A stretch of DNA of 64,000 nucleotides. Source: Roseovarius sp. GTDB lineage: Bacteria > Pseudomonadota > Alphaproteobacteria > Rhodobacterales > Rhodobacteraceae. The stretch spans positions 1-64,000 of the forward strand of contig JAJFIA010000005.1 in NCBI GenBank assembly GCA_021775255.1, read 5' to 3'. Numbering within the stretch: position 1 is the first letter of the stretch; each line of letters begins with the position of its first letter. Below are positions 1 to 64,000 of this stretch, in pieces. The notes below the pieces were generated by a model, which had not been told where the DNA came from, made no database searches, and saw only the letters and a list, made by a program, of their open reading frames with translations. Both the position numbers and the translations under genes were made by a program.

Positions 1-1342
<1,342 letters not shown>

Positions 1343-1344
1343 AA

Positions 1345-1365
1345 ACCCCGGACTTGATCCGGGGT
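1345..1365. repeat. palindrome ACCCCGGACTTGATCCGGGGT immediately upstream of 16S
   Basis: 8-bp arms accccgga/tccggggt around a 5-nt centre; this palindrome type is commonly dispersed in alphaproteobacterial intergenic DNA. Confidence 0.6.
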
Positions 1366-1741
1366 ATCCTTGACGTTCGAACCTCTGCACATCGTCCCCT
1401 CCGGCAAAGGAAGGGACAGTCATCTGTTTGATGTACAATGGTTTCAAATGAAACCGTTGAACCGTTCAAACAGTGAAGCTGACCTTACATAATCAGGGCC
1501 TGAGCCCCTAGTAAGTCGATATGAAGAGGCTGATCCATCGAATGAACCAAACCGCCCACATATCTCTTCAGATACTATCAATTTCAAAGAGCGTAGAGAC
1601 AAAACCAACAGGATGCGCCCTAACTTTCTGGCGCGCCCCGCCTGTATTATCTCTGTTTTTTCTTGCGTCTCGTTGCCTGCTGTTTCCAGTGTGGCCCGTC
1701 TGGCGCCCCGCCGGTGCATCACTGCGCCGCCGGTGAAGGGG

Positions 1742-1770
1742 GTTCTAGGCTTAGTCGCCAAAACCCGCAA
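1742..1770 (-). promoter_or_regulatory. candidate rRNA operon promoter
   Basis: Minus strand TTGCGG (1770-1765), 17-nt spacer, TAGAAC (1747-1742), upstream of 16S and preceded by an AT-rich tract (about 1780-1870). Confidence 0.45.
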
Positions 1771-2055
1771 CCCCTTTTTTCACGAAACCTGCTCTTTTTT
1801 GCAAAATTATGTTTTATCCAGTAAAAATAATGGCTTATGTCTTGAAAATTTCAATTTACGCGGCAATGCAGCAATTATATTACCGTGGCAGGCCCCGCGC
1901 ACACCCCAGATATAGGGTTTCTCACCGGTTTACCCCCAAGAAACCACAGACTCAGCCGCACCTGCACCTGGTTTTTCCACGCGATTCCCCCGATTTTTTG
2001 AGTCGTTTCTGTAAATCATCGCCGATTCCGACAATTCAACATGTCCGGGACAGGG

Positions 2056-2667
2056 CTACCCATTGGCCACCGACCTGCGGCGCTTTATGAACCGCGTGGC
2101 CACCAGCAGAAGGATAACCGCCAGATATATCACTGGTTTGATCTGCCAGCCTTTGACCAGCATCAGGTAATGCACCCCGCCTGAGATAGCCGCCGGAAAT
2201 ACCAGCTTGTGCAGCTTGCGCCACCGCACCGGGCCCAGCTTTCGCAATGACCGGTTATTGGATGTGATCGCCAGCGGGATCAGCAGCAAAAACGCCGTCA
2301 TGCCGACGGTAATATAGGGCCGCTTCAAAATATCGGCCCAAATCCTGCCGGGTGCCTGCACATCCAGCACCAGCCAGACCAGCAGATGCAGCGTGACATA
2401 TATAAAGACCAGCAGGCCGATGGCGCGGCGGAACTTCAACAGGTTCAGCCCGGCAAACCGGCGCAACGGCGTAATGGCAAGCACCAATACCAGCAATTGC
2501 AGCGCCTTTTTGCCCAACCCCTGCTCCAGCGCCTTGATCGGCTCGGCCCCAAGCCCGCCCGTCGCCCCCAGCCAGACCAGCCAGATGGCCGGCAGCACGC
2601 CTAGTATATATAAGGGCCACGCCGGAATACGGCGCATGGCGGTATTGATTGTTTCAGTGATGCCCAT
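2056..2667 (-). CDS. msrQ: MsrQ-like heme-binding membrane subunit of the protein-methionine-sulfoxide reductase system (start re-chosen at MGITETI)
   Basis: Multi-TM ferric-reductase-like protein with PLRR..GLNLLKFRRAIGLLVFIYVTLHLLVWL and WRKLHKLVF; same operon as msrP. Confidence 0.9.
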   Translation of the reverse strand: MGITETINTAMRRIPAWPLYILGVLPAIWLVWLGATGGLGAEPIKALEQGLGKKALQLLVLVLAITPLRRFAGLNLLKFRRAIGLLVFIYVTLHLLVWLVLDVQAPGRIWADILKRPYITVGMTAFLLLIPLAITSNNRSLRKLGPVRWRKLHKLVFPAAISGGVHYLMLVKGWQIKPVIYLAVILLLVATRFIKRRRSVANG

Positions 2668-2677
2668 CCTAAGAGTT

Positions 2678-2902
2678 TTACCCGCAGCAGCTATCGCCGC
2701 TTTGAACTGGCGGGCAGGGCACGCTACCGTAGGAGCAATAGACACAACAATCTCCGGGTTTGGGGCGCAACACGGCCCCACACTCACCGCATTCATAAAA
2801 GAACTGGCAGGCATCGCTTGGCATCTCTTCCTCGCGAACGTGCCCGCATTCCGGGCATGTCAGGATCGATATCAATATCACCGATGTTTCTTGCTTATCC
2901 AT
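2678..2902 (-). CDS. GDCCVxC-domain small Cys-rich protein
   Basis: Contains LTCPECGH..., FYECGEC, GDCCVYCSYGSVPCPP and C-terminal SCCG; 11 Cys in 74 aa. Confidence 0.85.
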   Translation of the reverse strand: MDKQETSVILISILTCPECGHVREEEMPSDACQFFYECGECGAVLRPKPGDCCVYCSYGSVPCPPVQSGDSCCG

Positions 2903-3090
2903 AGCCCTGCCCCCAGGAGAATTAGAAAAACTGCCAATATAGGATAAAGGACGTCATCGCGATAGACATAGCCTGTCAGTCCGCCCAATCCGACTATACC
3001 AAGGGTCAAAGGCAGCAGGCCCGTGAAACAGCACAAAGCCGTGACACCTGCCCCCAGCCCGCCAACCCATGTCATCAAGCGCGCCGGCAT
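2878..3090 (-). CDS. merF: MerF-like mercury transport protein
   Basis: Two-TM protein of 70 aa with vicinal Cys in TM1 (VTALCCFTGLLPLTLGIVGLGGLTGYVYRDDVLYPILAVFLILLGAGLWISKK); TGATG overlap with msrP. Confidence 0.8.
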   Translation of the reverse strand: MPARLMTWVGGLGAGVTALCCFTGLLPLTLGIVGLGGLTGYVYRDDVLYPILAVFLILLGAGLWISKKHR

Positions 3091-3992
3091 CAGAAATTTT
3101 TCCGCAGGTCCATGCCGGCATACATGCCCGCCACCTCATCACCGTAGCCATTGAATTTCAGGGTCGGCATTCGGGCAGCAAACAATCCACCGCCGATTTT
3201 GCGTTCCGTGGCCTGTGACCAGCGTGGATGGCTGACCTCGGGGTTCACATTGCTGTAAAACCCGTATTCGCGGGCATTGGCCTTGTTCCAGGATGTGGGC
3301 GGCTCGGAATCCACTGCCGTGATACGCACCACCGATTTGATCGACTTGAAGCCGTATTTCCATGGCACAACCAATCTCAGCGGCGCGCCGTTCTGGTTGG
3401 GGATGTCTTTGCCGTAAATCCCCGTGGCCATGATGGTCAGCGGGTGCATCGCCTCATCCATGCGCAGGCCTTCAACATAGGGCCAATCCAGCGTGCGATA
3501 CTTCACACCGGGCATTTCATCCGGGCGGTTGGCGGTTTCCATCGCAATATATTTCGCCCCCGGCTGCACGCCCGCCAGTTGCAGCAGATCCGAAAGCTCA
3601 AATCCGTTCCACGGCACCACCATCGACCACGCCTCGACACAGCGGAACCGGTAAAGCCGCTCCTCAACCGTCATTCTTGCCATGATATCTTCAAACGCAT
3701 AATCGCCGGGCTTGTCCACCAGCCCGTCAATCTTCACGGTCCAGGGCATGGTTTTCAGGGTATGGGCATAATAGGCAGGATCATCCTTGCCGGTGCCAAA
3801 TTCATAATAGTTGTTATAGCTGGTGATATCCTCCCAGCTATTGGGCTCCAGCGCCTCGGCCTGCGCCCGCTGGCCCAATCCTGCCAGCCCCATGCCCGCC
3901 ACGGCCCCGGCCATCAACTGGCGACGGCTGATATAGGCCGCCTCGGGTGTGACATCACACTCTTTCAGATCATTCTTCCAGCGATAGGCCAT
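3090..3992 (-). CDS. msrP: MsrP periplasmic protein-methionine-sulfoxide reductase, molybdopterin-type (Tat signal)
   Basis: Twin-arginine SRRQLMAGAVAGMGLAGLGQRAQA; YedY-like FRCVEAWSMVVPWNGFELSDLL, APLRLVVPWKYGFKSIKSV. Confidence 0.95.
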   Translation of the reverse strand: MAYRWKNDLKECDVTPEAAYISRRQLMAGAVAGMGLAGLGQRAQAEALEPNSWEDITSYNNYYEFGTGKDDPAYYAHTLKTMPWTVKIDGLVDKPGDYAFEDIMARMTVEERLYRFRCVEAWSMVVPWNGFELSDLLQLAGVQPGAKYIAMETANRPDEMPGVKYRTLDWPYVEGLRMDEAMHPLTIMATGIYGKDIPNQNGAPLRLVVPWKYGFKSIKSVVRITAVDSEPPTSWNKANAREYGFYSNVNPEVSHPRWSQATERKIGGGLFAARMPTLKFNGYGDEVAGMYAGMDLRKNF

Positions 3993-4073
3993 CCGCCCCT
4001 CCAGCTTGTTGCGTGCATTTTCTTATATATGCGCTCCTAGCCATATCGCCAAATCTACACAAATGAACTTGGA

Positions 4074-5567
4074 TCACGTCTCTGGTGGTGCATTGTAACT
4101 TGGCCGGAATTGATTCATCGGAACCGACGAGCCATCCGCCAGCACCATCCGCACATGGCGGCGGCGCATCAGCCTTGGTTCGCTCACACCGACCGAATGG
4201 GCAATCGTCTCAACCTCTTTGATCACCGACTTGGCGTAATTGGCCACCTTCAGGTACTTGTCCTCAACCACCAGACCGGCCTGTAGACGCGGATCGTGGG
4301 TTGTAATGCCTGTGGGGCAGGTGTTCTTGTTGCACTTGAGCGCCTGAATACACCCAAGGCTGAACATGAACCCGCGCGCCGAGGTGATAAAATCAGCCCC
4401 CGCACAAATCGCCCAGGCCACATCACCGGGGTTGACCAGTTTCCCGGCAGCGATAATGCGGATGCGCTCCTTCAGCCCGTATTCGTCGCGCAGATCGACA
4501 ATCCGTGGCAGGGCATCCCGAATGGGCATTCCCACCAGATCCATCAGCGGCATCGGGGCCGCACCGGTGCCACCTTCGCCGCCATCGAGTGTGATGAAAT
4601 CGGGCGCGCTGTCCCCGCCCCTCTCGCGAATCAGCCGAAACAGCTCAACCCAGGGCGTGGTTGATCCGATCACGGTCTTGAAGCCCACCGGCTTGCCCGT
4701 CACCTCGCGGATATGCGCGATGACATCCAGCAATTCAGAGAAATCGTTTATATCGCGGTGCCGGTTGGGCGAGATGCTGTCCTCGCCCAGTTTGATCCCC
4801 CGGATCTCGGCAATCTCGGCATTGACCTTGGCCCCGGGCAGAATGCCGCCCTTGCCCGGCTTGGCCCCCTGCGCCAGCTTCAGCTCAAACATCCTGATAT
4901 GTGGGTTCTCGGCCATCTTGCGCAGCTTGTCGTCGCTCAGATTGCCTTCCGCATCGCGCACCCCGTATTTGGCGGTGCCGATCTGAAAGACAATATCGCA
5001 GCCCCCGGTCAGGTGATACGGGCTCAGCCCGCCCTCGCCGGTATTCAGCCAGATGCCCGCCTTGGCCGCCCCCCGGCTCAGCGCCTCGACCGCCGGCTTT
5101 GAAATCGCGCCATAGCTCATGCCCGAGATGTTGAAAATCGATCTGGCACTATAGGGAATCGCCGCCGTCGGTCCGATGATCATCGGCGCGGTCAACGAAA
5201 ACTGATCATCCAGCGGTGGAAAGACAGCGTTCACGAAAATCGGTGTGCCCGGCAAGCTCAGGTTCCGGGTTGACCCGAAGGCGATAGTATTGCCGCCCCC
5301 CAATGAGGCATGCGCCACCCAATCCCTCTGGGCGCGGTTGAAGGGCAGCTCCTCGCGGTCCATGGCAAAGAAATACTGCCTGAAAAACTCCCCCAGCTTG
5401 GTGAACACACCCCGAAACCGCCCGATCACCGGATAATTGCGGCGTATGGCATCCCCGGCCTGGATTTTGTCCAGAATGAAAAACACAACCACTGCCAGAA
5501 CAATGATCCCAAGCACCAGCACAAATAACAGCGCCAGCACCTGTAGCGCGTTCATTGCATATATCAT
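4074..5567 (-). CDS. FMN-binding glutamate synthase family protein
   Basis: GltB central-domain motifs (SGMSYGAISKPAVEALSRGA, FITLDGGEGGTGAAP, CNKNTCPTGITT) with an N-terminal TM segment. Confidence 0.92.
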   Translation of the reverse strand: MIYAMNALQVLALLFVLVLGIIVLAVVVFFILDKIQAGDAIRRNYPVIGRFRGVFTKLGEFFRQYFFAMDREELPFNRAQRDWVAHASLGGGNTIAFGSTRNLSLPGTPIFVNAVFPPLDDQFSLTAPMIIGPTAAIPYSARSIFNISGMSYGAISKPAVEALSRGAAKAGIWLNTGEGGLSPYHLTGGCDIVFQIGTAKYGVRDAEGNLSDDKLRKMAENPHIRMFELKLAQGAKPGKGGILPGAKVNAEIAEIRGIKLGEDSISPNRHRDINDFSELLDVIAHIREVTGKPVGFKTVIGSTTPWVELFRLIRERGGDSAPDFITLDGGEGGTGAAPMPLMDLVGMPIRDALPRIVDLRDEYGLKERIRIIAAGKLVNPGDVAWAICAGADFITSARGFMFSLGCIQALKCNKNTCPTGITTHDPRLQAGLVVEDKYLKVANYAKSVIKEVETIAHSVGVSEPRLMRRRHVRMVLADGSSVPMNQFRPSYNAPPET

Positions 5568-5820
5568 CCGGCTATCCCCCTTCTCGGCAAGCCCTCACCG
5601 GGCCTCAGCCCCACTTGGAAAGCCTGGTTGTTTTAAAAGGCCCGCCGCCTGGGCGCAAGGCGATCCCGGTTCTGACCGTGGTTTCTTCTGGCTGAAAATA
5701 TCCCCGCCGGAGGCTGCGAAACATTGGCCAAACACCCCCCGGCCCACCTTGCACACCGCATTCACCAAACCGCCCCCGAGAACAACCCCGGAGGCGGATA
5801 ACAATTAAACATGCTCAGAT

Positions 5821-8439
5821 TTAGTGAACCACCGCGTCATCCGGTGGCTGCTGCCTTGAGGAACCAAGACGCTCCCCGATGATCAGCCCATCTGCGCCTG
5901 CGGATACCGGCAACACCGAGCCATCCAGCACCTCGCCAGCCAGCAACATTTCAGCCAGCGGATCCTGCAACGCACGCTGGATCACCCGTTTCAAGGGTCG
6001 CGCGCCAAACACCGGATCATAGCCCTCATCGGCCAGCCATTTGCGGGCGTCCTGATCCAGCTCAAGGATGATCCCCCGCGCCACAAGGCGTTTTGCCAAC
6101 AGGCGCAACTGGATATCAACGATGCCGTCCATATCCTCGCGCGCCAGACGATCAAAGATTATCGTCTCATCCAGCCGGTTCAGAAATTCGGGCCGGAAAT
6201 GTGCCCGCACCGCATCCATCACATCGCGCTTGGCATCCGAGGCATCGGCCCCATCGGGCAACTGGCTTAGGGCCTGCGCCCCAAGGTTGGATGTCAGCAC
6301 GATCAGCGTCTGCTTGAAATCCACCGTGCGGCCCTGACCATCAGTCAGCACCCCGTCATCCAGCACCTGCAAGAGCACGTTGAACACATCCGGATGCGCC
6401 TTTTCGACCTCATCAAACAGGATCACCTGATACGGCCTGCGCCGTACCGCTTCGGTCAGCACACCGCCCTCATCATAGCCCACATAGCCCGGAGGCGCGC
6501 CGATCAGACGGGCCACCGAATGTTTTTCCATGAATTCCGACATGTCCACCCGGGTCATGGCGTGTTCATCGTCAAACAGAAACTCGGCCACGGCCTTGGT
6601 CAGCTCGGTTTTGCCCACGCCGGTCGGCCCCAGAAACAGGAACGATCCCAGCGGCCGGTTTTCATCATTGAGCCCGGCCCGCGCCCGGCGCACCGCATTG
6701 GCCACCGCATGAACCGCCTTGTTCTGGCCGATAACGCGCTTGTGTAGCCCGTCTTCCATGCCCAGCAGCTTTTCACGCTCGCCTTCCAGCATCTTGGCGG
6801 TGGGGATACCTGTCCAGCGTTCCACCACCTGAGCAATCTGCTCGGGGCGCACCGCCTCTTCCACCATCATGCCGCCTTCTTCGGCTTGCTCGGCCTCGGC
6901 CAGCTTTCTCTCAAGCTCGGGGATGACGCCGTAAGAAAGCTCGCCCGCCTTGGCCAGATCTCCATTACGCTTGGCGATTTCCAGCTCGGCACGGGCATGA
7001 TCAAGCTGTTCCTTGATGTCACGCGCGCCCGCCAGCTTATCACGCTCGGCCTGCCATTGCGCCGTCATCGCATCGGATTTCTCCTGCAAATCCGACAGCT
7101 CTTTTTCCAGCTTTTCATGCCGGTCCCTGCTGGCCTTGTCGTCTTCTTTTTTCAGCGCTTCCGCCTCGATCTGCTTTTGCAGGATCTCACGATCAAGCGC
7201 ATCCAGATCCTCGGGCTTGCTGTCCACTTCCATACGCAGGCGGCTCGCGGCCTCATCCATCAGGTCAATCGCCTTGTCTGGCAAAAACCGGTCGGTGATA
7301 TATCGGTGGCTCAGCGTTGCCGCCGATACCAGAGCGCTGTCACTGATCCGCACCCCGTGGTGCAGCTCGTATTTTTCCTTGATGCCGCGCAGGATGCTGA
7401 TGGTGTCCTCAACCGTTGGCTCCTCAACCAGGATCGGCTGAAACCGTCGGGCAAGGGCCGCGTCTTTTTCAACATGTTTGCGGAATTCATCCAGCGTGGT
7501 GGCCCCCACACAGTGCAATTCACCGCGCGCCAGCGCCGGTTTGATCAGGTTGGCGGCATCCATCGCGCCGTCGCCTTTGCCGGCACCCACCAAAGTGTGC
7601 ATCTCGTCAATGAAAAGGATGATCTCACCGGCGGCGGCCGTCACCTCATTCAGCACCGCTTTCAGGCGCTCTTCAAATTCGCCGCGATATTTTGCACCGG
7701 CAATCAGCGCCCCCATATCCAGCGAAAGCAGCCGCTTGTTGGCAAGGCTTTCCGGCACATCACCGCTGATGATACGCAGGGCCAGCCCTTCGGCAATCGC
7801 GGTTTTACCCACGCCCGGCTCACCGATCAGAACCGGGTTGTTCTTGGTCCGGCGGCTCAGAACCTGCATGGTGCGCCTGATTTCGTCATCGCGGCCAATG
7901 ATCGGGTCAATCTTGCCCTCGCTTGCGGCCTTGGTCAGGTCATGGGCATATTTCTCAAGCGCCTCATAAGTATCCTCGGCGCTCGCCGTATCAGCGGTGC
8001 GCCCCTGACGGATATCATTGATCGCTTCATTCAATTTTTGCGCCGTGATTGCGCCCGCCTCAAGCGCGTCTTTGGCGGGCGATTTCACCACAGCCAGCGC
8101 CGTCAGAATGCGCTCAACCGGGACAAAGCTGTCCTTGGCCTTATCGGCCAGCTTCTGCGCCTCATCCAATACCTTACTGGTCTGCCGGTCCATATATGTC
8201 TGGCCGGTGTCGCCGCTGACCTGCGGGATTTTGCCCATGGCAATATCCAGGGCTTCGATCACCCGCTCAGGCGCGCCACCGGCACGTTTGATCAGGTTGG
8301 AAGACAGGCCTTCACTGTCATCCAGCAGGGCTTTCAGAATATGTTCGGGGGATAATTTCTGATGATTTTCTCGCATCGCGATCGTCTGGGCGGCCTGAAT
8401 AAAGCCGCGCGACCGCTCCGTGAACTTCGCTAAGTCCAT
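5821..8439 (-). CDS. clpB: ATP-dependent chaperone ClpB
   Basis: 872 aa, two AAA modules ([28 protein letters not shown]), coiled-coil M domain, [10 protein letters not shown]. Confidence 0.98.
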
Positions 8440-8575
8440 GGCAGTTCTCCTTTTTTACAAGCGTTACCCCGTTGGCGCACCCTATGATAGGCATACGTCT
8501 TTCGGGAACCTCATAACAAAGATGGGTAACGGTTCTGTTATCTTCAAGATGCCGCTTGCAAAAACCTGCCCCGCG

Positions 8576-8600
8576 CCCCGGCCTCCGAGCCGGGGCCTCC
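8576..8600. repeat. dispersed GC-rich palindrome, copy 1 (CCCCGGCCTCCGAGCCGGGGCCTCC)
   Basis: Near-identical to 22859-22883 and to 62414-62444; lies 22 bp 3' of the dddP stop. Confidence 0.8.
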
Positions 8601-8622
8601 GGTCAAACCGCCTGAACCACCA

Positions 8623-9966
8623 TTATGCGCGCCCCATCAGCGCATAATCAAACGGGTATTTCGTGAGGTTCTCATGGCCATCTTCGGTGATCAGCACCTG
8701 ATCTTCCAGCTTGATCGAGAAATCCCCGCCCTCGGGGCTGACCAGTGCCTCAACACAAAGCACCATGCCCGGCTCAAGCGGATAATCAAACGCGCCTTTC
8801 ACCGCCTTGTCGGGGTATGACACCAGCGGCCATTCATCACAAAGGCCAACGCCGTGCATCAGGCAGCCGTATTTCTGCTTTTGAAACTGCGGATCCAGAA
8901 CGTGACATTGGGCAATCAGATCAGGGATCATCAACCCCGGCTTGAGCAACGCCATATTGGTCATGATATGCTCATGCGCGTGCTGCATCGCATAAACCAT
9001 ATCAGCGGGCGGCATATCATCGCCAATCCACCAACTGCGCGAGACATCAACACAGATGCCGTAGCTGCCAATCAGATCGGTATCAAAGCTGATGATCTCA
9101 TTATTCTGTGTGATCCGCTGGCCGCATTCCTGAAACCACGGATTGGTGCGCTTGCCCGATGTGAGCAGCCTTGTTTCGATCCATTCACCACCCCGGCGGA
9201 TGTTCTCGGCGTGCAGCACCGCCCAGACATCATCCTCGGAGGTATGCCCAAGCGGCACGTTGGTGTGGGCAAACCGCTCCATATGGGCCAGCGCCATCTC
9301 GCATGAATGCGACGCGCAGCGCATCGCCAGAATCTCATCGGCACCTTTGACCGAGCGGGATTTTTCGGTCACTTCCTCGCCATCCATGATCGTGAACCCC
9401 TGCGCCTCAAGCGCGCGCAGCCCATGTACCATGGGTTTGTCCACCGCAAGGCGCATATTGCCGGGGGCATGCTCTTGCAGCAACACCCGCACCTCATTGG
9501 AAAAGACATCAGCGGCCACATCAACCTTGTCGCCACGATCAAAATAAAACAGGTCGGCACCGGCACGTTGTTCGCGCACCAGCGGGTTGAATTTGGTCAG
9601 AAAGGGCGAGTTCTTGTAATCCCAGATCAGCATATAACCATCGGCACAGAGCAGCACCGCGCGAAACGGATTATGGGTGTTCCAAAGCTGCATATTGGTA
9701 CTGTCAGTGGCATAGCGGATATTGAGCGGGTCAAACATCAGCAATCCGGCATAACCCCGGTCGGTAATGTGTTTTGTCAGCCGCTCCCAGCGATAGTGCC
9801 GCATGTTTTCCAGATTGGGCAGGGTGAGGCCCGCCTCGGCCCATTCTGCATAGGCAAGCCTTGTTGGGCCAATGACAATCCGGTCGTCGTCATTGGGCGA
9901 GGTATCGCCAAGCAACGCGCCTTTGGTGGGGTCAATCTTGCGGGTATCGCGGAAATGGCGGTCCAT
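8623..9966 (-). CDS. dddP: DMSP lyase DddP (M24 peptidase fold)
   Basis: 447 aa; FDTDLIGSYGICVDVS, MHGVGLCDEWP, CVEALVSPEGGDFSIKLEDQ give the D/D/D/H/E/E metal-ligand set with the spacing known for DddP. Confidence 0.93.
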   Translation of the reverse strand: MDRHFRDTRKIDPTKGALLGDTSPNDDDRIVIGPTRLAYAEWAEAGLTLPNLENMRHYRWERLTKHITDRGYAGLLMFDPLNIRYATDSTNMQLWNTHNPFRAVLLCADGYMLIWDYKNSPFLTKFNPLVREQRAGADLFYFDRGDKVDVAADVFSNEVRVLLQEHAPGNMRLAVDKPMVHGLRALEAQGFTIMDGEEVTEKSRSVKGADEILAMRCASHSCEMALAHMERFAHTNVPLGHTSEDDVWAVLHAENIRRGGEWIETRLLTSGKRTNPWFQECGQRITQNNEIISFDTDLIGSYGICVDVSRSWWIGDDMPPADMVYAMQHAHEHIMTNMALLKPGLMIPDLIAQCHVLDPQFQKQKYGCLMHGVGLCDEWPLVSYPDKAVKGAFDYPLEPGMVLCVEALVSPEGGDFSIKLEDQVLITEDGHENLTKYPFDYALMGRA

Positions 9967-10126
9967 GGTCTTTCTCCTTTGGCTCAGGCCAATGGTGCGG
10001 TAGTTTTGGGGCTATGCGCTTGCCGGTTTGCGACAAATGAGTGTGCCTTTTGGCCCCTGAAAGCCACTCATCCGCCCTGACAGGCGGCCGAAGCCAGAGC
10101 CTGATGAGCAGCTTTTGCAACCCATA

Positions 10127-10152
10127 ACAAAAAAGACACCCCGAAGGGTGCC
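10127..10152 (-). terminator. Rho-independent terminator of glnA
   Basis: Minus strand GGCACCC-TTCG-GGGTGTC followed by TTTTTTGTT. Confidence 0.9.
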
Positions 10153-10175
10153 TTGATTTGTTCCTGTTAGAGGAT

Positions 10176-11582
10176 TCAGCAGCTGTAATACATGCCAAAT
10201 TCAACCGGATGAGGGGTGTGCTCATAAAGCTCGACCTCTTCCATTTTAAGAGCAATATAGCCCTCGATTTGATCCTTGGTGAAAACATCCCCCGCCAGAA
10301 GGAAATCATGATCGGCGGCCAGTGCCTCCATCGCTTCGCGCAATGACCCGCAAACCGTTGGAATATCTTTCAGCTCTTCCGCGGGCAGATCATAAAGATT
10401 CTTGTCCATCGCCTCACCGGGGTCGATTTTCGATTTGATCCCGTCCAGCCCGGCCATCAGCAGCGCCGCAAACGCGAGATAGGGATTGGCCGCCGGATCA
10501 GGAAAGCGCGCCTCAACCCGCTTGGCCTTGGGGCTTTCTGTCCACGGGATACGCACACAGCCCGAGCGGTTGCGCGCCGAATAGGCCCGCAGCACCGGCG
10601 CTTCAAAACCCGGAATCAGCCGCTTGTAGCTGTTGGTGCCGGGGTTGGTGAAGGCATTGAGCGTTTTGGCATGCTTGAGAATGCCCCCGATATAATACAG
10701 CGCTTCCTGGCTCAGATCGGCGTATTTATCACCTGCAAACAAGGGCTTGCCCTCTTTCCAGATCGACATGTTCACATGCATGCCGCTGCCATTGTCGCCG
10801 TAAATCGGCTTGGGCATAAACGTGGCCGATTTGCCATAAGCCTGCGCCACATTGTGGATCACGTATTTATACTTTTGCAGCTCATCGGCCTGCTTGGTCA
10901 GGCTGTCAAAGATCAGGCCCAATTCATGCTGACACGAGCCCACCTCGTGGTGATGCTTGTCAACCTTCATGCCAAGGCGTTTCATCGTGCTCAGCATTTC
11001 CGAGCGGATATCCTGCGCGTCATCAATCGGGTTTACCGGGAAATACCCGCCCTTGAGGCCGGGACGGTGGCCGGTGTTGCCCATCTCAAATTCGGCATCG
11101 GTATTCCACGAGGCGTCAATCGCATCGACCTCGTAAGACACCTTGTTGATGGTGTTGGAAAACCGCACATCGTCAAACAGGAAAAACTCGGCCTCAGGCC
11201 CCATATAGGCCACATCGCCAATACCCGACGCCTTCAGATAGGCCTCGGCCTTTTGCGCCGTGCCGCGCGGATCGCGGTGATAGGCTTCACCGGTATCCGG
11301 CTCGACCACCGTGCAATGCACACAGATGGTTTTCTCGGCATAAAACGGATCAACATAGGCGCTTGTCGCATCCAGCATCAGCTTCATGTCCGAGGCCTCG
11401 ATGGATTTCCAGCCAGCAATCGAGGAGCCGTCAAACATGAAGCCCTCCTCGAGGAAATCCTCATCCACCAGATCGGCCACAATCGTCACATGCTGCAACT
11501 TTCCGCGCGGGTCGGTAAAACGGATATCGACATAGTCAATATCATCGTCTTTGATTTGCTTGAGAAGGGCTGTGTTGCTCAT
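10176..11582 (-). CDS. glnA: type I glutamine synthetase
   Basis: 468 aa; [54 protein letters not shown]. Confidence 0.98.
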
Positions 11583-11615
11583 TCCCTAATTCCTTTTTCG
11601 AGAGATAGATATGGA

Positions 11616-13736
<2,121 letters not shown>

Positions 13737-13786
13737 ATTTACCCCTCGCCTTGCCCCAAAACCTTTGCTAGAGAGCGCCTGATCGT

Positions 13787-13871
13787 GCGGGTGTGGCGGA
13801 ATTGGTAGACGCACCAGATTTAGGTTCTGGCGCCGCAAGGCGTGGGGGTTCAAGTCCCTTCACCCGCACCA
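13787..13871 (+). tRNA. tRNA-Leu (anticodon UAG), CCA encoded
   Basis: gcgggtgtggcggaattggtagacgcaccagattTAGgttctgg...ggttcaagtcccttcacccgcacca; variable arm present. Confidence 0.97.
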
Positions 13872-14221
13872 AAAATCGGGCTATCTGTCTTAAAGCAAAC
13901 AGATAATTATGACATCTGAATTGCTGACCACTGAATAGCCTCTGGATTTACAGACGCCCTGCTTGGCAATTTTACAAACAAGGAGGGCAGGGTGTTGTGG
14001 CCATCTTTATTCCCCCATAAACATATCCTTGCCCCCGGATCCGGGAGGTCAAAGGAAATGCCCCGCGAGTAACGACGTATCCACAGGATAATCCGATTTT
14101 GGTTTGAGTAATTTCAAATTTGAATTGGATAAGTACCCCTTCCAGTTATATTCTGTTTTTTAAAACTCCGGGAATAGGGAGATCAACATAAATTCGTTGC
14201 AGCTCTCGCATGGTGTAAAAA

Positions 14222-14995
14222 TTGAATTATGAGGAAGAAGTGAAGCCATCACCCCCATTAACTGCCTGCATTTTAGGGATGCATCGAAGCGGTACAAGTA
14301 CGTTGACCGGTTGTCTTGAAGCGCGCGGATTATATTTGGGTGACGTGGTTAATTCTGCGCCACACAACCGCAAGGGAAACAAAGAAAACATCCCACTGCG
14401 GGATATAAACGACGCAGTATTGGCGTTTAACCGCGGCAGTTGGGATAACCCACCGGCCAACCTGGCATGGAATGACGAATTACGACAGCGCCGAGATCAA
14501 CATATATCGGGATATAACGGAAAGGGCATCTGGGGTTTTAAAGACCCGCGCACGATACTGACCTTACCCTTCTGGCAGGAGGCGCTTCCAGATATGAGCC
14601 TCATGGGCACGTTCCGCAGACCAGAAATTGTGGTGATGTCATTGCTGGCGCGTCCTGGTATGGCACCGATGACCCCGGCCCTTGAACTTTGGAAAATCTA
14701 TAACCGGAAATTGCTTGCTTACGCAGAAAATTACGATCTGCCTCTGGTCTGTTTTGATTGGCCCCAGAGTGGATTTTTGAATGCTGTTGATAATATCGCG
14801 ATCAATTTGGGGCTCTGTCCTGCTGACCAGGCCAAAGACGAGTTTTATGATGAATCTTTAAGACATCGGGGAGTTTATGACCCCAATTGCGCGCACACCG
14901 ATGCTCAAGCTGAAAAAATTTACGCAGCATTGATGGGGATTGCTGTGGATCTTACACCGGAGAAGCCTGATATGATACAGGGTGTAACAACGTGA
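14222..14995 (+). CDS. sulfotransferase-like protein (TTG start)
   Basis: N-terminal P-loop-like ILGMHRSGTSTLTGCLEARG and FKDPRT motif, typical of sulfotransferase-family proteins. Confidence 0.7.
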   Translation: MNYEEEVKPSPPLTACILGMHRSGTSTLTGCLEARGLYLGDVVNSAPHNRKGNKENIPLRDINDAVLAFNRGSWDNPPANLAWNDELRQRRDQHISGYNGKGIWGFKDPRTILTLPFWQEALPDMSLMGTFRRPEIVVMSLLARPGMAPMTPALELWKIYNRKLLAYAENYDLPLVCFDWPQSGFLNAVDNIAINLGLCPADQAKDEFYDESLRHRGVYDPNCAHTDAQAEKIYAALMGIAVDLTPEKPDMIQGVTT

Positions 14996-15207
14996 ACAAA
15001 GCGGCATTGTCCATCATGGTTATTTTTTCCGATATGACCTGTCACACGGAACAAACCTTGCTTAACCTGTCACGGGCGTATCTGTTCCAACATTCATAGC
15101 GACGCCCATCTGCCTCTCGCAACACGCCGTAAAGGACAGCCTGTTACGCGTTCAGCGCAGGATGGTTTTCCCGCTTTACCGTGGTTTCCAACAGTGTGAT
15201 GAGAAAT

Positions 15208-15642
15208 CTACCTGCCGCGATCAAGTTTGGTTGTCAAATGGATCAGGCTTTCCGAACTTTTTACACCTTTGGCCTCGATAATCCTGTCAAGGGTTTCATC
15301 CAGCGCCTCGGTGGTGGCGGCCTCAAGTGCCACGATCAGGTCAAACCGGCCGGATGTGGTATGCACCCGGCGGACCTGCGGCAGGGATTTAAGCCGCGTC
15401 AGAACCACCGGCGCGCTGCGCGGCTCGATGCCAATCAGCACTGTCGCCCGTAAGGGTGCCCGGGCGCTTTGGCCAAGTCGCAGGGTATAGCCTGCAATCA
15501 CACCGCTGGCTTCCAGGCGCTCCAGCCGGGCCTGAACCGTGGTGCGGGCCAGCTTCAGACGTCGCGCCAATGTGGCCACCGGCAAACGGGCGTTTTCCTC
15601 AAGCAGGGCCAACAAGGCCCTATCGGTTTCGTCGGTTTTCAT
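15208..15642 (-). CDS. Lrp/AsnC family transcriptional regulator
   Basis: DETDRALLALLEENARLPVATLARRLKLARTTVQARLERLEASGVIAGYTLRLG HTH plus RAM domain. Confidence 0.95.
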   Translation of the reverse strand: MKTDETDRALLALLEENARLPVATLARRLKLARTTVQARLERLEASGVIAGYTLRLGQSARAPLRATVLIGIEPRSAPVVLTRLKSLPQVRRVHTTSGRFDLIVALEAATTEALDETLDRIIEAKGVKSSESLIHLTTKLDRGR

Positions 15643-15744
15643 GAATTTACCTGCGTTATGACGATCCTTTCAGGCAATTTATACTATTTGCCACGATAAA
15701 TCGATGAAATTCAGTTGCATACTAAGAAGAAAACACCATGAGGC

Positions 15745-16878
15745 ATGATCATGCACGAGACCCCGAACTGGCCCACTGCGCTGGCGCATATAATCCGGCA
15801 CCACCCCGATGAAGCCTTGCTGTATTTCTGCCCCGAAGCCCTGAGGTCCATGGCGGAACGGTTTCAGCGCGGCTTTGATGGGTTGGTGACCTATGCCGTC
15901 AAAGCCAATCCCGGCGAAGAGGTTCTGGCCAATCTGGTAACGGCGGGCCTGCGGGCCTTTGATGTGGCCAGCCCGGCCGAGATGCGCGCGGTGCGCCGGG
16001 TCTGCAAGGATGCGGTTTTGCACTACAACAATCCTGTGCGCTCGCCCGATGAGGTGTCTGTGGCCGTGGCGCTGAATGTGGCGTCTTATTCGGTGGATTG
16101 CGAGGCCGAGCTGGACAAGCTGGGCGCCGTCCCCAAGGGCACTGAAATAACCGTCAGGCTGGCCCTGCCGGTGGCCGGGGCGGCCTATGATTTCGGGGCG
16201 AAATTCGGGGTTTGCCCCGCGCGTGCCGTGGGCCTGCTGCAAGCGGTTGCCGAGCGTGGCTTTACCCCGTCAATGACATTCCACCCCGGCACGCAATGCG
16301 CTGATCCGCAAAGCTGGGGGGCCTATATCAAGGTGGTAGCCGATGTTGCGCGCGAGGCGGGTGTTGCGCTTGCGCGGCTGAATGTGGGCGGCGGGTTTGC
16401 CGCGCACCGGGTGGGGAATGCGCCTGATCTGGAAGCAATCTTTGATCACATCCGGGCCGAGGTGAACACGCATTTCGGGCCGCACGCGCCCGATCTGGTT
16501 TGTGAGCCGGGCCGCGCCATGGTGGCCGAAGCCTTCACCCTGGCCACACGGGTCAAGGCGGTGCGGGCGGATGGCTCGATCTTTCTCAATGACGGCACCT
16601 ATGGCGGGCTGACCGAGGCGCGTGATATTGGCTGTACCGACCGGATGCAGGTGATCGCGCCTGATGGCACGATCCGCACCGGCGCGCCGCATGCGCGCGT
16701 TGTGTTTGGCCCCACCTGCGACAGCCTTGACCGCCTGCCCGATCCGATCCCGCTGCCGGATGATATTAAAGCCGGGGATTACATTCTGTTTGCCGGGATG
16801 GGCGCCTATTCGCGCAGCCTGAGCACCGGGTTCAACGGCTACGGCGTTGGCGATCCGGTGACGGTGCAGGCATTTTGA
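15745..16878 (+). CDS. type III PLP-dependent decarboxylase (ornithine/lysine decarboxylase family)
   Basis: YAVKANP PLP-lysine motif, FHPGTQC, LNVGGGF, CEPGRAMV, VFGPTCDSLD, FAGMGAYS. Confidence 0.93.
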   Translation: MIMHETPNWPTALAHIIRHHPDEALLYFCPEALRSMAERFQRGFDGLVTYAVKANPGEEVLANLVTAGLRAFDVASPAEMRAVRRVCKDAVLHYNNPVRSPDEVSVAVALNVASYSVDCEAELDKLGAVPKGTEITVRLALPVAGAAYDFGAKFGVCPARAVGLLQAVAERGFTPSMTFHPGTQCADPQSWGAYIKVVADVAREAGVALARLNVGGGFAAHRVGNAPDLEAIFDHIRAEVNTHFGPHAPDLVCEPGRAMVAEAFTLATRVKAVRADGSIFLNDGTYGGLTEARDIGCTDRMQVIAPDGTIRTGAPHARVVFGPTCDSLDRLPDPIPLPDDIKAGDYILFAGMGAYSRSLSTGFNGYGVGDPVTVQAF

Positions 16879-16981
16879 GCCCGCGATAACGGCCTGAGGT
16901 TTCACTGGTTCACGGCAAGTTTTATGGCATTTGCCCTTTGGGGCATGTCTGATACGCATGTAATCAGCAATCCGGGGCTAT

Positions 16982-18055
16982 GTGCGTTTGAAAATGAAAT
17001 GGCCATCATGGCATAATACCTTATTCAACCTTCTGCGGCCACAGCAGCGGCATGGCCAGACTGCCTATGCCCGGGCGCGGGGGAGTGTAACCCATGTGCT
17101 GATCCTTGATGGCACCATGTCCACCCTCTGGCCGGGCTGCGAGGGCAATGCCGGGCTGACCTATAAGTTGCTGGAAGAGGTCAGCGGCACAGGGCTTTCG
17201 GTGTATTATGAGGCGGGTTTGCAATGGCACCATTGGAGCAGCGCCCGCAATGTCATACTTGGGCACGGGCTCAACCGGCAGATCCGGCGCGCTTATGGCT
17301 ATCTGTGCAGCCGCTATCGCCCCGGTGACCGGATATTTCTGTTTGGCTATTCGCGTGGGGCCTATGCGGTGCGCTCATTGGCCGGGTTGATTGACCGGGT
17401 TGGCCTGCTCCAGCACGAACATGCAACCGTGCGCAATATCAAAACCGCCTACCGGCATTATCAATGCAGCCCCGGCAGCCCTGCCTCGGTTACGTTTACT
17501 CAGGAAAATTGTCATCCCGAAGCCCCGATCGAAATGGTCGGCGTCTGGGATACCGTCAAGGCGCTGGGCCTGCGCCTGCCGGTTCTATGGCGCTGGTCTG
17601 AGGCGGCGCATGCCTTTCATTCGCACATATTGGGGCCAAGTATCCGCCACGGATTTCATGCATTGGCGCTGGATGAAACGCGGATGGCTTATGCCCCGGT
17701 TTTGTGGGAGTGCCCGGAAGATCATACCGGCATCATCGAGCAGATCTGGTTTCGCGGCACCCATGGTGATATCGGCGGGCAGCTTACCGGGTTTAACGCT
17801 GCGCGCCCGCTGGCGAATATTCCGCTGGTGTGGATGCTGGAAAAGGCCGAAGGATGTGGCCTGCACCTGCCTGCGGGCTGGCGGGCGCGGTTTGTGATGG
17901 ATGCGGATGCGCCTTCGGTCGGATCATGGCGGGGATGGGGCAAGGTTTTCTGGATCAGGCGCAAGCGCCGCATTGGCCTTGATATGTCGGAACACCTGCA
18001 TGAAAGCGTTGATGATCAACAAATCATCCGATCCGATGCCGAGCCCGTGGTTTGA
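16982..18055 (+). CDS. DUF2235 alpha/beta-hydrolase domain protein
   Basis: HVLILDGTMST..., GDRIFLFGYSRGAYAVRSLAGLI (GxSxG), FRGTHGDIGGQ. Confidence 0.82.
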   Translation: MRLKMKWPSWHNTLFNLLRPQQRHGQTAYARARGSVTHVLILDGTMSTLWPGCEGNAGLTYKLLEEVSGTGLSVYYEAGLQWHHWSSARNVILGHGLNRQIRRAYGYLCSRYRPGDRIFLFGYSRGAYAVRSLAGLIDRVGLLQHEHATVRNIKTAYRHYQCSPGSPASVTFTQENCHPEAPIEMVGVWDTVKALGLRLPVLWRWSEAAHAFHSHILGPSIRHGFHALALDETRMAYAPVLWECPEDHTGIIEQIWFRGTHGDIGGQLTGFNAARPLANIPLVWMLEKAEGCGLHLPAGWRARFVMDADAPSVGSWRGWGKVFWIRRKRRIGLDMSEHLHESVDDQQIIRSDAEPVV

Positions 18056-18127
18056 GTGCATATCCGGGTATTTCGCTGAATCCATTGAGGAAAACAATCA
18101 ACTTTCATGCAGAGCGGGACAATCATT

Positions 18128-18334
18128 TCAGGCCCTTACCCGCTCATGCTCAGGATCATAAGGCCCCGTGGCAATGACCTTTGCCAGGATAAGATCGCCA
18201 AGCATGTCAATCGCCAGTGTTGATCCCGGCTCTGACAGATCGGGATCAACAAACGCATAGGCAAGGTTCTTGCCAACCCGGTGCCCCCAATCGCCCGAAG
18301 TCACTGCCCCGACAACCTTGCCCAGCATCGCCAC
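18128..18334 (-). pseudogene. C-terminal fragment of a GcvT/dimethylglycine (sarcosine) dehydrogenase-like protein
   Basis: 68 aa GKVVGAVTSGDWGHRVGKNLAYAFVDPDLSEPGSTLAIDMLGDLILAKVIATGPYDPEHERVRA matches the terminal barrel only; the remainder is absent upstream. Confidence 0.7.
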
Positions 18335-18415
18335 ACCTTAACTGCGACCCAATTTTTTGGACCATTTCATCCGTCATTTCTTCGAGTGCAGTCGAAACTT
18401 CCAAACGTATTTCTT

Positions 18416-19127
18416 TTAACTGTTCTTCAAAAGATTCAGAAACCTCCAGATCGTTCGCGCCAAAGGTATTGCCACCAAGAGCGTGCCCAGCGCCTTTGCA
18501 TCGGTGATTGCAGCGCGGTGCTTGACTGTCGGGCGGATCAGGGCATCGCGCAAGGCATAGGTTGGATCGGTTTCTGCAATGCCGCTGGCAACAGCGTAAC
18601 GAAAGATTGAGCCGATCCGGGCGCGCAGGCGATGGGCGGTTTCATAATTGCCCTTGGCTTTGACTTTACGCAGGCAGCGCAGAACCATGGGCGATGTGAT
18701 CTCGGATATGGGTTTGCGGCCAAAATCACGGTTGGCCAGTTTCAGGTGGTATTCGGTTTTGGACAATGTGGCGGCTGATTTGCCTTCCTTGCGTTGCTTG
18801 TCCAGAAATGCGGCCCCCACCTTTTCAAATGTATGCCCTTGGCTATCGCGCCTGATCCGCTTTTGCTCTTGCTTGGCCACATTAGGGTCATTCCCCTCTG
18901 CCACCTCGGCACGGGCCGCATCGCGGGCTTGGCGGGCCTGCAAAAGGCTGATCGTCGGCTAATTACCAATCACAAGCAACTTTTCTTTGCCCTCAATCCG
19001 ATACTTAAAACGCCATGATTTTGATCCGGTTGCTTTCACCAGTAAGTACAGGCCATCAAAATCACCTACCTTATAGGCTTTTTCTTTGGTTTTAAGGTTC
19101 CGAATCCTGGCATCATTTAGGGGCATC
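18416..19127 (-). pseudogene. tyrosine-recombinase (P4-type, DUF4102 N-terminus) integrase remnant, amber-interrupted and lacking the catalytic C-terminus
   Basis: MPLNDARIRNLKTKEKAYKVGDFDGLYLLVKATGSKSWRFKYRIEGKEKLLVIGN-TAG-PTISLLQARQARDAARAEVAEG... in one frame; ends after GTLLVAIPLARTIWRFLNLLKNS without R-H-R-Y catalytic motifs. Confidence 0.85.
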
Positions 19128-19189
19128 TGGGGGTACGCTCGTTTTTGGGCTTCCAGCGTACCCCCAAATATACCCCCAATCTGGGGGTA
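19128..19189. repeat. clustered TGGGGGTA motif, four copies as two inverted pairs
   Basis: tgggggtacgct (19128-19139) / agcgtaccccca (19155-19166) perfect 12-bp IR; taccccca (19171-19178) / tgggggta (19182-19189). Confidence 0.85.
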
Positions 19190-19290
19190 CGTTAGCGGAT
19201 CAAGAAAAACAACACTGGACAAACAGTTTCATAAATAGCCTTATATACAAGGCTGAAACGGATGTCACTGGACATTATAAAATAGGAAAA

Positions 19291-19366
19291 TGGTGCCCCC
19301 ACACGGACTCGAACCGCGGACCTACTGATTACAAATCAGTTGCTCTACCAGCTGAGCTATAGGGGC
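19291..19366 (-). tRNA. tRNA-Thr (anticodon UGU), CCA encoded
   Basis: Minus strand GCCCCTATAGCTCAGCTGGTAGAGCAACTGATTTGTAATCAGTAGGTCCGCGGTTCGAGTCCGTGTGGGGGCACCA. Confidence 0.98.
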
Positions 19367-19490
19367 TACGCGCGCTTGGATACGCATTTAACACAGACAG
19401 ATCAAGCCAAAATAATTACCCGACCCAAGAATAATAATCGCCTGCAAGGTTGGGAAAAAACACTGGTTTGCCGAGTATATAAAGACGCGC

Positions 19491-20405
19491 CTAAGGCCCC
19501 GGCATGATATAATCCGGGATGATGCCCGCGCGCCTGATAGCCCCGTTTACATCCATCCCGCGCAGGGATCCGAAATCGGTGGTCAGCGCGGTTTTCAGGC
19601 CCATTGCCCGACCGCCAAGGATGTCGGTTTGCAAGGTGTCGCCAACCATCAGGGTCCGTTCGGGCGCAATGCCCTGCCCGATGCGCGCAAGGGCCATTTC
19701 AAACACATTGCCAAAGGGCTTGCCAAAAAATTGCGGTTCGATGCCGGTGGTGTCGGCCAAGCGGTGGGCGTAATGCCCCGGCTCGCGCGACAGGCCGGTA
19801 TCACGCGGGGCCACGATATCAGGATTGCCCACCAGAACCGTGCGGGGATTGTCCTGCAACGACGCCTCAAGCAGGGCCTGCCGATCCTCGTTCCAGATGC
19901 TGCTACCAAGAAAGATAAATGCTTCGGCCCGGTCATAAACGCCGCGATCATCCAGAAGAAAATCGAAACTCAGGGCTTCCAGCTCTTCACGGCCAAAATC
20001 CGCATTGGCCATCAGGCCGTAATGCACTGGCGGCAGGGCGGGCAGGGCGGCAAGCAGAACCTCGCGGCTGCTGAGCACATCGCGGGGCGTGAAATCAAAC
20101 CCAAGATCGCGGTAGCGCTGCATCAGCCTGCTTTTAGGATACCCGGCCGCGTTTGAGACAACCAAAACCTTTTTGCCCATGGCCTTGAGCTGTGCAATCC
20201 GTTCCGGCGCGCCGGGGATCACCTGTTCACCCATGTTGAGAACGCCAAAGGCATCCAGCAGAAAAAGATCAATCTCATCCGCCAATTCCGAAAGGTCGGC
20301 AACATGGCGGCTTTGATCCGGGAATGTGGCCACAGGCAGGCGGTGCCGCGAGGCTTCATAGGCCGAAAAGGCCCATTCGGCGTTTTGCGCCAGCGAAGAT
20401 GTCAT
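19491..20405 (-). CDS. HAD-IIA family hydrolase (TIGR01459-like)
   Basis: DLFLLDAFGVLNMGEQVIPGA, VLVVSNAAGYPKS, MVGDTLQTDILGG; start at MTSSLAQ overlaps the upstream permease stop. Confidence 0.88.
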   Translation of the reverse strand: MTSSLAQNAEWAFSAYEASRHRLPVATFPDQSRHVADLSELADEIDLFLLDAFGVLNMGEQVIPGAPERIAQLKAMGKKVLVVSNAAGYPKSRLMQRYRDLGFDFTPRDVLSSREVLLAALPALPPVHYGLMANADFGREELEALSFDFLLDDRGVYDRAEAFIFLGSSIWNEDRQALLEASLQDNPRTVLVGNPDIVAPRDTGLSREPGHYAHRLADTTGIEPQFFGKPFGNVFEMALARIGQGIAPERTLMVGDTLQTDILGGRAMGLKTALTTDFGSLRGMDVNGAIRRAGIIPDYIMPGP

Positions 20406-21220
20406 CAGATGATGGCTCCGCGCACCTTGGCCGAAACCCATTCACCGATCACCACAGCCAGCAGGATCACGATCAGGATGAGCGACACCTGGCTCCACGA
20501 CAGAATATTGAGCGAGGCATTGAGTTGCAGGCCAATGCCGCCCGCGCCCACCAGCCCCAGAACAGTGCTTTCGCGGATGTTGATATCCCAGCGGAACACG
20601 GCGATGCCGGCAAAGGCCGGCAGGATTTGCGGCACAATGCCATAGACCATCACCTGCCAGCGGCTGGCACCGGTGGCGGCTATGGCTTCAACCTGCACTT
20701 CGCTAATCTCCTCAATCGCCTCGTAAAGCAGTTTGGCGCAAAACCCGATCGAGCGGATAGAGATGGCGATCACCCCGGCAAACACGCCCGGCCCGACGAT
20801 CGACACCAACAGCAGCGCCCAGATCAGTGAGTTGACCGAGCGGGTGGAAACAATGATCAGCAAGGCAATGGGGCGGATAAACATCCGGCTTGGGCTGGTA
20901 TTGCGCGCCGCCAGAAAGGCCACCGGCACCGCCAGCATCAAAGCAAAGACCGTACCCAGTGTGGCGATGTTCACTGTATCCCAGATCGGCCGCCAGAGCG
21001 TGTTGATATAAGACCATTTCGGCGGCCAGGCCCGGGTCAGGATATCATGGGTGGCATCGGGCGCGGTTGAGACATAATACCATTCCGTCTGACCCGAGAT
21101 TTGCTGCCATGCCAGCACAAAGGCAATGGCCCCGGTCATCCACATGGCCCAGGTGACAAATTGCCCCTTACGATCCCGGACCTGCCAGATTTTCCGTCCG
21201 TTTTTTTCAATGACCGGCAT
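20405..21220 (-). CDS. phnE: phosphonate-type ABC transporter permease (PhnE family)
   Basis: Multi-TM with [77 protein letters not shown]. Confidence 0.9.
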   Translation of the reverse strand: MPVIEKNGRKIWQVRDRKGQFVTWAMWMTGAIAFVLAWQQISGQTEWYYVSTAPDATHDILTRAWPPKWSYINTLWRPIWDTVNIATLGTVFALMLAVPVAFLAARNTSPSRMFIRPIALLIIVSTRSVNSLIWALLLVSIVGPGVFAGVIAISIRSIGFCAKLLYEAIEEISEVQVEAIAATGASRWQVMVYGIVPQILPAFAGIAVFRWDINIRESTVLGLVGAGGIGLQLNASLNILSWSQVSLILIVILLAVVIGEWVSAKVRGAII

Positions 21221-22032
21221 TATTTGATCCTCTCGCGGATGACGCCTGACAGGTATTCAAGGGTCATGACCGTGGCGATGATGATCAGCAGAATCGCGGC
21301 AACGCTGTCAAATTCATAGCGGTCAAAGGCGGTGTTCAACGTGGCCCCGATACCGCCCGCGCCGACCAGCCCCAGCACCGCACTTTCGCGAAAATTGATA
21401 TCCAGCCGGTACATTGAAAGCCCGATAAGGCGCGGCATGACCTGTGGCTGAATGCCGAAATTGATCCATTGCCACCACGAGGCACCGGTGGATTCAACCG
21501 CCTCGGCCGAGACCATGTTCATGCTTTCAATATCTTCCGCCAGCAGTTTTGACAAAAATCCGATGCTGGCAAAGCTAAGGGTCAAAAACCCGGCGAGTGG
21601 GCCAAAGCCAAATATTTTCACCAGAATGATCGCGACGATGATCTCATTCAAGGCCCGCGAGATGGCGACGATAAACCGGCACACCAGATAGATCGGCAAA
21701 GGAGCAATATTGCGCGCAGCCCCCAGGGCGATGGGAATGGATATGCCAATGCCCACAACGGTCGAGGCCACGGTCATCACCACGCTTTCCACCAGCCCGG
21801 CATAAATATCCGACCAGCGCGAGGTGAAATCAGGGTTGGAAAACCCGGCAATAAACTGCCAGCCGCGATCCAGCCCGCGATAGACCCGCGCCCAGTTGAT
21901 CTCAATCGTTGAGAAGGCGAAATAGAGATAGATCAGGCTGCCGATGATCAGCGCCCAGCGCAGCAGGCTGTTGCTGATGAACGCAGGCTTGCGCCACGTT
22001 GTGCCGATCATTGCGCTCAGATCAGCACTCAC
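21220..22032 (-). CDS. phnE: phosphonate-type ABC transporter permease (PhnE family), second copy
   Basis: [62 protein letters not shown]. Confidence 0.9.
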
Positions 22033-22823
22033 GCCTCAACCCCCTCATCATCGGTTTCATCTACCTTTTCAATCGTCGCTTCCCAGTCTTCCTCGCCGTA
22101 GATGCGGGTCAGCATATCGGGGGTCAGATCATCCGGGGCACCATCAAACACGATCGCGCCCGCCTCAAGCCCGACAACGCGCTGCACAAACATCTTGGCC
22201 AGTGCGACATCGTGAATATTGATAATCGCGGCCAGTTTGCGCTCATTACACAGCTCAACAATCAGGCGCATGATCTGACGGCTGGTTTTGGGATCCAATG
22301 AGGCGGTGGGCTCATCCACCAGCAACAGCGCCGGATCCTGAATCAGCGCGCGGCAAATGCCCACCCGCTGCCTTTGCCCGCCGGATAGCTCATCAGCGCG
22401 CTTATCGGCCATATGCAACAGGCCCACACGGTCCAGCAGGCGATAAGCGTTATCCACATCCGCTTGCGGGAATTTGCGCAGGAGTGACCGCCAGAACCCG
22501 ACATAGCCCAAACGGCCGGAAAGCACGTTTTCCATTACCGTCAGGCGCTCGACCAGTGCATATTCCTGAAAGATCATCCCCATGCGCCGCCGCGCGCGCC
22601 GCAAGCCGCCTGAACTGAGCCTGGTAAGTTCAATCCCATCAAGCGTGACCGAGCCGCTGGTGGGCTGTACCAGCCGGTTAATACAGCGAATGAGGGTTGA
22701 TTTCCCTGCCCCTGACGGGCCAATCAGGGCCAGAACCTGCCCCTGCGGCACCTCAAGATCAACCGATTTCAGAGCCTTATCGCCGGTACTATAGGTCTTG
22801 ACCAGCTTATTGAGCTTCAACAT
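22029..22823 (-). CDS. phnC: phosphonate-type ABC transporter ATP-binding protein
   Basis: Walker [54 protein letters not shown]. Confidence 0.93.
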
Positions 22824-22852
22824 GCCTGCCCCCTGTCGTTTATGTAGTTCAT

Positions 22853-22924
22853 CCCACGCCCCGGCCCCCGAGCCGGGGCCTCCTGTTCAGCCAAGAGGTC
22901 CCGGTTCGGGGGCCGGGACGTGGG
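22853..22924. repeat. nested inverted-repeat element: copies 2a/2b of the dispersed GC-rich palindrome
   Basis: 30-bp arms 22853-22882 and 22895-22924 complementary at 27/30 positions; each arm itself contains a ccccggcc...ggccgggg-type hairpin. Confidence 0.88.
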
Positions 22925-22948
22925 TATCAATTTATACGAATGCTGGCT

Positions 22949-23926
22949 TTATTGGCAGGTGTAGCTGACGCCGTTTGCTGCATCAATTTTACGGATCACA
23001 TCCCAAAATTCCTTATAGTTCATCTTAAGGAACTTGCCTTCGCCCGATTTGGAAAACTCGCGCTCCAGCGATGTGCCTTCCCATTCAAAGTTCAGGAATG
23101 CATTCTGGATTTTTTCCTGCAGCTCGGGGCTGAGGTTGTAAACCGTGCCATAGCCTGTGGTCGGGAAGGTTTGCGATTTATAGATCGAAACCACCTGATC
23201 TGCGGTAATCACATCGCGCAGAATCATCCGGCTTAGCACAGAATTGGCGATCGAGGCCGCCGGATAATCGTGATTGGCGACACCCAGAATGGAATTGTCA
23301 TGTTTGCCGGAAAATACCGCTTCAAAATCGCGGTCCGGGATCATGTCATAATCAGCCTTGAGAATCGCCGATGGTGCCTTGAAGCCGGAATTCGAGGTGG
23401 GCGAGGTAAAGGCCAGTTGTTTGCCCTTGATATCCTCGACCGTCTCAATGCCCGATCCGGGGTAGGTGAGAATTTCCATTTCATAGCCGAAACTGCTGTC
23501 GGGACGCGCCATCAGCGAAAACGGCCGGAAGCCCGCGCAATTTACCGCCAGCGGATTCGAGCCGGTGTTGAAGCCCGCAATATGCAAGCGCCCCGAGCGC
23601 ATCGCCTCGATCTGGGCTGCATTGGATTGCACCGGGAAAAACACAACCTTCTTACCGGTTTCAGCCTCAAGATAGGTCAGGAAATCCGACCACGCTTCTT
23701 TATAAACCGCCGGATCTTCGACCGGTGTATAGGCAAAAACCAGCGTATCAGGATCAATCCATTCGCTGGCATCCGTGGGAATATCGGCAATCAGATCGCC
23801 ATCGGTATCACAATAGCGCTTGTCAAGATCGCCACGCTCGCAATCCTGAGCGCTGGCACCACCGGCAAAGGCCATAGCCAGAGCAAACGCTGTAATGGAT
23901 ACAGTTGTTTTGAGTAAGTTCATCAT
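22949..23926 (-). CDS. phnD: phosphate/phosphite/phosphonate ABC transporter substrate-binding protein (PhnD family)
   Basis: Signal peptide; LVFAYTPVEDPAVYKEAWSDFLTYLEAETGKKVVFFPVQSNAAQIEAMRSGRLHIAGFNTG. Confidence 0.92.
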   Translation of the reverse strand: MMNLLKTTVSITAFALAMAFAGGASAQDCERGDLDKRYCDTDGDLIADIPTDASEWIDPDTLVFAYTPVEDPAVYKEAWSDFLTYLEAETGKKVVFFPVQSNAAQIEAMRSGRLHIAGFNTGSNPLAVNCAGFRPFSLMARPDSSFGYEMEILTYPGSGIETVEDIKGKQLAFTSPTSNSGFKAPSAILKADYDMIPDRDFEAVFSGKHDNSILGVANHDYPAASIANSVLSRMILRDVITADQVVSIYKSQTFPTTGYGTVYNLSPELQEKIQNAFLNFEWEGTSLEREFSKSGEGKFLKMNYKEFWDVIRKIDAANGVSYTCQ

Positions 23927-24191
23927 TCTCTCCCTGTTTTTATTATCTACTAAGCCTACCCAACTTTAATCGCGACACAAGAAAAATACGCATATGCCAA
24001 TATGAAACGCCTTGTTTTATCCTGATTGACCCGGTTGGGACAATTCTCCATGTCTCCCCAGCACGAATCCCTTGACGCCCCCGCCCATAGCGCCTAAAGC
24101 CAACACCTGAAATTAAGGGTGCTGCCCATGGCGGCGCCCGCACTTATTGAATGGGGCCGGATGCCCCCGACCAGATGATGAGGATAGCCCC

Positions 24192-24482
24192 ATGTCGCGC
24201 CGTTGTGAACTGACCGGAAAAGGCCCGATGGCTGGTAATAATTCCAGCCACGCCAACAACAAAACCAAGCGTCGGTTTTTGCCGAACCTCAATGATGTGA
24301 CGCTGCAATCGGAAATTCTGAATCGCGGCATCAAACTGCGTATTACCGCCGCAGCTTTGCGTACGGTTGATCATCGTGGTGGCCTTGATGCCTTCATGGC
24401 GAAATCCAGGGATTCCGATCTGTCGGCCAATGCGCTGAAAGTTAAAAAAGAGATTACCAAGGCGCTGGCCGCAACTGCCTGA
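24192..24482 (+). CDS. rpmB: 50S ribosomal protein L28
   Basis: [33 protein letters not shown]. Confidence 0.98.
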
Positions 24483-24508
24483 GTTCCACAAGCGCTGGTT
24501 TGATATTC

Positions 24509-24538
24509 AACAGCCCTGCCACCCTGGCGGGGCTGTTT
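24509..24538 (+). terminator. hairpin terminator 3' of rpmB
   Basis: aacagccctgcca-ccc-tggcggggctgttt; 12-bp stem with weak T tract. Confidence 0.65.
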
Positions 24539-24623
24539 CAATTTGTCGCCTTCCTTTTTGCCTTTTGACCGGTTGAAAAGGGGCTATGATGTATTTTGCA
24601 AATAACCAGAAAAGAGCCTGATC

Positions 24624-25094
24624 ATGTTTACCAGAATTACCCTTTTCGCCGCCCTGTTTGCCGCTGCTCCGGCATTTGCGCAGGATATTACCATTGTAGA
24701 TGCCTACGCCCGCAGCGCCTCGCCCGCCGCGAAAACCGGGGCGGCGTTTCTGGTGATTGAAAACCACACCGATCACGATGACCGCCTGATTGGCGTGGCC
24801 TCCCCCGCGGCCAAAATGGTTCAGCTACACACCCATAAGGAAAATGCTGACGGCGTGATGAGCATGGTCCATGTGGAAGAGGGCTTTGCCCTGCCCGAAG
24901 GCGGCGCAATCACCATGCAACGCGGCGGTGAGCATGTGATGTTCATGGGGCTGACCGGGCCGTTTGAACAGGGCGCGATGATCCCCCTGACGCTGACCTT
25001 TGAAAAGGCCGGTGAGATGGAAATAGAAGTGCCGGTTGATCTTGAGCGCAAACCGGGGCAGGGCCATATGCAAAAACAGGAAACCAGCGATTAA
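24624..25094 (+). CDS. periplasmic copper chaperone PCu(A)C family
   Basis: Signal peptide; YARSASPAAKTGAAFLVIEN, VQLHTHKENADGVMSMVHVEEGFALP, GGEHVMFMGL (H/M-rich Cu motif). Confidence 0.9.
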   Translation: MFTRITLFAALFAAAPAFAQDITIVDAYARSASPAAKTGAAFLVIENHTDHDDRLIGVASPAAKMVQLHTHKENADGVMSMVHVEEGFALPEGGAITMQRGGEHVMFMGLTGPFEQGAMIPLTLTFEKAGEMEIEVPVDLERKPGQGHMQKQETSD

Positions 25095-25144
25095 GGCTAA
25101 ATTCGCCTGGCCCACCTGCCTGACTGAAATAACAAAACTGCGCA

Positions 25145-25187
25145 CAAGGCTGTGATGTAAATGCCTCACAGCCTTGACTGCAAATTT
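25145..25187 (+). terminator. Rho-independent terminator
   Basis: caaggctgtga...tcacagccttg perfect 11-bp stem, followed by actgcaaattttt. Confidence 0.75.
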
Positions 25188-25285
25188 TTAATATATAGCC
25201 ATTTCCCCGTATTTAAGATAAATTCTAATCAAATATAACGAAATCTAATACATCAAAAAAATATTGAACTTGGGGAAGTCTTAAA

Positions 25286-25966
25286 ATGAAAATCAGTCAG
25301 AAATTGAAATCATCGCTTGCACTCTTTTCCGCCGCTCTGACACTTTCAGGCACCGCAGCACATGCGGGCCCCGGATCGGCATCCGGATCGAACTGGACAG
25401 GGTTTTATGCCGGGGCCTTTGTGGGCACTGTTTTCGGTACAAACAAATTTGAAGAACGTAGCGTAACAGCCAAGGCAAATTCAGGGACATGGGAAAACAC
25501 ACCGGCTGGGGTGAATTTGGGATATAATTTTGAAATTACCCGCAATATCATTATCGGGGCCGAGGCTGATTATACATTTAACAAGATCAAGGCAGATGGC
25601 AGCAATAGTGCTACCTTTAACTGTGCCGGTATTTGCCGCGCAACAGTAGATAATTTTGCGACGGTGCGCGCCCGTGTGGGGCTGGATTTTGGTAAATTGT
25701 TGGCCTTCGGAACAGTTGGATATGGCCGTGGCAAGGCCAGGGGCTCTTTTCCTAATTTCGCAGGAGCGGCGGGCGGAAGCAACACTCTGTCCGGGGTTGT
25801 CTGGGGCTTTGGCCTTGAATATCTGATCACCAACAACCTGTCGATCAAGGGCGAATATCTGAATACGGATCTGGGGCGTTTGGAACTTCCAACTGCCTGT
25901 AGTACAAACTGCTTTACAGATATTAACTTCCAGACGGCGCGTATCGGCCTGAATTACCGTTTCTGA
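25286..25966 (+). CDS. outer-membrane beta-barrel protein (Omp25/31-like porin family)
   Basis: Signal peptide; WTGFYAGAFVGTVFG, IIGAEADYTF, RARVGLDFGKLLAFGTVGYGRG, terminal aromatic F (LNYRF). Confidence 0.88.
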   Translation: MKISQKLKSSLALFSAALTLSGTAAHAGPGSASGSNWTGFYAGAFVGTVFGTNKFEERSVTAKANSGTWENTPAGVNLGYNFEITRNIIIGAEADYTFNKIKADGSNSATFNCAGICRATVDNFATVRARVGLDFGKLLAFGTVGYGRGKARGSFPNFAGAAGGSNTLSGVVWGFGLEYLITNNLSIKGEYLNTDLGRLELPTACSTNCFTDINFQTARIGLNYRF

Positions 25967-26048
25967 AACGGCAGCCCTGACAAAATAGCTTTGCCTGATT
26001 TGATAAATCTCCCTCGTGTTGCGAGGCAGGCTGGGCTATGACGGGGCC

Positions 26049-26669
26049 ATGACACAGATAGATACGCTTTTTGCCACCCGGCTTTACCGCGCGGCACTCT
26101 CTGAGCTGGGCAAGCCGCTGAATATGGCCGAGCTGGAAGCCTCGTGTCGGGCAATCGCTCTCGATGATGAGGCCGGGCAGCTTTGGTGCGAGGATAACGA
26201 TTATCCCGGCTATACCAGCTATGCCTCTCTGGATGATCTGCCCTGGCGCTTTCCGATCTTCAAGGATCTGGTGAAAGTACTGAACAAACACGCCAAGGCC
26301 TTTGCCGAAGATGTGGCATTTGATCTTGATGACAGGAAGCTCAGGCTTGACAGCCTGTGGATCAACATCCTGCCCCCCGGCGGCGTGCATTCTTCACATA
26401 TCCACCCCCATTCAGTGATCAGCGGCACCACCTATGTGGCGATGCCAGAAGGGGCCTCTGCGATCAAATTCGAAGATCCGCGCTCGGCCATGATGATGGC
26501 CGCCCCGCTGCGCAAACCGGGTGCAAGGCCCGAGCTGCGCAGTTTCACCTATGTCACCCCTAAGGTGGGCGATGTTCTGCTCTGGGAAAGCTGGCTGCGC
26601 CACGAAGTGCCGCTCAACATGGCGGACGAGGAACGCATCAGTGTCAGCTTCAACTATGGCTGGCGGTAA
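26049..26669 (+). CDS. TIGR02466-like 2OG-Fe(II) oxygenase family protein
   Basis: LFATRLYRA..., WINILPPGGVHSSHIHPHSVISGTTYVAMPEGASAIKFEDPR, LLWESWLRHEVPLN. Confidence 0.85.
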   Translation: MTQIDTLFATRLYRAALSELGKPLNMAELEASCRAIALDDEAGQLWCEDNDYPGYTSYASLDDLPWRFPIFKDLVKVLNKHAKAFAEDVAFDLDDRKLRLDSLWINILPPGGVHSSHIHPHSVISGTTYVAMPEGASAIKFEDPRSAMMMAAPLRKPGARPELRSFTYVTPKVGDVLLWESWLRHEVPLNMADEERISVSFNYGWR

Positions 26670-26720
26670 TGGGACTGGGCTAGCATTTGAGATGGGATTG
26701 AGTTTTCATTGGAGCGTATT

Positions 26721-27161
26721 ATGTTGTTAGAAGATATGTTCTTTCGATGGAATCTAAAGCGCTTGCAAAAGCGTGAAGACAAAATTTCGATTATGTATCA
26801 AGCGGATATTGATAAGGCTCGCGCAGCAAAAGACTGGAACGAAGAACAAACCATTGTTTTGATCATGTATCACGAAACTGACCTCGTCAAAAGCGAGATC
26901 AGACAGTTGCAGCACAATTATGTGACCAAACAAGCAGAGCGCTTGCTATTACCCGTTCCACGATTCAGCACAAAGTCGCCTGATTGGGAATGCCTTGATA
27001 TCGATGGAAAATGGTTTCTGTCCCAAGAGGTGCTTGCACGATTAGGGCGGGAAGTTCGGCATGAACGGCGTGAACGTCTTGAACTAGCGTTTCTTTGGCC
27101 AGCGTCATTGATCGGCCTTATTGGCGGGATCGCAGGGATTGCGACGGCATTTTTTAGATAA
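26721..27161 (+). CDS. hypothetical protein with C-terminal TM segment
   Basis: AT-richer ORF; charged N-terminal region, RRERLELAFLWPASLIGLIGGIAGIATAFFR tail; no recognised family. Confidence 0.55.
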   Translation: MLLEDMFFRWNLKRLQKREDKISIMYQADIDKARAAKDWNEEQTIVLIMYHETDLVKSEIRQLQHNYVTKQAERLLLPVPRFSTKSPDWECLDIDGKWFLSQEVLARLGREVRHERRERLELAFLWPASLIGLIGGIAGIATAFFR

Positions 27162-27166
27162 GGGGC

Positions 27167-27285
27167 GCGCCTGACCCTGGGTGGGCGCAGCTTCAGTATT
27201 TCTTGGCAATGCTGGTTAACCATTTGAATCCGATTATATACTTTCAACGTTGCAAACGCGCCCTCCCATGGGGAGGGTCAGGCGC
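27167..27285. repeat. inverted-repeat element with 12-bp perfect ends
   Basis: gcgcctgaccct (27167-27178) and agggtcaggcgc (27274-27285). Confidence 0.7.
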
Positions 27286-27393
27286 GGCCCGACGTTACCG
27301 CCGGGCGGGACGGTACTTAAATTGTGAGGGTGGTTATTTTGTCCAAGCAACCACTAAAAGCGAGCCCCTGACCTTTGCCCGGGGCATTGATAG

Positions 27394-28683
27394 TCACAAA
27401 CTTTGCGTCGTGTAATCCACCTCATCAGGGTAAAGCGTGTCCTCGATGGATGTTGTATGGACCTTGACCAGTTTGCCGCCCTGTACCTTGCTGATATATT
27501 GATGGCCAAACACCTGATGGGTTTTGCCATTGAACAGCTTGGCGCCTTGCGGATGCGCCTGTGAGAGCGGCATGTCTGTCATTGCCTCGACCGCCTCGAT
27601 CAGCTTGCCGCGATCCGCTGTACTGGCATAGCCCGAGGTCTCCATCCCCGCCTTGATCACATGCAACGTTTCCCAGCAGCCGAACATATGCGCATAGGTG
27701 GAAATATCGGTGGGGTCGCTGATGGACGCGCCGTTATCATCCACCCCCACAGCGGCGCGGTAAAACTTGTCATGCTCCGACTGATCCGCCTGGGCATAGC
27801 GCGGATTACCCTCCCAGAAATACGTGCCTTCCAGATATTCAAGGCCGGGGCTTGCGATATCAACCGCCTCAAGACTGTCGATAAAGCCAAACATCTCGGG
27901 CCGGCTGGGGCCGAAAAACTCGCCCAGTTCCTTGACGAAAGTCAGAACGGCGGGGCCAACCATGACATGATACAGCACCTCGGTTTCGCGCGGGATTTTG
28001 GGGAAATATTTGGTGAAGGATGTCTCGGTCGGCGGGATGGCAATCTGCGCCAGCACCTCACCGCCCTGGGCCTCGATTGCGGCGGTGAAATAATCGCGGT
28101 GATCATGGCCAAAGGCAAAATCGGGGAACACCATGGTGATCTTTTTGCCAAGGTTCTGCGCCACATAGGGTGCCATTGCCTGCACCTGCGATTTCACATC
28201 CGTGATGCCGGGCTGCAAGGTGTAACGGTTAAGCATGCCTGAGGCCACGTGATGCCCCTCGGAGACCACGAAATAAGGCAGCTTCAACTCGCCCGCGCGC
28301 GGGGCCGAGCCAATCACGACATGGCTGAACAGCGTGCCAAACCCTACATCGCAATTATACTGCGTGGCGAATTTTTCCACCACTTCCGCGCCGCGCTTGG
28401 GATCAGTGCCGTCATCTTCGGTGATCAGTTCCACCATCCGGCCATTGATGCCGCCGCCCTCATTGATCAGCTTCACCGCCGCCTCGGATGTGCGCCCGTA
28501 CCAGCGGCCATAAGAGGCCCCGATGCCGGTTTTATGCGCCTGAAAACCGATTTTGATCGGCTCGGCGGTTTGCGCATTGGTATAGCGCGCCCACATCGGC
28601 AGGCTGGCAGCTCCTACACCGGCGGCAAGGGTTTTCAGCGCACCGCGCCGGGTTGTGGCTTTTGGCGTGATTTTAGCAGTCAT
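27394..28683 (-). CDS. branched-chain amino acid/urea-type ABC transporter substrate-binding protein (Tat-like signal)
   Basis: TTRRGALKTLAAGVGAASLP; Peripla_BP_6-like GFQAHKTGIGASYGRWYGRTSEAAVKLINEGGGINGRMVELITEDDGTDPKRG. Confidence 0.85.
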   Translation of the reverse strand: MTAKITPKATTRRGALKTLAAGVGAASLPMWARYTNAQTAEPIKIGFQAHKTGIGASYGRWYGRTSEAAVKLINEGGGINGRMVELITEDDGTDPKRGAEVVEKFATQYNCDVGFGTLFSHVVIGSAPRAGELKLPYFVVSEGHHVASGMLNRYTLQPGITDVKSQVQAMAPYVAQNLGKKITMVFPDFAFGHDHRDYFTAAIEAQGGEVLAQIAIPPTETSFTKYFPKIPRETEVLYHVMVGPAVLTFVKELGEFFGPSRPEMFGFIDSLEAVDIASPGLEYLEGTYFWEGNPRYAQADQSEHDKFYRAAVGVDDNGASISDPTDISTYAHMFGCWETLHVIKAGMETSGYASTADRGKLIEAVEAMTDMPLSQAHPQGAKLFNGKTHQVFGHQYISKVQGGKLVKVHTTSIEDTLYPDEVDYTTQSL

Positions 28684-28782
28684 GAAACAAGTCTCCCATA
28701 TCAGTCGTATTTGAGGCGTCCTGGCACCCTTCTGAACGGGAGTGTGCGAAGGGATGCGCGAAATGTCCAGTTATTTCAGGCC

Positions 28783-30129
28783 TCACAGCCCCCGGGGCGA
28801 GGCCAGAAGCCACAGGCCAAAGATGGTATAGCCTACCATGAACAGCGCCAGCGGAGCCTGACTGAGAAGCGCGTGACGGCTGTTGCCATAGGCGCGCAGG
28901 GCCAGCGCATGTGCCAGCAGGATGGCAATCACATGGCCCGCAACGACCACGCCCGCCTGACTGAGCCAGATCAGTTTTACCGTTTGGGGGGTGTTGAAAA
29001 ACCCGGTTGTAACATGGAAATCCGCAAGCCCCAGGTATTCATACACCAGCTTCAGCGCATATTGCCCGCCCACCAGCGCGCTGGTGAGGTAATGCGCCAG
29101 ATGATAGGCCAGTGCAATCGGCAGAATGGTGGGTGCAAACAGGCAAAAAGCCGGGCGCAGCTTTGCCCCGATGATCCGCGCCCCAAGCCAGATGCAGGCA
29201 GTAAACCCCGCAATCAGCGCCAGATTGGCCACAACCAGCCCCATGAGGTTTTGCGGGATCACCACCGAACGCCCGGGAAACTCTAGCGGGTTGAGGCCCA
29301 GCACACCAAACCACCAGAAAGTTTCATTGAGGCCGTCAAAACTGCCTGATCCCAGCATTAAAAGGATGAAAACCCCAAACCCCACGGGTGCCACCGGGCG
29401 CGCAAGAATTTGCCAGCCGGGCAGGCCCGCATGACCCCGGGCAAAAACGCTCATCCGCCCATAGGCCCGCATGAAAATGGTGATGCCCTCTGCCCGGATC
29501 AGCCAGCGCGGGCCAAAAAGAACGACCCCACCCATGGTGACGCTCCAGTAAATCGCCAGAACTGCGGCCAGACGGGGCGGATCAGAGGGCGCAATATCCG
29601 CCATCAAAAATCCGGCAAACCCCAGGAATGACAGAATGCCGGGCATATATCCCAACGCGCCCGGATAGCGCAGCGGCGCGCGCCTGCCGCTCAACCGCGC
29701 CAGAAGCATTGCCGGCCCGGTCCAGGGATTGCTATAACGCCAGTGATTGCCGATCAGCCCCTGAAGGCCGACCAGTGCAATCCAGAATAATGTCCAGAAC
29801 ATCACCGGCAGCGGATTGCGCAGCGGATCATGCGGGCCGGTAAAGCCAATCCAGATCAGCGCGCCCAGAAAAACCGCTGCAAGGCAGCTTGTTAGGTGAC
29901 AGAGCCTTGTGGGAAACGGGCGGATCAGCGGCAAAGGACGGTAGAGCGCCGCCACAGCACCCTCCGGCAGCAGCGTGAGCATGATAACCGTCAGCGCCAC
30001 GGTGGCCCCTCCGGCCATGATATAAATATCGGTGGGCAACAGCAAAACAAACCCCTGCTCCGAGGCATGTGCCAACGCCCCGCCGGCAAGCGCCATGAGC
30101 ATCAGAAATGTGGCCGTTATGATCCGCAT
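28783..30129 (-). CDS. polytopic membrane protein of unknown function
   Basis: 448 aa, roughly a dozen hydrophobic segments; N-terminus AHASEQGFVLLLPTDIYIMAGG. Confidence 0.7.
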   Translation of the reverse strand: MRIITATFLMLMALAGGALAHASEQGFVLLLPTDIYIMAGGATVALTVIMLTLLPEGAVAALYRPLPLIRPFPTRLCHLTSCLAAVFLGALIWIGFTGPHDPLRNPLPVMFWTLFWIALVGLQGLIGNHWRYSNPWTGPAMLLARLSGRRAPLRYPGALGYMPGILSFLGFAGFLMADIAPSDPPRLAAVLAIYWSVTMGGVVLFGPRWLIRAEGITIFMRAYGRMSVFARGHAGLPGWQILARPVAPVGFGVFILLMLGSGSFDGLNETFWWFGVLGLNPLEFPGRSVVIPQNLMGLVVANLALIAGFTACIWLGARIIGAKLRPAFCLFAPTILPIALAYHLAHYLTSALVGGQYALKLVYEYLGLADFHVTTGFFNTPQTVKLIWLSQAGVVVAGHVIAILLAHALALRAYGNSRHALLSQAPLALFMVGYTIFGLWLLASPRGL

Positions 30130-30314
30130 TTTCCCTCCCGGATGACAGATGATAGATGCGCGGGCGCGTTGAGAAAGCGGGATTCAACAAATGCCTGACC
30201 GCTCGCAGTTCATAAAAAAACCGTGATACAATGGTTTGCACCTGTGAGTCACGGCCCGATGGGCCTTATCTTGCCACTATGGGTTCTTAACCGGCACCGG
30301 GGGGGGCGGAAACT

Positions 30315-31106
30315 ATGTTGAACAAGGCAATGGATTGGATCGGGCGGCGGATGGCCCGGAAGCTGACTGATCAAAGCTCGGGTTACGAGCCCTATACCCC
30401 GTCGGATTTTGAAACATTGTGCCAGGTGCTTGAGCCGGGTGATGTGCTGCTTGTCGAAGGCAATGAAAGGATATCAGGCGCCATCAAATATCTCACTCAA
30501 TCAACATGGTCGCATGCGGCATTTTTTGTTGGGGATATATTGCCACACCCCGAGGATGGCAGCGAACGCCCGCGCCTGATCGAGGTAAATCTGGGTGAGG
30601 GCTGTGTCGCGGTGCCGCTGTCGAAATATGCAACCTACAATACCCGCATCTGCCGTGCCGTACGCCTGACCGACGAAGACCGGGCAAAAATCGTGGGGTT
30701 CATGGTGGATAAGCTTGGGCTGCAATATGATATGCGCAACATCATTGATCTGCTGCGGTATTTCTTTCCCACACCGCCGGTGCCGGTGCGCTGGCGGCGG
30801 CGGATGCTGGCCTTTGGCTCGGGCGATCCGACCCGCGCGATCTGTTCGTCGCTGATTGCACAATCCTTTCAGTCAATCCGCTATCCGATCCTGCCCAAGA
30901 TCCATCTGGAACCCCGTCAGAGCGCCTATATACGGCGTGAGATTTATCATATCCGTCATCATTCGCTGTTCACGCCGAGGGATTTTGATCTGTCGCCTTA
31001 TTTCCGGGTGGTGAAGCCGACGCTGGAAGGCGATTTTGATTATCGCAGCCTGACATGGGGCGACGATGATACCATGGAGATTGATCCGCCGGAAAAAGCA
31101 TCCTGA
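30315..31106 (+). CDS. YiiX/YebB-like NlpC/P60-type cysteine hydrolase (lipo-like protein)
   Basis: LEPGDVLLVEGNERISGAIKYLTQSTWSHAAFFVGD, LIEVNLGEGC, ICSSLIAQSF (permuted Cys/His arrangement). Confidence 0.78.
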   Translation: MLNKAMDWIGRRMARKLTDQSSGYEPYTPSDFETLCQVLEPGDVLLVEGNERISGAIKYLTQSTWSHAAFFVGDILPHPEDGSERPRLIEVNLGEGCVAVPLSKYATYNTRICRAVRLTDEDRAKIVGFMVDKLGLQYDMRNIIDLLRYFFPTPPVPVRWRRRMLAFGSGDPTRAICSSLIAQSFQSIRYPILPKIHLEPRQSAYIRREIYHIRHHSLFTPRDFDLSPYFRVVKPTLEGDFDYRSLTWGDDDTMEIDPPEKAS

Positions 31107-31205
31107 GCGCCTCTGGACCTTGTTGCCTTCTCCAGGGCAGGCGCGCGGCGTTGACATTTCAAAGCCTCTCGACAACTCTTGCGATCAAAAGCAAAGGCAG
31201 GGCGC

Positions 31206-33263
31206 ATGGCGGGAAAACAATCAGGGCTGTTGGTCGGCGTGGATGTGGGCGGCACCTTCACCGATCTGGTTGAGCTGGATCAAGGCTCGGGTGCTGTGCG
31301 GCTGGCCAAGGTTCCCAGCACGCCGGAAAATCAGGCTTACGGCGTGATGGATGCGCTTGCTTCGGCCAGATGTGATCTGGCGGCGCTTGATCTGATTGTA
31401 CATGGCACCACCACCACCACCAACGCGGTGCTTGAGCGCAAGCTCAGCCGCACCGGGCTGATCACCACGCTGGGCTTTCGTGATGTGCTTGAACTGGGGC
31501 GGCGCACAAGGCCGCAACCTTATGGCATGAAAGGCGAATTCACGCCCGTGATCCCGCGCAACCTGCGGCTTGAGGTGCCCGAGCGGGTGGATGCGGAAGG
31601 CGAGATTGTCACGCCACTGGATGAGGCCGCCCTGCGGGACGCGGGGCAGCGCCTGATCAACGCGGGCTGTGAGGCCGTCGTGGTGCATTTCCTGCATGCC
31701 TATGCCAACCCTTCGCATGAACGCCGCGCCGGTGAGATACTGGCGCAGATCTGGCCCAATGATCACATCACCCTTGGCCATGCCATCCTTTCAGAATCGC
31801 GCGAGTTTGAACGCGGCGTGACAGCGGCGGTCAATGCCGGCGTACAGCCCATTCTGGCGCGCTACCTGCGGCGGTTGGGCGAAGAGCTCAGCGCTGGCGG
31901 CTACACCCGCGATATTCTGGTGATGAACGGCAATGGCGGCATGGTCTCATCGCGGCTTGTCACCACGGAGGCCGCCAAAACCGTGATGTCCGGCCCCGCC
32001 TCGGGGGTGATGGCCGCCGCCTATACCGGCCGGGTGGCGGGGCTGTCTGACCTCATTACCTATGATATGGGCGGCACCTCGACCGACGTGGCGCTGATCC
32101 GGGGGGCCGAGCCTGCGGTCTCCAACGAGATCGAGATCGAATATGCCATGCCCATCCATGTACCGATGGTGGATGTGCGCACCGTGGGCGCGGGTGGCGG
32201 CTCAATCGCGCGGGTCACTGCGGCGGGCCTGCTTGAGGTCGGCCCTGAAAGTGCGGGCGCTGATCCCGGCCCGATCTGCTATGGGCGCGGCGGCTCAGAG
32301 CCCACAATATCCGATGCCAACCTGCTATTGGGCCGTCTTGACCCGGCCAAACTGGCCGTCAGGGGCGGGGTCTCGATTGCGGATGTGGAACGGATTTTCA
32401 GCGCGCATCTGGGCAAACCTCTGGGATTGTCCGCGCATGATGCCGCCGGGGCAGTGATCCGCATGGCCAACACCAAAATGGCGGGGGCCATTCGCATGGT
32501 ATCGCTCTCGCTCGGGGCTGATCCGCGTGATTATACCCTGTTTGCCTTTGGTGGCGCGGGGCCCTTGCACGCCGCCGCTTTGGCGCGTGAGCTGGCCGTG
32601 CCCAATGTTTTGGTGCCGGCGCGTCCGGGGATTACCAATGCCATCGGCTGTGTCGTCGCCGATCTGCGGCATGATTTTGTCAACACAATCAACCGGCCAC
32701 TGGACGCGCTTGAAGATGGCGCATTGGCACAGGTCTTTGCCCGCCAGACCACTGAGGGTGAGCGCCTGATCCGCGCCGAGCCGGTTGAGATAGGCGAGAT
32801 CAAACACCTGTATAGCGTGGATATGCAATTCACCGGGCAGACCCATATCCTGCGGGTTGAGCTTGAGCGCCCGGATGTGGACAGCACCACTTTGCGGAAA
32901 CTTTTCGAGGCGGCCTATTTCAAACGCTTCCGGGTGGAACTGGCCGAGATCAGGGCCAATGTGGTGAATGCCAACACCTCGGTCATCGGCACCCGGCCCG
33001 CGCTTGATCTGTCAACTTTGATTGACCCTGCGGGGCGCAAATCTTCACTGCAAGAGGCCCAGACCGGCACACGGCTGGTGCGCTTTGAAAGCGGTATATT
33101 TGAAACCTCGGTCTACTGGCGCGATCATCTGCCGCTTGAGTTTACCCTGAACGGCCCTGCGATCATTGAACAAATGGACACGACCACGCTGATTGAGCCG
33201 GGCGATATGGCCGCAAGCGATGCCCACGGCAATATCGTGATAACCATTGGGGGTGCCGCATGA
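31206..33263 (+). CDS. hyuA: hydantoinase/oxoprolinase family protein, subunit A
   Basis: VGVDVGGTFTDLVELD, HGTTTTTNAVLERK, MSGPASGVMAAAY, YDMGGTSTDVALI. Confidence 0.93.
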   Translation: MAGKQSGLLVGVDVGGTFTDLVELDQGSGAVRLAKVPSTPENQAYGVMDALASARCDLAALDLIVHGTTTTTNAVLERKLSRTGLITTLGFRDVLELGRRTRPQPYGMKGEFTPVIPRNLRLEVPERVDAEGEIVTPLDEAALRDAGQRLINAGCEAVVVHFLHAYANPSHERRAGEILAQIWPNDHITLGHAILSESREFERGVTAAVNAGVQPILARYLRRLGEELSAGGYTRDILVMNGNGGMVSSRLVTTEAAKTVMSGPASGVMAAAYTGRVAGLSDLITYDMGGTSTDVALIRGAEPAVSNEIEIEYAMPIHVPMVDVRTVGAGGGSIARVTAAGLLEVGPESAGADPGPICYGRGGSEPTISDANLLLGRLDPAKLAVRGGVSIADVERIFSAHLGKPLGLSAHDAAGAVIRMANTKMAGAIRMVSLSLGADPRDYTLFAFGGAGPLHAAALARELAVPNVLVPARPGITNAIGCVVADLRHDFVNTINRPLDALEDGALAQVFARQTTEGERLIRAEPVEIGEIKHLYSVDMQFTGQTHILRVELERPDVDSTTLRKLFEAAYFKRFRVELAEIRANVVNANTSVIGTRPALDLSTLIDPAGRKSSLQEAQTGTRLVRFESGIFETSVYWRDHLPLEFTLNGPAIIEQMDTTTLIEPGDMAASDAHGNIVITIGGAA

Positions 33264-34999
33264 GCCTTGATCCCATCACCCTTTCGGTGATTCAGGCCGG
33301 TCTGCAACAGGTCTGCGATGAGATGGACCTGAGTTTCAGCCGCGCCGCGTTTTCGCCAGTGATTGCCGAGGCCAATGACCGTTCGGATGGGATATATGAC
33401 GCCCATGATGGCGCGCTGATTGCTCAGGGTGCGGGCGGCTTGCCGGTGTTTGTCGGCACGATGCAATATTCCACCCGCACGCTGATTGCGATGATCGCCG
33501 GGGGCCGCGTGGCCGCGCCAAAACCGGGCGATATTTATATCGTAAATGATCCTTATCTTGGCGGCACACATCTGATGGATGTGCGCTTTGCCCGGCCATA
33601 CTACCGCGCGGGCAAGCTTTATTGCTGGCTTTCCAACACCGGCCACTGGCCCGATACAGGCGGGGCTGTGCCCGGCGGGTTTTCCGCCTCGGCCACGTCC
33701 GTTGAGCAGGAGGGCCTGCGTCTGCCGCCGGTGCGCCTGTTCAAAGAGGGTGTGCTGGATACCGAGATTTACGCCATCATCTGTTCCAACATCCGCGTCG
33801 CCGATCAGCGCATTGGCGATGTGAAGGCACAAGCGGCGGCGCTTGAGCTGGGCGCGGCGGGGCTGGACCGGCTGATGGACCGCTACGGTGACGACACGGT
33901 AACCGAGGCCATCGCCGAGTTGCGCCAACGCGCCGCCACGCAAATGCGGGCGTTTATCGCAGGCATCCCCGAGGGCACGCATAAATCCGTGGCCTGGGTG
34001 GATAGTGACGGCGTGATCAATGAACCGCTTGAGATCCGGCTGGCTGTCACAAGGCAGGTCGATGACCTTTTGTTTGATTTCACCGGCTCCAGCCTGCCCT
34101 GCAAGGGGCCGATGAATTCGGTGCGCGCCACAACGCTCAGCTCGGTCTATCTGGCGATGCGGCATATCTTTCCCGAAGTGCCGATTAGTGCCGGTGCGTT
34201 TGAGCCTTTGCAAGTTACCGGCATTGAGGGCACTTTTCTGGATGCATTATATCCCCGCCCCGTTTCGGGCTGCGCGGCGGAGGTCAGCCAGCGCATTGCT
34301 GAGGCTGTATTCGCGGCTTTGGTCAATGCCCTGCCGGATCGCGTCACAGCCGCGCCTGCGGGTACCAGCGGCAATTTCGCCCTCGGCGGCCATGATCCGG
34401 CGCGTGGCCGCGATTTCGTGATGTACCAGCTTTCGGGCGGTGGCTATGGCGGCAATGCCGATACGGACGGGCTCAGCAATGGCTGCTCGACCATCGGCAT
34501 CTCCAAGGCGCCGCCGGTTGAGATCATGGAGCAGGCCTTTCCGGTGCTCTACCGGCGTTATGCCCTGCGCGAGGGTTCTGGCGGTGCGGGCGCGCAGCGC
34601 GGCGGTTTTGGGCTGGATTATGAGATCGAGCTCAGGCGCGGCGCGGCGCAGGCCAGTTTCGTGATGGATCACGGCCGGTTTGGGCCGCAAGGGGCGCTGG
34701 GCGGTGCCGATGGCGCGTGTAATGAGGTGACGGTCTGGCAGGCGGGCAAGCCCTACACGCCCGAACATCTGTCGAAAGAGCAGGATATTCCCCTCAGGCC
34801 CGGTGACCGGGTTCGGGTAAAAACCCCCGGCGGCGGCGGCTATGGGGATCCGTTCATGCGCGACCCGCAAAAGGTCGCCAATGATGTGGCTTTGGGGCGG
34901 TACTCATGCGATGAGGCGCGCGAATTGTTTGGGGTGATTTTGAAAGGTGCCGAGGTGGATATTGCGGCTACGGCTGCCCATCGCGAGGCCGGCACGTAA
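33260..34999 (+). CDS. hyuB: hydantoinase B/oxoprolinase family protein
   Basis: DPITLSVIQAGLQQVCDEMDLSFSRAAFSPVIAEANDRSDG, NDPYLGGTHLMDV, PGGGGYGDP; overlaps hyuA stop. Confidence 0.93.
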   Translation: MSLDPITLSVIQAGLQQVCDEMDLSFSRAAFSPVIAEANDRSDGIYDAHDGALIAQGAGGLPVFVGTMQYSTRTLIAMIAGGRVAAPKPGDIYIVNDPYLGGTHLMDVRFARPYYRAGKLYCWLSNTGHWPDTGGAVPGGFSASATSVEQEGLRLPPVRLFKEGVLDTEIYAIICSNIRVADQRIGDVKAQAAALELGAAGLDRLMDRYGDDTVTEAIAELRQRAATQMRAFIAGIPEGTHKSVAWVDSDGVINEPLEIRLAVTRQVDDLLFDFTGSSLPCKGPMNSVRATTLSSVYLAMRHIFPEVPISAGAFEPLQVTGIEGTFLDALYPRPVSGCAAEVSQRIAEAVFAALVNALPDRVTAAPAGTSGNFALGGHDPARGRDFVMYQLSGGGYGGNADTDGLSNGCSTIGISKAPPVEIMEQAFPVLYRRYALREGSGGAGAQRGGFGLDYEIELRRGAAQASFVMDHGRFGPQGALGGADGACNEVTVWQAGKPYTPEHLSKEQDIPLRPGDRVRVKTPGGGGYGDPFMRDPQKVANDVALGRYSCDEARELFGVILKGAEVDIAATAAHREAGT

Positions 35000-35026
35000 G
35001 AGCCGGACGAGCAGGCCCGCCAAAAG

Positions 35027-35056
35027 AAAAGGCCGGTGCGCAATGCCCCGGCCTTT
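35027..35056. terminator. bidirectional hairpin terminator between convergent hyuB and the AGCS gene
   Basis: aaaaggccgg-tgcgcaatgc-cccggccttt. Confidence 0.75.
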
Positions 35057-35077
35057 CCCGTTCGTATCAGAAATCCC

Positions 35078-36622
35078 TTATTGGAATTTCTTGATCTCAC
35101 CGGTTTTCAGACGGCCAAGATAGCTGTCCAATTCGCGCTTGACGATTGGCATCAGCATGTAAAGCCCGGTGATATTGACCACCGCCATGGCAAAGATCGC
35201 CGCATCCGAGAAGTCGATGACCGGGCCAAGGCTGGCGGCGGCACCGATGATGACAAAGATGCAGAAGATGATCTTGAACACCAGTTCTTTGGTATGTCCT
35301 TCGCCAAACAGATATGTCCAGGCCTTGAGACCATAATAAGACCAACTGATCATGGTGGAAAAGGCAAACAGGATCACCGCGATCGCCAGAATATATTTGA
35401 ACCAGCCAAAGGACGCCGAGAATGCAGCCGATGTCAGGGCCACGCCCTTGTTGCCGTCAATCGTCTGGATGGTTTGGCCGCCTTCGTCCAGTATATAAAG
35501 GCCGGTATTTGGGTCGGCAACCAGTTGACCGGTGATGATAATCACCAGCGCTGTCATGGTACAGATCACAACGGTATCAATGAACGGCTCCAGCAACGAG
35601 ACGAAACCCTCGGTGATCGGCTCTTTGGTGCGCACCGCCGAGTGGGCAATCGCCGCCGAGCCAACGCCCGCCTCATTCGAGAAGGCCGCGCGTTTGAAGC
35701 CCTGAATAAGCGCCCCGACAACACCGCCCGCAACGCCAAGCCCGGTAAAGGCCCCAGAGAATATCTGGCCAAAGGCCCAGCCGATTTTGTCATAGTTCAT
35801 CAAGATGATGATCAAAGCAGCACCAACATAAAGAACCCCCATGAAAGGCACAACTTTCTCTGTCACTTTGGCAATGGATTGCAGGCCGCCAACGATCACG
35901 GCAAAAACGATACCGGCAAAGACAACGCCGGTGATCCAGCCGGGATAATTCCCCACAACATTGGTGATCTGGGCATGCGCCTGATTGGCCTGGAACATGT
36001 TGCCACCGCCCAGCGCCCCAAGAATACAGAAGATCGAGAACAGAATCGCCAGGAATTTACCACCCGGCAGGCCGCGTTCCTTGAAGCCCTTGGTCAGGTA
36101 ATACATCGGGCCGCCCGATACGGTGCCATCTTCATATTCATTGCGGTATTTCACGCCCAGCGTACATTCGGTGAATTTCGATGCCATGCCCATCAGGCCC
36201 GCAAGGATCATCCAGAATGTGGCCCCCGGGCCCCCGATGCCCACGGCCACCGCCACACCGGCGATATTGCCAAGGCCCACGGTGCCCGACAGCGCCGTTG
36301 CCAACGCCTGAAAGTGGCTGACCTCACCGGCATCATTGGGATCGGAATAATCGCCCTTCACCAATGAAATCGAATGCGGGAAGGCACGGAATTGGATGAA
36401 CATGAAGTAAAATGTGAAAATTGTGGCCGCAACCACCAGCCAGGCCACGATCCATGGGAAGGATGTGCCGGGAAACGGGCTGAAGATGAAATTGACAAAC
36501 CAGCCGGTTGCGCTGGAGAATTTGGCGTTCACCTTCTCATCCAGTGTTTGCGCCAGTGCCGGAGCGCTGGTCATTGCCAGCCCGGCCGCGGCCATTGCCG
36601 CATATTTTAATGTGCGTTTCAT
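35078..36622 (-). CDS. AGCS family sodium:alanine/glycine symporter
   Basis: GNIAGVAVAVGIGGPGATFWMILAGLMGMASKFTECTLGVKYR, AFSNEAGVGSAAIAHSAV; signal-peptide-like N-terminus MKRTLKYAAMAAAGLAMTSAPALAQ. Confidence 0.93.
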   Translation of the reverse strand: MKRTLKYAAMAAAGLAMTSAPALAQTLDEKVNAKFSSATGWFVNFIFSPFPGTSFPWIVAWLVVAATIFTFYFMFIQFRAFPHSISLVKGDYSDPNDAGEVSHFQALATALSGTVGLGNIAGVAVAVGIGGPGATFWMILAGLMGMASKFTECTLGVKYRNEYEDGTVSGGPMYYLTKGFKERGLPGGKFLAILFSIFCILGALGGGNMFQANQAHAQITNVVGNYPGWITGVVFAGIVFAVIVGGLQSIAKVTEKVVPFMGVLYVGAALIIILMNYDKIGWAFGQIFSGAFTGLGVAGGVVGALIQGFKRAAFSNEAGVGSAAIAHSAVRTKEPITEGFVSLLEPFIDTVVICTMTALVIIITGQLVADPNTGLYILDEGGQTIQTIDGNKGVALTSAAFSASFGWFKYILAIAVILFAFSTMISWSYYGLKAWTYLFGEGHTKELVFKIIFCIFVIIGAAASLGPVIDFSDAAIFAMAVVNITGLYMLMPIVKRELDSYLGRLKTGEIKKFQ

Positions 36623-36647
36623 TATACTATCCCTGTTGTTTTTCATT

Positions 36648-37082
36648 TTATGGCACGACGGTGCAGGGCACCGGTGCTGTTTGTACAAGTGAGCTCGCAA
36701 CCGAGCCAAAGATCCGCGTGCCAAGCCCGCCATCGCCATCGCGGCCAACCACGATTTGCACGGCGCCACTTTCCTTGCAGATGTCGCAAAGCGTGTTGGC
36801 GATATGGCCGTATTTGATTTTGGTTTCCACGCCAATACCGCTCTGCGAAAGGCGCTTTTTCACCGGATCAATTATGGCCTCTTCAGCACGGGCCAGCTCT
36901 TCGCCCCGGCGCTTATGGCGCTCTTCCAGCTCTTTTGGGGTCAAAAACGAATAGGGTGACCATTCCAGAACATGCGCAATAAGAACTGATCCGCCCTGAT
37001 TTTTGGCCCGATCAACAGCGAAATCCAGCGCCCGTATGGACGCTTCGCTGCCGTCATAGCCGACGACAAATTTACCCGACAT
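36648..37082 (-). CDS. universal stress protein family
   Basis: FVVGYDGSEASIRALDFAVDRA, IVVGRDGDGGLGTRIFGSVASSLVQTAPVPCTVVP. Confidence 0.92.
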   Translation of the reverse strand: MSGKFVVGYDGSEASIRALDFAVDRAKNQGGSVLIAHVLEWSPYSFLTPKELEERHKRRGEELARAEEAIIDPVKKRLSQSGIGVETKIKYGHIANTLCDICKESGAVQIVVGRDGDGGLGTRIFGSVASSLVQTAPVPCTVVP

Positions 37083-37239
37083 AGTATATACTCCTTCGGT
37101 TTCAATTCACGCGCCAAAATTGTGGTGCGTGGTTCATAATAACATGGATTGTGAAAGAAATATTCTTTTTTATGCTTGCGAAAATTCGGAAATATTTGTA
37201 AATATTGCTGTATTATTATAATTATCAGGAAAATTTCCG

Positions 37240-37707
37240 ATGAATGGCATAGATATAAAAATTCTTTCCATTCTACAGCAGAATGGTCAGCTATCCATGG
37301 CAAGGCTGTCTGAGCAGGTGGGGTTATCGCTGTCGGCCTGTCACAGGCGGGTCAAACTGCTTGAGGCAAACGGAATTATTTCAAATTACACGGCCCGCCT
37401 TGATCGCAAGGCCATCGGCCTGGAATTGCAGGTTTTCATTGAGATCAAGCTTGGCTCGCACAGCAAAGATGATAACGCCGCGTTCGAGTCGGCCATTCTT
37501 GCCATGCCGGATGTGCTGGAATGCCATCTTATTTCCGGTGATTTTGATTATCTGATGCGGGTGGCGGTCAGTGGCCCCTCGGATTATGAGGATTTTTACC
37601 GCAATCGCCTGTCGCAAATTCCCGCGGTGGCGCAGATCAAGACCCTTATGAGCGTTTCAACCCTCAAGGAGTTTCAGGGGTATAACCTGAAATATCTGGA
37701 AGCCTGA
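37240..37707 (+). CDS. Lrp/AsnC family transcriptional regulator
   Basis: IDIKILSILQQNGQLSMARLSEQVGLSLSACHRRVKLLEANGIISNYTARLD. Confidence 0.95.
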   Translation: MNGIDIKILSILQQNGQLSMARLSEQVGLSLSACHRRVKLLEANGIISNYTARLDRKAIGLELQVFIEIKLGSHSKDDNAAFESAILAMPDVLECHLISGDFDYLMRVAVSGPSDYEDFYRNRLSQIPAVAQIKTLMSVSTLKEFQGYNLKYLEA

Positions 37708-37736
37708 CGTGATAACATGCCGGTTTATTCCGCGCT

Positions 37737-38135
37737 TCACAACCAGTCGCGCAGGATCGGGATCAGCGGCAGATCGGCGGCAGGCATCGGATAGTTTTTC
37801 AGATCCTGCACCCGAACCCATTTCAACGCCTGCCCTTCCCGGCCCTGCGGATTGCCCTGCCATTTGCGACAGGCAAAAACCGGCATCAGCAGATGAAAAT
37901 CCTCATATTGGTGGCTGGCGAATGTCAAAGGGGCAAGGCAACTGGCCCAGGTATCAATCCCAAGCTCCTCATCAAGCTCGCGGATCAGGGCGGCCTCGGG
38001 CGTCTCACCGGGCTGTACCTTGCCACCGGGAAATTCCCACAGGCCGGCCATGGGTTTGCCCGCAGGGCGCTCGGCCAGCAACAGGCGGCCATCCACGTCA
38101 ATCAGCGCAACCGCAGACACCAGAACGGTTTTCAT
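37737..38135 (-). CDS. mutT: MutT-type (Nudix) 8-oxo-dGTP diphosphatase
   Basis: Nudix box GGKVQPGETPEAALIRELDEELGI. Confidence 0.93.
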   Translation of the reverse strand: MKTVLVSAVALIDVDGRLLLAERPAGKPMAGLWEFPGGKVQPGETPEAALIRELDEELGIDTWASCLAPLTFASHQYEDFHLLMPVFACRKWQGNPQGREGQALKWVRVQDLKNYPMPAADLPLIPILRDWL

Positions 38136-39364
38136 GAGCGGTAATCAGCGTTGATCGAAATATATCCATGGGTCAGATCGCAAGTCCAGACCCGCGCAGT
38201 GCCGCCCCCGAGGCCAAGATCAACCGAGATGACAAGCTCTTGATTTTTCATGTATTCAGCCGCCTGATCCTCGTCATAATCAGGATCAACCCAGCCCTCA
38301 CGCGCCACCAGAATATCGCCAAACCAGATCGAGATGGTATCGCGGTCGGCCCGCGCCCCGGATTTGCCGATGGCCATGACAATCCGGCCCCAATTCGGAT
38401 CCTCACCCGCCAGGGCGGTTTTGACCAGCGGCGAATTGGCGATTGAAAGCGCGTGAATTCTGGCCTCATTATCGCTTGCGGCTCCGGTCACGGCGACCTC
38501 GACAAATTTCGTGGCCCCCTCGCCATCGCGCACCACCTGATGCGCCAGATCAAGCATCACATTGCGCAGGGCCTCAAGAAACAGAATGCTGGTTTCCGTC
38601 ACCTCAACGCCCGAGGCCCCGGTGGCGGCCACAAGCAATGTGTCAGAGGTTGAGGTATCGCTATCCACGGTGATGCAGTTGAAGGTTTTGCGGTTGAGCG
38701 CGCTGACCATGGATTGCAGCACCGGCTGTTCAATCCGGGCATCGGTGAAGATATAGACAAGCATCGTTGCCATATCCGGCGCAATCATGCCCGAGCCTTT
38801 GGCGATGCCCGCAATCCGCACCTCCTGCCCGCTGATCTTGAGAATGGTGCCGGAACCTTTGGCAAAAGTATCGGTGGTTCTGATGGCATTTGCCGCGTCT
38901 TCAATGGCATCGGCGCTCAGCGATCGGGCAAGCGCATCCAGTTTGGCGGTGATGCGGTCATGCGGCAGCGGCTCGCCGATCACGCCGGTGGAGGATGAAA
39001 ACACCCGCGATTCAGGCAGATCAAGGGCGCGCGCCACGGCTTTGGTCACCGCATAGGTGGCTTGGGTGCCGTTTTTACCGGTAAAGGCATTGGCATTGCC
39101 CGAATTCACGATGATCGCCGCCGCTGCATCAGAATTGCCCGCGCCAATCTTGGCCTGACAATCCAGCACCGCCGCCGAACGGGTGGCGGATTTGGTGAAA
39201 ACTCCGGCCATTGCCGTGCCCGGATCAAGCCGGGCCAGCATGACATCCTTGCGCCCGGCATAGCGCACCCCCGCTTCAACGCAGGCAAAACTCACCCCGC
39301 CAATAACCGGCAGGGTGGGAAAGGATTTTGGGGCCAGCGGGGAAATTGGCGGCGCATCACCCAT
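38132..39364 (-). CDS. argJ: bifunctional glutamate N-acetyltransferase/amino-acid acetyltransferase
   Basis: IIVNSGNANAFTG, GKGSGMIAPDMATML-like AKGSGMIAPDMATMLVYIFTDA, GEDPNWGRI. Confidence 0.96.
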   Translation of the reverse strand: MGDAPPISPLAPKSFPTLPVIGGVSFACVEAGVRYAGRKDVMLARLDPGTAMAGVFTKSATRSAAVLDCQAKIGAGNSDAAAAIIVNSGNANAFTGKNGTQATYAVTKAVARALDLPESRVFSSSTGVIGEPLPHDRITAKLDALARSLSADAIEDAANAIRTTDTFAKGSGTILKISGQEVRIAGIAKGSGMIAPDMATMLVYIFTDARIEQPVLQSMVSALNRKTFNCITVDSDTSTSDTLLVAATGASGVEVTETSILFLEALRNVMLDLAHQVVRDGEGATKFVEVAVTGAASDNEARIHALSIANSPLVKTALAGEDPNWGRIVMAIGKSGARADRDTISIWFGDILVAREGWVDPDYDEDQAAEYMKNQELVISVDLGLGGGTARVWTCDLTHGYISINADYRS

Positions 39365-39366
39365 GG

Positions 39367-40224
39367 TTAATTCTCCATAAGATCAGTTTTATTGACAATC
39401 TCAGGATCAAGCCCTTCAAACTCAGGCTGTTCAATGTCGGCGGCTTTTGTCAGTTTTTCTACGTAACCGTCAAACGCAGCCCTGCGCAGTTCCTCTTCAA
39501 GGGCATCGCGAACCTGATCAAGCTCGGGGCTTTGCTTGGTGCGGGTTTCCTTCAGCAAAATCACATGCCAGCCAAATTCAGACTGAACCGGAGGCGATAT
39601 CTCATCAGGTTTCAGCGCCGCCACCGCATCAAAAAACGGCTCAACCATCATCCCCTCACTGAACCAGCCAAGATCACCCCCCTGCGCGCCCGACGGCCCG
39701 GTAGATTTTTCCTTTGCCAGGGTGGCAAAATCGGCCCCGCCATTCAGCTCTTCTATCAGGGCTTTGGCCTCATCTTCGGTATCAACAAGGATATGGGCGG
39801 CGCTGTATTCTATGCCCTGCCCGCTATTCAGGTATTGTTCTTCATAGGCTTTTTGCAGTTGTTCATCGGTGATCGGTTCCCCCATCACACGCTCAATCAC
39901 TGTTCTGGCATAAACGCCCCGGCGCTCATTTTCCACTGTCATCTGGTATATCAGTGGCAGATCGCCTTCAAAAGATTGCATCAGCAATGTTTGCTGGATC
40001 AGTTGCTCAAGTATGCCATCATACAGGATATTTGCCGGAACCTGATCATATTGCGGCGGCAGGCTGTTGCGCAACGCGATCATATGGCCAAGGGTGATTT
40101 CGGTGCCGTCAACCGTGGCCATGACGGTCCCTGCGGTCAGCGTTTCCTCGGCCTGCGCCGGCAAGGCCAGCGATAACGTGGCAGCAAGGGCAAATGTAGC
40201 AAGTGATTTGATGCGAATGAACAT
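39367..40224 (-). CDS. parvulin-type peptidylprolyl isomerase
   Basis: Signal peptide; SAAHILVDTEDEAKALIEELNGGADFATLAKEKSTGPSGAQGGDLGWFSEGMMVEPF. Confidence 0.93.
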   Translation of the reverse strand: MFIRIKSLATFALAATLSLALPAQAEETLTAGTVMATVDGTEITLGHMIALRNSLPPQYDQVPANILYDGILEQLIQQTLLMQSFEGDLPLIYQMTVENERRGVYARTVIERVMGEPITDEQLQKAYEEQYLNSGQGIEYSAAHILVDTEDEAKALIEELNGGADFATLAKEKSTGPSGAQGGDLGWFSEGMMVEPFFDAVAALKPDEISPPVQSEFGWHVILLKETRTKQSPELDQVRDALEEELRRAAFDGYVEKLTKAADIEQPEFEGLDPEIVNKTDLMEN

Positions 40225-40417
40225 GGATATTTCCTTTGTAGATACCGGGTAGATTATTGCATGGGTGCGCGGCGTTGACACTCTTCCACCAGCCCCTTAC
40301 ATCGCCTTAGGATAAAGGCAAAACAGACAGCCTGCACCTGTTGTAGAATGGTAGGACAGAGGGGGCAAGCAGTTGTGCCCCGGATCAGTGATCAAATAAA
40401 GCGGAGCGGATAAAAGC

Positions 40418-43105
40418 ATGCTGGGAATAGGAACCGTCGCCAAAAAGATATTTGGCACCCCAAATGACCGCAAGGTCAAGGCAACGCGCCCGCTGGTTGA
40501 ACAAATCAACGCACTTGAGCCGGATTTCAAAGCCCTCAGCGATGACGCCCTGATTGAAAAAACCGAAGAATTCCGCAAACGTGTGGCCGAGGGCGAAAGC
40601 CTGGATGCGCTGCTGCCCGAGGCCTTTGCAAATTGCCGTGAGGCCGCGCACCGGGCGCTGGGCCTGCGGGCGTTTGACGTACAGCTCATGGGCGGGATTT
40701 TCCTGCATCAGGGCAACATAGCCGAGATGAAAACCGGCGAGGGCAAAACCCTTGTGGCCACTTTTCCGGCCTATCTCAATGCCCTGACGGGCAAGGGCGT
40801 GCATATTGTCACGGTCAATGATTATCTGGCCAAACGTGATGCGGATTGGATGGGCAAGGTCTATGCCGCTCTTGGCCTGAGCACCGGGGTTGTCTATCCG
40901 CAGCAGCCCGAGGGCGAAAAAAAGGCCGCCTATGGCGCCGATATTACCTATGCCACCAATAACGAGCTGGGCTTTGATTATCTGCGCGACAACATGAAAT
41001 CCGAACTGCGCAACATGAATCAACGCGCGCATAACTATGCCATCGTCGATGAGGTTGACAGCATCCTGATTGATGAGGCCCGCACGCCGCTGATCATTTC
41101 CGGCCCGGCCGAAGACCGAAGCGAGCTTTACATCTCAATTGATGATCTGATCCCCGAACTGTCGGAAGAGCATTTCACCCTGGATGAGAAAACCCGCAAC
41201 GTGACCTTCACCGATGAAGGCATTGATGTTCTGGAAAGCCTGCTGCGCCAGCGCGGCCAGTTGGATGAAGAGCAAACCCTTTATGATCCCGAAAGCACCA
41301 CGCTGGTGCATCACGTCAATCAGGGCCTGCGCGCCCACAAGCTTTTTGCCCGCGACAAGGATTATATCGTGCGCGATGGCGAGGTGGTGCTGATTGATGA
41401 ATTCACCGGCCGGATGATGCCGGGGCGACGCCTGTCAGAGGGGCTGCATCAGGCGATCGAAGCCAAGGAAGGCGTTGATATTCAGCCCGAAAACACCACC
41501 ATGGCGCAGGTTACATTCCAGAATTATTTCCGGCTGTATGATAAATTATCAGGCATGACCGGCACCGCCCTGACCGAGGCCGAGGAATTTGGCGAAATTT
41601 ACGGCCTTGGCGTGGTCGAAGTGCCCACCAACAAGCCGATCACGCGGGCCGATGAGCATGATGCGATTTTCCGCTCGGTCAAAGACAAATACAACGAGAC
41701 CCTGATTTCTATCAAAGAGGCGCATGAGAAAGGACAGCCGACGCTTGTGGGCACCACCTCCATTGAGAAATCCGAGATCATAAGCAAAATGCTGACCGAG
41801 GCAGGGCTGGAACATAATGTCCTGAACGCCCGTCAACACGAAAAAGAAGCCCAGATCATTGCCGATGCAGGCAAGTTTGGCGCGATCACAATCGCCACCA
41901 ACATGGCCGGACGCGGCACCGATATTCAGTTGGGCGGCAATGTCGATTTGAAGGTGCTTGAGGCACTTGATGCCGATCCCGATGCCGATCCCGAAGCGCT
42001 GCGTGCCCGGATCGAGGCCGAACATGCCGATGAAAAGAAAAATGTGATCGAGGCCGGCGGGCTGTTTGTTCTGGCCACCGAGCGCCATGAAAGCCGCCGG
42101 ATTGACAATCAGTTGCGTGGCCGTTCGGGCCGTCAGGGCGATCCGGGGAAATCTGCGTTTTACCTCAGCCTTGAAGATGATCTGATGCGCATTTTCGGCT
42201 CGGAGCGGCTGGAAAAAGTGCTGACGACGCTGGGCATGAAAGAGGGCGAGGCGATCATCCACCCCTGGATCAATAAATCCCTTGAACGGGCGCAGGCCAA
42301 GGTTGAGGGGCGCAATTTTGACATCCGCAAACAACTGCTGAAATTCGATGACGTGATGAATGATCAGCGCAAGGTGATCTTCAAGCAACGCCTTGACATC
42401 ATGCGCGCTGATGATCTTTCAAACATTGTGAAGGACATGCGCAATGAGGTGATTGACGATCTTATTGATCAATATATGCCTGAAAAAACCTATGCGGATC
42501 AATGGGATACCCAAGGGCTTTATGCGGCAGTGATCGAGCGGCTGGGCATGGACCTGCCGGTCATTGCCTGGGCCGAGGAAGAGGGCGTTGATGATGAGAT
42601 CATCATCGAGCGGCTGGAAAATGCCGCCGATGAGATGATGGCGCAAAAGGCGGCTGAATTTGGCCCCGAAAACATGCGCATGATCGAAAAGCAGTTTCTG
42701 TTGCAGACTATTGACAGCAAATGGCGCGAGCATCTTTTAACGCTTGAACATCTGCGCAATGTTGTGGGCTTTCGCGGCTATGCCCAGCGTGATCCGCTTA
42801 ATGAATATAAAAATGAGGCCTTCCAGCTATTTGAAATCATGCTGGATGGGTTGCGCCAGGATGTGACGCAGCAACTGTCACAAATCCGCCCGCCTACGGA
42901 AGAGGAAATGCAGGTTGCGCTGCAACAACAGGCAGCACAGGCAGCACAGACAGCCATGGAAACGGCACCCGCCGGTGATCCGGCAAATGCAGCGGATGGG
43001 TTTGACGAGGATGATCCGGCAACCTGGGGAAATCCCGGCCGCAATGAAAAATGCCCCTGTGGATCAGGGCAGAAATTCAAACATTGCCATGGGCGGCTGG
43101 CCTGA
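40418..43105 (+). CDS. secA: preprotein translocase subunit SecA
   Basis: [40 protein letters not shown]-terminal zinc motif [14 protein letters not shown]. Confidence 0.99.
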
Positions 43106-43185
43106 AGCGCACTCTGTGGTTGAATGTTCCTGCCAATAGCCCGAGTATCACCGGAAAGAAATTCGCATTATCCGGGGTCTGCCCT

Positions 43186-44745
43186 ATGAAATTGCTGCGC
43201 TTCGCGATCCTCGCCGCGCTATTTATATCCGGGTTCGGGCCCGCAGCTCATGCTCAGGACGTGACCCTTTCATCGCGTGATGGCGATGTGGAAATTTCCG
43301 GCAATCTTCTGGGCTTTGACGGCGAATTTTACCGGGTCGATACGATATACGGCGAATTGACTGTCGATGGTTCGGGTGTGCTTTGCGAGGGGCCGGGCTG
43401 CCCCAATCTTGAGGCCTATATCGCCCGTGTCACCCTATCGGGCGCGCCCGGCATTGGCCGGGTTATGCTCCCCGCCCTGATCGAGGCCTTTGCCATTCGC
43501 GAAGATTACACCCTGACCCGCGAGGCGCTGGATGACAGCCATATCATCTATGCCCTGGCGGACAAGCAAACCGGCATAACCCTGGGTGAATTTGAGTTCC
43601 ACCTGACCAATAGCGATGAAGGCTTTGCTGATCTTCTCGCCAATGAGGCCGATATCGCCATGTCCCTGCGCGAGGCCCGCACCGATGAGCTGAGCCGGGC
43701 GCGCGAGGCCGGGATCGGCAATCTCAATGCCCGCGGGCGCAACCGGGTGATTGCGCTTGATGCGCTGGTGCCGGTGGTCTCGCCCAGCAATCTTGTACAG
43801 GCGATAACCACCTCTGAGCTGGCGCAGGTTCTGGCGGGCGAGATCGACAACTGGAAAGATCTGGGAGGGCCAGACGCGCCCATAGCCGTGCATCTGCATG
43901 ACGCCAGATCGGGCCTTGGTCAGGCGACGATTGACCGCATCCTTGGGCCGCCGGGCCTGACTTTGGTGGCCGGAGCCACGCGCCATGAGAGCAGTCTGTC
44001 ATTGATCAATGCGGTGGTGAGCGATCCTTTTGCCATGGGTGTGACCAGCCGCTCAGAGACCGGCGATAGCTGGGTTCTGGCGCTGAGCGGCGATTGCGGA
44101 TTTTCCCTGAATGCCACCCGCCGGGCAGTGAAAACCGAGGATTACCCGCTGACATCACCGCTGTTTCTATACCTGCCCGCGCGGCGCTTTCCCAAACTGG
44201 TGCGCGAATTTCTCGCGTATTTGCGCGATCCCTCGGCGCAGTTGGTGATCCGGCGGGCGGGGTTTGTCGATCTGGCCCCGGAAGAAATCGCGATCAATGC
44301 GCAGGGCAACCGGTTTGTGAATGCCATCAGCCAGGCCGGGACGGAGATTGACCTGACAGAGCTTCAGCGCATGACCACCCTGCTTGGCCCCTTGAAACGC
44401 CTGACAACAACCTTCCGGTTCGAGGCCGGATCGGCGCGGCTTGATGCGCAATCGCGCTCAAATGTGCAGCAACTGGCCCGCGCGATGGAGCTTGGGATCT
44501 ATGATGCGCGGCGGCTGGTTTTTGTGGGCTTCAGCGATGGCGATGGCGGTGCTGCGGCCAATCGCGATATCGCCATGCGCCGGGCCATGGCGGTGCGGGC
44601 TGCGGTCACCCGCGCGGCCGAGGCGGCCAATTTATCGCGCATCAAACTGGGGGTTGAGGCCTTTGGCGAGGCCATGCCGATGGCTTGCGACGATAGCGAA
44701 TGGGGCCGTCAGGTCAATCGCCGGGTCGAGGTCTGGGTGCGTTAA
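43186..44745 (+). CDS. periplasmic PstS-like substrate-binding domain fused to an OmpA-type domain
   Basis: Signal peptide; LVPVVSPSNLVQAITTSELAQVLAGEIDNWKDLGGPDAPI; C-terminal OmpA-like FEAGSARLDAQSRSNVQQLAR...VNRRVEVWV. Confidence 0.85.
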   Translation: MKLLRFAILAALFISGFGPAAHAQDVTLSSRDGDVEISGNLLGFDGEFYRVDTIYGELTVDGSGVLCEGPGCPNLEAYIARVTLSGAPGIGRVMLPALIEAFAIREDYTLTREALDDSHIIYALADKQTGITLGEFEFHLTNSDEGFADLLANEADIAMSLREARTDELSRAREAGIGNLNARGRNRVIALDALVPVVSPSNLVQAITTSELAQVLAGEIDNWKDLGGPDAPIAVHLHDARSGLGQATIDRILGPPGLTLVAGATRHESSLSLINAVVSDPFAMGVTSRSETGDSWVLALSGDCGFSLNATRRAVKTEDYPLTSPLFLYLPARRFPKLVREFLAYLRDPSAQLVIRRAGFVDLAPEEIAINAQGNRFVNAISQAGTEIDLTELQRMTTLLGPLKRLTTTFRFEAGSARLDAQSRSNVQQLARAMELGIYDARRLVFVGFSDGDGGAAANRDIAMRRAMAVRAAVTRAAEAANLSRIKLGVEAFGEAMPMACDDSEWGRQVNRRVEVWVR

Positions 44746-44768
44746 CGCATATCCAATCCAAGGATATG

Positions 44769-45530
44769 CTATAGATAACCATGGCTGCGAAAGCTCAGCT
44801 CACAGGATTTTCCGATGATGATATGATCGTGCAAGGTAATGCTCATCGTGTCCAAAGCCGCCTGAACCGCCTGAGTCATGGAAATGTCGGAATCCGACGG
44901 TGTTGGATCACCGGAGGGGTGATTATGCACTAAAATCAACGCGCTGGCATTAAGCTGCAACGCGCGCTTGACCACCTCGCGCGGGTAGACCGGCACATGA
45001 TCCACCGTGCCGCGCGCCTGTTCCTCATCCGCAATCAGGACGTTTTTGCGATCGAGATAAAATATCCGGAACTGTTCGGTTTCGCGGTGCGCCATGGTGG
45101 TATGGCAATAATCAAGCAATGCATCCCATGACGATAAGACCTGCCGTTCAAACACCCGCGCACGGGCCAGGCGGTGGGCCGCGGCTTCGATGATCTTGAG
45201 CTCTGTGATCACCGCATCCGCCACACCAGATACCGCCGCCAGCCGATCCGGCGGGGCCGAGAGCACGCCGTTGAAATCGCCAAAACTGTCCAATAATTCC
45301 CGCGCCAGTGGCTTCACGTCCCGGCGCGGAATGGCCCGGAACAGAACCAGCTCAAGCAACTCGTAATCCGGCATGGCCTGTGCCCCCCCTGAGAGGAACC
45401 GTGCGCGCAGGCGCTTGCGATGATCCCGGATGTAGGAGGGTTGCCTGCCCGCAGGCAGACCATCCGTGATCACCGCCTCATCGCTATGAAACAGGGGCAG
45501 GGGCATTTCATTAAAGGCATGTGTGTCAGA
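44769..45530 (-). CDS. radC: RadC family (JAB/MPN domain) protein
   Basis: MAHRETEQFRIFYLDRKNVLIADEEQARGTVDHVPVYPREVVKRALQLNASALILVHNHPSGDPTPS. Confidence 0.95.
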   Translation of the reverse strand, partial: SDTHAFNEMPLPLFHSDEAVITDGLPAGRQPSYIRDHRKRLRARFLSGGAQAMPDYELLELVLFRAIPRRDVKPLARELLDSFGDFNGVLSAPPDRLAAVSGVADAVITELKIIEAAAHRLARARVFERQVLSSWDALLDYCHTTMAHRETEQFRIFYLDRKNVLIADEEQARGTVDHVPVYPREVVKRALQLNASALILVHNHPSGDPTPSDSDISMTQAVQAALDTMSITLHDHIIIGKSCELSFRSHGYL

Positions 45531-45590
45531 CATAATCGCAGATTGCCGCACCTTGGTTAGCGTAAGGTTAACATCTGCAAAATAGCGTAG

Positions 45591-45608
45591 GCCGGGCTTA
45601 AGCCCGGC
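45591..45608. repeat. perfect 18-bp palindrome GCCGGGCTTAAGCCCGGC between radC and dnaJ
   Basis: Self-complementary sequence 3' of dnaJ. Confidence 0.8.
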
Positions 45609-45625
45609 TTACCTGTGCTTAAGGG

Positions 45626-46777
45626 TCAGCTTTTCATACTATCCCAGAACCCTTTGACCGATGAGAAAAAGCTTTTGCTTTCCGGGTTGTTATCTTCTGA
45701 AAGCGCTTCAAACTCGCGCAGCAGCTCTTTTTGTTTGCCGGTCAGGTTCACCGGCGTCTCAACCGCCAGCTCAATGAACATATCCCCCGCCGCACCTCCG
45801 CGCAGGGCGGGCATGCCCTTGTGACGCAGGCGCATCTGACGCCCCGATTGGCTGCCTGCCGGGATCTTTACCCGGCTGCGGCCGCCATCAATGGTGGGCA
45901 CTTCGATATCGCCGCCAAGGGCTGCCGCTGCCATTGCAACCGGCACACGGCAGAAAAGATTGTTTTCTTCACGCTCGAAAATCGCGTGCTTCATCACATC
46001 AATAAAAATGTAAAGATCACCGGGCGGGCCGCCACGCATACCCGCCTCACCTTCCCCGGAAAGCCGGATACGGGTGCCGGTTTCAACGCCCGCAGGGATG
46101 TTCACACTCAAAGAGCGGTCCTTTTCCACCCGGCCCTGACCATGGCAGGATTTGCAGGGGTTCTTGATGATCTGGCCAATGCCCGAACAGGTGGGGCAGG
46201 TGCGCTCGACAGTGAAAAACCCCTGTTGCGCCCGCACTTTGCCCATGCCCGAACAGGTAGGGCAGGTAGCCGGCTCGCCACCGCCATCGGCACCGGTGCC
46301 ATCGCATTTTTCACAGGCAACCGCCGTTGGCACATTGATGGTTTTTTGCAGGCCGGAAAAAGCCTCTTCCAGCGTCACCCGCAGGTTATAGCGCAGGTCT
46401 GATCCGCGCGCGGCCCGGTTGCGGCCGCCGCCACCACCGCCGCCGCGCCCGCCCATGAAATCGCCGAAAAGATCGTCGAATACATCGGAAAACGCGCTGG
46501 AAAAATCGCCATGCCCGCCGCCGGGGTGGCGGCCGCCTCCGCCCATACCGCCTTCAAAGGCCGCATGGCCAAAACGATCATATGCGGCTTTTTTCTCGGC
46601 GTCTTTCAGAACATCGTAAGCCTCGCCAACTTCCTTGAACGCGGCCTCGGATTTGGGATTGTCGCCATTGCGGTCGGGGTGCAATTCTTTGGCTTTTGTG
46701 CGATATGCCTTCTTGATCTCGTCAGCCGAGGCGCCCTTGGCAACACCCAGAACTTGGTAATAATCACGTTTGGCCAT
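45626..46777 (-). CDS. dnaJ: chaperone DnaJ
   Basis: J-domain MAKRDYYQVLGVAKGASADEIKKAYR, four CxxCxGxG repeats. Confidence 0.99.
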   Translation of the reverse strand: MAKRDYYQVLGVAKGASADEIKKAYRTKAKELHPDRNGDNPKSEAAFKEVGEAYDVLKDAEKKAAYDRFGHAAFEGGMGGGGRHPGGGHGDFSSAFSDVFDDLFGDFMGGRGGGGGGGRNRAARGSDLRYNLRVTLEEAFSGLQKTINVPTAVACEKCDGTGADGGGEPATCPTCSGMGKVRAQQGFFTVERTCPTCSGIGQIIKNPCKSCHGQGRVEKDRSLSVNIPAGVETGTRIRLSGEGEAGMRGGPPGDLYIFIDVMKHAIFEREENNLFCRVPVAMAAAALGGDIEVPTIDGGRSRVKIPAGSQSGRQMRLRHKGMPALRGGAAGDMFIELAVETPVNLTGKQKELLREFEALSEDNNPESKSFFSSVKGFWDSMKS

Positions 46778-46847
46778 CGAGGATCCCTCTTAGTTGGAAC
46801 CGGGGCCGGCCATGCGATGGCCAGCCCCGAAAGTCCCTTCCGGCGCG

Positions 46848-48752
46848 TCAGGCGCGCTTGTCGTCGTCCAGATCCTCAAAATCAGCATCGACAATGTCGT
46901 CTGGCCCGGCTTCATCCGCGGCCATCGGCTCATCATCGCTTTCTTCCTGGCTGGCTTTATAGATCGCCTCGCCAAGTTTCATCGCCGCTTCAGTGACGTT
47001 CTGGATGCCGGATTTGATCTTCTCGGCATTGTCATTTTCCAGCTCATCCTTGAGCGCCACAATCGCCAGCTCAATCGCCTCGATGGTGGTTGGATCAACC
47101 TTGTCGGCATGTTCTTCCATCGCCTTCTCGGTTGAATTGATCAGGCTTTCGGCCTGATTGCGGGCTTCAACCAACTCGCGACGCTCCTTATCGGATTCGG
47201 CATTTTCCTCGGCATCGCGGACCATTTTTTCGATGTCCTCATCCGAAAGCCCACCCGAAGCCTGAATGGTGATCTTCTGTTCTTTGCCGGTGCCTTTATC
47301 CTTGGCGTGAACCGACACGATCCCGTTGGCATCAATATCAAACGCCACCTCGATCTGCGGCATACCGCGCGGCGCGGGCGGGATATTTTCCAGATTGAAC
47401 TGACCCAGGATTTTGTTATCCGCGGCCATTTCACGCTCGCCCTGGAACACCCGGATGGTCACGGCGTTCTGATTATCCTCAGCGGTCGAGAAGACCTGAC
47501 TTTTGTTGGTCGGGATCGTGGTGTTGCGATCAATCAGGCGGGTAAAGACGCCGCCCAATGTTTCAATCCCCAAGCTGAGAGGCGTCACATCCAGCAGCAC
47601 CACATCCTTGACGTCACCTTGCAGAACACCGGCCTGAATGGCCGCGCCCATGGCCACAACCTCATCGGGGTTCACACCCTTATGCGGCTCTTTGCCAAAG
47701 AATTTGGTGACTTCTTCAACCACCCGTGGCATCCGGGTCATGCCGCCGACCAGAACGATCTCATCAATCTCCGAGGCCTTAAGGCCTGCGTCTTTCAACG
47801 CGGCGGCGCAGGGCTTCATCGAGGCTTTGATCAGGTCACCCACCAGGCTTTCAAGCTTGGCGCGGGTCAGTTTCATCACCATGTGCAAAGGCGAGCCATC
47901 CGAGCCCATCGAGATGAACGGCTGGTTGATCTCGGTCTGGGATGAGCTGGACAATTCAATCTTGGCTTTCTCGGCGGCTTCTTTCAGCCGTTGCAGCGCC
48001 ATCTTGTCTTTGGTCAGGTCAACGCCGTGTTCTTTTTTGAACTCATCAGCCAGGTAGTTGACGATGCGCATGTCAAAATCTTCACCGCCAAGGAAGGTAT
48101 CGCCATTGGTGGCTTTGACTTCGAACAGCCCGTCGTCGATCTCAAGCACGGTCACGTCGAATGTGCCGCCGCCGAGGTCATAAACCGCAATCGTATGGGT
48201 GTTTTCCTTGTCAAGGCCGTAAGCCAGCGCCGCCGCTGTCGGCTCGTTGATGATGCGCAGCACTTCGAGGCCTGCGATCTTGCCGGCATCCTTGGTGGCC
48301 TGACGCTGGGCATCGTTGAAATAGGCGGGCACGGTGATCACGGCTTGTGTCACGTTTTCACCAAGATAGCTTTCGGCGGTTTCTTTCATTTTGCCAAGTA
48401 TGAAGGCCGAGATCTGGCTGGGCGAGTATTTCTCACCCTTGGCTTCGATCCAGGCGTCGCCATTGCCGCCGTCAATCACATGGAACGGCATGTTCTTTTT
48501 GTCTTTGGCAAGATCCTTGTCATCCGCCCGGCGGCCGATCAGGCGCTTGACACCAAAGATGGTGTTTTCTGGGTTGGTAACAGCCTGACGCTTGGCCGGT
48601 TGGCCGACAAGGCGCTCATTATCCGTAAAGGCAACAATCGAGGGTGTGGTGCGCGCGCCCTCTGCGTTTTCGATAACGCGGGCCTGAGAGCCATCCATGA
48701 TGGCAACGCAGCTGTTTGTGGTTCCGAGGTCAATACCAATAACTTTGGCCAT
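46848..48752 (-). CDS. dnaK: chaperone DnaK (Hsp70)
   Basis: [53 protein letters not shown]. Confidence 0.99.
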
Positions 48753-48861
48753 GCTTATATCCCTTCTGCTTTAGGCGATGTTACAGAAACCAAACCCGTT
48801 ATGGCGTCTGGCTTCCGATGCTTTGCGGCCACCGATCACCGGTTAGCCGCGCTTCCCGGCG

Positions 48862-48890
48862 TATATAGGCAGGCCAGTCTGCCCGTGCAA
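48862..48890 (-). promoter_or_regulatory. candidate dnaK promoter (heat-shock or housekeeping-like)
   Basis: Minus strand TTGCAC (48890-48885), 17-nt spacer, TATATA (48867-48862) in context CCTATATA. Confidence 0.45.
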
Positions 48891-48930
48891 CCATATGTAA
48901 GGGGTCGATTTTGCAATTTTTTTGTAAATT

Positions 48931-49569
48931 GTGCACGATTGGGGCTTCAATGGGGGGAAAATGCCGGAACCAACCATAATCCTGCGTGGATTTCATATTT
49001 TCAAAGGGCTGCTTGATTCCCCGGCTCAGGCGGCATTGCTGGAGGATTTGCGTGATGTTGTGGCGCGCGCGCCATTGTTATCGCCCGACACACCCTATGG
49101 CAAACCCATGTCGGTACAGATGACATCGGCAGGCAAATATGGCTGGTATTCTGATCATTCAGGGTATCGCTACGCGCCGGTGCATCCGAATGGTGCGCCG
49201 TGGCCGCCGATACCCGCAAAGGCGCTTTCGCTTTGGCGGGAATTGGTAAGCGCCGACCGGGGGCCGGATTGCTGTTTGATCAACTACTATGGCGAGGGCG
49301 CGCGCATGGGGCTGCACCGCGACAGCGATGAGGCTGATTTCAACTGGCCGGTTTTGTCTGTGTCATTGGGCAATGACGGGCTTTTTCGTATCGGTAACAG
49401 AACGCGCGGAGGCAAGACGGAATCGATCTGGCTGAATTCCGGTGATGTGGTGGTGATGGGCGGCGCTGCGCGGCTGACATATCACGGGGTGGACCGCATC
49501 CGTTTTGGCACGTCAAAGCTGATGCCTAAGGGCGGGCGGATCAATCTGACGCTGCGGGTGGTCGATTGA
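48931..49569 (+). CDS. alkB: AlkB-like 2OG-Fe(II) DNA repair dioxygenase
   Basis: CLINYYGEGARMGLHRDSDEADFNWPVLSVSLGNDGLFRIG, SGDVVVMGGAARLTYHGVDRI. Confidence 0.94.
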   Translation: MHDWGFNGGKMPEPTIILRGFHIFKGLLDSPAQAALLEDLRDVVARAPLLSPDTPYGKPMSVQMTSAGKYGWYSDHSGYRYAPVHPNGAPWPPIPAKALSLWRELVSADRGPDCCLINYYGEGARMGLHRDSDEADFNWPVLSVSLGNDGLFRIGNRTRGGKTESIWLNSGDVVVMGGAARLTYHGVDRIRFGTSKLMPKGGRINLTLRVVD

Positions 49570-49573
49570 GCCA

Positions 49574-50194
49574 TTATTGGCTGAGCGAGCAACAGCCCAT
49601 CAGAGGTGAGGAAGGTGCAAGCCCTTCACTGAACACCCATAACAGGCGGGCTTCAATGCCAAATTCCCGGTCTGACATGCCGTCATAACAGCTTTGCCCG
49701 GTGAAAGTGGCGCTGAAACTGCCAATATGGTCAAGCCTGATCTGCATTTCCGGGGGGTAGCCGTCAACAGATGTTAAAATCTGGCTGATGGGCGGGGTTT
49801 CATCAGGCTGTCCCATTTGCTGGAAAAGTATTTTACCATCACCCGGATCATAGCGGAAAGACCAAAAAGGCTCGGTTCCATAGCAGTAAACTGCGCTTTG
49901 CGATGATGCCCAGCCCGGCCCGCCTGCGGGTTGCAAATACCGCATTGCCGCCCAGCCCGGCGTTTCACCGGTATTGACCCGGCCCCATTTGCCGTTTTCG
50001 CTTAGCGCAATGACTTCAATACCCTTTTGGTCAGGGGTGAATACACCAATGATGCTGCTACTGGCACTGGCATCAACGCGGATATTCAAAACATCATCCG
50101 CCGCCACATCGCGGACATCATAAAGCGCCGGAAGGGGCTGCGCCATAAGCGCAAACGGCCAGAGCATCATTATCGCCAGAACAGCCCTTCTCAT
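49574..50194 (-). CDS. secreted SH3-domain protein with COG3650-like C-terminal domain
   Basis: Signal peptide; VLNIRVDASASSSIIGVFTPDQKGIEVIALSENGKWGRVNTGETPGWAAMRYL; YCYGTEPFWSF, CYDGMSDREFGIEA. Confidence 0.75.
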   Translation of the reverse strand: MRRAVLAIMMLWPFALMAQPLPALYDVRDVAADDVLNIRVDASASSSIIGVFTPDQKGIEVIALSENGKWGRVNTGETPGWAAMRYLQPAGGPGWASSQSAVYCYGTEPFWSFRYDPGDGKILFQQMGQPDETPPISQILTSVDGYPPEMQIRLDHIGSFSATFTGQSCYDGMSDREFGIEARLLWVFSEGLAPSSPLMGCCSLSQ

Positions 50195-51012
50195 CTGCGG
50201 GCATCCCAGCTGCTTGAGGCGTGTTGACGGGTGTAAAACTCGGCCATCAAACCAATTACAAGCAAGGCCAGCGAAAAAATGATTGGGTATTCAGCCGAGG
50301 TCGTGCGCGGCACATAATTGACAAACATGAAGCCGCGGGCCTGATCAATCGTGTGAAAAAGCGGGTTCCATTCAAACATCGGAAGCATGAAAGCGGGCAA
50401 TGTATTGGCCACAAACATCTTGCCGGATGCAATCATGTTGATCCTTTGAAAAACGGTTGTGAAGATCGCAACAAAGCCTGGAAACCATGGCTTCATTGAG
50501 AGCAATACCAGCCCGATGGCCACCCCGGAAAGCCAGGCGACCAGCAGCATGCCGTAGGCCCCGGCAGGATCATCAATTTCAAACGGGGTAACAGCCACAT
50601 GATAGGCGAACAGGATAACAAGCAGCGTCAGCGTCTGAATATACAAGGTGCCAATTGCAGCCGCTACAATTGAGACGATCGTATTCATTGGCGCGTGTTG
50701 CATCATCGGCGATGAGGGCCCTTCCGTGCCGGCAATGGCACCAATGGTTTTAATATGGACCAGAAACAGGAAAATCCCCGAGATGATATAAAGCAGGAAA
50801 TCCCCCCGTATATTGGCCTTGTCTATGCCCATGAGCCAGAACATCACATAAAAGGCCAATATAAAAACCACTGCCTGCAACATGTTGCTGACAAGCGCCC
50901 ACAGGGCATTGCCGTGGCCTTTTCTAATATTGCGCACGATCGTATGATAAATCAGCTCGGCCATGCCGAGGGCCGATTGAAACTTTGATTTTCGTTTTAC
51001 CTGGTGAAACAT
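50191..51012 (-). CDS. ABC-2 type polysaccharide export permease (KpsM-like)
   Basis: LWALVSNMLQAVVFILAFYVMFWLMG..., SALGMAELIYHTIVRNIRKGHG; six hydrophobic segments. Confidence 0.8.
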   Translation of the reverse strand: MFHQVKRKSKFQSALGMAELIYHTIVRNIRKGHGNALWALVSNMLQAVVFILAFYVMFWLMGIDKANIRGDFLLYIISGIFLFLVHIKTIGAIAGTEGPSSPMMQHAPMNTIVSIVAAAIGTLYIQTLTLLVILFAYHVAVTPFEIDDPAGAYGMLLVAWLSGVAIGLVLLSMKPWFPGFVAIFTTVFQRINMIASGKMFVANTLPAFMLPMFEWNPLFHTIDQARGFMFVNYVPRTTSAEYPIIFSLALLVIGLMAEFYTRQHASSSWDARR

Positions 51013-51155
51013 ATACCCTTACCCGAGCTGCCTTTGAATAGAGCCTTGCGCAGTAATCTCACAGTTATCCCACAGAAATCTTGCTGTCCCGTTACCGGCG
51101 CAGCATAAGGGACGTTGGGCCATCTATCAACGTGTCGCTCATCAGGAGGCTGATT

Positions 51156-51956
51156 TTGGATTATAACAAACTTGAAACCGTGATGCGAACCCTGGCGCTT
51201 GCCGCCGGGGAAAAGATCATGCAGATCTATCAGGCCGATGATTTCGCCGTCAAAACCAAATCCGATCAAAGCCCCGTAACCGAGGCAGATGAGGCCGCAG
51301 ATGCCATCATCTCGACCGGCCTGCGCGCGGCATTCCCCGATACCCTGCTGATCACCGAAGAACAGGCCGCGACCCATGGCAAGAGCGCCGAAACCTTCCT
51401 GATTGTTGACCCGCTGGACGGCACCAAGGAATTCATCCACCGCCGCGGTGATTTCACCGTCAATATCGCCCTTGTGGAAAACGGCGTGCCCACCCGTGGC
51501 ATTGTTTATGCCCCGGCCAAAGCCCGGATGTTTTTCACCCGCGCCAATGGTGAGGCCGTAGAGGAATTCGCGCCATTTGCCCCGGATGTTTTGGGCAGGC
51601 TCAGCCCCGTTTCGGTATCAAATCCTGATAATTCCGCCTTAATGGTGGTGGCCAGCAAATCCCACCGCGATCAGGCCACCGATGATTATATCGGCAAATA
51701 TAACGTGCAGGATATGAAAAGCGCGGGATCGTCTCTCAAGTTCTGCCTGATTGCCACCGGCGAGGCCGATCTTTATCCCCGCATGGGCCGCACCATGGAA
51801 TGGGATACCGCCGCAGGCCACGCGGTCTTGCTCGGCGCGGGTGGCAAGGTGCTGCGGTTTGATGATCACACCCCATTGATTTACGGCAAGCCGGGCTATG
51901 CCAACCCGTTTTTCATTGCCTGCGCGCCGGGTGTTGAACTGAAAAAGATGTCATAA
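51156..51956 (+). CDS. cysQ: 3'(2'),5'-bisphosphate nucleotidase CysQ (TTG start)
   Basis: AGGAGG at 51144-51149 six nt before TTG; DQSPVTEADEAADAII, VDPLDGTKEFIHRRGDFTVNIALVE, MEWDTAAGHAVL. Confidence 0.93.
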   Translation: MDYNKLETVMRTLALAAGEKIMQIYQADDFAVKTKSDQSPVTEADEAADAIISTGLRAAFPDTLLITEEQAATHGKSAETFLIVDPLDGTKEFIHRRGDFTVNIALVENGVPTRGIVYAPAKARMFFTRANGEAVEEFAPFAPDVLGRLSPVSVSNPDNSALMVVASKSHRDQATDDYIGKYNVQDMKSAGSSLKFCLIATGEADLYPRMGRTMEWDTAAGHAVLLGAGGKVLRFDDHTPLIYGKPGYANPFFIACAPGVELKKMS

Positions 51957-51997
51957 GCGCCGCCATGGCAATATGGGAAACACGGCCCAAATCTGCA

Positions 51998-52240
51998 TCA
52001 TTTTCCCTTATCGCCCGTGTCATCGGGCACCGGATCATGGCCGCATTGCCCCCATGGGTTACAGCGGCCAATGCGTTTTACCGCCAACCAGCCACCCTTG
52101 ATGGCGCCATGTTTTTCCAGCGCCTCAAGCGCATAGGCGCTGCAGGTTGGCTGATAGCGGCAATTATACCCGACCCAGGGCGAAAACAGCAGGCGATAGC
52201 CCCGGATCGGCAGGGCGAGGATATGCGCCAGCGGGGTCAT
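51998..52240 (-). CDS. yidD: membrane protein insertion efficiency factor YidD
   Basis: [51 protein letters not shown]. Confidence 0.97.
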
Positions 52241-52635
52241 GATTTTGCGTGCAGCGTGTTAAGAGCCGAGATGAAATCAGTTTTCAGCGCCTCAAACGGC
52301 CGCCCGGCTGTGGCCTCTTTGCGGCCGATAAGCACATAATCCCAACCCGCACGGCCCAGATCGGGCAGTACCATGCGCGCCACCTCGCGCAGGCGGCGTT
52401 TGGCCCGGTTTCGCGCCACGGCATTGCCAACTTTTTTGGAGCAGGTAAAGCCCACGCGCGTGGCAAGGCTATCGTCATGCCGGTTTCGGGCCTGTACCAT
52501 CATCGACGCGGTGCCCTGCCTTCGGGCGCGGGCGGCGCGCAGGAAATCGGCGCGATTTCGCAGAACCTTCAGACAAACGAAAACCGCCGGGGTTATGTTC
52601 CCCCTGTCATCTGCGGGGGCCTCCGGCGGGGTCAT
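52237..52635 (-). CDS. rnpA: ribonuclease P protein component (start uncertain)
   Basis: [28 protein letters not shown]; overlaps yidD. Confidence 0.96.
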
Positions 52636-52660
52636 GTCTTTTGTCCTGTAACTGGCGCTC

Positions 52661-52795
52661 TTAAGCGCTCAGTTCTTTGCGGCCGTGCGCACGGCGCGCA
52701 TTGAGGATCTTGCGACCGGCCTTGGTGGCCATCCGGGCACGAAAGCCGTGACGGCGTTTGCGAACCAGGTTCGAGGGTTGATAGGTGCGTTTCAT
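52661..52795 (-). CDS. rpmH: 50S ribosomal protein L34
   Basis: [44 protein letters not shown]. Confidence 0.99.
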
Positions 52796-53092
52796 CGCTC
52801 CGTCTCCGACTTTAATATGAGGCCCGGCGCATGGAATCGCCAAGGGCCTTTGAATCTCTGAAGCCCGGTCTATAGTGGGGTGAAATTGACAAGTCAAACC
52901 CAAGCGGCACTGAAATGCGGCCTATTGCAACAAAAATCCGCGCAGGGGTGGGCGCAATGTTACGAAAAGCCCGGCAGATTGCAATCAAAGCCGTAATATT
53001 CATCACCCCGGATCAATCGGCTGTGATCGTGTCTGGTCAAAACATCGGGAAAGCCGCATGTTATGCGCAACTTAACAATACAGGCCCAGTAA

Positions 53093-53836
53093 ATGGAAAA
53101 ATCAACCGGGACGGACAAGAATTCGGAAACCAGATCAATCCTGCGCCATGCGCCACTTGCGATCATTGTGATCGTGGCCACAATCGGCTTTTTCACCCTC
53201 AAAGACTACATCACGTTTGATACATTGCGCGAACACCGTGAGGCTTTGCTCGCGTTTCGCGATGCCAATTATTATGGTCTGGTGGCCAGTTTTCTGGCAA
53301 TCTACATCGTCATCGTGTCATTTTCCCTGCCCGGTGCGGCGGTGGCCTCGGTTACTGGCGGCTTTTTATTCGGGCTTGGGCTGGGCACTTTTTATAACGT
53401 AACGGCAGCTACAATCGGTGCCTGCGCCATTTTTCTGGCGGCGCGCTGGGGCCTGGGCAAAAACCTGACGGCAAAAATGGATGCCTCTAACGGCACGCTG
53501 AAAAAAATCAAGAACGGGCTGGCTGAAAACGAGATCAGCGTTCTGTTCCTTCTGCGCCTCGTGCCTGCGGTGCCGTTTTTCGTTGCCAATCTGCTGCCCG
53601 CCTTGGTGGGGGTCAGGTTTTCCAATTTCGTCTTTACCACCTTTTTCGGCATCATCCCCGGCGCGATTGTATTTACATGGATCGGCGTCGGGTTGGGTGC
53701 CGTGTTTGACCGGGGTGAAAACCCTGATCTTTCGCTTTTGTGGGAGCCGCAGATCATCGGGCCAATTCTGGGCCTGGCGGCGCTGGCATTCCTGCCGATC
53801 ATCATAAAAACCCTGCGTGGCAGGAAAGGAATTTGA
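53093..53836 (+). CDS. TVP38/TMEM64 (DedA-like) membrane protein
   Basis: LPGAAVASVTGGFLFGLGLGTFYNVTAATIGACAIFLAARW, RLVPAVPFFVANLLPALVGVRFSNFVFTTFFGIIPGAIVFTWIG. Confidence 0.9.
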   Translation: MEKSTGTDKNSETRSILRHAPLAIIVIVATIGFFTLKDYITFDTLREHREALLAFRDANYYGLVASFLAIYIVIVSFSLPGAAVASVTGGFLFGLGLGTFYNVTAATIGACAIFLAARWGLGKNLTAKMDASNGTLKKIKNGLAENEISVLFLLRLVPAVPFFVANLLPALVGVRFSNFVFTTFFGIIPGAIVFTWIGVGLGAVFDRGENPDLSLLWEPQIIGPILGLAALAFLPIIIKTLRGRKGI

Positions 53837-53837
53837 A

Positions 53838-55256
53838 ATGAGTGAATTGAAGGCTGATCTGCTGGTCATCGGGGCCGGTTCAGGCGGGTTGTCCGTGGCG
53901 GCGGGCGCGGTACAGATGGGGGCCTCGGTGATCTTGCTTGAGGGCCACAAGATGGGCGGCGATTGCCTGAATTTCGGCTGCGTGCCCTCAAAGGCGCTGA
54001 TTGCCAGCGGCAAGGCGGCCTATGCACAGGCCCATGCGTCGGCGTTTGGTGTGGCGGATGCAAAGCCCAAGGTTGATTACGCCGCCACCAAGGATCATGT
54101 GGCCGATGTGATTGCCACCATCGCGCCGGTCGATAGTCAGGAACGGTTTGAAGGGCTTGGCGTGCAGGTGATCCGCGAATATGGCAGCTTCATCTCGCCC
54201 ACACAGGTGCAGGCGGGCGCGGATGTGATCACCGCGCGGCGGATCATCATCGCAACCGGCTCTTCGCCTTTCGTGCCACCGGTGCCGGGGCTTGAGACTG
54301 TCCCCTATGAGACCAACGAGACGATTTTTGAGCTACGCGAGCAGCCCGAACACCTGCTGATTGTCGGCGGCGGGCCTATCGGCATGGAAATGGCGCAGGC
54401 GCATGTCCGGCTTGGCTGCAAGGTGACGGTGATCGAGGGCATGAAAGTGTTGGGCCAGGATGATCCGGAAACCGCCGCGATTGTCATTGAAAAACTCAAA
54501 TCCGAAGGCGTTGAGATTGCCGAAGGGGCCATGGCCGATGAAATTCGCGGCAAAGCCGGTGCGATTGAGGTTGTGGCCAAGGATGGCCGGATCTTCAAAG
54601 GCTCTCACCTGCTGATGGCAGTGGGGCGCAAGCCCAATACCGACAAGCTCAATCTTGAGGCCGCAGGCATCGAAACAACCCGCCGGGGCATCAAGGTGGA
54701 TGACAGACTCAAAACCACCAACCGCAAGGTTTATGCCATTGGCGATGTGGCGGGGGGGCTGCAATTCACCCATATGGCGGCCTATCATGCCGGGCTGATC
54801 ATCCGCTCGGCGCTGTTTGGCCTGCCTGCGAAGATGCGCACGGATCATATCCCATGGGCCACCTATACCGATCCCGAACTGGCGCAAGTGGGCCTGACCG
54901 AGGCACAGGCACGCGCCGAGCACGGCGGCAATCTTGAAGTGGTGCGTTTTGCCTACAACCACAATGACCGCGCCATAGCCGAGCGTAAAACCACCGGGCT
55001 GATCAAGGCGATGGTGGTGCGCGGGCGGCCCGTGGGCGTGTCCATCGGCGGGTATCAGGCTGGAGAGCTGATCAACCTGTGGGCACTGGTTCTGGCCAAC
55101 AAGATGAAGATGAAACATGTGGCGGCGATGGTGGCGCCTTATCCAACCATCGGCGAGATCAACAAACGTGTTGCCGGGGCGTATTTCTCGCCAAGGCTGT
55201 TTGAAAGTTATAAGGTGAAGAAAATAGTTGGTTTTGTGCAGCGCTGGCTGCCGTGA
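53838..55256 (+). CDS. pyridine nucleotide-disulfide oxidoreductase (mercuric reductase/lipoamide dehydrogenase-like)
   Basis: DLLVIGAGSGGLSVAAGA, GGDCLNFGCVPSKALIASG redox disulfide, VYAIGDVAGGLQFTHMAAYHAG. Confidence 0.92.
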   Translation: MSELKADLLVIGAGSGGLSVAAGAVQMGASVILLEGHKMGGDCLNFGCVPSKALIASGKAAYAQAHASAFGVADAKPKVDYAATKDHVADVIATIAPVDSQERFEGLGVQVIREYGSFISPTQVQAGADVITARRIIIATGSSPFVPPVPGLETVPYETNETIFELREQPEHLLIVGGGPIGMEMAQAHVRLGCKVTVIEGMKVLGQDDPETAAIVIEKLKSEGVEIAEGAMADEIRGKAGAIEVVAKDGRIFKGSHLLMAVGRKPNTDKLNLEAAGIETTRRGIKVDDRLKTTNRKVYAIGDVAGGLQFTHMAAYHAGLIIRSALFGLPAKMRTDHIPWATYTDPELAQVGLTEAQARAEHGGNLEVVRFAYNHNDRAIAERKTTGLIKAMVVRGRPVGVSIGGYQAGELINLWALVLANKMKMKHVAAMVAPYPTIGEINKRVAGAYFSPRLFESYKVKKIVGFVQRWLP

Positions 55257-55272
55257 TATTTGATGTGGAAGG

Positions 55273-56661
55273 GTGATGCTGAACTCACTTTCAGGCCGTT
55301 TTCTGATCCTTACCGTAGTCTTCGTGATGTTGGCCGAGGTAATGATTTTCGTGCCCTCGGTGGCGCGCTTCCGGCAGGATTATCTGATCTCGCGCCTTGA
55401 GCGCGCACAAATAGCCTCATTGGCGCTGTTGGAAAATGAAACCATCAGCGATGATTTGCAAAAAGAGCTGTTGCAGAACGCGGGCGTGTTCAACGTGGTG
55501 CTGCGCCGTGACGAGGCGCGCCAGTTGGTGCTGTCCTCACCGGTGCCCGCGCCCATTTCTGCGACCTTCGATATGCGCAATCCCACAGCACTTGAGCTGA
55601 TCAGGGATGCCATGTTACGGCTCATAAACCCTGAACCTCAGGTGATCCGCGTTATTGATCAGCCGGTGCAAATGGCCGGGCTATTGATCGAAGTGACCAT
55701 GGATACGAAGGCTTTGCGCACCGCCATGATTGATTATGGCCTGCGTATCTTGTGGCTGTCGGCGGTTATATCCGTGATTACGGCGGTGATGCTGTTTCTG
55801 GCGGTTCGGGTGTTTCTTGTGCGCCCGATCAAAGGGGTGATCGAGCATATGATTTCCTACGCTGCCGCGCCCGAGGATGCGCGCCAGGTGATCATGCCCT
55901 CTGCGGGGGTCAGAGAATTGCGCGAGGCCGAGGAAACCCTCAAAACCATGCAAACCCAGCTCACTCAGGCCCTGCGCCAGAAAGACCGGCTGGCGCAGCT
56001 TGGCGCGGCGGTGGCCAAGGTAAGCCATGATTTGCGCAATATCCTGACCAGCGCGCAGCTTTTCACCGACCGGATTGAAATGAGCGAAGATCCGGCCGTC
56101 AAACGCATGGCCCCCAAGCTGGTTAATTCCATCACCCGCGCGGTGCATCTGTGCGAATCCACGCTGGCCTACGGCAAGGCAGAAGAACCCGCGCCAAAGC
56201 TGAGCCTGTTCATGCTTGCCGACATCGTTCAGGATGTGCTGGATAGTGAACGCCTTTCTATTGGCGATAGCGATGTCAGCCTGTCCGAGGATGTACCGGC
56301 AAACCTTACGGTGCGTGCGGATGCAGAACAGCTTTACCGGGTGATTGCCAATCTTGTCCGCAACGCCCGTCAGGCGATCATCGCAACCGGAAATTCAGGC
56401 GAGATCAATATCACCGCGCATGAGGATGACAACTACTGGAAAATCAGAATTTCCGATACCGGGCCGGGATTGCCCGCCAAGGCCCGTGAATACCTGTTCA
56501 CCCCATTTCAAGGCGGTGCAACAAAGGGCGGAACCGGCCTTGGCCTGACAATATCGGCTGAGCTGATACGCGGCCATGGTGGCCATCTGACGCTGGAATA
56601 TACCGGCCCTAAGGGAACGGCATTCTGTATTGATTTACCCAAAGGAAACATTCTTGGCTGA
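55273..56661 (+). CDS. membrane sensor histidine kinase (HAMP-like + HATPase)
   Basis: Two TM segments, KVSHDLRNILTSAQLF H-box, NLVRNARQAI N-box, DTGPGLP, GGTGLGL. Confidence 0.92.
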   Translation: MMLNSLSGRFLILTVVFVMLAEVMIFVPSVARFRQDYLISRLERAQIASLALLENETISDDLQKELLQNAGVFNVVLRRDEARQLVLSSPVPAPISATFDMRNPTALELIRDAMLRLINPEPQVIRVIDQPVQMAGLLIEVTMDTKALRTAMIDYGLRILWLSAVISVITAVMLFLAVRVFLVRPIKGVIEHMISYAAAPEDARQVIMPSAGVRELREAEETLKTMQTQLTQALRQKDRLAQLGAAVAKVSHDLRNILTSAQLFTDRIEMSEDPAVKRMAPKLVNSITRAVHLCESTLAYGKAEEPAPKLSLFMLADIVQDVLDSERLSIGDSDVSLSEDVPANLTVRADAEQLYRVIANLVRNARQAIIATGNSGEINITAHEDDNYWKIRISDTGPGLPAKAREYLFTPFQGGATKGGTGLGLTISAELIRGHGGHLTLEYTGPKGTAFCIDLPKGNILG

Positions 56662-56768
56662 ATGCTTTGCCTTTGGCAGCGGCATATATATTATATGTAT
56701 GTCTTGCGGATAATTTATCATCCCCCTCTTGCATTGCCCTGGTTCAGGGTCTAGATGCTGGCCCTCAC

Positions 56769-56845
56769 GGACCGATAGCTCAGCTGGATAGAGTACCTGA
56801 CTACGAATCAGGGGGTCGGGGGTTCGAATCCTCCTCGGTCCGCCA
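56769..56845 (+). tRNA. tRNA-Arg (anticodon ACG), CCA encoded
   Basis: ggaccgatagctcagctggatagagtacctgactACGaatcagggggtcgggggttcgaatcctcctcggtccgcca. Confidence 0.98.
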
Positions 56846-57007
56846 TATTTGCCTTTCATTGATAAAAAGCCGCGCAGGTTCTGCAAGGGCCGTCTCCAAG
56901 GCTACCATTGCCATCTGATATTCTGCATATCATGCTTGCACCGGACGATACCGATCATTGGGTACCGGATTTAACCGTTGCCCATCATGTAAGCGGAGTG
57001 CCTGACA

Positions 57008-59110
57008 TTGCTGAAAGACAAATATTCCATCCTGTTTGAGCCCGTTAAAATCGGCCCTGTGACAGCGCGTAACAGGTTCTACCAAGTTCCCCATTGTACC
57101 GGCATGGGGCATGTCAGACCACAGGCCGAAGCGGCCATGCGGGCGATCAAGGCCGAAGGCGGATGGGCCGTGGTTTCAAATCAGGAAACCGAGATTCACC
57201 CTTCCTCGGATATGTCACCCTATGCTGAAAGCCGCCTTTGGGATGCGCGTGATATTCCCGCCCTGCGCCTGATGACGAATGCCATCCATGCAAAAGGCTC
57301 ATTGGCAGCCATCGAGCTTGCGCATAACGGCAATCACGCAACCAACCTTTATACCCGCGCCCCGTCTTTGGCACCTTCGGATATTGCCGCGGATTATATT
57401 GCGCCCAAACAGGCCCGGGCGATGGACAAGGCGGATATTCGTGAGTTCCGGTGCTGGCACCGCATGGCTGCAAGGCGCGCAAGGGAGGCCGGGTTTGACA
57501 TTGTCTATGTCTATGCGGGCCATCACATGTCACTGCCGCATCATTTCTTGCTGCCCTCGACCAACGACCGGATGGATGAATATGGCGGATCTTTGGAAAA
57601 CCGGGTGCGCCTGACCCGTGAATTGATCGAGGAAACCAAAGAAGAGGTCGGCGATACCTGCGCGGTTGCGTTTCGCTTTGCCGTGGATGAGATGGCCGGG
57701 GCTGACGGTATGCAGGCCGCTGAAGAAGGCCGCGCGGTTGTTGAACTGCTGGCCGACCTGCCTGATCTTTGGGATGTGAATGTATCCGATTGGTCAAACG
57801 ATTCAGCCACCACAAGATTCCAGCCCGAGGATGGCTATCAGACGCCATATATCGAGTTCGTGAAACAGGTGACAAAGAAACCCGTTGTTGCGGTTGGCCG
57901 CCTGACCTCGCCCGATATGATGCTGTCGATGGTGAAACGCGGCATTGTTGATTTCATCGGTGCCGCGCGCCCCTCGATTGCCGATCCGTTTTTGCCGCAA
58001 AAGATACAGGAGGGCCGCATAGACGAGATCCGCGAATGCATCGGCTGCAATATCTGTGTGGCAAGCGATAATCTCTCAGTTCCCATCCGCTGTACGCAAA
58101 ACCCGACTATGGGCGAAGAATGGCGCCGGGGCTGGCACCCGGAAAAGATCGAGCCCAAAGGCAGGCAGGAAGATGCCCTGATCATCGGGGCGGGGCCTGC
58201 GGGGCTGGAATGCGCCATGCAACTGGCCAAACGCGGCTATAACGTCACCCTGGCGGAAGCGGGCAAAGCCCCCGGTGGCCGGGTTCTATCCGAGGCGGGC
58301 CTCTATGGGCTTAGGGCATGGAAACGGGTTGCGGATCACCGGGTTTATGATCTGCAACAGCGGGCAAATGCCCGGATGTTCATGCAAAGCGGCCTGGATG
58401 CAGAGGCCGTTATCGAGCTGAACATCCCAAATGTTTTTGTGGCAACCGGGGCAAGATGGCGCCGCGATGGGGTTGGGCGCAGCAGCAGGCAACCCATTGA
58501 TATTGATAAAGATATGCAAGTCCTGACGCCCGATGACATACTGGCAGGGATAGTGCCCGCGACCGGCCCGGTTCTGATTTATGACGATGATCAGATCTAC
58601 CTTGGCGGTGTGCTTGCTGAGCACCTGAATGAGCTGGGCCATGATGTCATTTTGGCAACCCCCGCCAGCGTTGTCTCGCCCTGGACCGAGCACACACTTG
58701 AACAATCCCGCATCCAGAAGAGCCTGATCAATCGGGGTGTTTTGCTGAAGACCAGCCAGAAATTGACAGGGGCAAACAAGGCTGGCGGTGTCTTGTCCTG
58801 CGTTTTTACAGAGCAAGAGCAGACGCTGAACTGTGGCGCGGTCGTTCTGGTCACCGAGCGAATACGCCAGACCGCGCTTTATGATGATTTGAAGGCCCGC
58901 AATGATGCAGGCAAGATAAATCTGACCACGCTGAAGCTGATTGGGGATGCAGCGACCCCGGGTTTGATCGCCGATGCGGTTTTTAACGGGCACATGGCTG
59001 CCAGACATTTTGAAAAAGACCCGATGATAGCCGATCAGGAATTTTTCAGACGCGAGATGGTGGAACTCCCTGCTGAAGATATGGCTGGCATGAATCCCAA
59101 GACGGCCTGA
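57008..59110 (+). CDS. trimethylamine/dimethylamine dehydrogenase-like OYE-family flavoprotein with [4Fe-4S] and FAD/NAD domains (substrate unknown)
   Basis: 700 aa; [90 protein letters not shown]. Confidence 0.85.
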
Positions 59111-59237
59111 AACACCTTCGTGGGTGGGCCGGCAAACGGCCTGCGGGCTGTTGGCCCCGGCGCGCCCGGATCAGCTCAACGACGGGCTTGCCCCTGTGCA
59201 GTTTTCGGTTCTACAATGTCCTCTCAAGCAGCGGGGC

Positions 59238-60209
59238 ATGGCCATGGCCGAAGCAATGCCGGATATCCCGGGTGAAACCATCGCCAACTGGCAGCGGATC
59301 GTTGATCTGATTGCCCGGCTCGCTGATGTACCCGCGAGCCTTGTGATGCGCAGATCCGCGCCCAAACATGCGGTCTATGTGACCAGTAATTCCGCCAACA
59401 ACCCCTATCCGGTGGGCCTGGAATTTACCCTCAATGAAAAGCTTTACTGTTACGGCGTGTTTGAAAATGATGGCGAGCTGACCGTCGAAGACGCGCGTTG
59501 CGAGCCGCGCTGGGCTGATAATGACGATCTTGAACATGGCATGAGTTTCTATATTGGCTACCCCTTGAAATGGCCCGATGGTACGCTTTTTGGCACCATC
59601 TGCGTGCTGGATCACCGCCGCAACAAGCGCGCGCTGTTGTTTCGCGAGGGCCTGCGCGAATTTGCCCGGGTGATCGAGGCGGATCTGGCGCGACTGACCG
59701 AGATCAACCTGCGCGTCCGGCTTGAATCCAGGTTGCAGGAAGCGCTGGACAAGCTGGAATTGCGGGTATCGGAACGGACGCAGGAACTGGAAGAGGCCAA
59801 TACCGCGCTAAGGGTTCTGCTGGCCAATGTCGAGCAGGCGCGAAAGGATTATGATCAGACGGTGCTGCGTCAGATCAAGGGGCTGGTGATGCCGCATCTG
59901 TCGAAACTGCGGGCACGGCTCAAGAGGGATGCCACGGCGGAAACCTATCTTGATCTGATGGAGGACAGCCTCAAATCCATTTCCGCCAGCTATTCCAACG
60001 GTTTGTCAACCGCGTTAGAGGCCCTGACACCATCCGAGCTTGAGATTGCCCAGATGGTGATGCAGGGCAAGACCACCAAGGACATCGCCCAAACCCTGTC
60101 GCGTGAGACCAGCACAATAGATTTTCACCGCAACAATATCCGGCGCAAGCTGGGAATCAATCGAAGCGGTCAGAATCTGCGCAGCCTGTTGATGGCGGCG
60201 CATGAATAG
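59238..60209 (+). CDS. GAF domain + coiled coil + LuxR-type HTH regulator
   Basis: [27 protein letters not shown]...[11 protein letters not shown]-terminal [45 protein letters not shown]. Confidence 0.85.
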
Positions 60210-60326
60210 GGGGAATTTCCCCGTATTAACCCCCTAAATTATCCCTAGTCACCCCAGGCCTGTGTTTTGCTACCCTTTACCGGCGGGGGCTATGCCCTGC
60301 GCAGCAAATGACAGGGAGATAATGAA

Positions 60327-61313
60327 ATGGACAGAAAAGACCTGAAACCAACCATCCTGAATGGCGAATTCGATAAACTGGCACCGGGGCTGTCGCGCCG
60401 GACGTTCTTTATGGCGGCGGGGGCCGCGGGCGTCGGGGGGGCGGCCTCATTGCTGTCCACCACCGCCGCCCAGGCCCAATCCACCGACTGGACCCAGCCG
60501 GGCAACAACAATAACGTGATTGAAATGCAGGCCACCACCGGCAATGCGGTGGCCGGGGCCGTCAAGATCGAGTATTACGGCCATTGCGCCTTCAAGATCA
60601 CCTCGCCGGGCGGGGCCACGGTTTTGTTTGATCCATGGCGCGATGATCCCTCGGGTGCGTGGGGGTTGTGGTTCAAAAACCCGTTCCCCGAAACCCAGAC
60701 CGATATCTGCATGTCGACCCATACGCATTTTGATCACGATGCGATTGACCGGCCGGTTTCCACCATGGTGCTTGACCGGATGGTGGGCAATTATGAATTT
60801 GCCGATCTCAGGATCACCGGCTTTGCCGATAAGCACGCCTGTCAGGCACCGGGCTGGTATAACTGGACAAATGCTCTGGCCGAATTTGGCGTCAACGCCT
60901 GCCCGCCCGATAATGTCAGCCACATGGATATGGTCACCTATCTGGTGGAAACCGGCGGTATCCGTATCCTGATCTGGGGCGACAACCGGCATAACCCGCC
61001 GGAAGAATTCTGGGCCTCGATCGGTGCGGTGGATATCCTGACCCTGCCGGTGGATGGCTCGATGCATATCCTGTCTTATGACATGGGCAATGACATCGTG
61101 GCGCGGCTGAAACCCAAGATTATCATCCCGACGCATTATCTCAATGAAACCGTAAGCTATACGCTGACCACCTTGCAGGATGCCGATGAATGGGTGAAAT
61201 CACAGTCAAGCTACAGGATGCTTGATAGCGCCAGCCTGACGCTTGAAGCCGGGGAAGTGGCCGGGATGAGCAATGAGTTCATGTATTTTGGCCACAATGC
61301 GCATACGGCTTGA
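60327..61313 (+). CDS. Tat-exported MBL-fold (UlaG-like) metallo-hydrolase
   Basis: SRRTFFMAAGAAGVGGAASLLSTTAAQAQ; YGHCAFKITSPGGATVLFDPWR, STHTHFDHDAID, IIPTHYLNE. Confidence 0.88.
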   Translation: MDRKDLKPTILNGEFDKLAPGLSRRTFFMAAGAAGVGGAASLLSTTAAQAQSTDWTQPGNNNNVIEMQATTGNAVAGAVKIEYYGHCAFKITSPGGATVLFDPWRDDPSGAWGLWFKNPFPETQTDICMSTHTHFDHDAIDRPVSTMVLDRMVGNYEFADLRITGFADKHACQAPGWYNWTNALAEFGVNACPPDNVSHMDMVTYLVETGGIRILIWGDNRHNPPEEFWASIGAVDILTLPVDGSMHILSYDMGNDIVARLKPKIIIPTHYLNETVSYTLTTLQDADEWVKSQSSYRMLDSASLTLEAGEVAGMSNEFMYFGHNAHTA

Positions 61314-61442
61314 AACGCGGGCCGGATAACCCGAAAACCAATGGGTCCGGGCGTCCTTTCCTGATGTCCGGGCCAAGCACGCATTGCTCCTCCGTGATTC
61401 CTGCGCTACTCCATGGCACATATATGAATCAAGAGAATTGCC

Positions 61443-61922
61443 ATGACCCGTATCAGCCATATCGAGTTGGATGACGCCAACCTGCCCCCGCCCACGCCCG
61501 AGATCGAGCAAGAGCGCAAAGTGGCGATGTTTGACCTGATCGAAGACAATAGCTTTGCCCTGCCCAAACGCGGTGAGCGTGTCGCCCCGGACGGGCCATA
61601 TCGCGTCGGGCTTTCGATCCGCGAAAAGCGGCTGGTGTTTGATATTCTGACCGAAGACGCGCAACCGGCGGCCGAGTTTCACCTGTCGCTCAGCCCGTTC
61701 CGGCAGGTGGTCAAGGATTACTGGCAAATCTGCGAAAGCTATTTTGACGCTGTGAAAAACCTGCCCCCCGGTCAGATTGAAACCATAGATATGGCGCGGC
61801 GCGGCATCCATAATGAAGGCGCGCGCATCCTGGAAGAGCGGCTTGAGGGCAAGGCGGATGTGGATACGGATACCGCCCGGCGCCTCTTTACCCTGATCTG
61901 CGTTTTGCATTTCGGGGGTTGA
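61443..61922 (+). CDS. UPF0262 family protein
   Basis: RISHIELDDANLPPPTPEIEQERKVAMFDLIEDNSFALP, FHLSLSPFRQVVKDYWQICESYFDAVK. Confidence 0.92.
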   Translation: MTRISHIELDDANLPPPTPEIEQERKVAMFDLIEDNSFALPKRGERVAPDGPYRVGLSIREKRLVFDILTEDAQPAAEFHLSLSPFRQVVKDYWQICESYFDAVKNLPPGQIETIDMARRGIHNEGARILEERLEGKADVDTDTARRLFTLICVLHFGG

Positions 61923-61926
61923 AACC

Positions 61927-62382
61927 GTGGTGGCCGAGCTTCCTCAATCCATCCTGTTTTGCTGCGATCATAACGCCGTGCGCTCGCCCATGGCCGAAGG
62001 TATCATGAAGAAGTTTTACGGCACCGATACCTATGTGCAATCGGCGGGCGTGATGAATGATCTTGATATTGACGGCTTCTCAATCGCCGTGTGCAAGGAA
62101 ATCGGCGTTGAACTCGCGCGCCACCGCACCCGCAGCTTTGATGAGATGGCCGAATGGGGCGATGATCTGTCATCGTTTGATCTGGTGGTGTCCCTCAGCC
62201 CCGCCAGCCAGCGCCGGGCGCTTGAACTGACGCGGGTATTTCATCTTGATGTGGTTTACTGGCCGGTCATGGACCCAACCGGATTGGGCGAAACCCGCGC
62301 CGCCAAGCTGGACGCCTACCGCCAGACCCGCGATCAGATTATTTCACATCTGCAAGAACGCTGGGGCCCGCCGAGGGTTTGA
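61927..62382 (+). CDS. low-molecular-weight phosphatase / arsenate-reductase-like family protein (GTG start)
   Basis: SILFCCDHNAVRSPMAEGIMKKFYG, DLVVSLSPASQRRALELTR. Confidence 0.9.
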   Translation: MVAELPQSILFCCDHNAVRSPMAEGIMKKFYGTDTYVQSAGVMNDLDIDGFSIAVCKEIGVELARHRTRSFDEMAEWGDDLSSFDLVVSLSPASQRRALELTRVFHLDVVYWPVMDPTGLGETRAAKLDAYRQTRDQIISHLQERWGPPRV

Positions 62383-62413
62383 TACCAAGTCCTGCTGGCT
62401 GGCATGGATTTCC

Positions 62414-62444
62414 CCCACGCCCCGGCCCCCGCGCCGGGGCCTCC
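62414..62444. repeat. dispersed GC-rich palindrome, copy 3 (CCCACGCCCCGGCCCCCGCGCCGGGGCCTCC)
   Basis: One base different from 22853-22883 over 31 nt; begins 32 nt after the phosphatase stop. Confidence 0.88.
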
Positions 62445-62474
62445 ACCTCAGAGAACCTTCGAACAAACCGAGGG

Positions 62475-62626
62475 TTTTGAAAAAATGTCAGCCCCCGTCC
62501 GGGTGGGGGCATAGTGATTCACTGGAGAAACCCGCAACAATCGTGAAAAAGTGCATCGTTTCATCAAATGAAGCCGTTGCAAAAGCCCCCGCCATGGGGC
62601 GGGCGGGGGCTGACATTTTTTCAAAA
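62475..62626. repeat. MITE-like element with perfect 23-bp terminal inverted repeats
   Basis: TTTTGAAAAAATGTCAGCCCCCG (62475-62497) and CGGGGGCTGACATTTTTTCAAAA (62604-62626); internal hairpins next to each end. Confidence 0.85.
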
Positions 62627-62884
62627 TGCCGGGGATAGCACTGTCAGGCCAGCCCGAATATATAGCTGCTCAACGGATGAAGCGACCAAAATTGCTTGAG
62701 GAAGGTAGAAGAGATGAGGGTGCGCGAAGGTCAAGGATGAGCACATGGATTTCTATATTTAGCCTGGGGATCGCGGCGCTGGCACTCTTGAAAGACGTGC
62801 CAATAGATACCTTCCTGCTCAACTTAGTCAAAGCATTCAAGGGTTAAGCCGACTGCCGCATATCCGTCTATCCGCCCCTCTGAA

Positions 62885-63478
62885 CTATTCCGCCATCATC
62901 TCGTCAGACGGGATCACTTTGAAAAACCCGCCCCCCGACCATAGGCCAAACCAACCCTCAAAATGGCTGCCGATCTCCACCAGACGGTAAAAGCTTTTGC
63001 GGTCGATCAGCGCCTCAAGATTGGCGCGAACATGCACATAGGGCGAGGGCTCGCCGGTCTCAGGATCACGCACCACCCGGATCGGATTCTCCGGGCCAGC
63101 CGTGGCAAAATCGCCGACATTGGTTTCAAATGTCAAAGCCTGCTCTCGGCCCGCACCCTGAGCCTCGAAATCCACCGCCACAAACGGCGCGTCATCAACG
63201 GTAATGCCCACTTTCTCAACCGGGGTGACCAGAAAATAATCATCACCATCGCGGCGCAGAATGGTGGAAAACAGCCGTACCAGCCCGGGCCGCCCAATCG
63301 GAGTGCCCAGATAAAACCACGTACCATCGCGGGCGATGCGCATATCCAGATCGCCGCAAAACTCGGGGTTCCACAGATGCACCGGCGGCAGACCTTTGCC
63401 CTTTACGGCACGCGCGGCAGCGGCAATATTCTCGGCTGACGGGGTTGTGATCGGTTTGTTGCTCATTGGTTTTGCCAT
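62885..63478 (-). CDS. DUF1285 domain-containing protein
   Basis: [64 protein letters not shown]. Confidence 0.93.
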
Positions 63479-63535
63479 TTTCGTTGCACAAGGTACACTT
63501 GCCCCTATGTTTATAGTCTCAACAGGAGTTTGACC

Positions 63536-64000
63536 ATGACCGATAATGCCGATCTGCTTGCGGGCATCGAAGCGCTTGAGGACAAGCTGGCAAAGGCCCG
63601 CGCGTCAATTACCCGCCGCTTTATCGGCCAGGAACGGGTGGTTGATCTGGCCCTTTCGGCGCTCTTGTGTGGCGGTCACGGGCTTCTGATTGGCCTGCCG
63701 GGCCTTGGTAAAACCCTGCTGGTTGAGACCCTTGCCACGGTGATGGGCCTCGATGGCAACCGCATTCAGTTCACGCCCGATCTGATGCCCGCCGATATTT
63801 TAGGCTCGGAAGTGCTGGAAACCGGCGCCGATGGCAGCCGCGCGTTCAAATTCATCAAAGGCCCGGTGTTTTGCCAGTTGCTGATGGCCGATGAGATCAA
63901 CCGCGCCAGCCCGCGCACCCAATCGGCGCTGTTGCAGGCGATGCAGGAACGACAAGTCACCGTGGCGGGCGAAAACCGCGCTTTGGCAGCACCTTTTCAT
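63536..64000 (+). CDS. MoxR family AAA ATPase (3' truncated by window end)
   Basis: [69 protein letters not shown]. Confidence 0.95.

Follow-up and report, generated by a model that had tools for sequence, protein, structure and literature searches.

A REP-like repeat dimer in the conserved stem-loop slot between phnD and phnC of Roseovarius sp.

The element located between malE and malF of Escherichia coli is a REP; this malE-malF REP element was reportedly described by Newbury et al. in 1987. Among the ABC transporter operons of E. coli, five show slower decay of the mRNA segment encoding the binding protein, and protective 3' structures were proposed as the means; for malE, a structure at the 3' end provides the protection (Dar and Sorek 2018, PMC5927463). 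Dispersed palindromes are also known from other bacteria. CGTC REPs are frequent in alphaproteobacteria, lack a dedicated transposase, and are characterized by an unpaired CGTC tag, a stem opening with A-T pairs and a loop of 4–5 nt (Di Nocera et al. 2013, PMC3733652).

The window analyzed here comprises 64,000 nt of the Roseovarius sp. contig JAJFIA010000005.1. It contains an operon with the gene order phnD-phnC-phnE-phnE, entirely on the minus strand: a gene for a phnD-like substrate-binding protein (22949–23926), proposed to be the protected upstream gene; phnC, encoding the ABC ATPase (22029–22823); and two copies of the permease gene phnE (21220–22032, overlapping phnC by 4 nt, and 20405–21220). 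PhnC and both PhnE copies exceeded the NCBIfam cut-offs. The binding protein scored above the cut-off of TIGR01098 (phosphate/phosphite/phosphonate family) and, at 145 of the 261 bits required, below that of the PhnD equivalog; because the latter was missed, the name phnD is used loosely. Between phnD and phnC, at 22853–22924, lies the element of interest. When re-counted, it showed the figures given in the first-pass annotation, i.e., two inverted 30-nt units, complementary at 27 of 30 positions and separated by a 12-nt loop, 24 nt past the phnD stop, with both genes on the same strand. The distance to the phnC ATG is 29 nt. Unit 1 (CCCACGCCCCGGCCCCCGAGCCGGGGCCTC, 22853–22882, plus strand) possesses a subtype A loop. 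Unit 2 is inverted (CCCACGTCCCGGCCCCCGAACCGGGACCTC, 22895–22924, minus strand), and, compared with unit 1, its outer pair has changed in a compensatory manner to T-A. Each unit has its CCTC end facing the spacer (22883–22894).

Transcribed on the minus strand, the element is predicted to form a hairpin of 31 pairs with −71.3 kcal/mol when folded alone. Within the window, no other close inverted repeat is as long (arms 22853–22885 and 22892–22924, 33 nt, 88% complementary, 6 nt between them). Predicted folding of positions 22820–22960 yielded −84.3 kcal/mol (z −8.0) for the transcribed minus strand and −87.8 kcal/mol (z −9.5) for the plus strand, and in both cases none of 200 shuffles folded as well. 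No Rfam family matched the element, and DNA resembling it was not found in the plasmid collection. As in malE-malF, a stable structure thus lies between the genes for a binding protein and membrane components of one ABC operon, on the same strand. Unlike malE-malF, the repeat has a different sequence and belongs to a different family, and the operon is a different one.

The element proved to be more than a local palindrome, going beyond what had been annotated: two units of a repeat found throughout the genome form a head-to-head dimer here. The consensus, derived from 73 aligned cores in the stretches examined, reads G-YCCCGG-N7/8-CCGGGR-CCTC; the repeat census was based on whole-genome searches together with chosen stretches. 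With the element as a BLAST query, the genome that carries it yielded 61 matches at about 40 places, and exact CCCCGG-N4..10-CCGGGG palindromes occurred 72 times in the genome versus eight times for the reversed control. The cores fall into two loop subtypes, one CCCCCG[A/C]G-like and the other [A/G]C[T/C]TGA[T/C]-like. In 7 of 19 distinct aligned copies, the outer C-G pair was replaced by T-A, with both sides changed every time. According to a rough coding-potential caller, 20 of 42 repeat clusters lie between tandem, 16 between convergent and two between divergent genes, and four inside predicted genes; the gaps of the window, for comparison, comprise 29 tandem, six convergent and ten divergent ones. 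Some copies may be translated, since units within predicted genes (rough gene calls) occur in stretches L037 (3812–3831 and 5210–5229), L040 (1513–1568) and L042 (1543–1562). Inverted dimers, in which two oppositely oriented units have cores spanning 56–62 bp, make up over half of all clusters. The window itself harbors two further single units (8576–8595 and 62414–62444), which lie close to the 3' ends of two genes, encoding a peptidase M24 and a low-molecular-weight phosphatase. In addition, a palindrome resembling the subtype B core without its flanks (CCCCGGACTTGATCCGGGG, 1346–1364) is found about 4 nt upstream of the 5' end of the 16S rRNA (1–1342, minus strand).

As a short multi-copy palindrome that is mostly extragenic near gene 3' ends and forms inverted dimers, the repeat is a REP element in the broad sense, and the REP analogy drawn earlier holds on anatomical grounds, including the inverted dimer between binding-protein and membrane-component genes. 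Multiple copies of short palindromes, conserved unpaired ends and common head-to-head dimers are shared with the GTAG and CGTC REPs (PMC3733652); unlike these, the repeat has the ends CG and CCTC, a stem opening with G-C followed by C-G or T-A, and loops of about 6–8 nt. It matches neither published consensus. Membership in the GTAG REPs was rejected on the basis of the conserved unpaired ends (CCTC reads GAGG on the other strand) and of the absent Y1 transposase, and membership in the CGTC REPs on stem, tag and loop. A Y1 (RAYT-type) transposase (PF01797) was found neither in this genome nor in most repeat-rich congeners, with the positive controls being detected, and among 85 congeners its presence did not correspond to repeat abundance. 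Hence, a RAYT origin of the repeat was also rejected.

The position of the element was then compared with the phnD-phnC junctions of relatives. A first sample comprised 109 junctions, nearly all from Rhodobacterales and including three that belong to other alphaproteobacterial families, and stems were scored by a strict single-helix measure with a simple pair score. A stem scoring at least 22, a threshold reached by 6% of dinucleotide shuffles, was present in 108 of 109 junctions, the remaining one being a 12-nt gap; a score of at least 24 was reached in 104 of 109 versus 3% of shuffles. The slot has a regular geometry, with the stem at a median of 16 nt past the phnD stop and 24 nt ahead of the phnC start. 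The median folding-energy z of the junctions was −2.7, as compared to −0.5 for length-matched segments upstream of phnD and about 0 for coding segments. In a second sample of named genomes, including Hoeflea, Ahrensia, Kiloniella and Limibaculum, 77 of 79 loci possessed a strong stem-loop; the two samples (109 and 79 junctions) share some genomes, and with the relatedness of the genomes their counts are not independent.

The sequences of these hairpins differ between clades, and 94 distinct 10-nt stem-arm sequences were counted across the 108 stems. Within an alignable clade of homologous hairpins, both sides had changed at four of nine stem pairs while 97.5% of the cells remained paired; with the partner slid, pairing was at most 61%. 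The repeat dimer was found in no other junction of either sample, a single palindrome matching the repeat core being present in one (L141) alone, and congeners possess ordinary hairpins at this junction. Thus, the element is a REP-like repeat dimer in a slot where nearly all relatives keep a GC-rich stem-loop of unrelated sequence. Since unrelated hairpin sequences are kept at the same spot, the comparison suggests that the fold itself, and not its sequence, is what matters at the phnD-phnC junction. This bears on a role at the DNA level, in which the palindrome would act as a cruciform or as a binding site for a protein (nucleoid, gyrase) and its location in the operon would be incidental. 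A palindromic, two-fold and genome-wide repeat family would be compatible with such a role; the single short hairpins of unrelated sequence in the slot of the relatives fit an RNA fold rather than a sequence-specific site, and this explanation is regarded as very improbable.

For phnC, a promoter of its own was rejected. A promoter scan, which is weak for this bacterial group, revealed no sigma-70-like site on the minus strand of 20000–24200, and the phnC leader (22824–22852, minus strand) provides only 29 nt. Since this gap is smaller than an ordinary promoter, phnC expression needs read-through of the hairpin, barring a promoter inside or upstream of the element. The main rival explanation is a leaky terminator, by which the hairpin would end some transcripts past phnD, either intrinsically or with Rho, and let the rest reach phnCEE. 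PhnD would again exceed PhnC, but via synthesis rather than decay. Across species, T accounts for 31% of the 8 nt following the hairpins versus 18% overall, at least four of these 8 nt are T in 27 of 108 junctions, and some relatives resemble good terminators, e.g., GGCGGGTC-ttcg-GACCCGCC-TTTTC. However, most relatives lack a T run, a TTT tail occurring in only 15 of 108 junctions. The element itself is followed by no intrinsic-terminator U-tract, its tail ATGAACTA containing two T in 8 nt, and it was not among the sites listed by a terminator scan. Overall, a leaky terminator is considered unlikely as the explanation, albeit one to be taken seriously; given the somewhat enriched T after hairpins across species, partial termination may contribute to the effect of the hairpin.

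Other binding-protein genes were inspected for comparable structures. A stem was present within 110 nt after all ten SBP_bac_8 genes of this genome and after 28 of 30 DctP genes sampled order-wide. The threshold was passed by 102 of 110 binding-protein junctions (45–135 nt) compared with 8 of the 85 tandem gaps of comparable length that follow other genes (pooled Fisher P 3e-35, an overstated value since the genomes are related). The repeat dimer recurs in this genome at a LivK-type/permease junction and at an OpuAC-type/ATPase junction. Orthologues of the LivK-type gene mostly possess ordinary hairpins at the junction, and the seven closest OpuAC-type orthologues (64–82% identical) have a junction of 6–10 nt without a hairpin. 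A hairpin is thus not obligatory, and the repeat replaces a hairpin at some junctions while it is a pure gain at another. Transporter operons account for five of the seven close tandem junctions holding the repeat; dimers were also seen between two permease genes and between ABC ATPase and permease genes (L014 1503–1561 and L021 1503–1561). Two separate observations were made in the window. A strong stem-loop (score 36) lies at 46778–46847 between dnaK (46848–48752, minus strand) and dnaJ (45626–46777, minus strand), a pair for which an excess of the first product is expected, as for a binding protein. Positions 50300–50446 match the Rfam family Cis2_sRNA (RF02645, Ruegeria cis2 sRNA) with 62 bits.

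The simple gain at the OpuAC-type junction would also be expected if the element were a neutral, mobile REP-like dimer that came to lie in a harmless intergenic place without any effect on expression, and the dozens of further genomic copies, of which many are flanked by convergent genes, fit this explanation as well. It is nevertheless judged improbable: the dimer lies where relatives have their hairpin, with similar flank lengths; covariation shows that the hairpins of the relatives are maintained; and three of the seven closely spaced tandem junctions with the repeat follow a binding-protein gene, a share that was counted after the fact.

Taken together, the element is probably of the malE-malF type, protecting phnD mRNA and allowing read-through into phnCEE. 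In the phnDCEE transcript, it would fold into a very stable hairpin and block 3'-5' exonucleases arriving from the degraded phnCEE part, so that a phnD fragment with its 3' end at the hairpin would outlast the remaining mRNA and the binding protein would be made in excess; transcription would continue through the hairpin into phnC. The action of RNase E and 3'-5' exonucleases at this site is assumed from other bacteria, and by analogy we infer a higher PhnD/PhnC ratio due to the hairpin. Excess binding protein is the expected outcome under either protection or partial termination. The repeat may have taken over the role of an older, ordinary hairpin or replaced it. The suggestion of the first-pass annotation that phnD is favored over phnCEE by this logic has gained strong comparative support, as a hairpin is kept order-wide with unrelated sequences and also at other binding-protein junctions. 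As in the E. coli ABC operons with differential decay (PMC5927463), the binding-protein gene would be the stabilized one, with 3' structures at the boundary. The kind of evidence differs: a decay effect was shown for malE-malF, and the five ABC systems of one species were characterized by RNA data, whereas the present case is a sequence-based one, drawn from nearly 190 phnD-phnC junctions and from other binding-protein genes.

This kind of element was already known from E. coli. Added here are the order-wide conservation of the slot with turnover of its sequence, the recruitment of repeat units into the slot, and a repeat family outside the GTAG and CGTC consensuses; a literature search found no earlier report of such elements in Rhodobacterales, which does not prove their absence from the literature. 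More tentatively, with the balance of judgment somewhat against it, the 3' end of binding-protein genes might be a sequence-free structural slot under selection in Rhodobacterales and neighboring orders, into which repeat units have repeatedly been recruited as ready-made stoichiometry elements, in this genome after the phnD, LivK-type and OpuAC-type genes. The comparison provides an order-wide case, built on genome comparison, for the malE-malF idea as a general design rule that an abundant group of bacteria applies to its binding-protein transporters; the rule gives testable predictions across many operons. It also illustrates the turnover of control elements, in which the fold persists and the sequence is swapped, even for a dispersed repeat. 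For models of nutrient uptake, the transporter stoichiometry of Roseobacter relatives is relevant.
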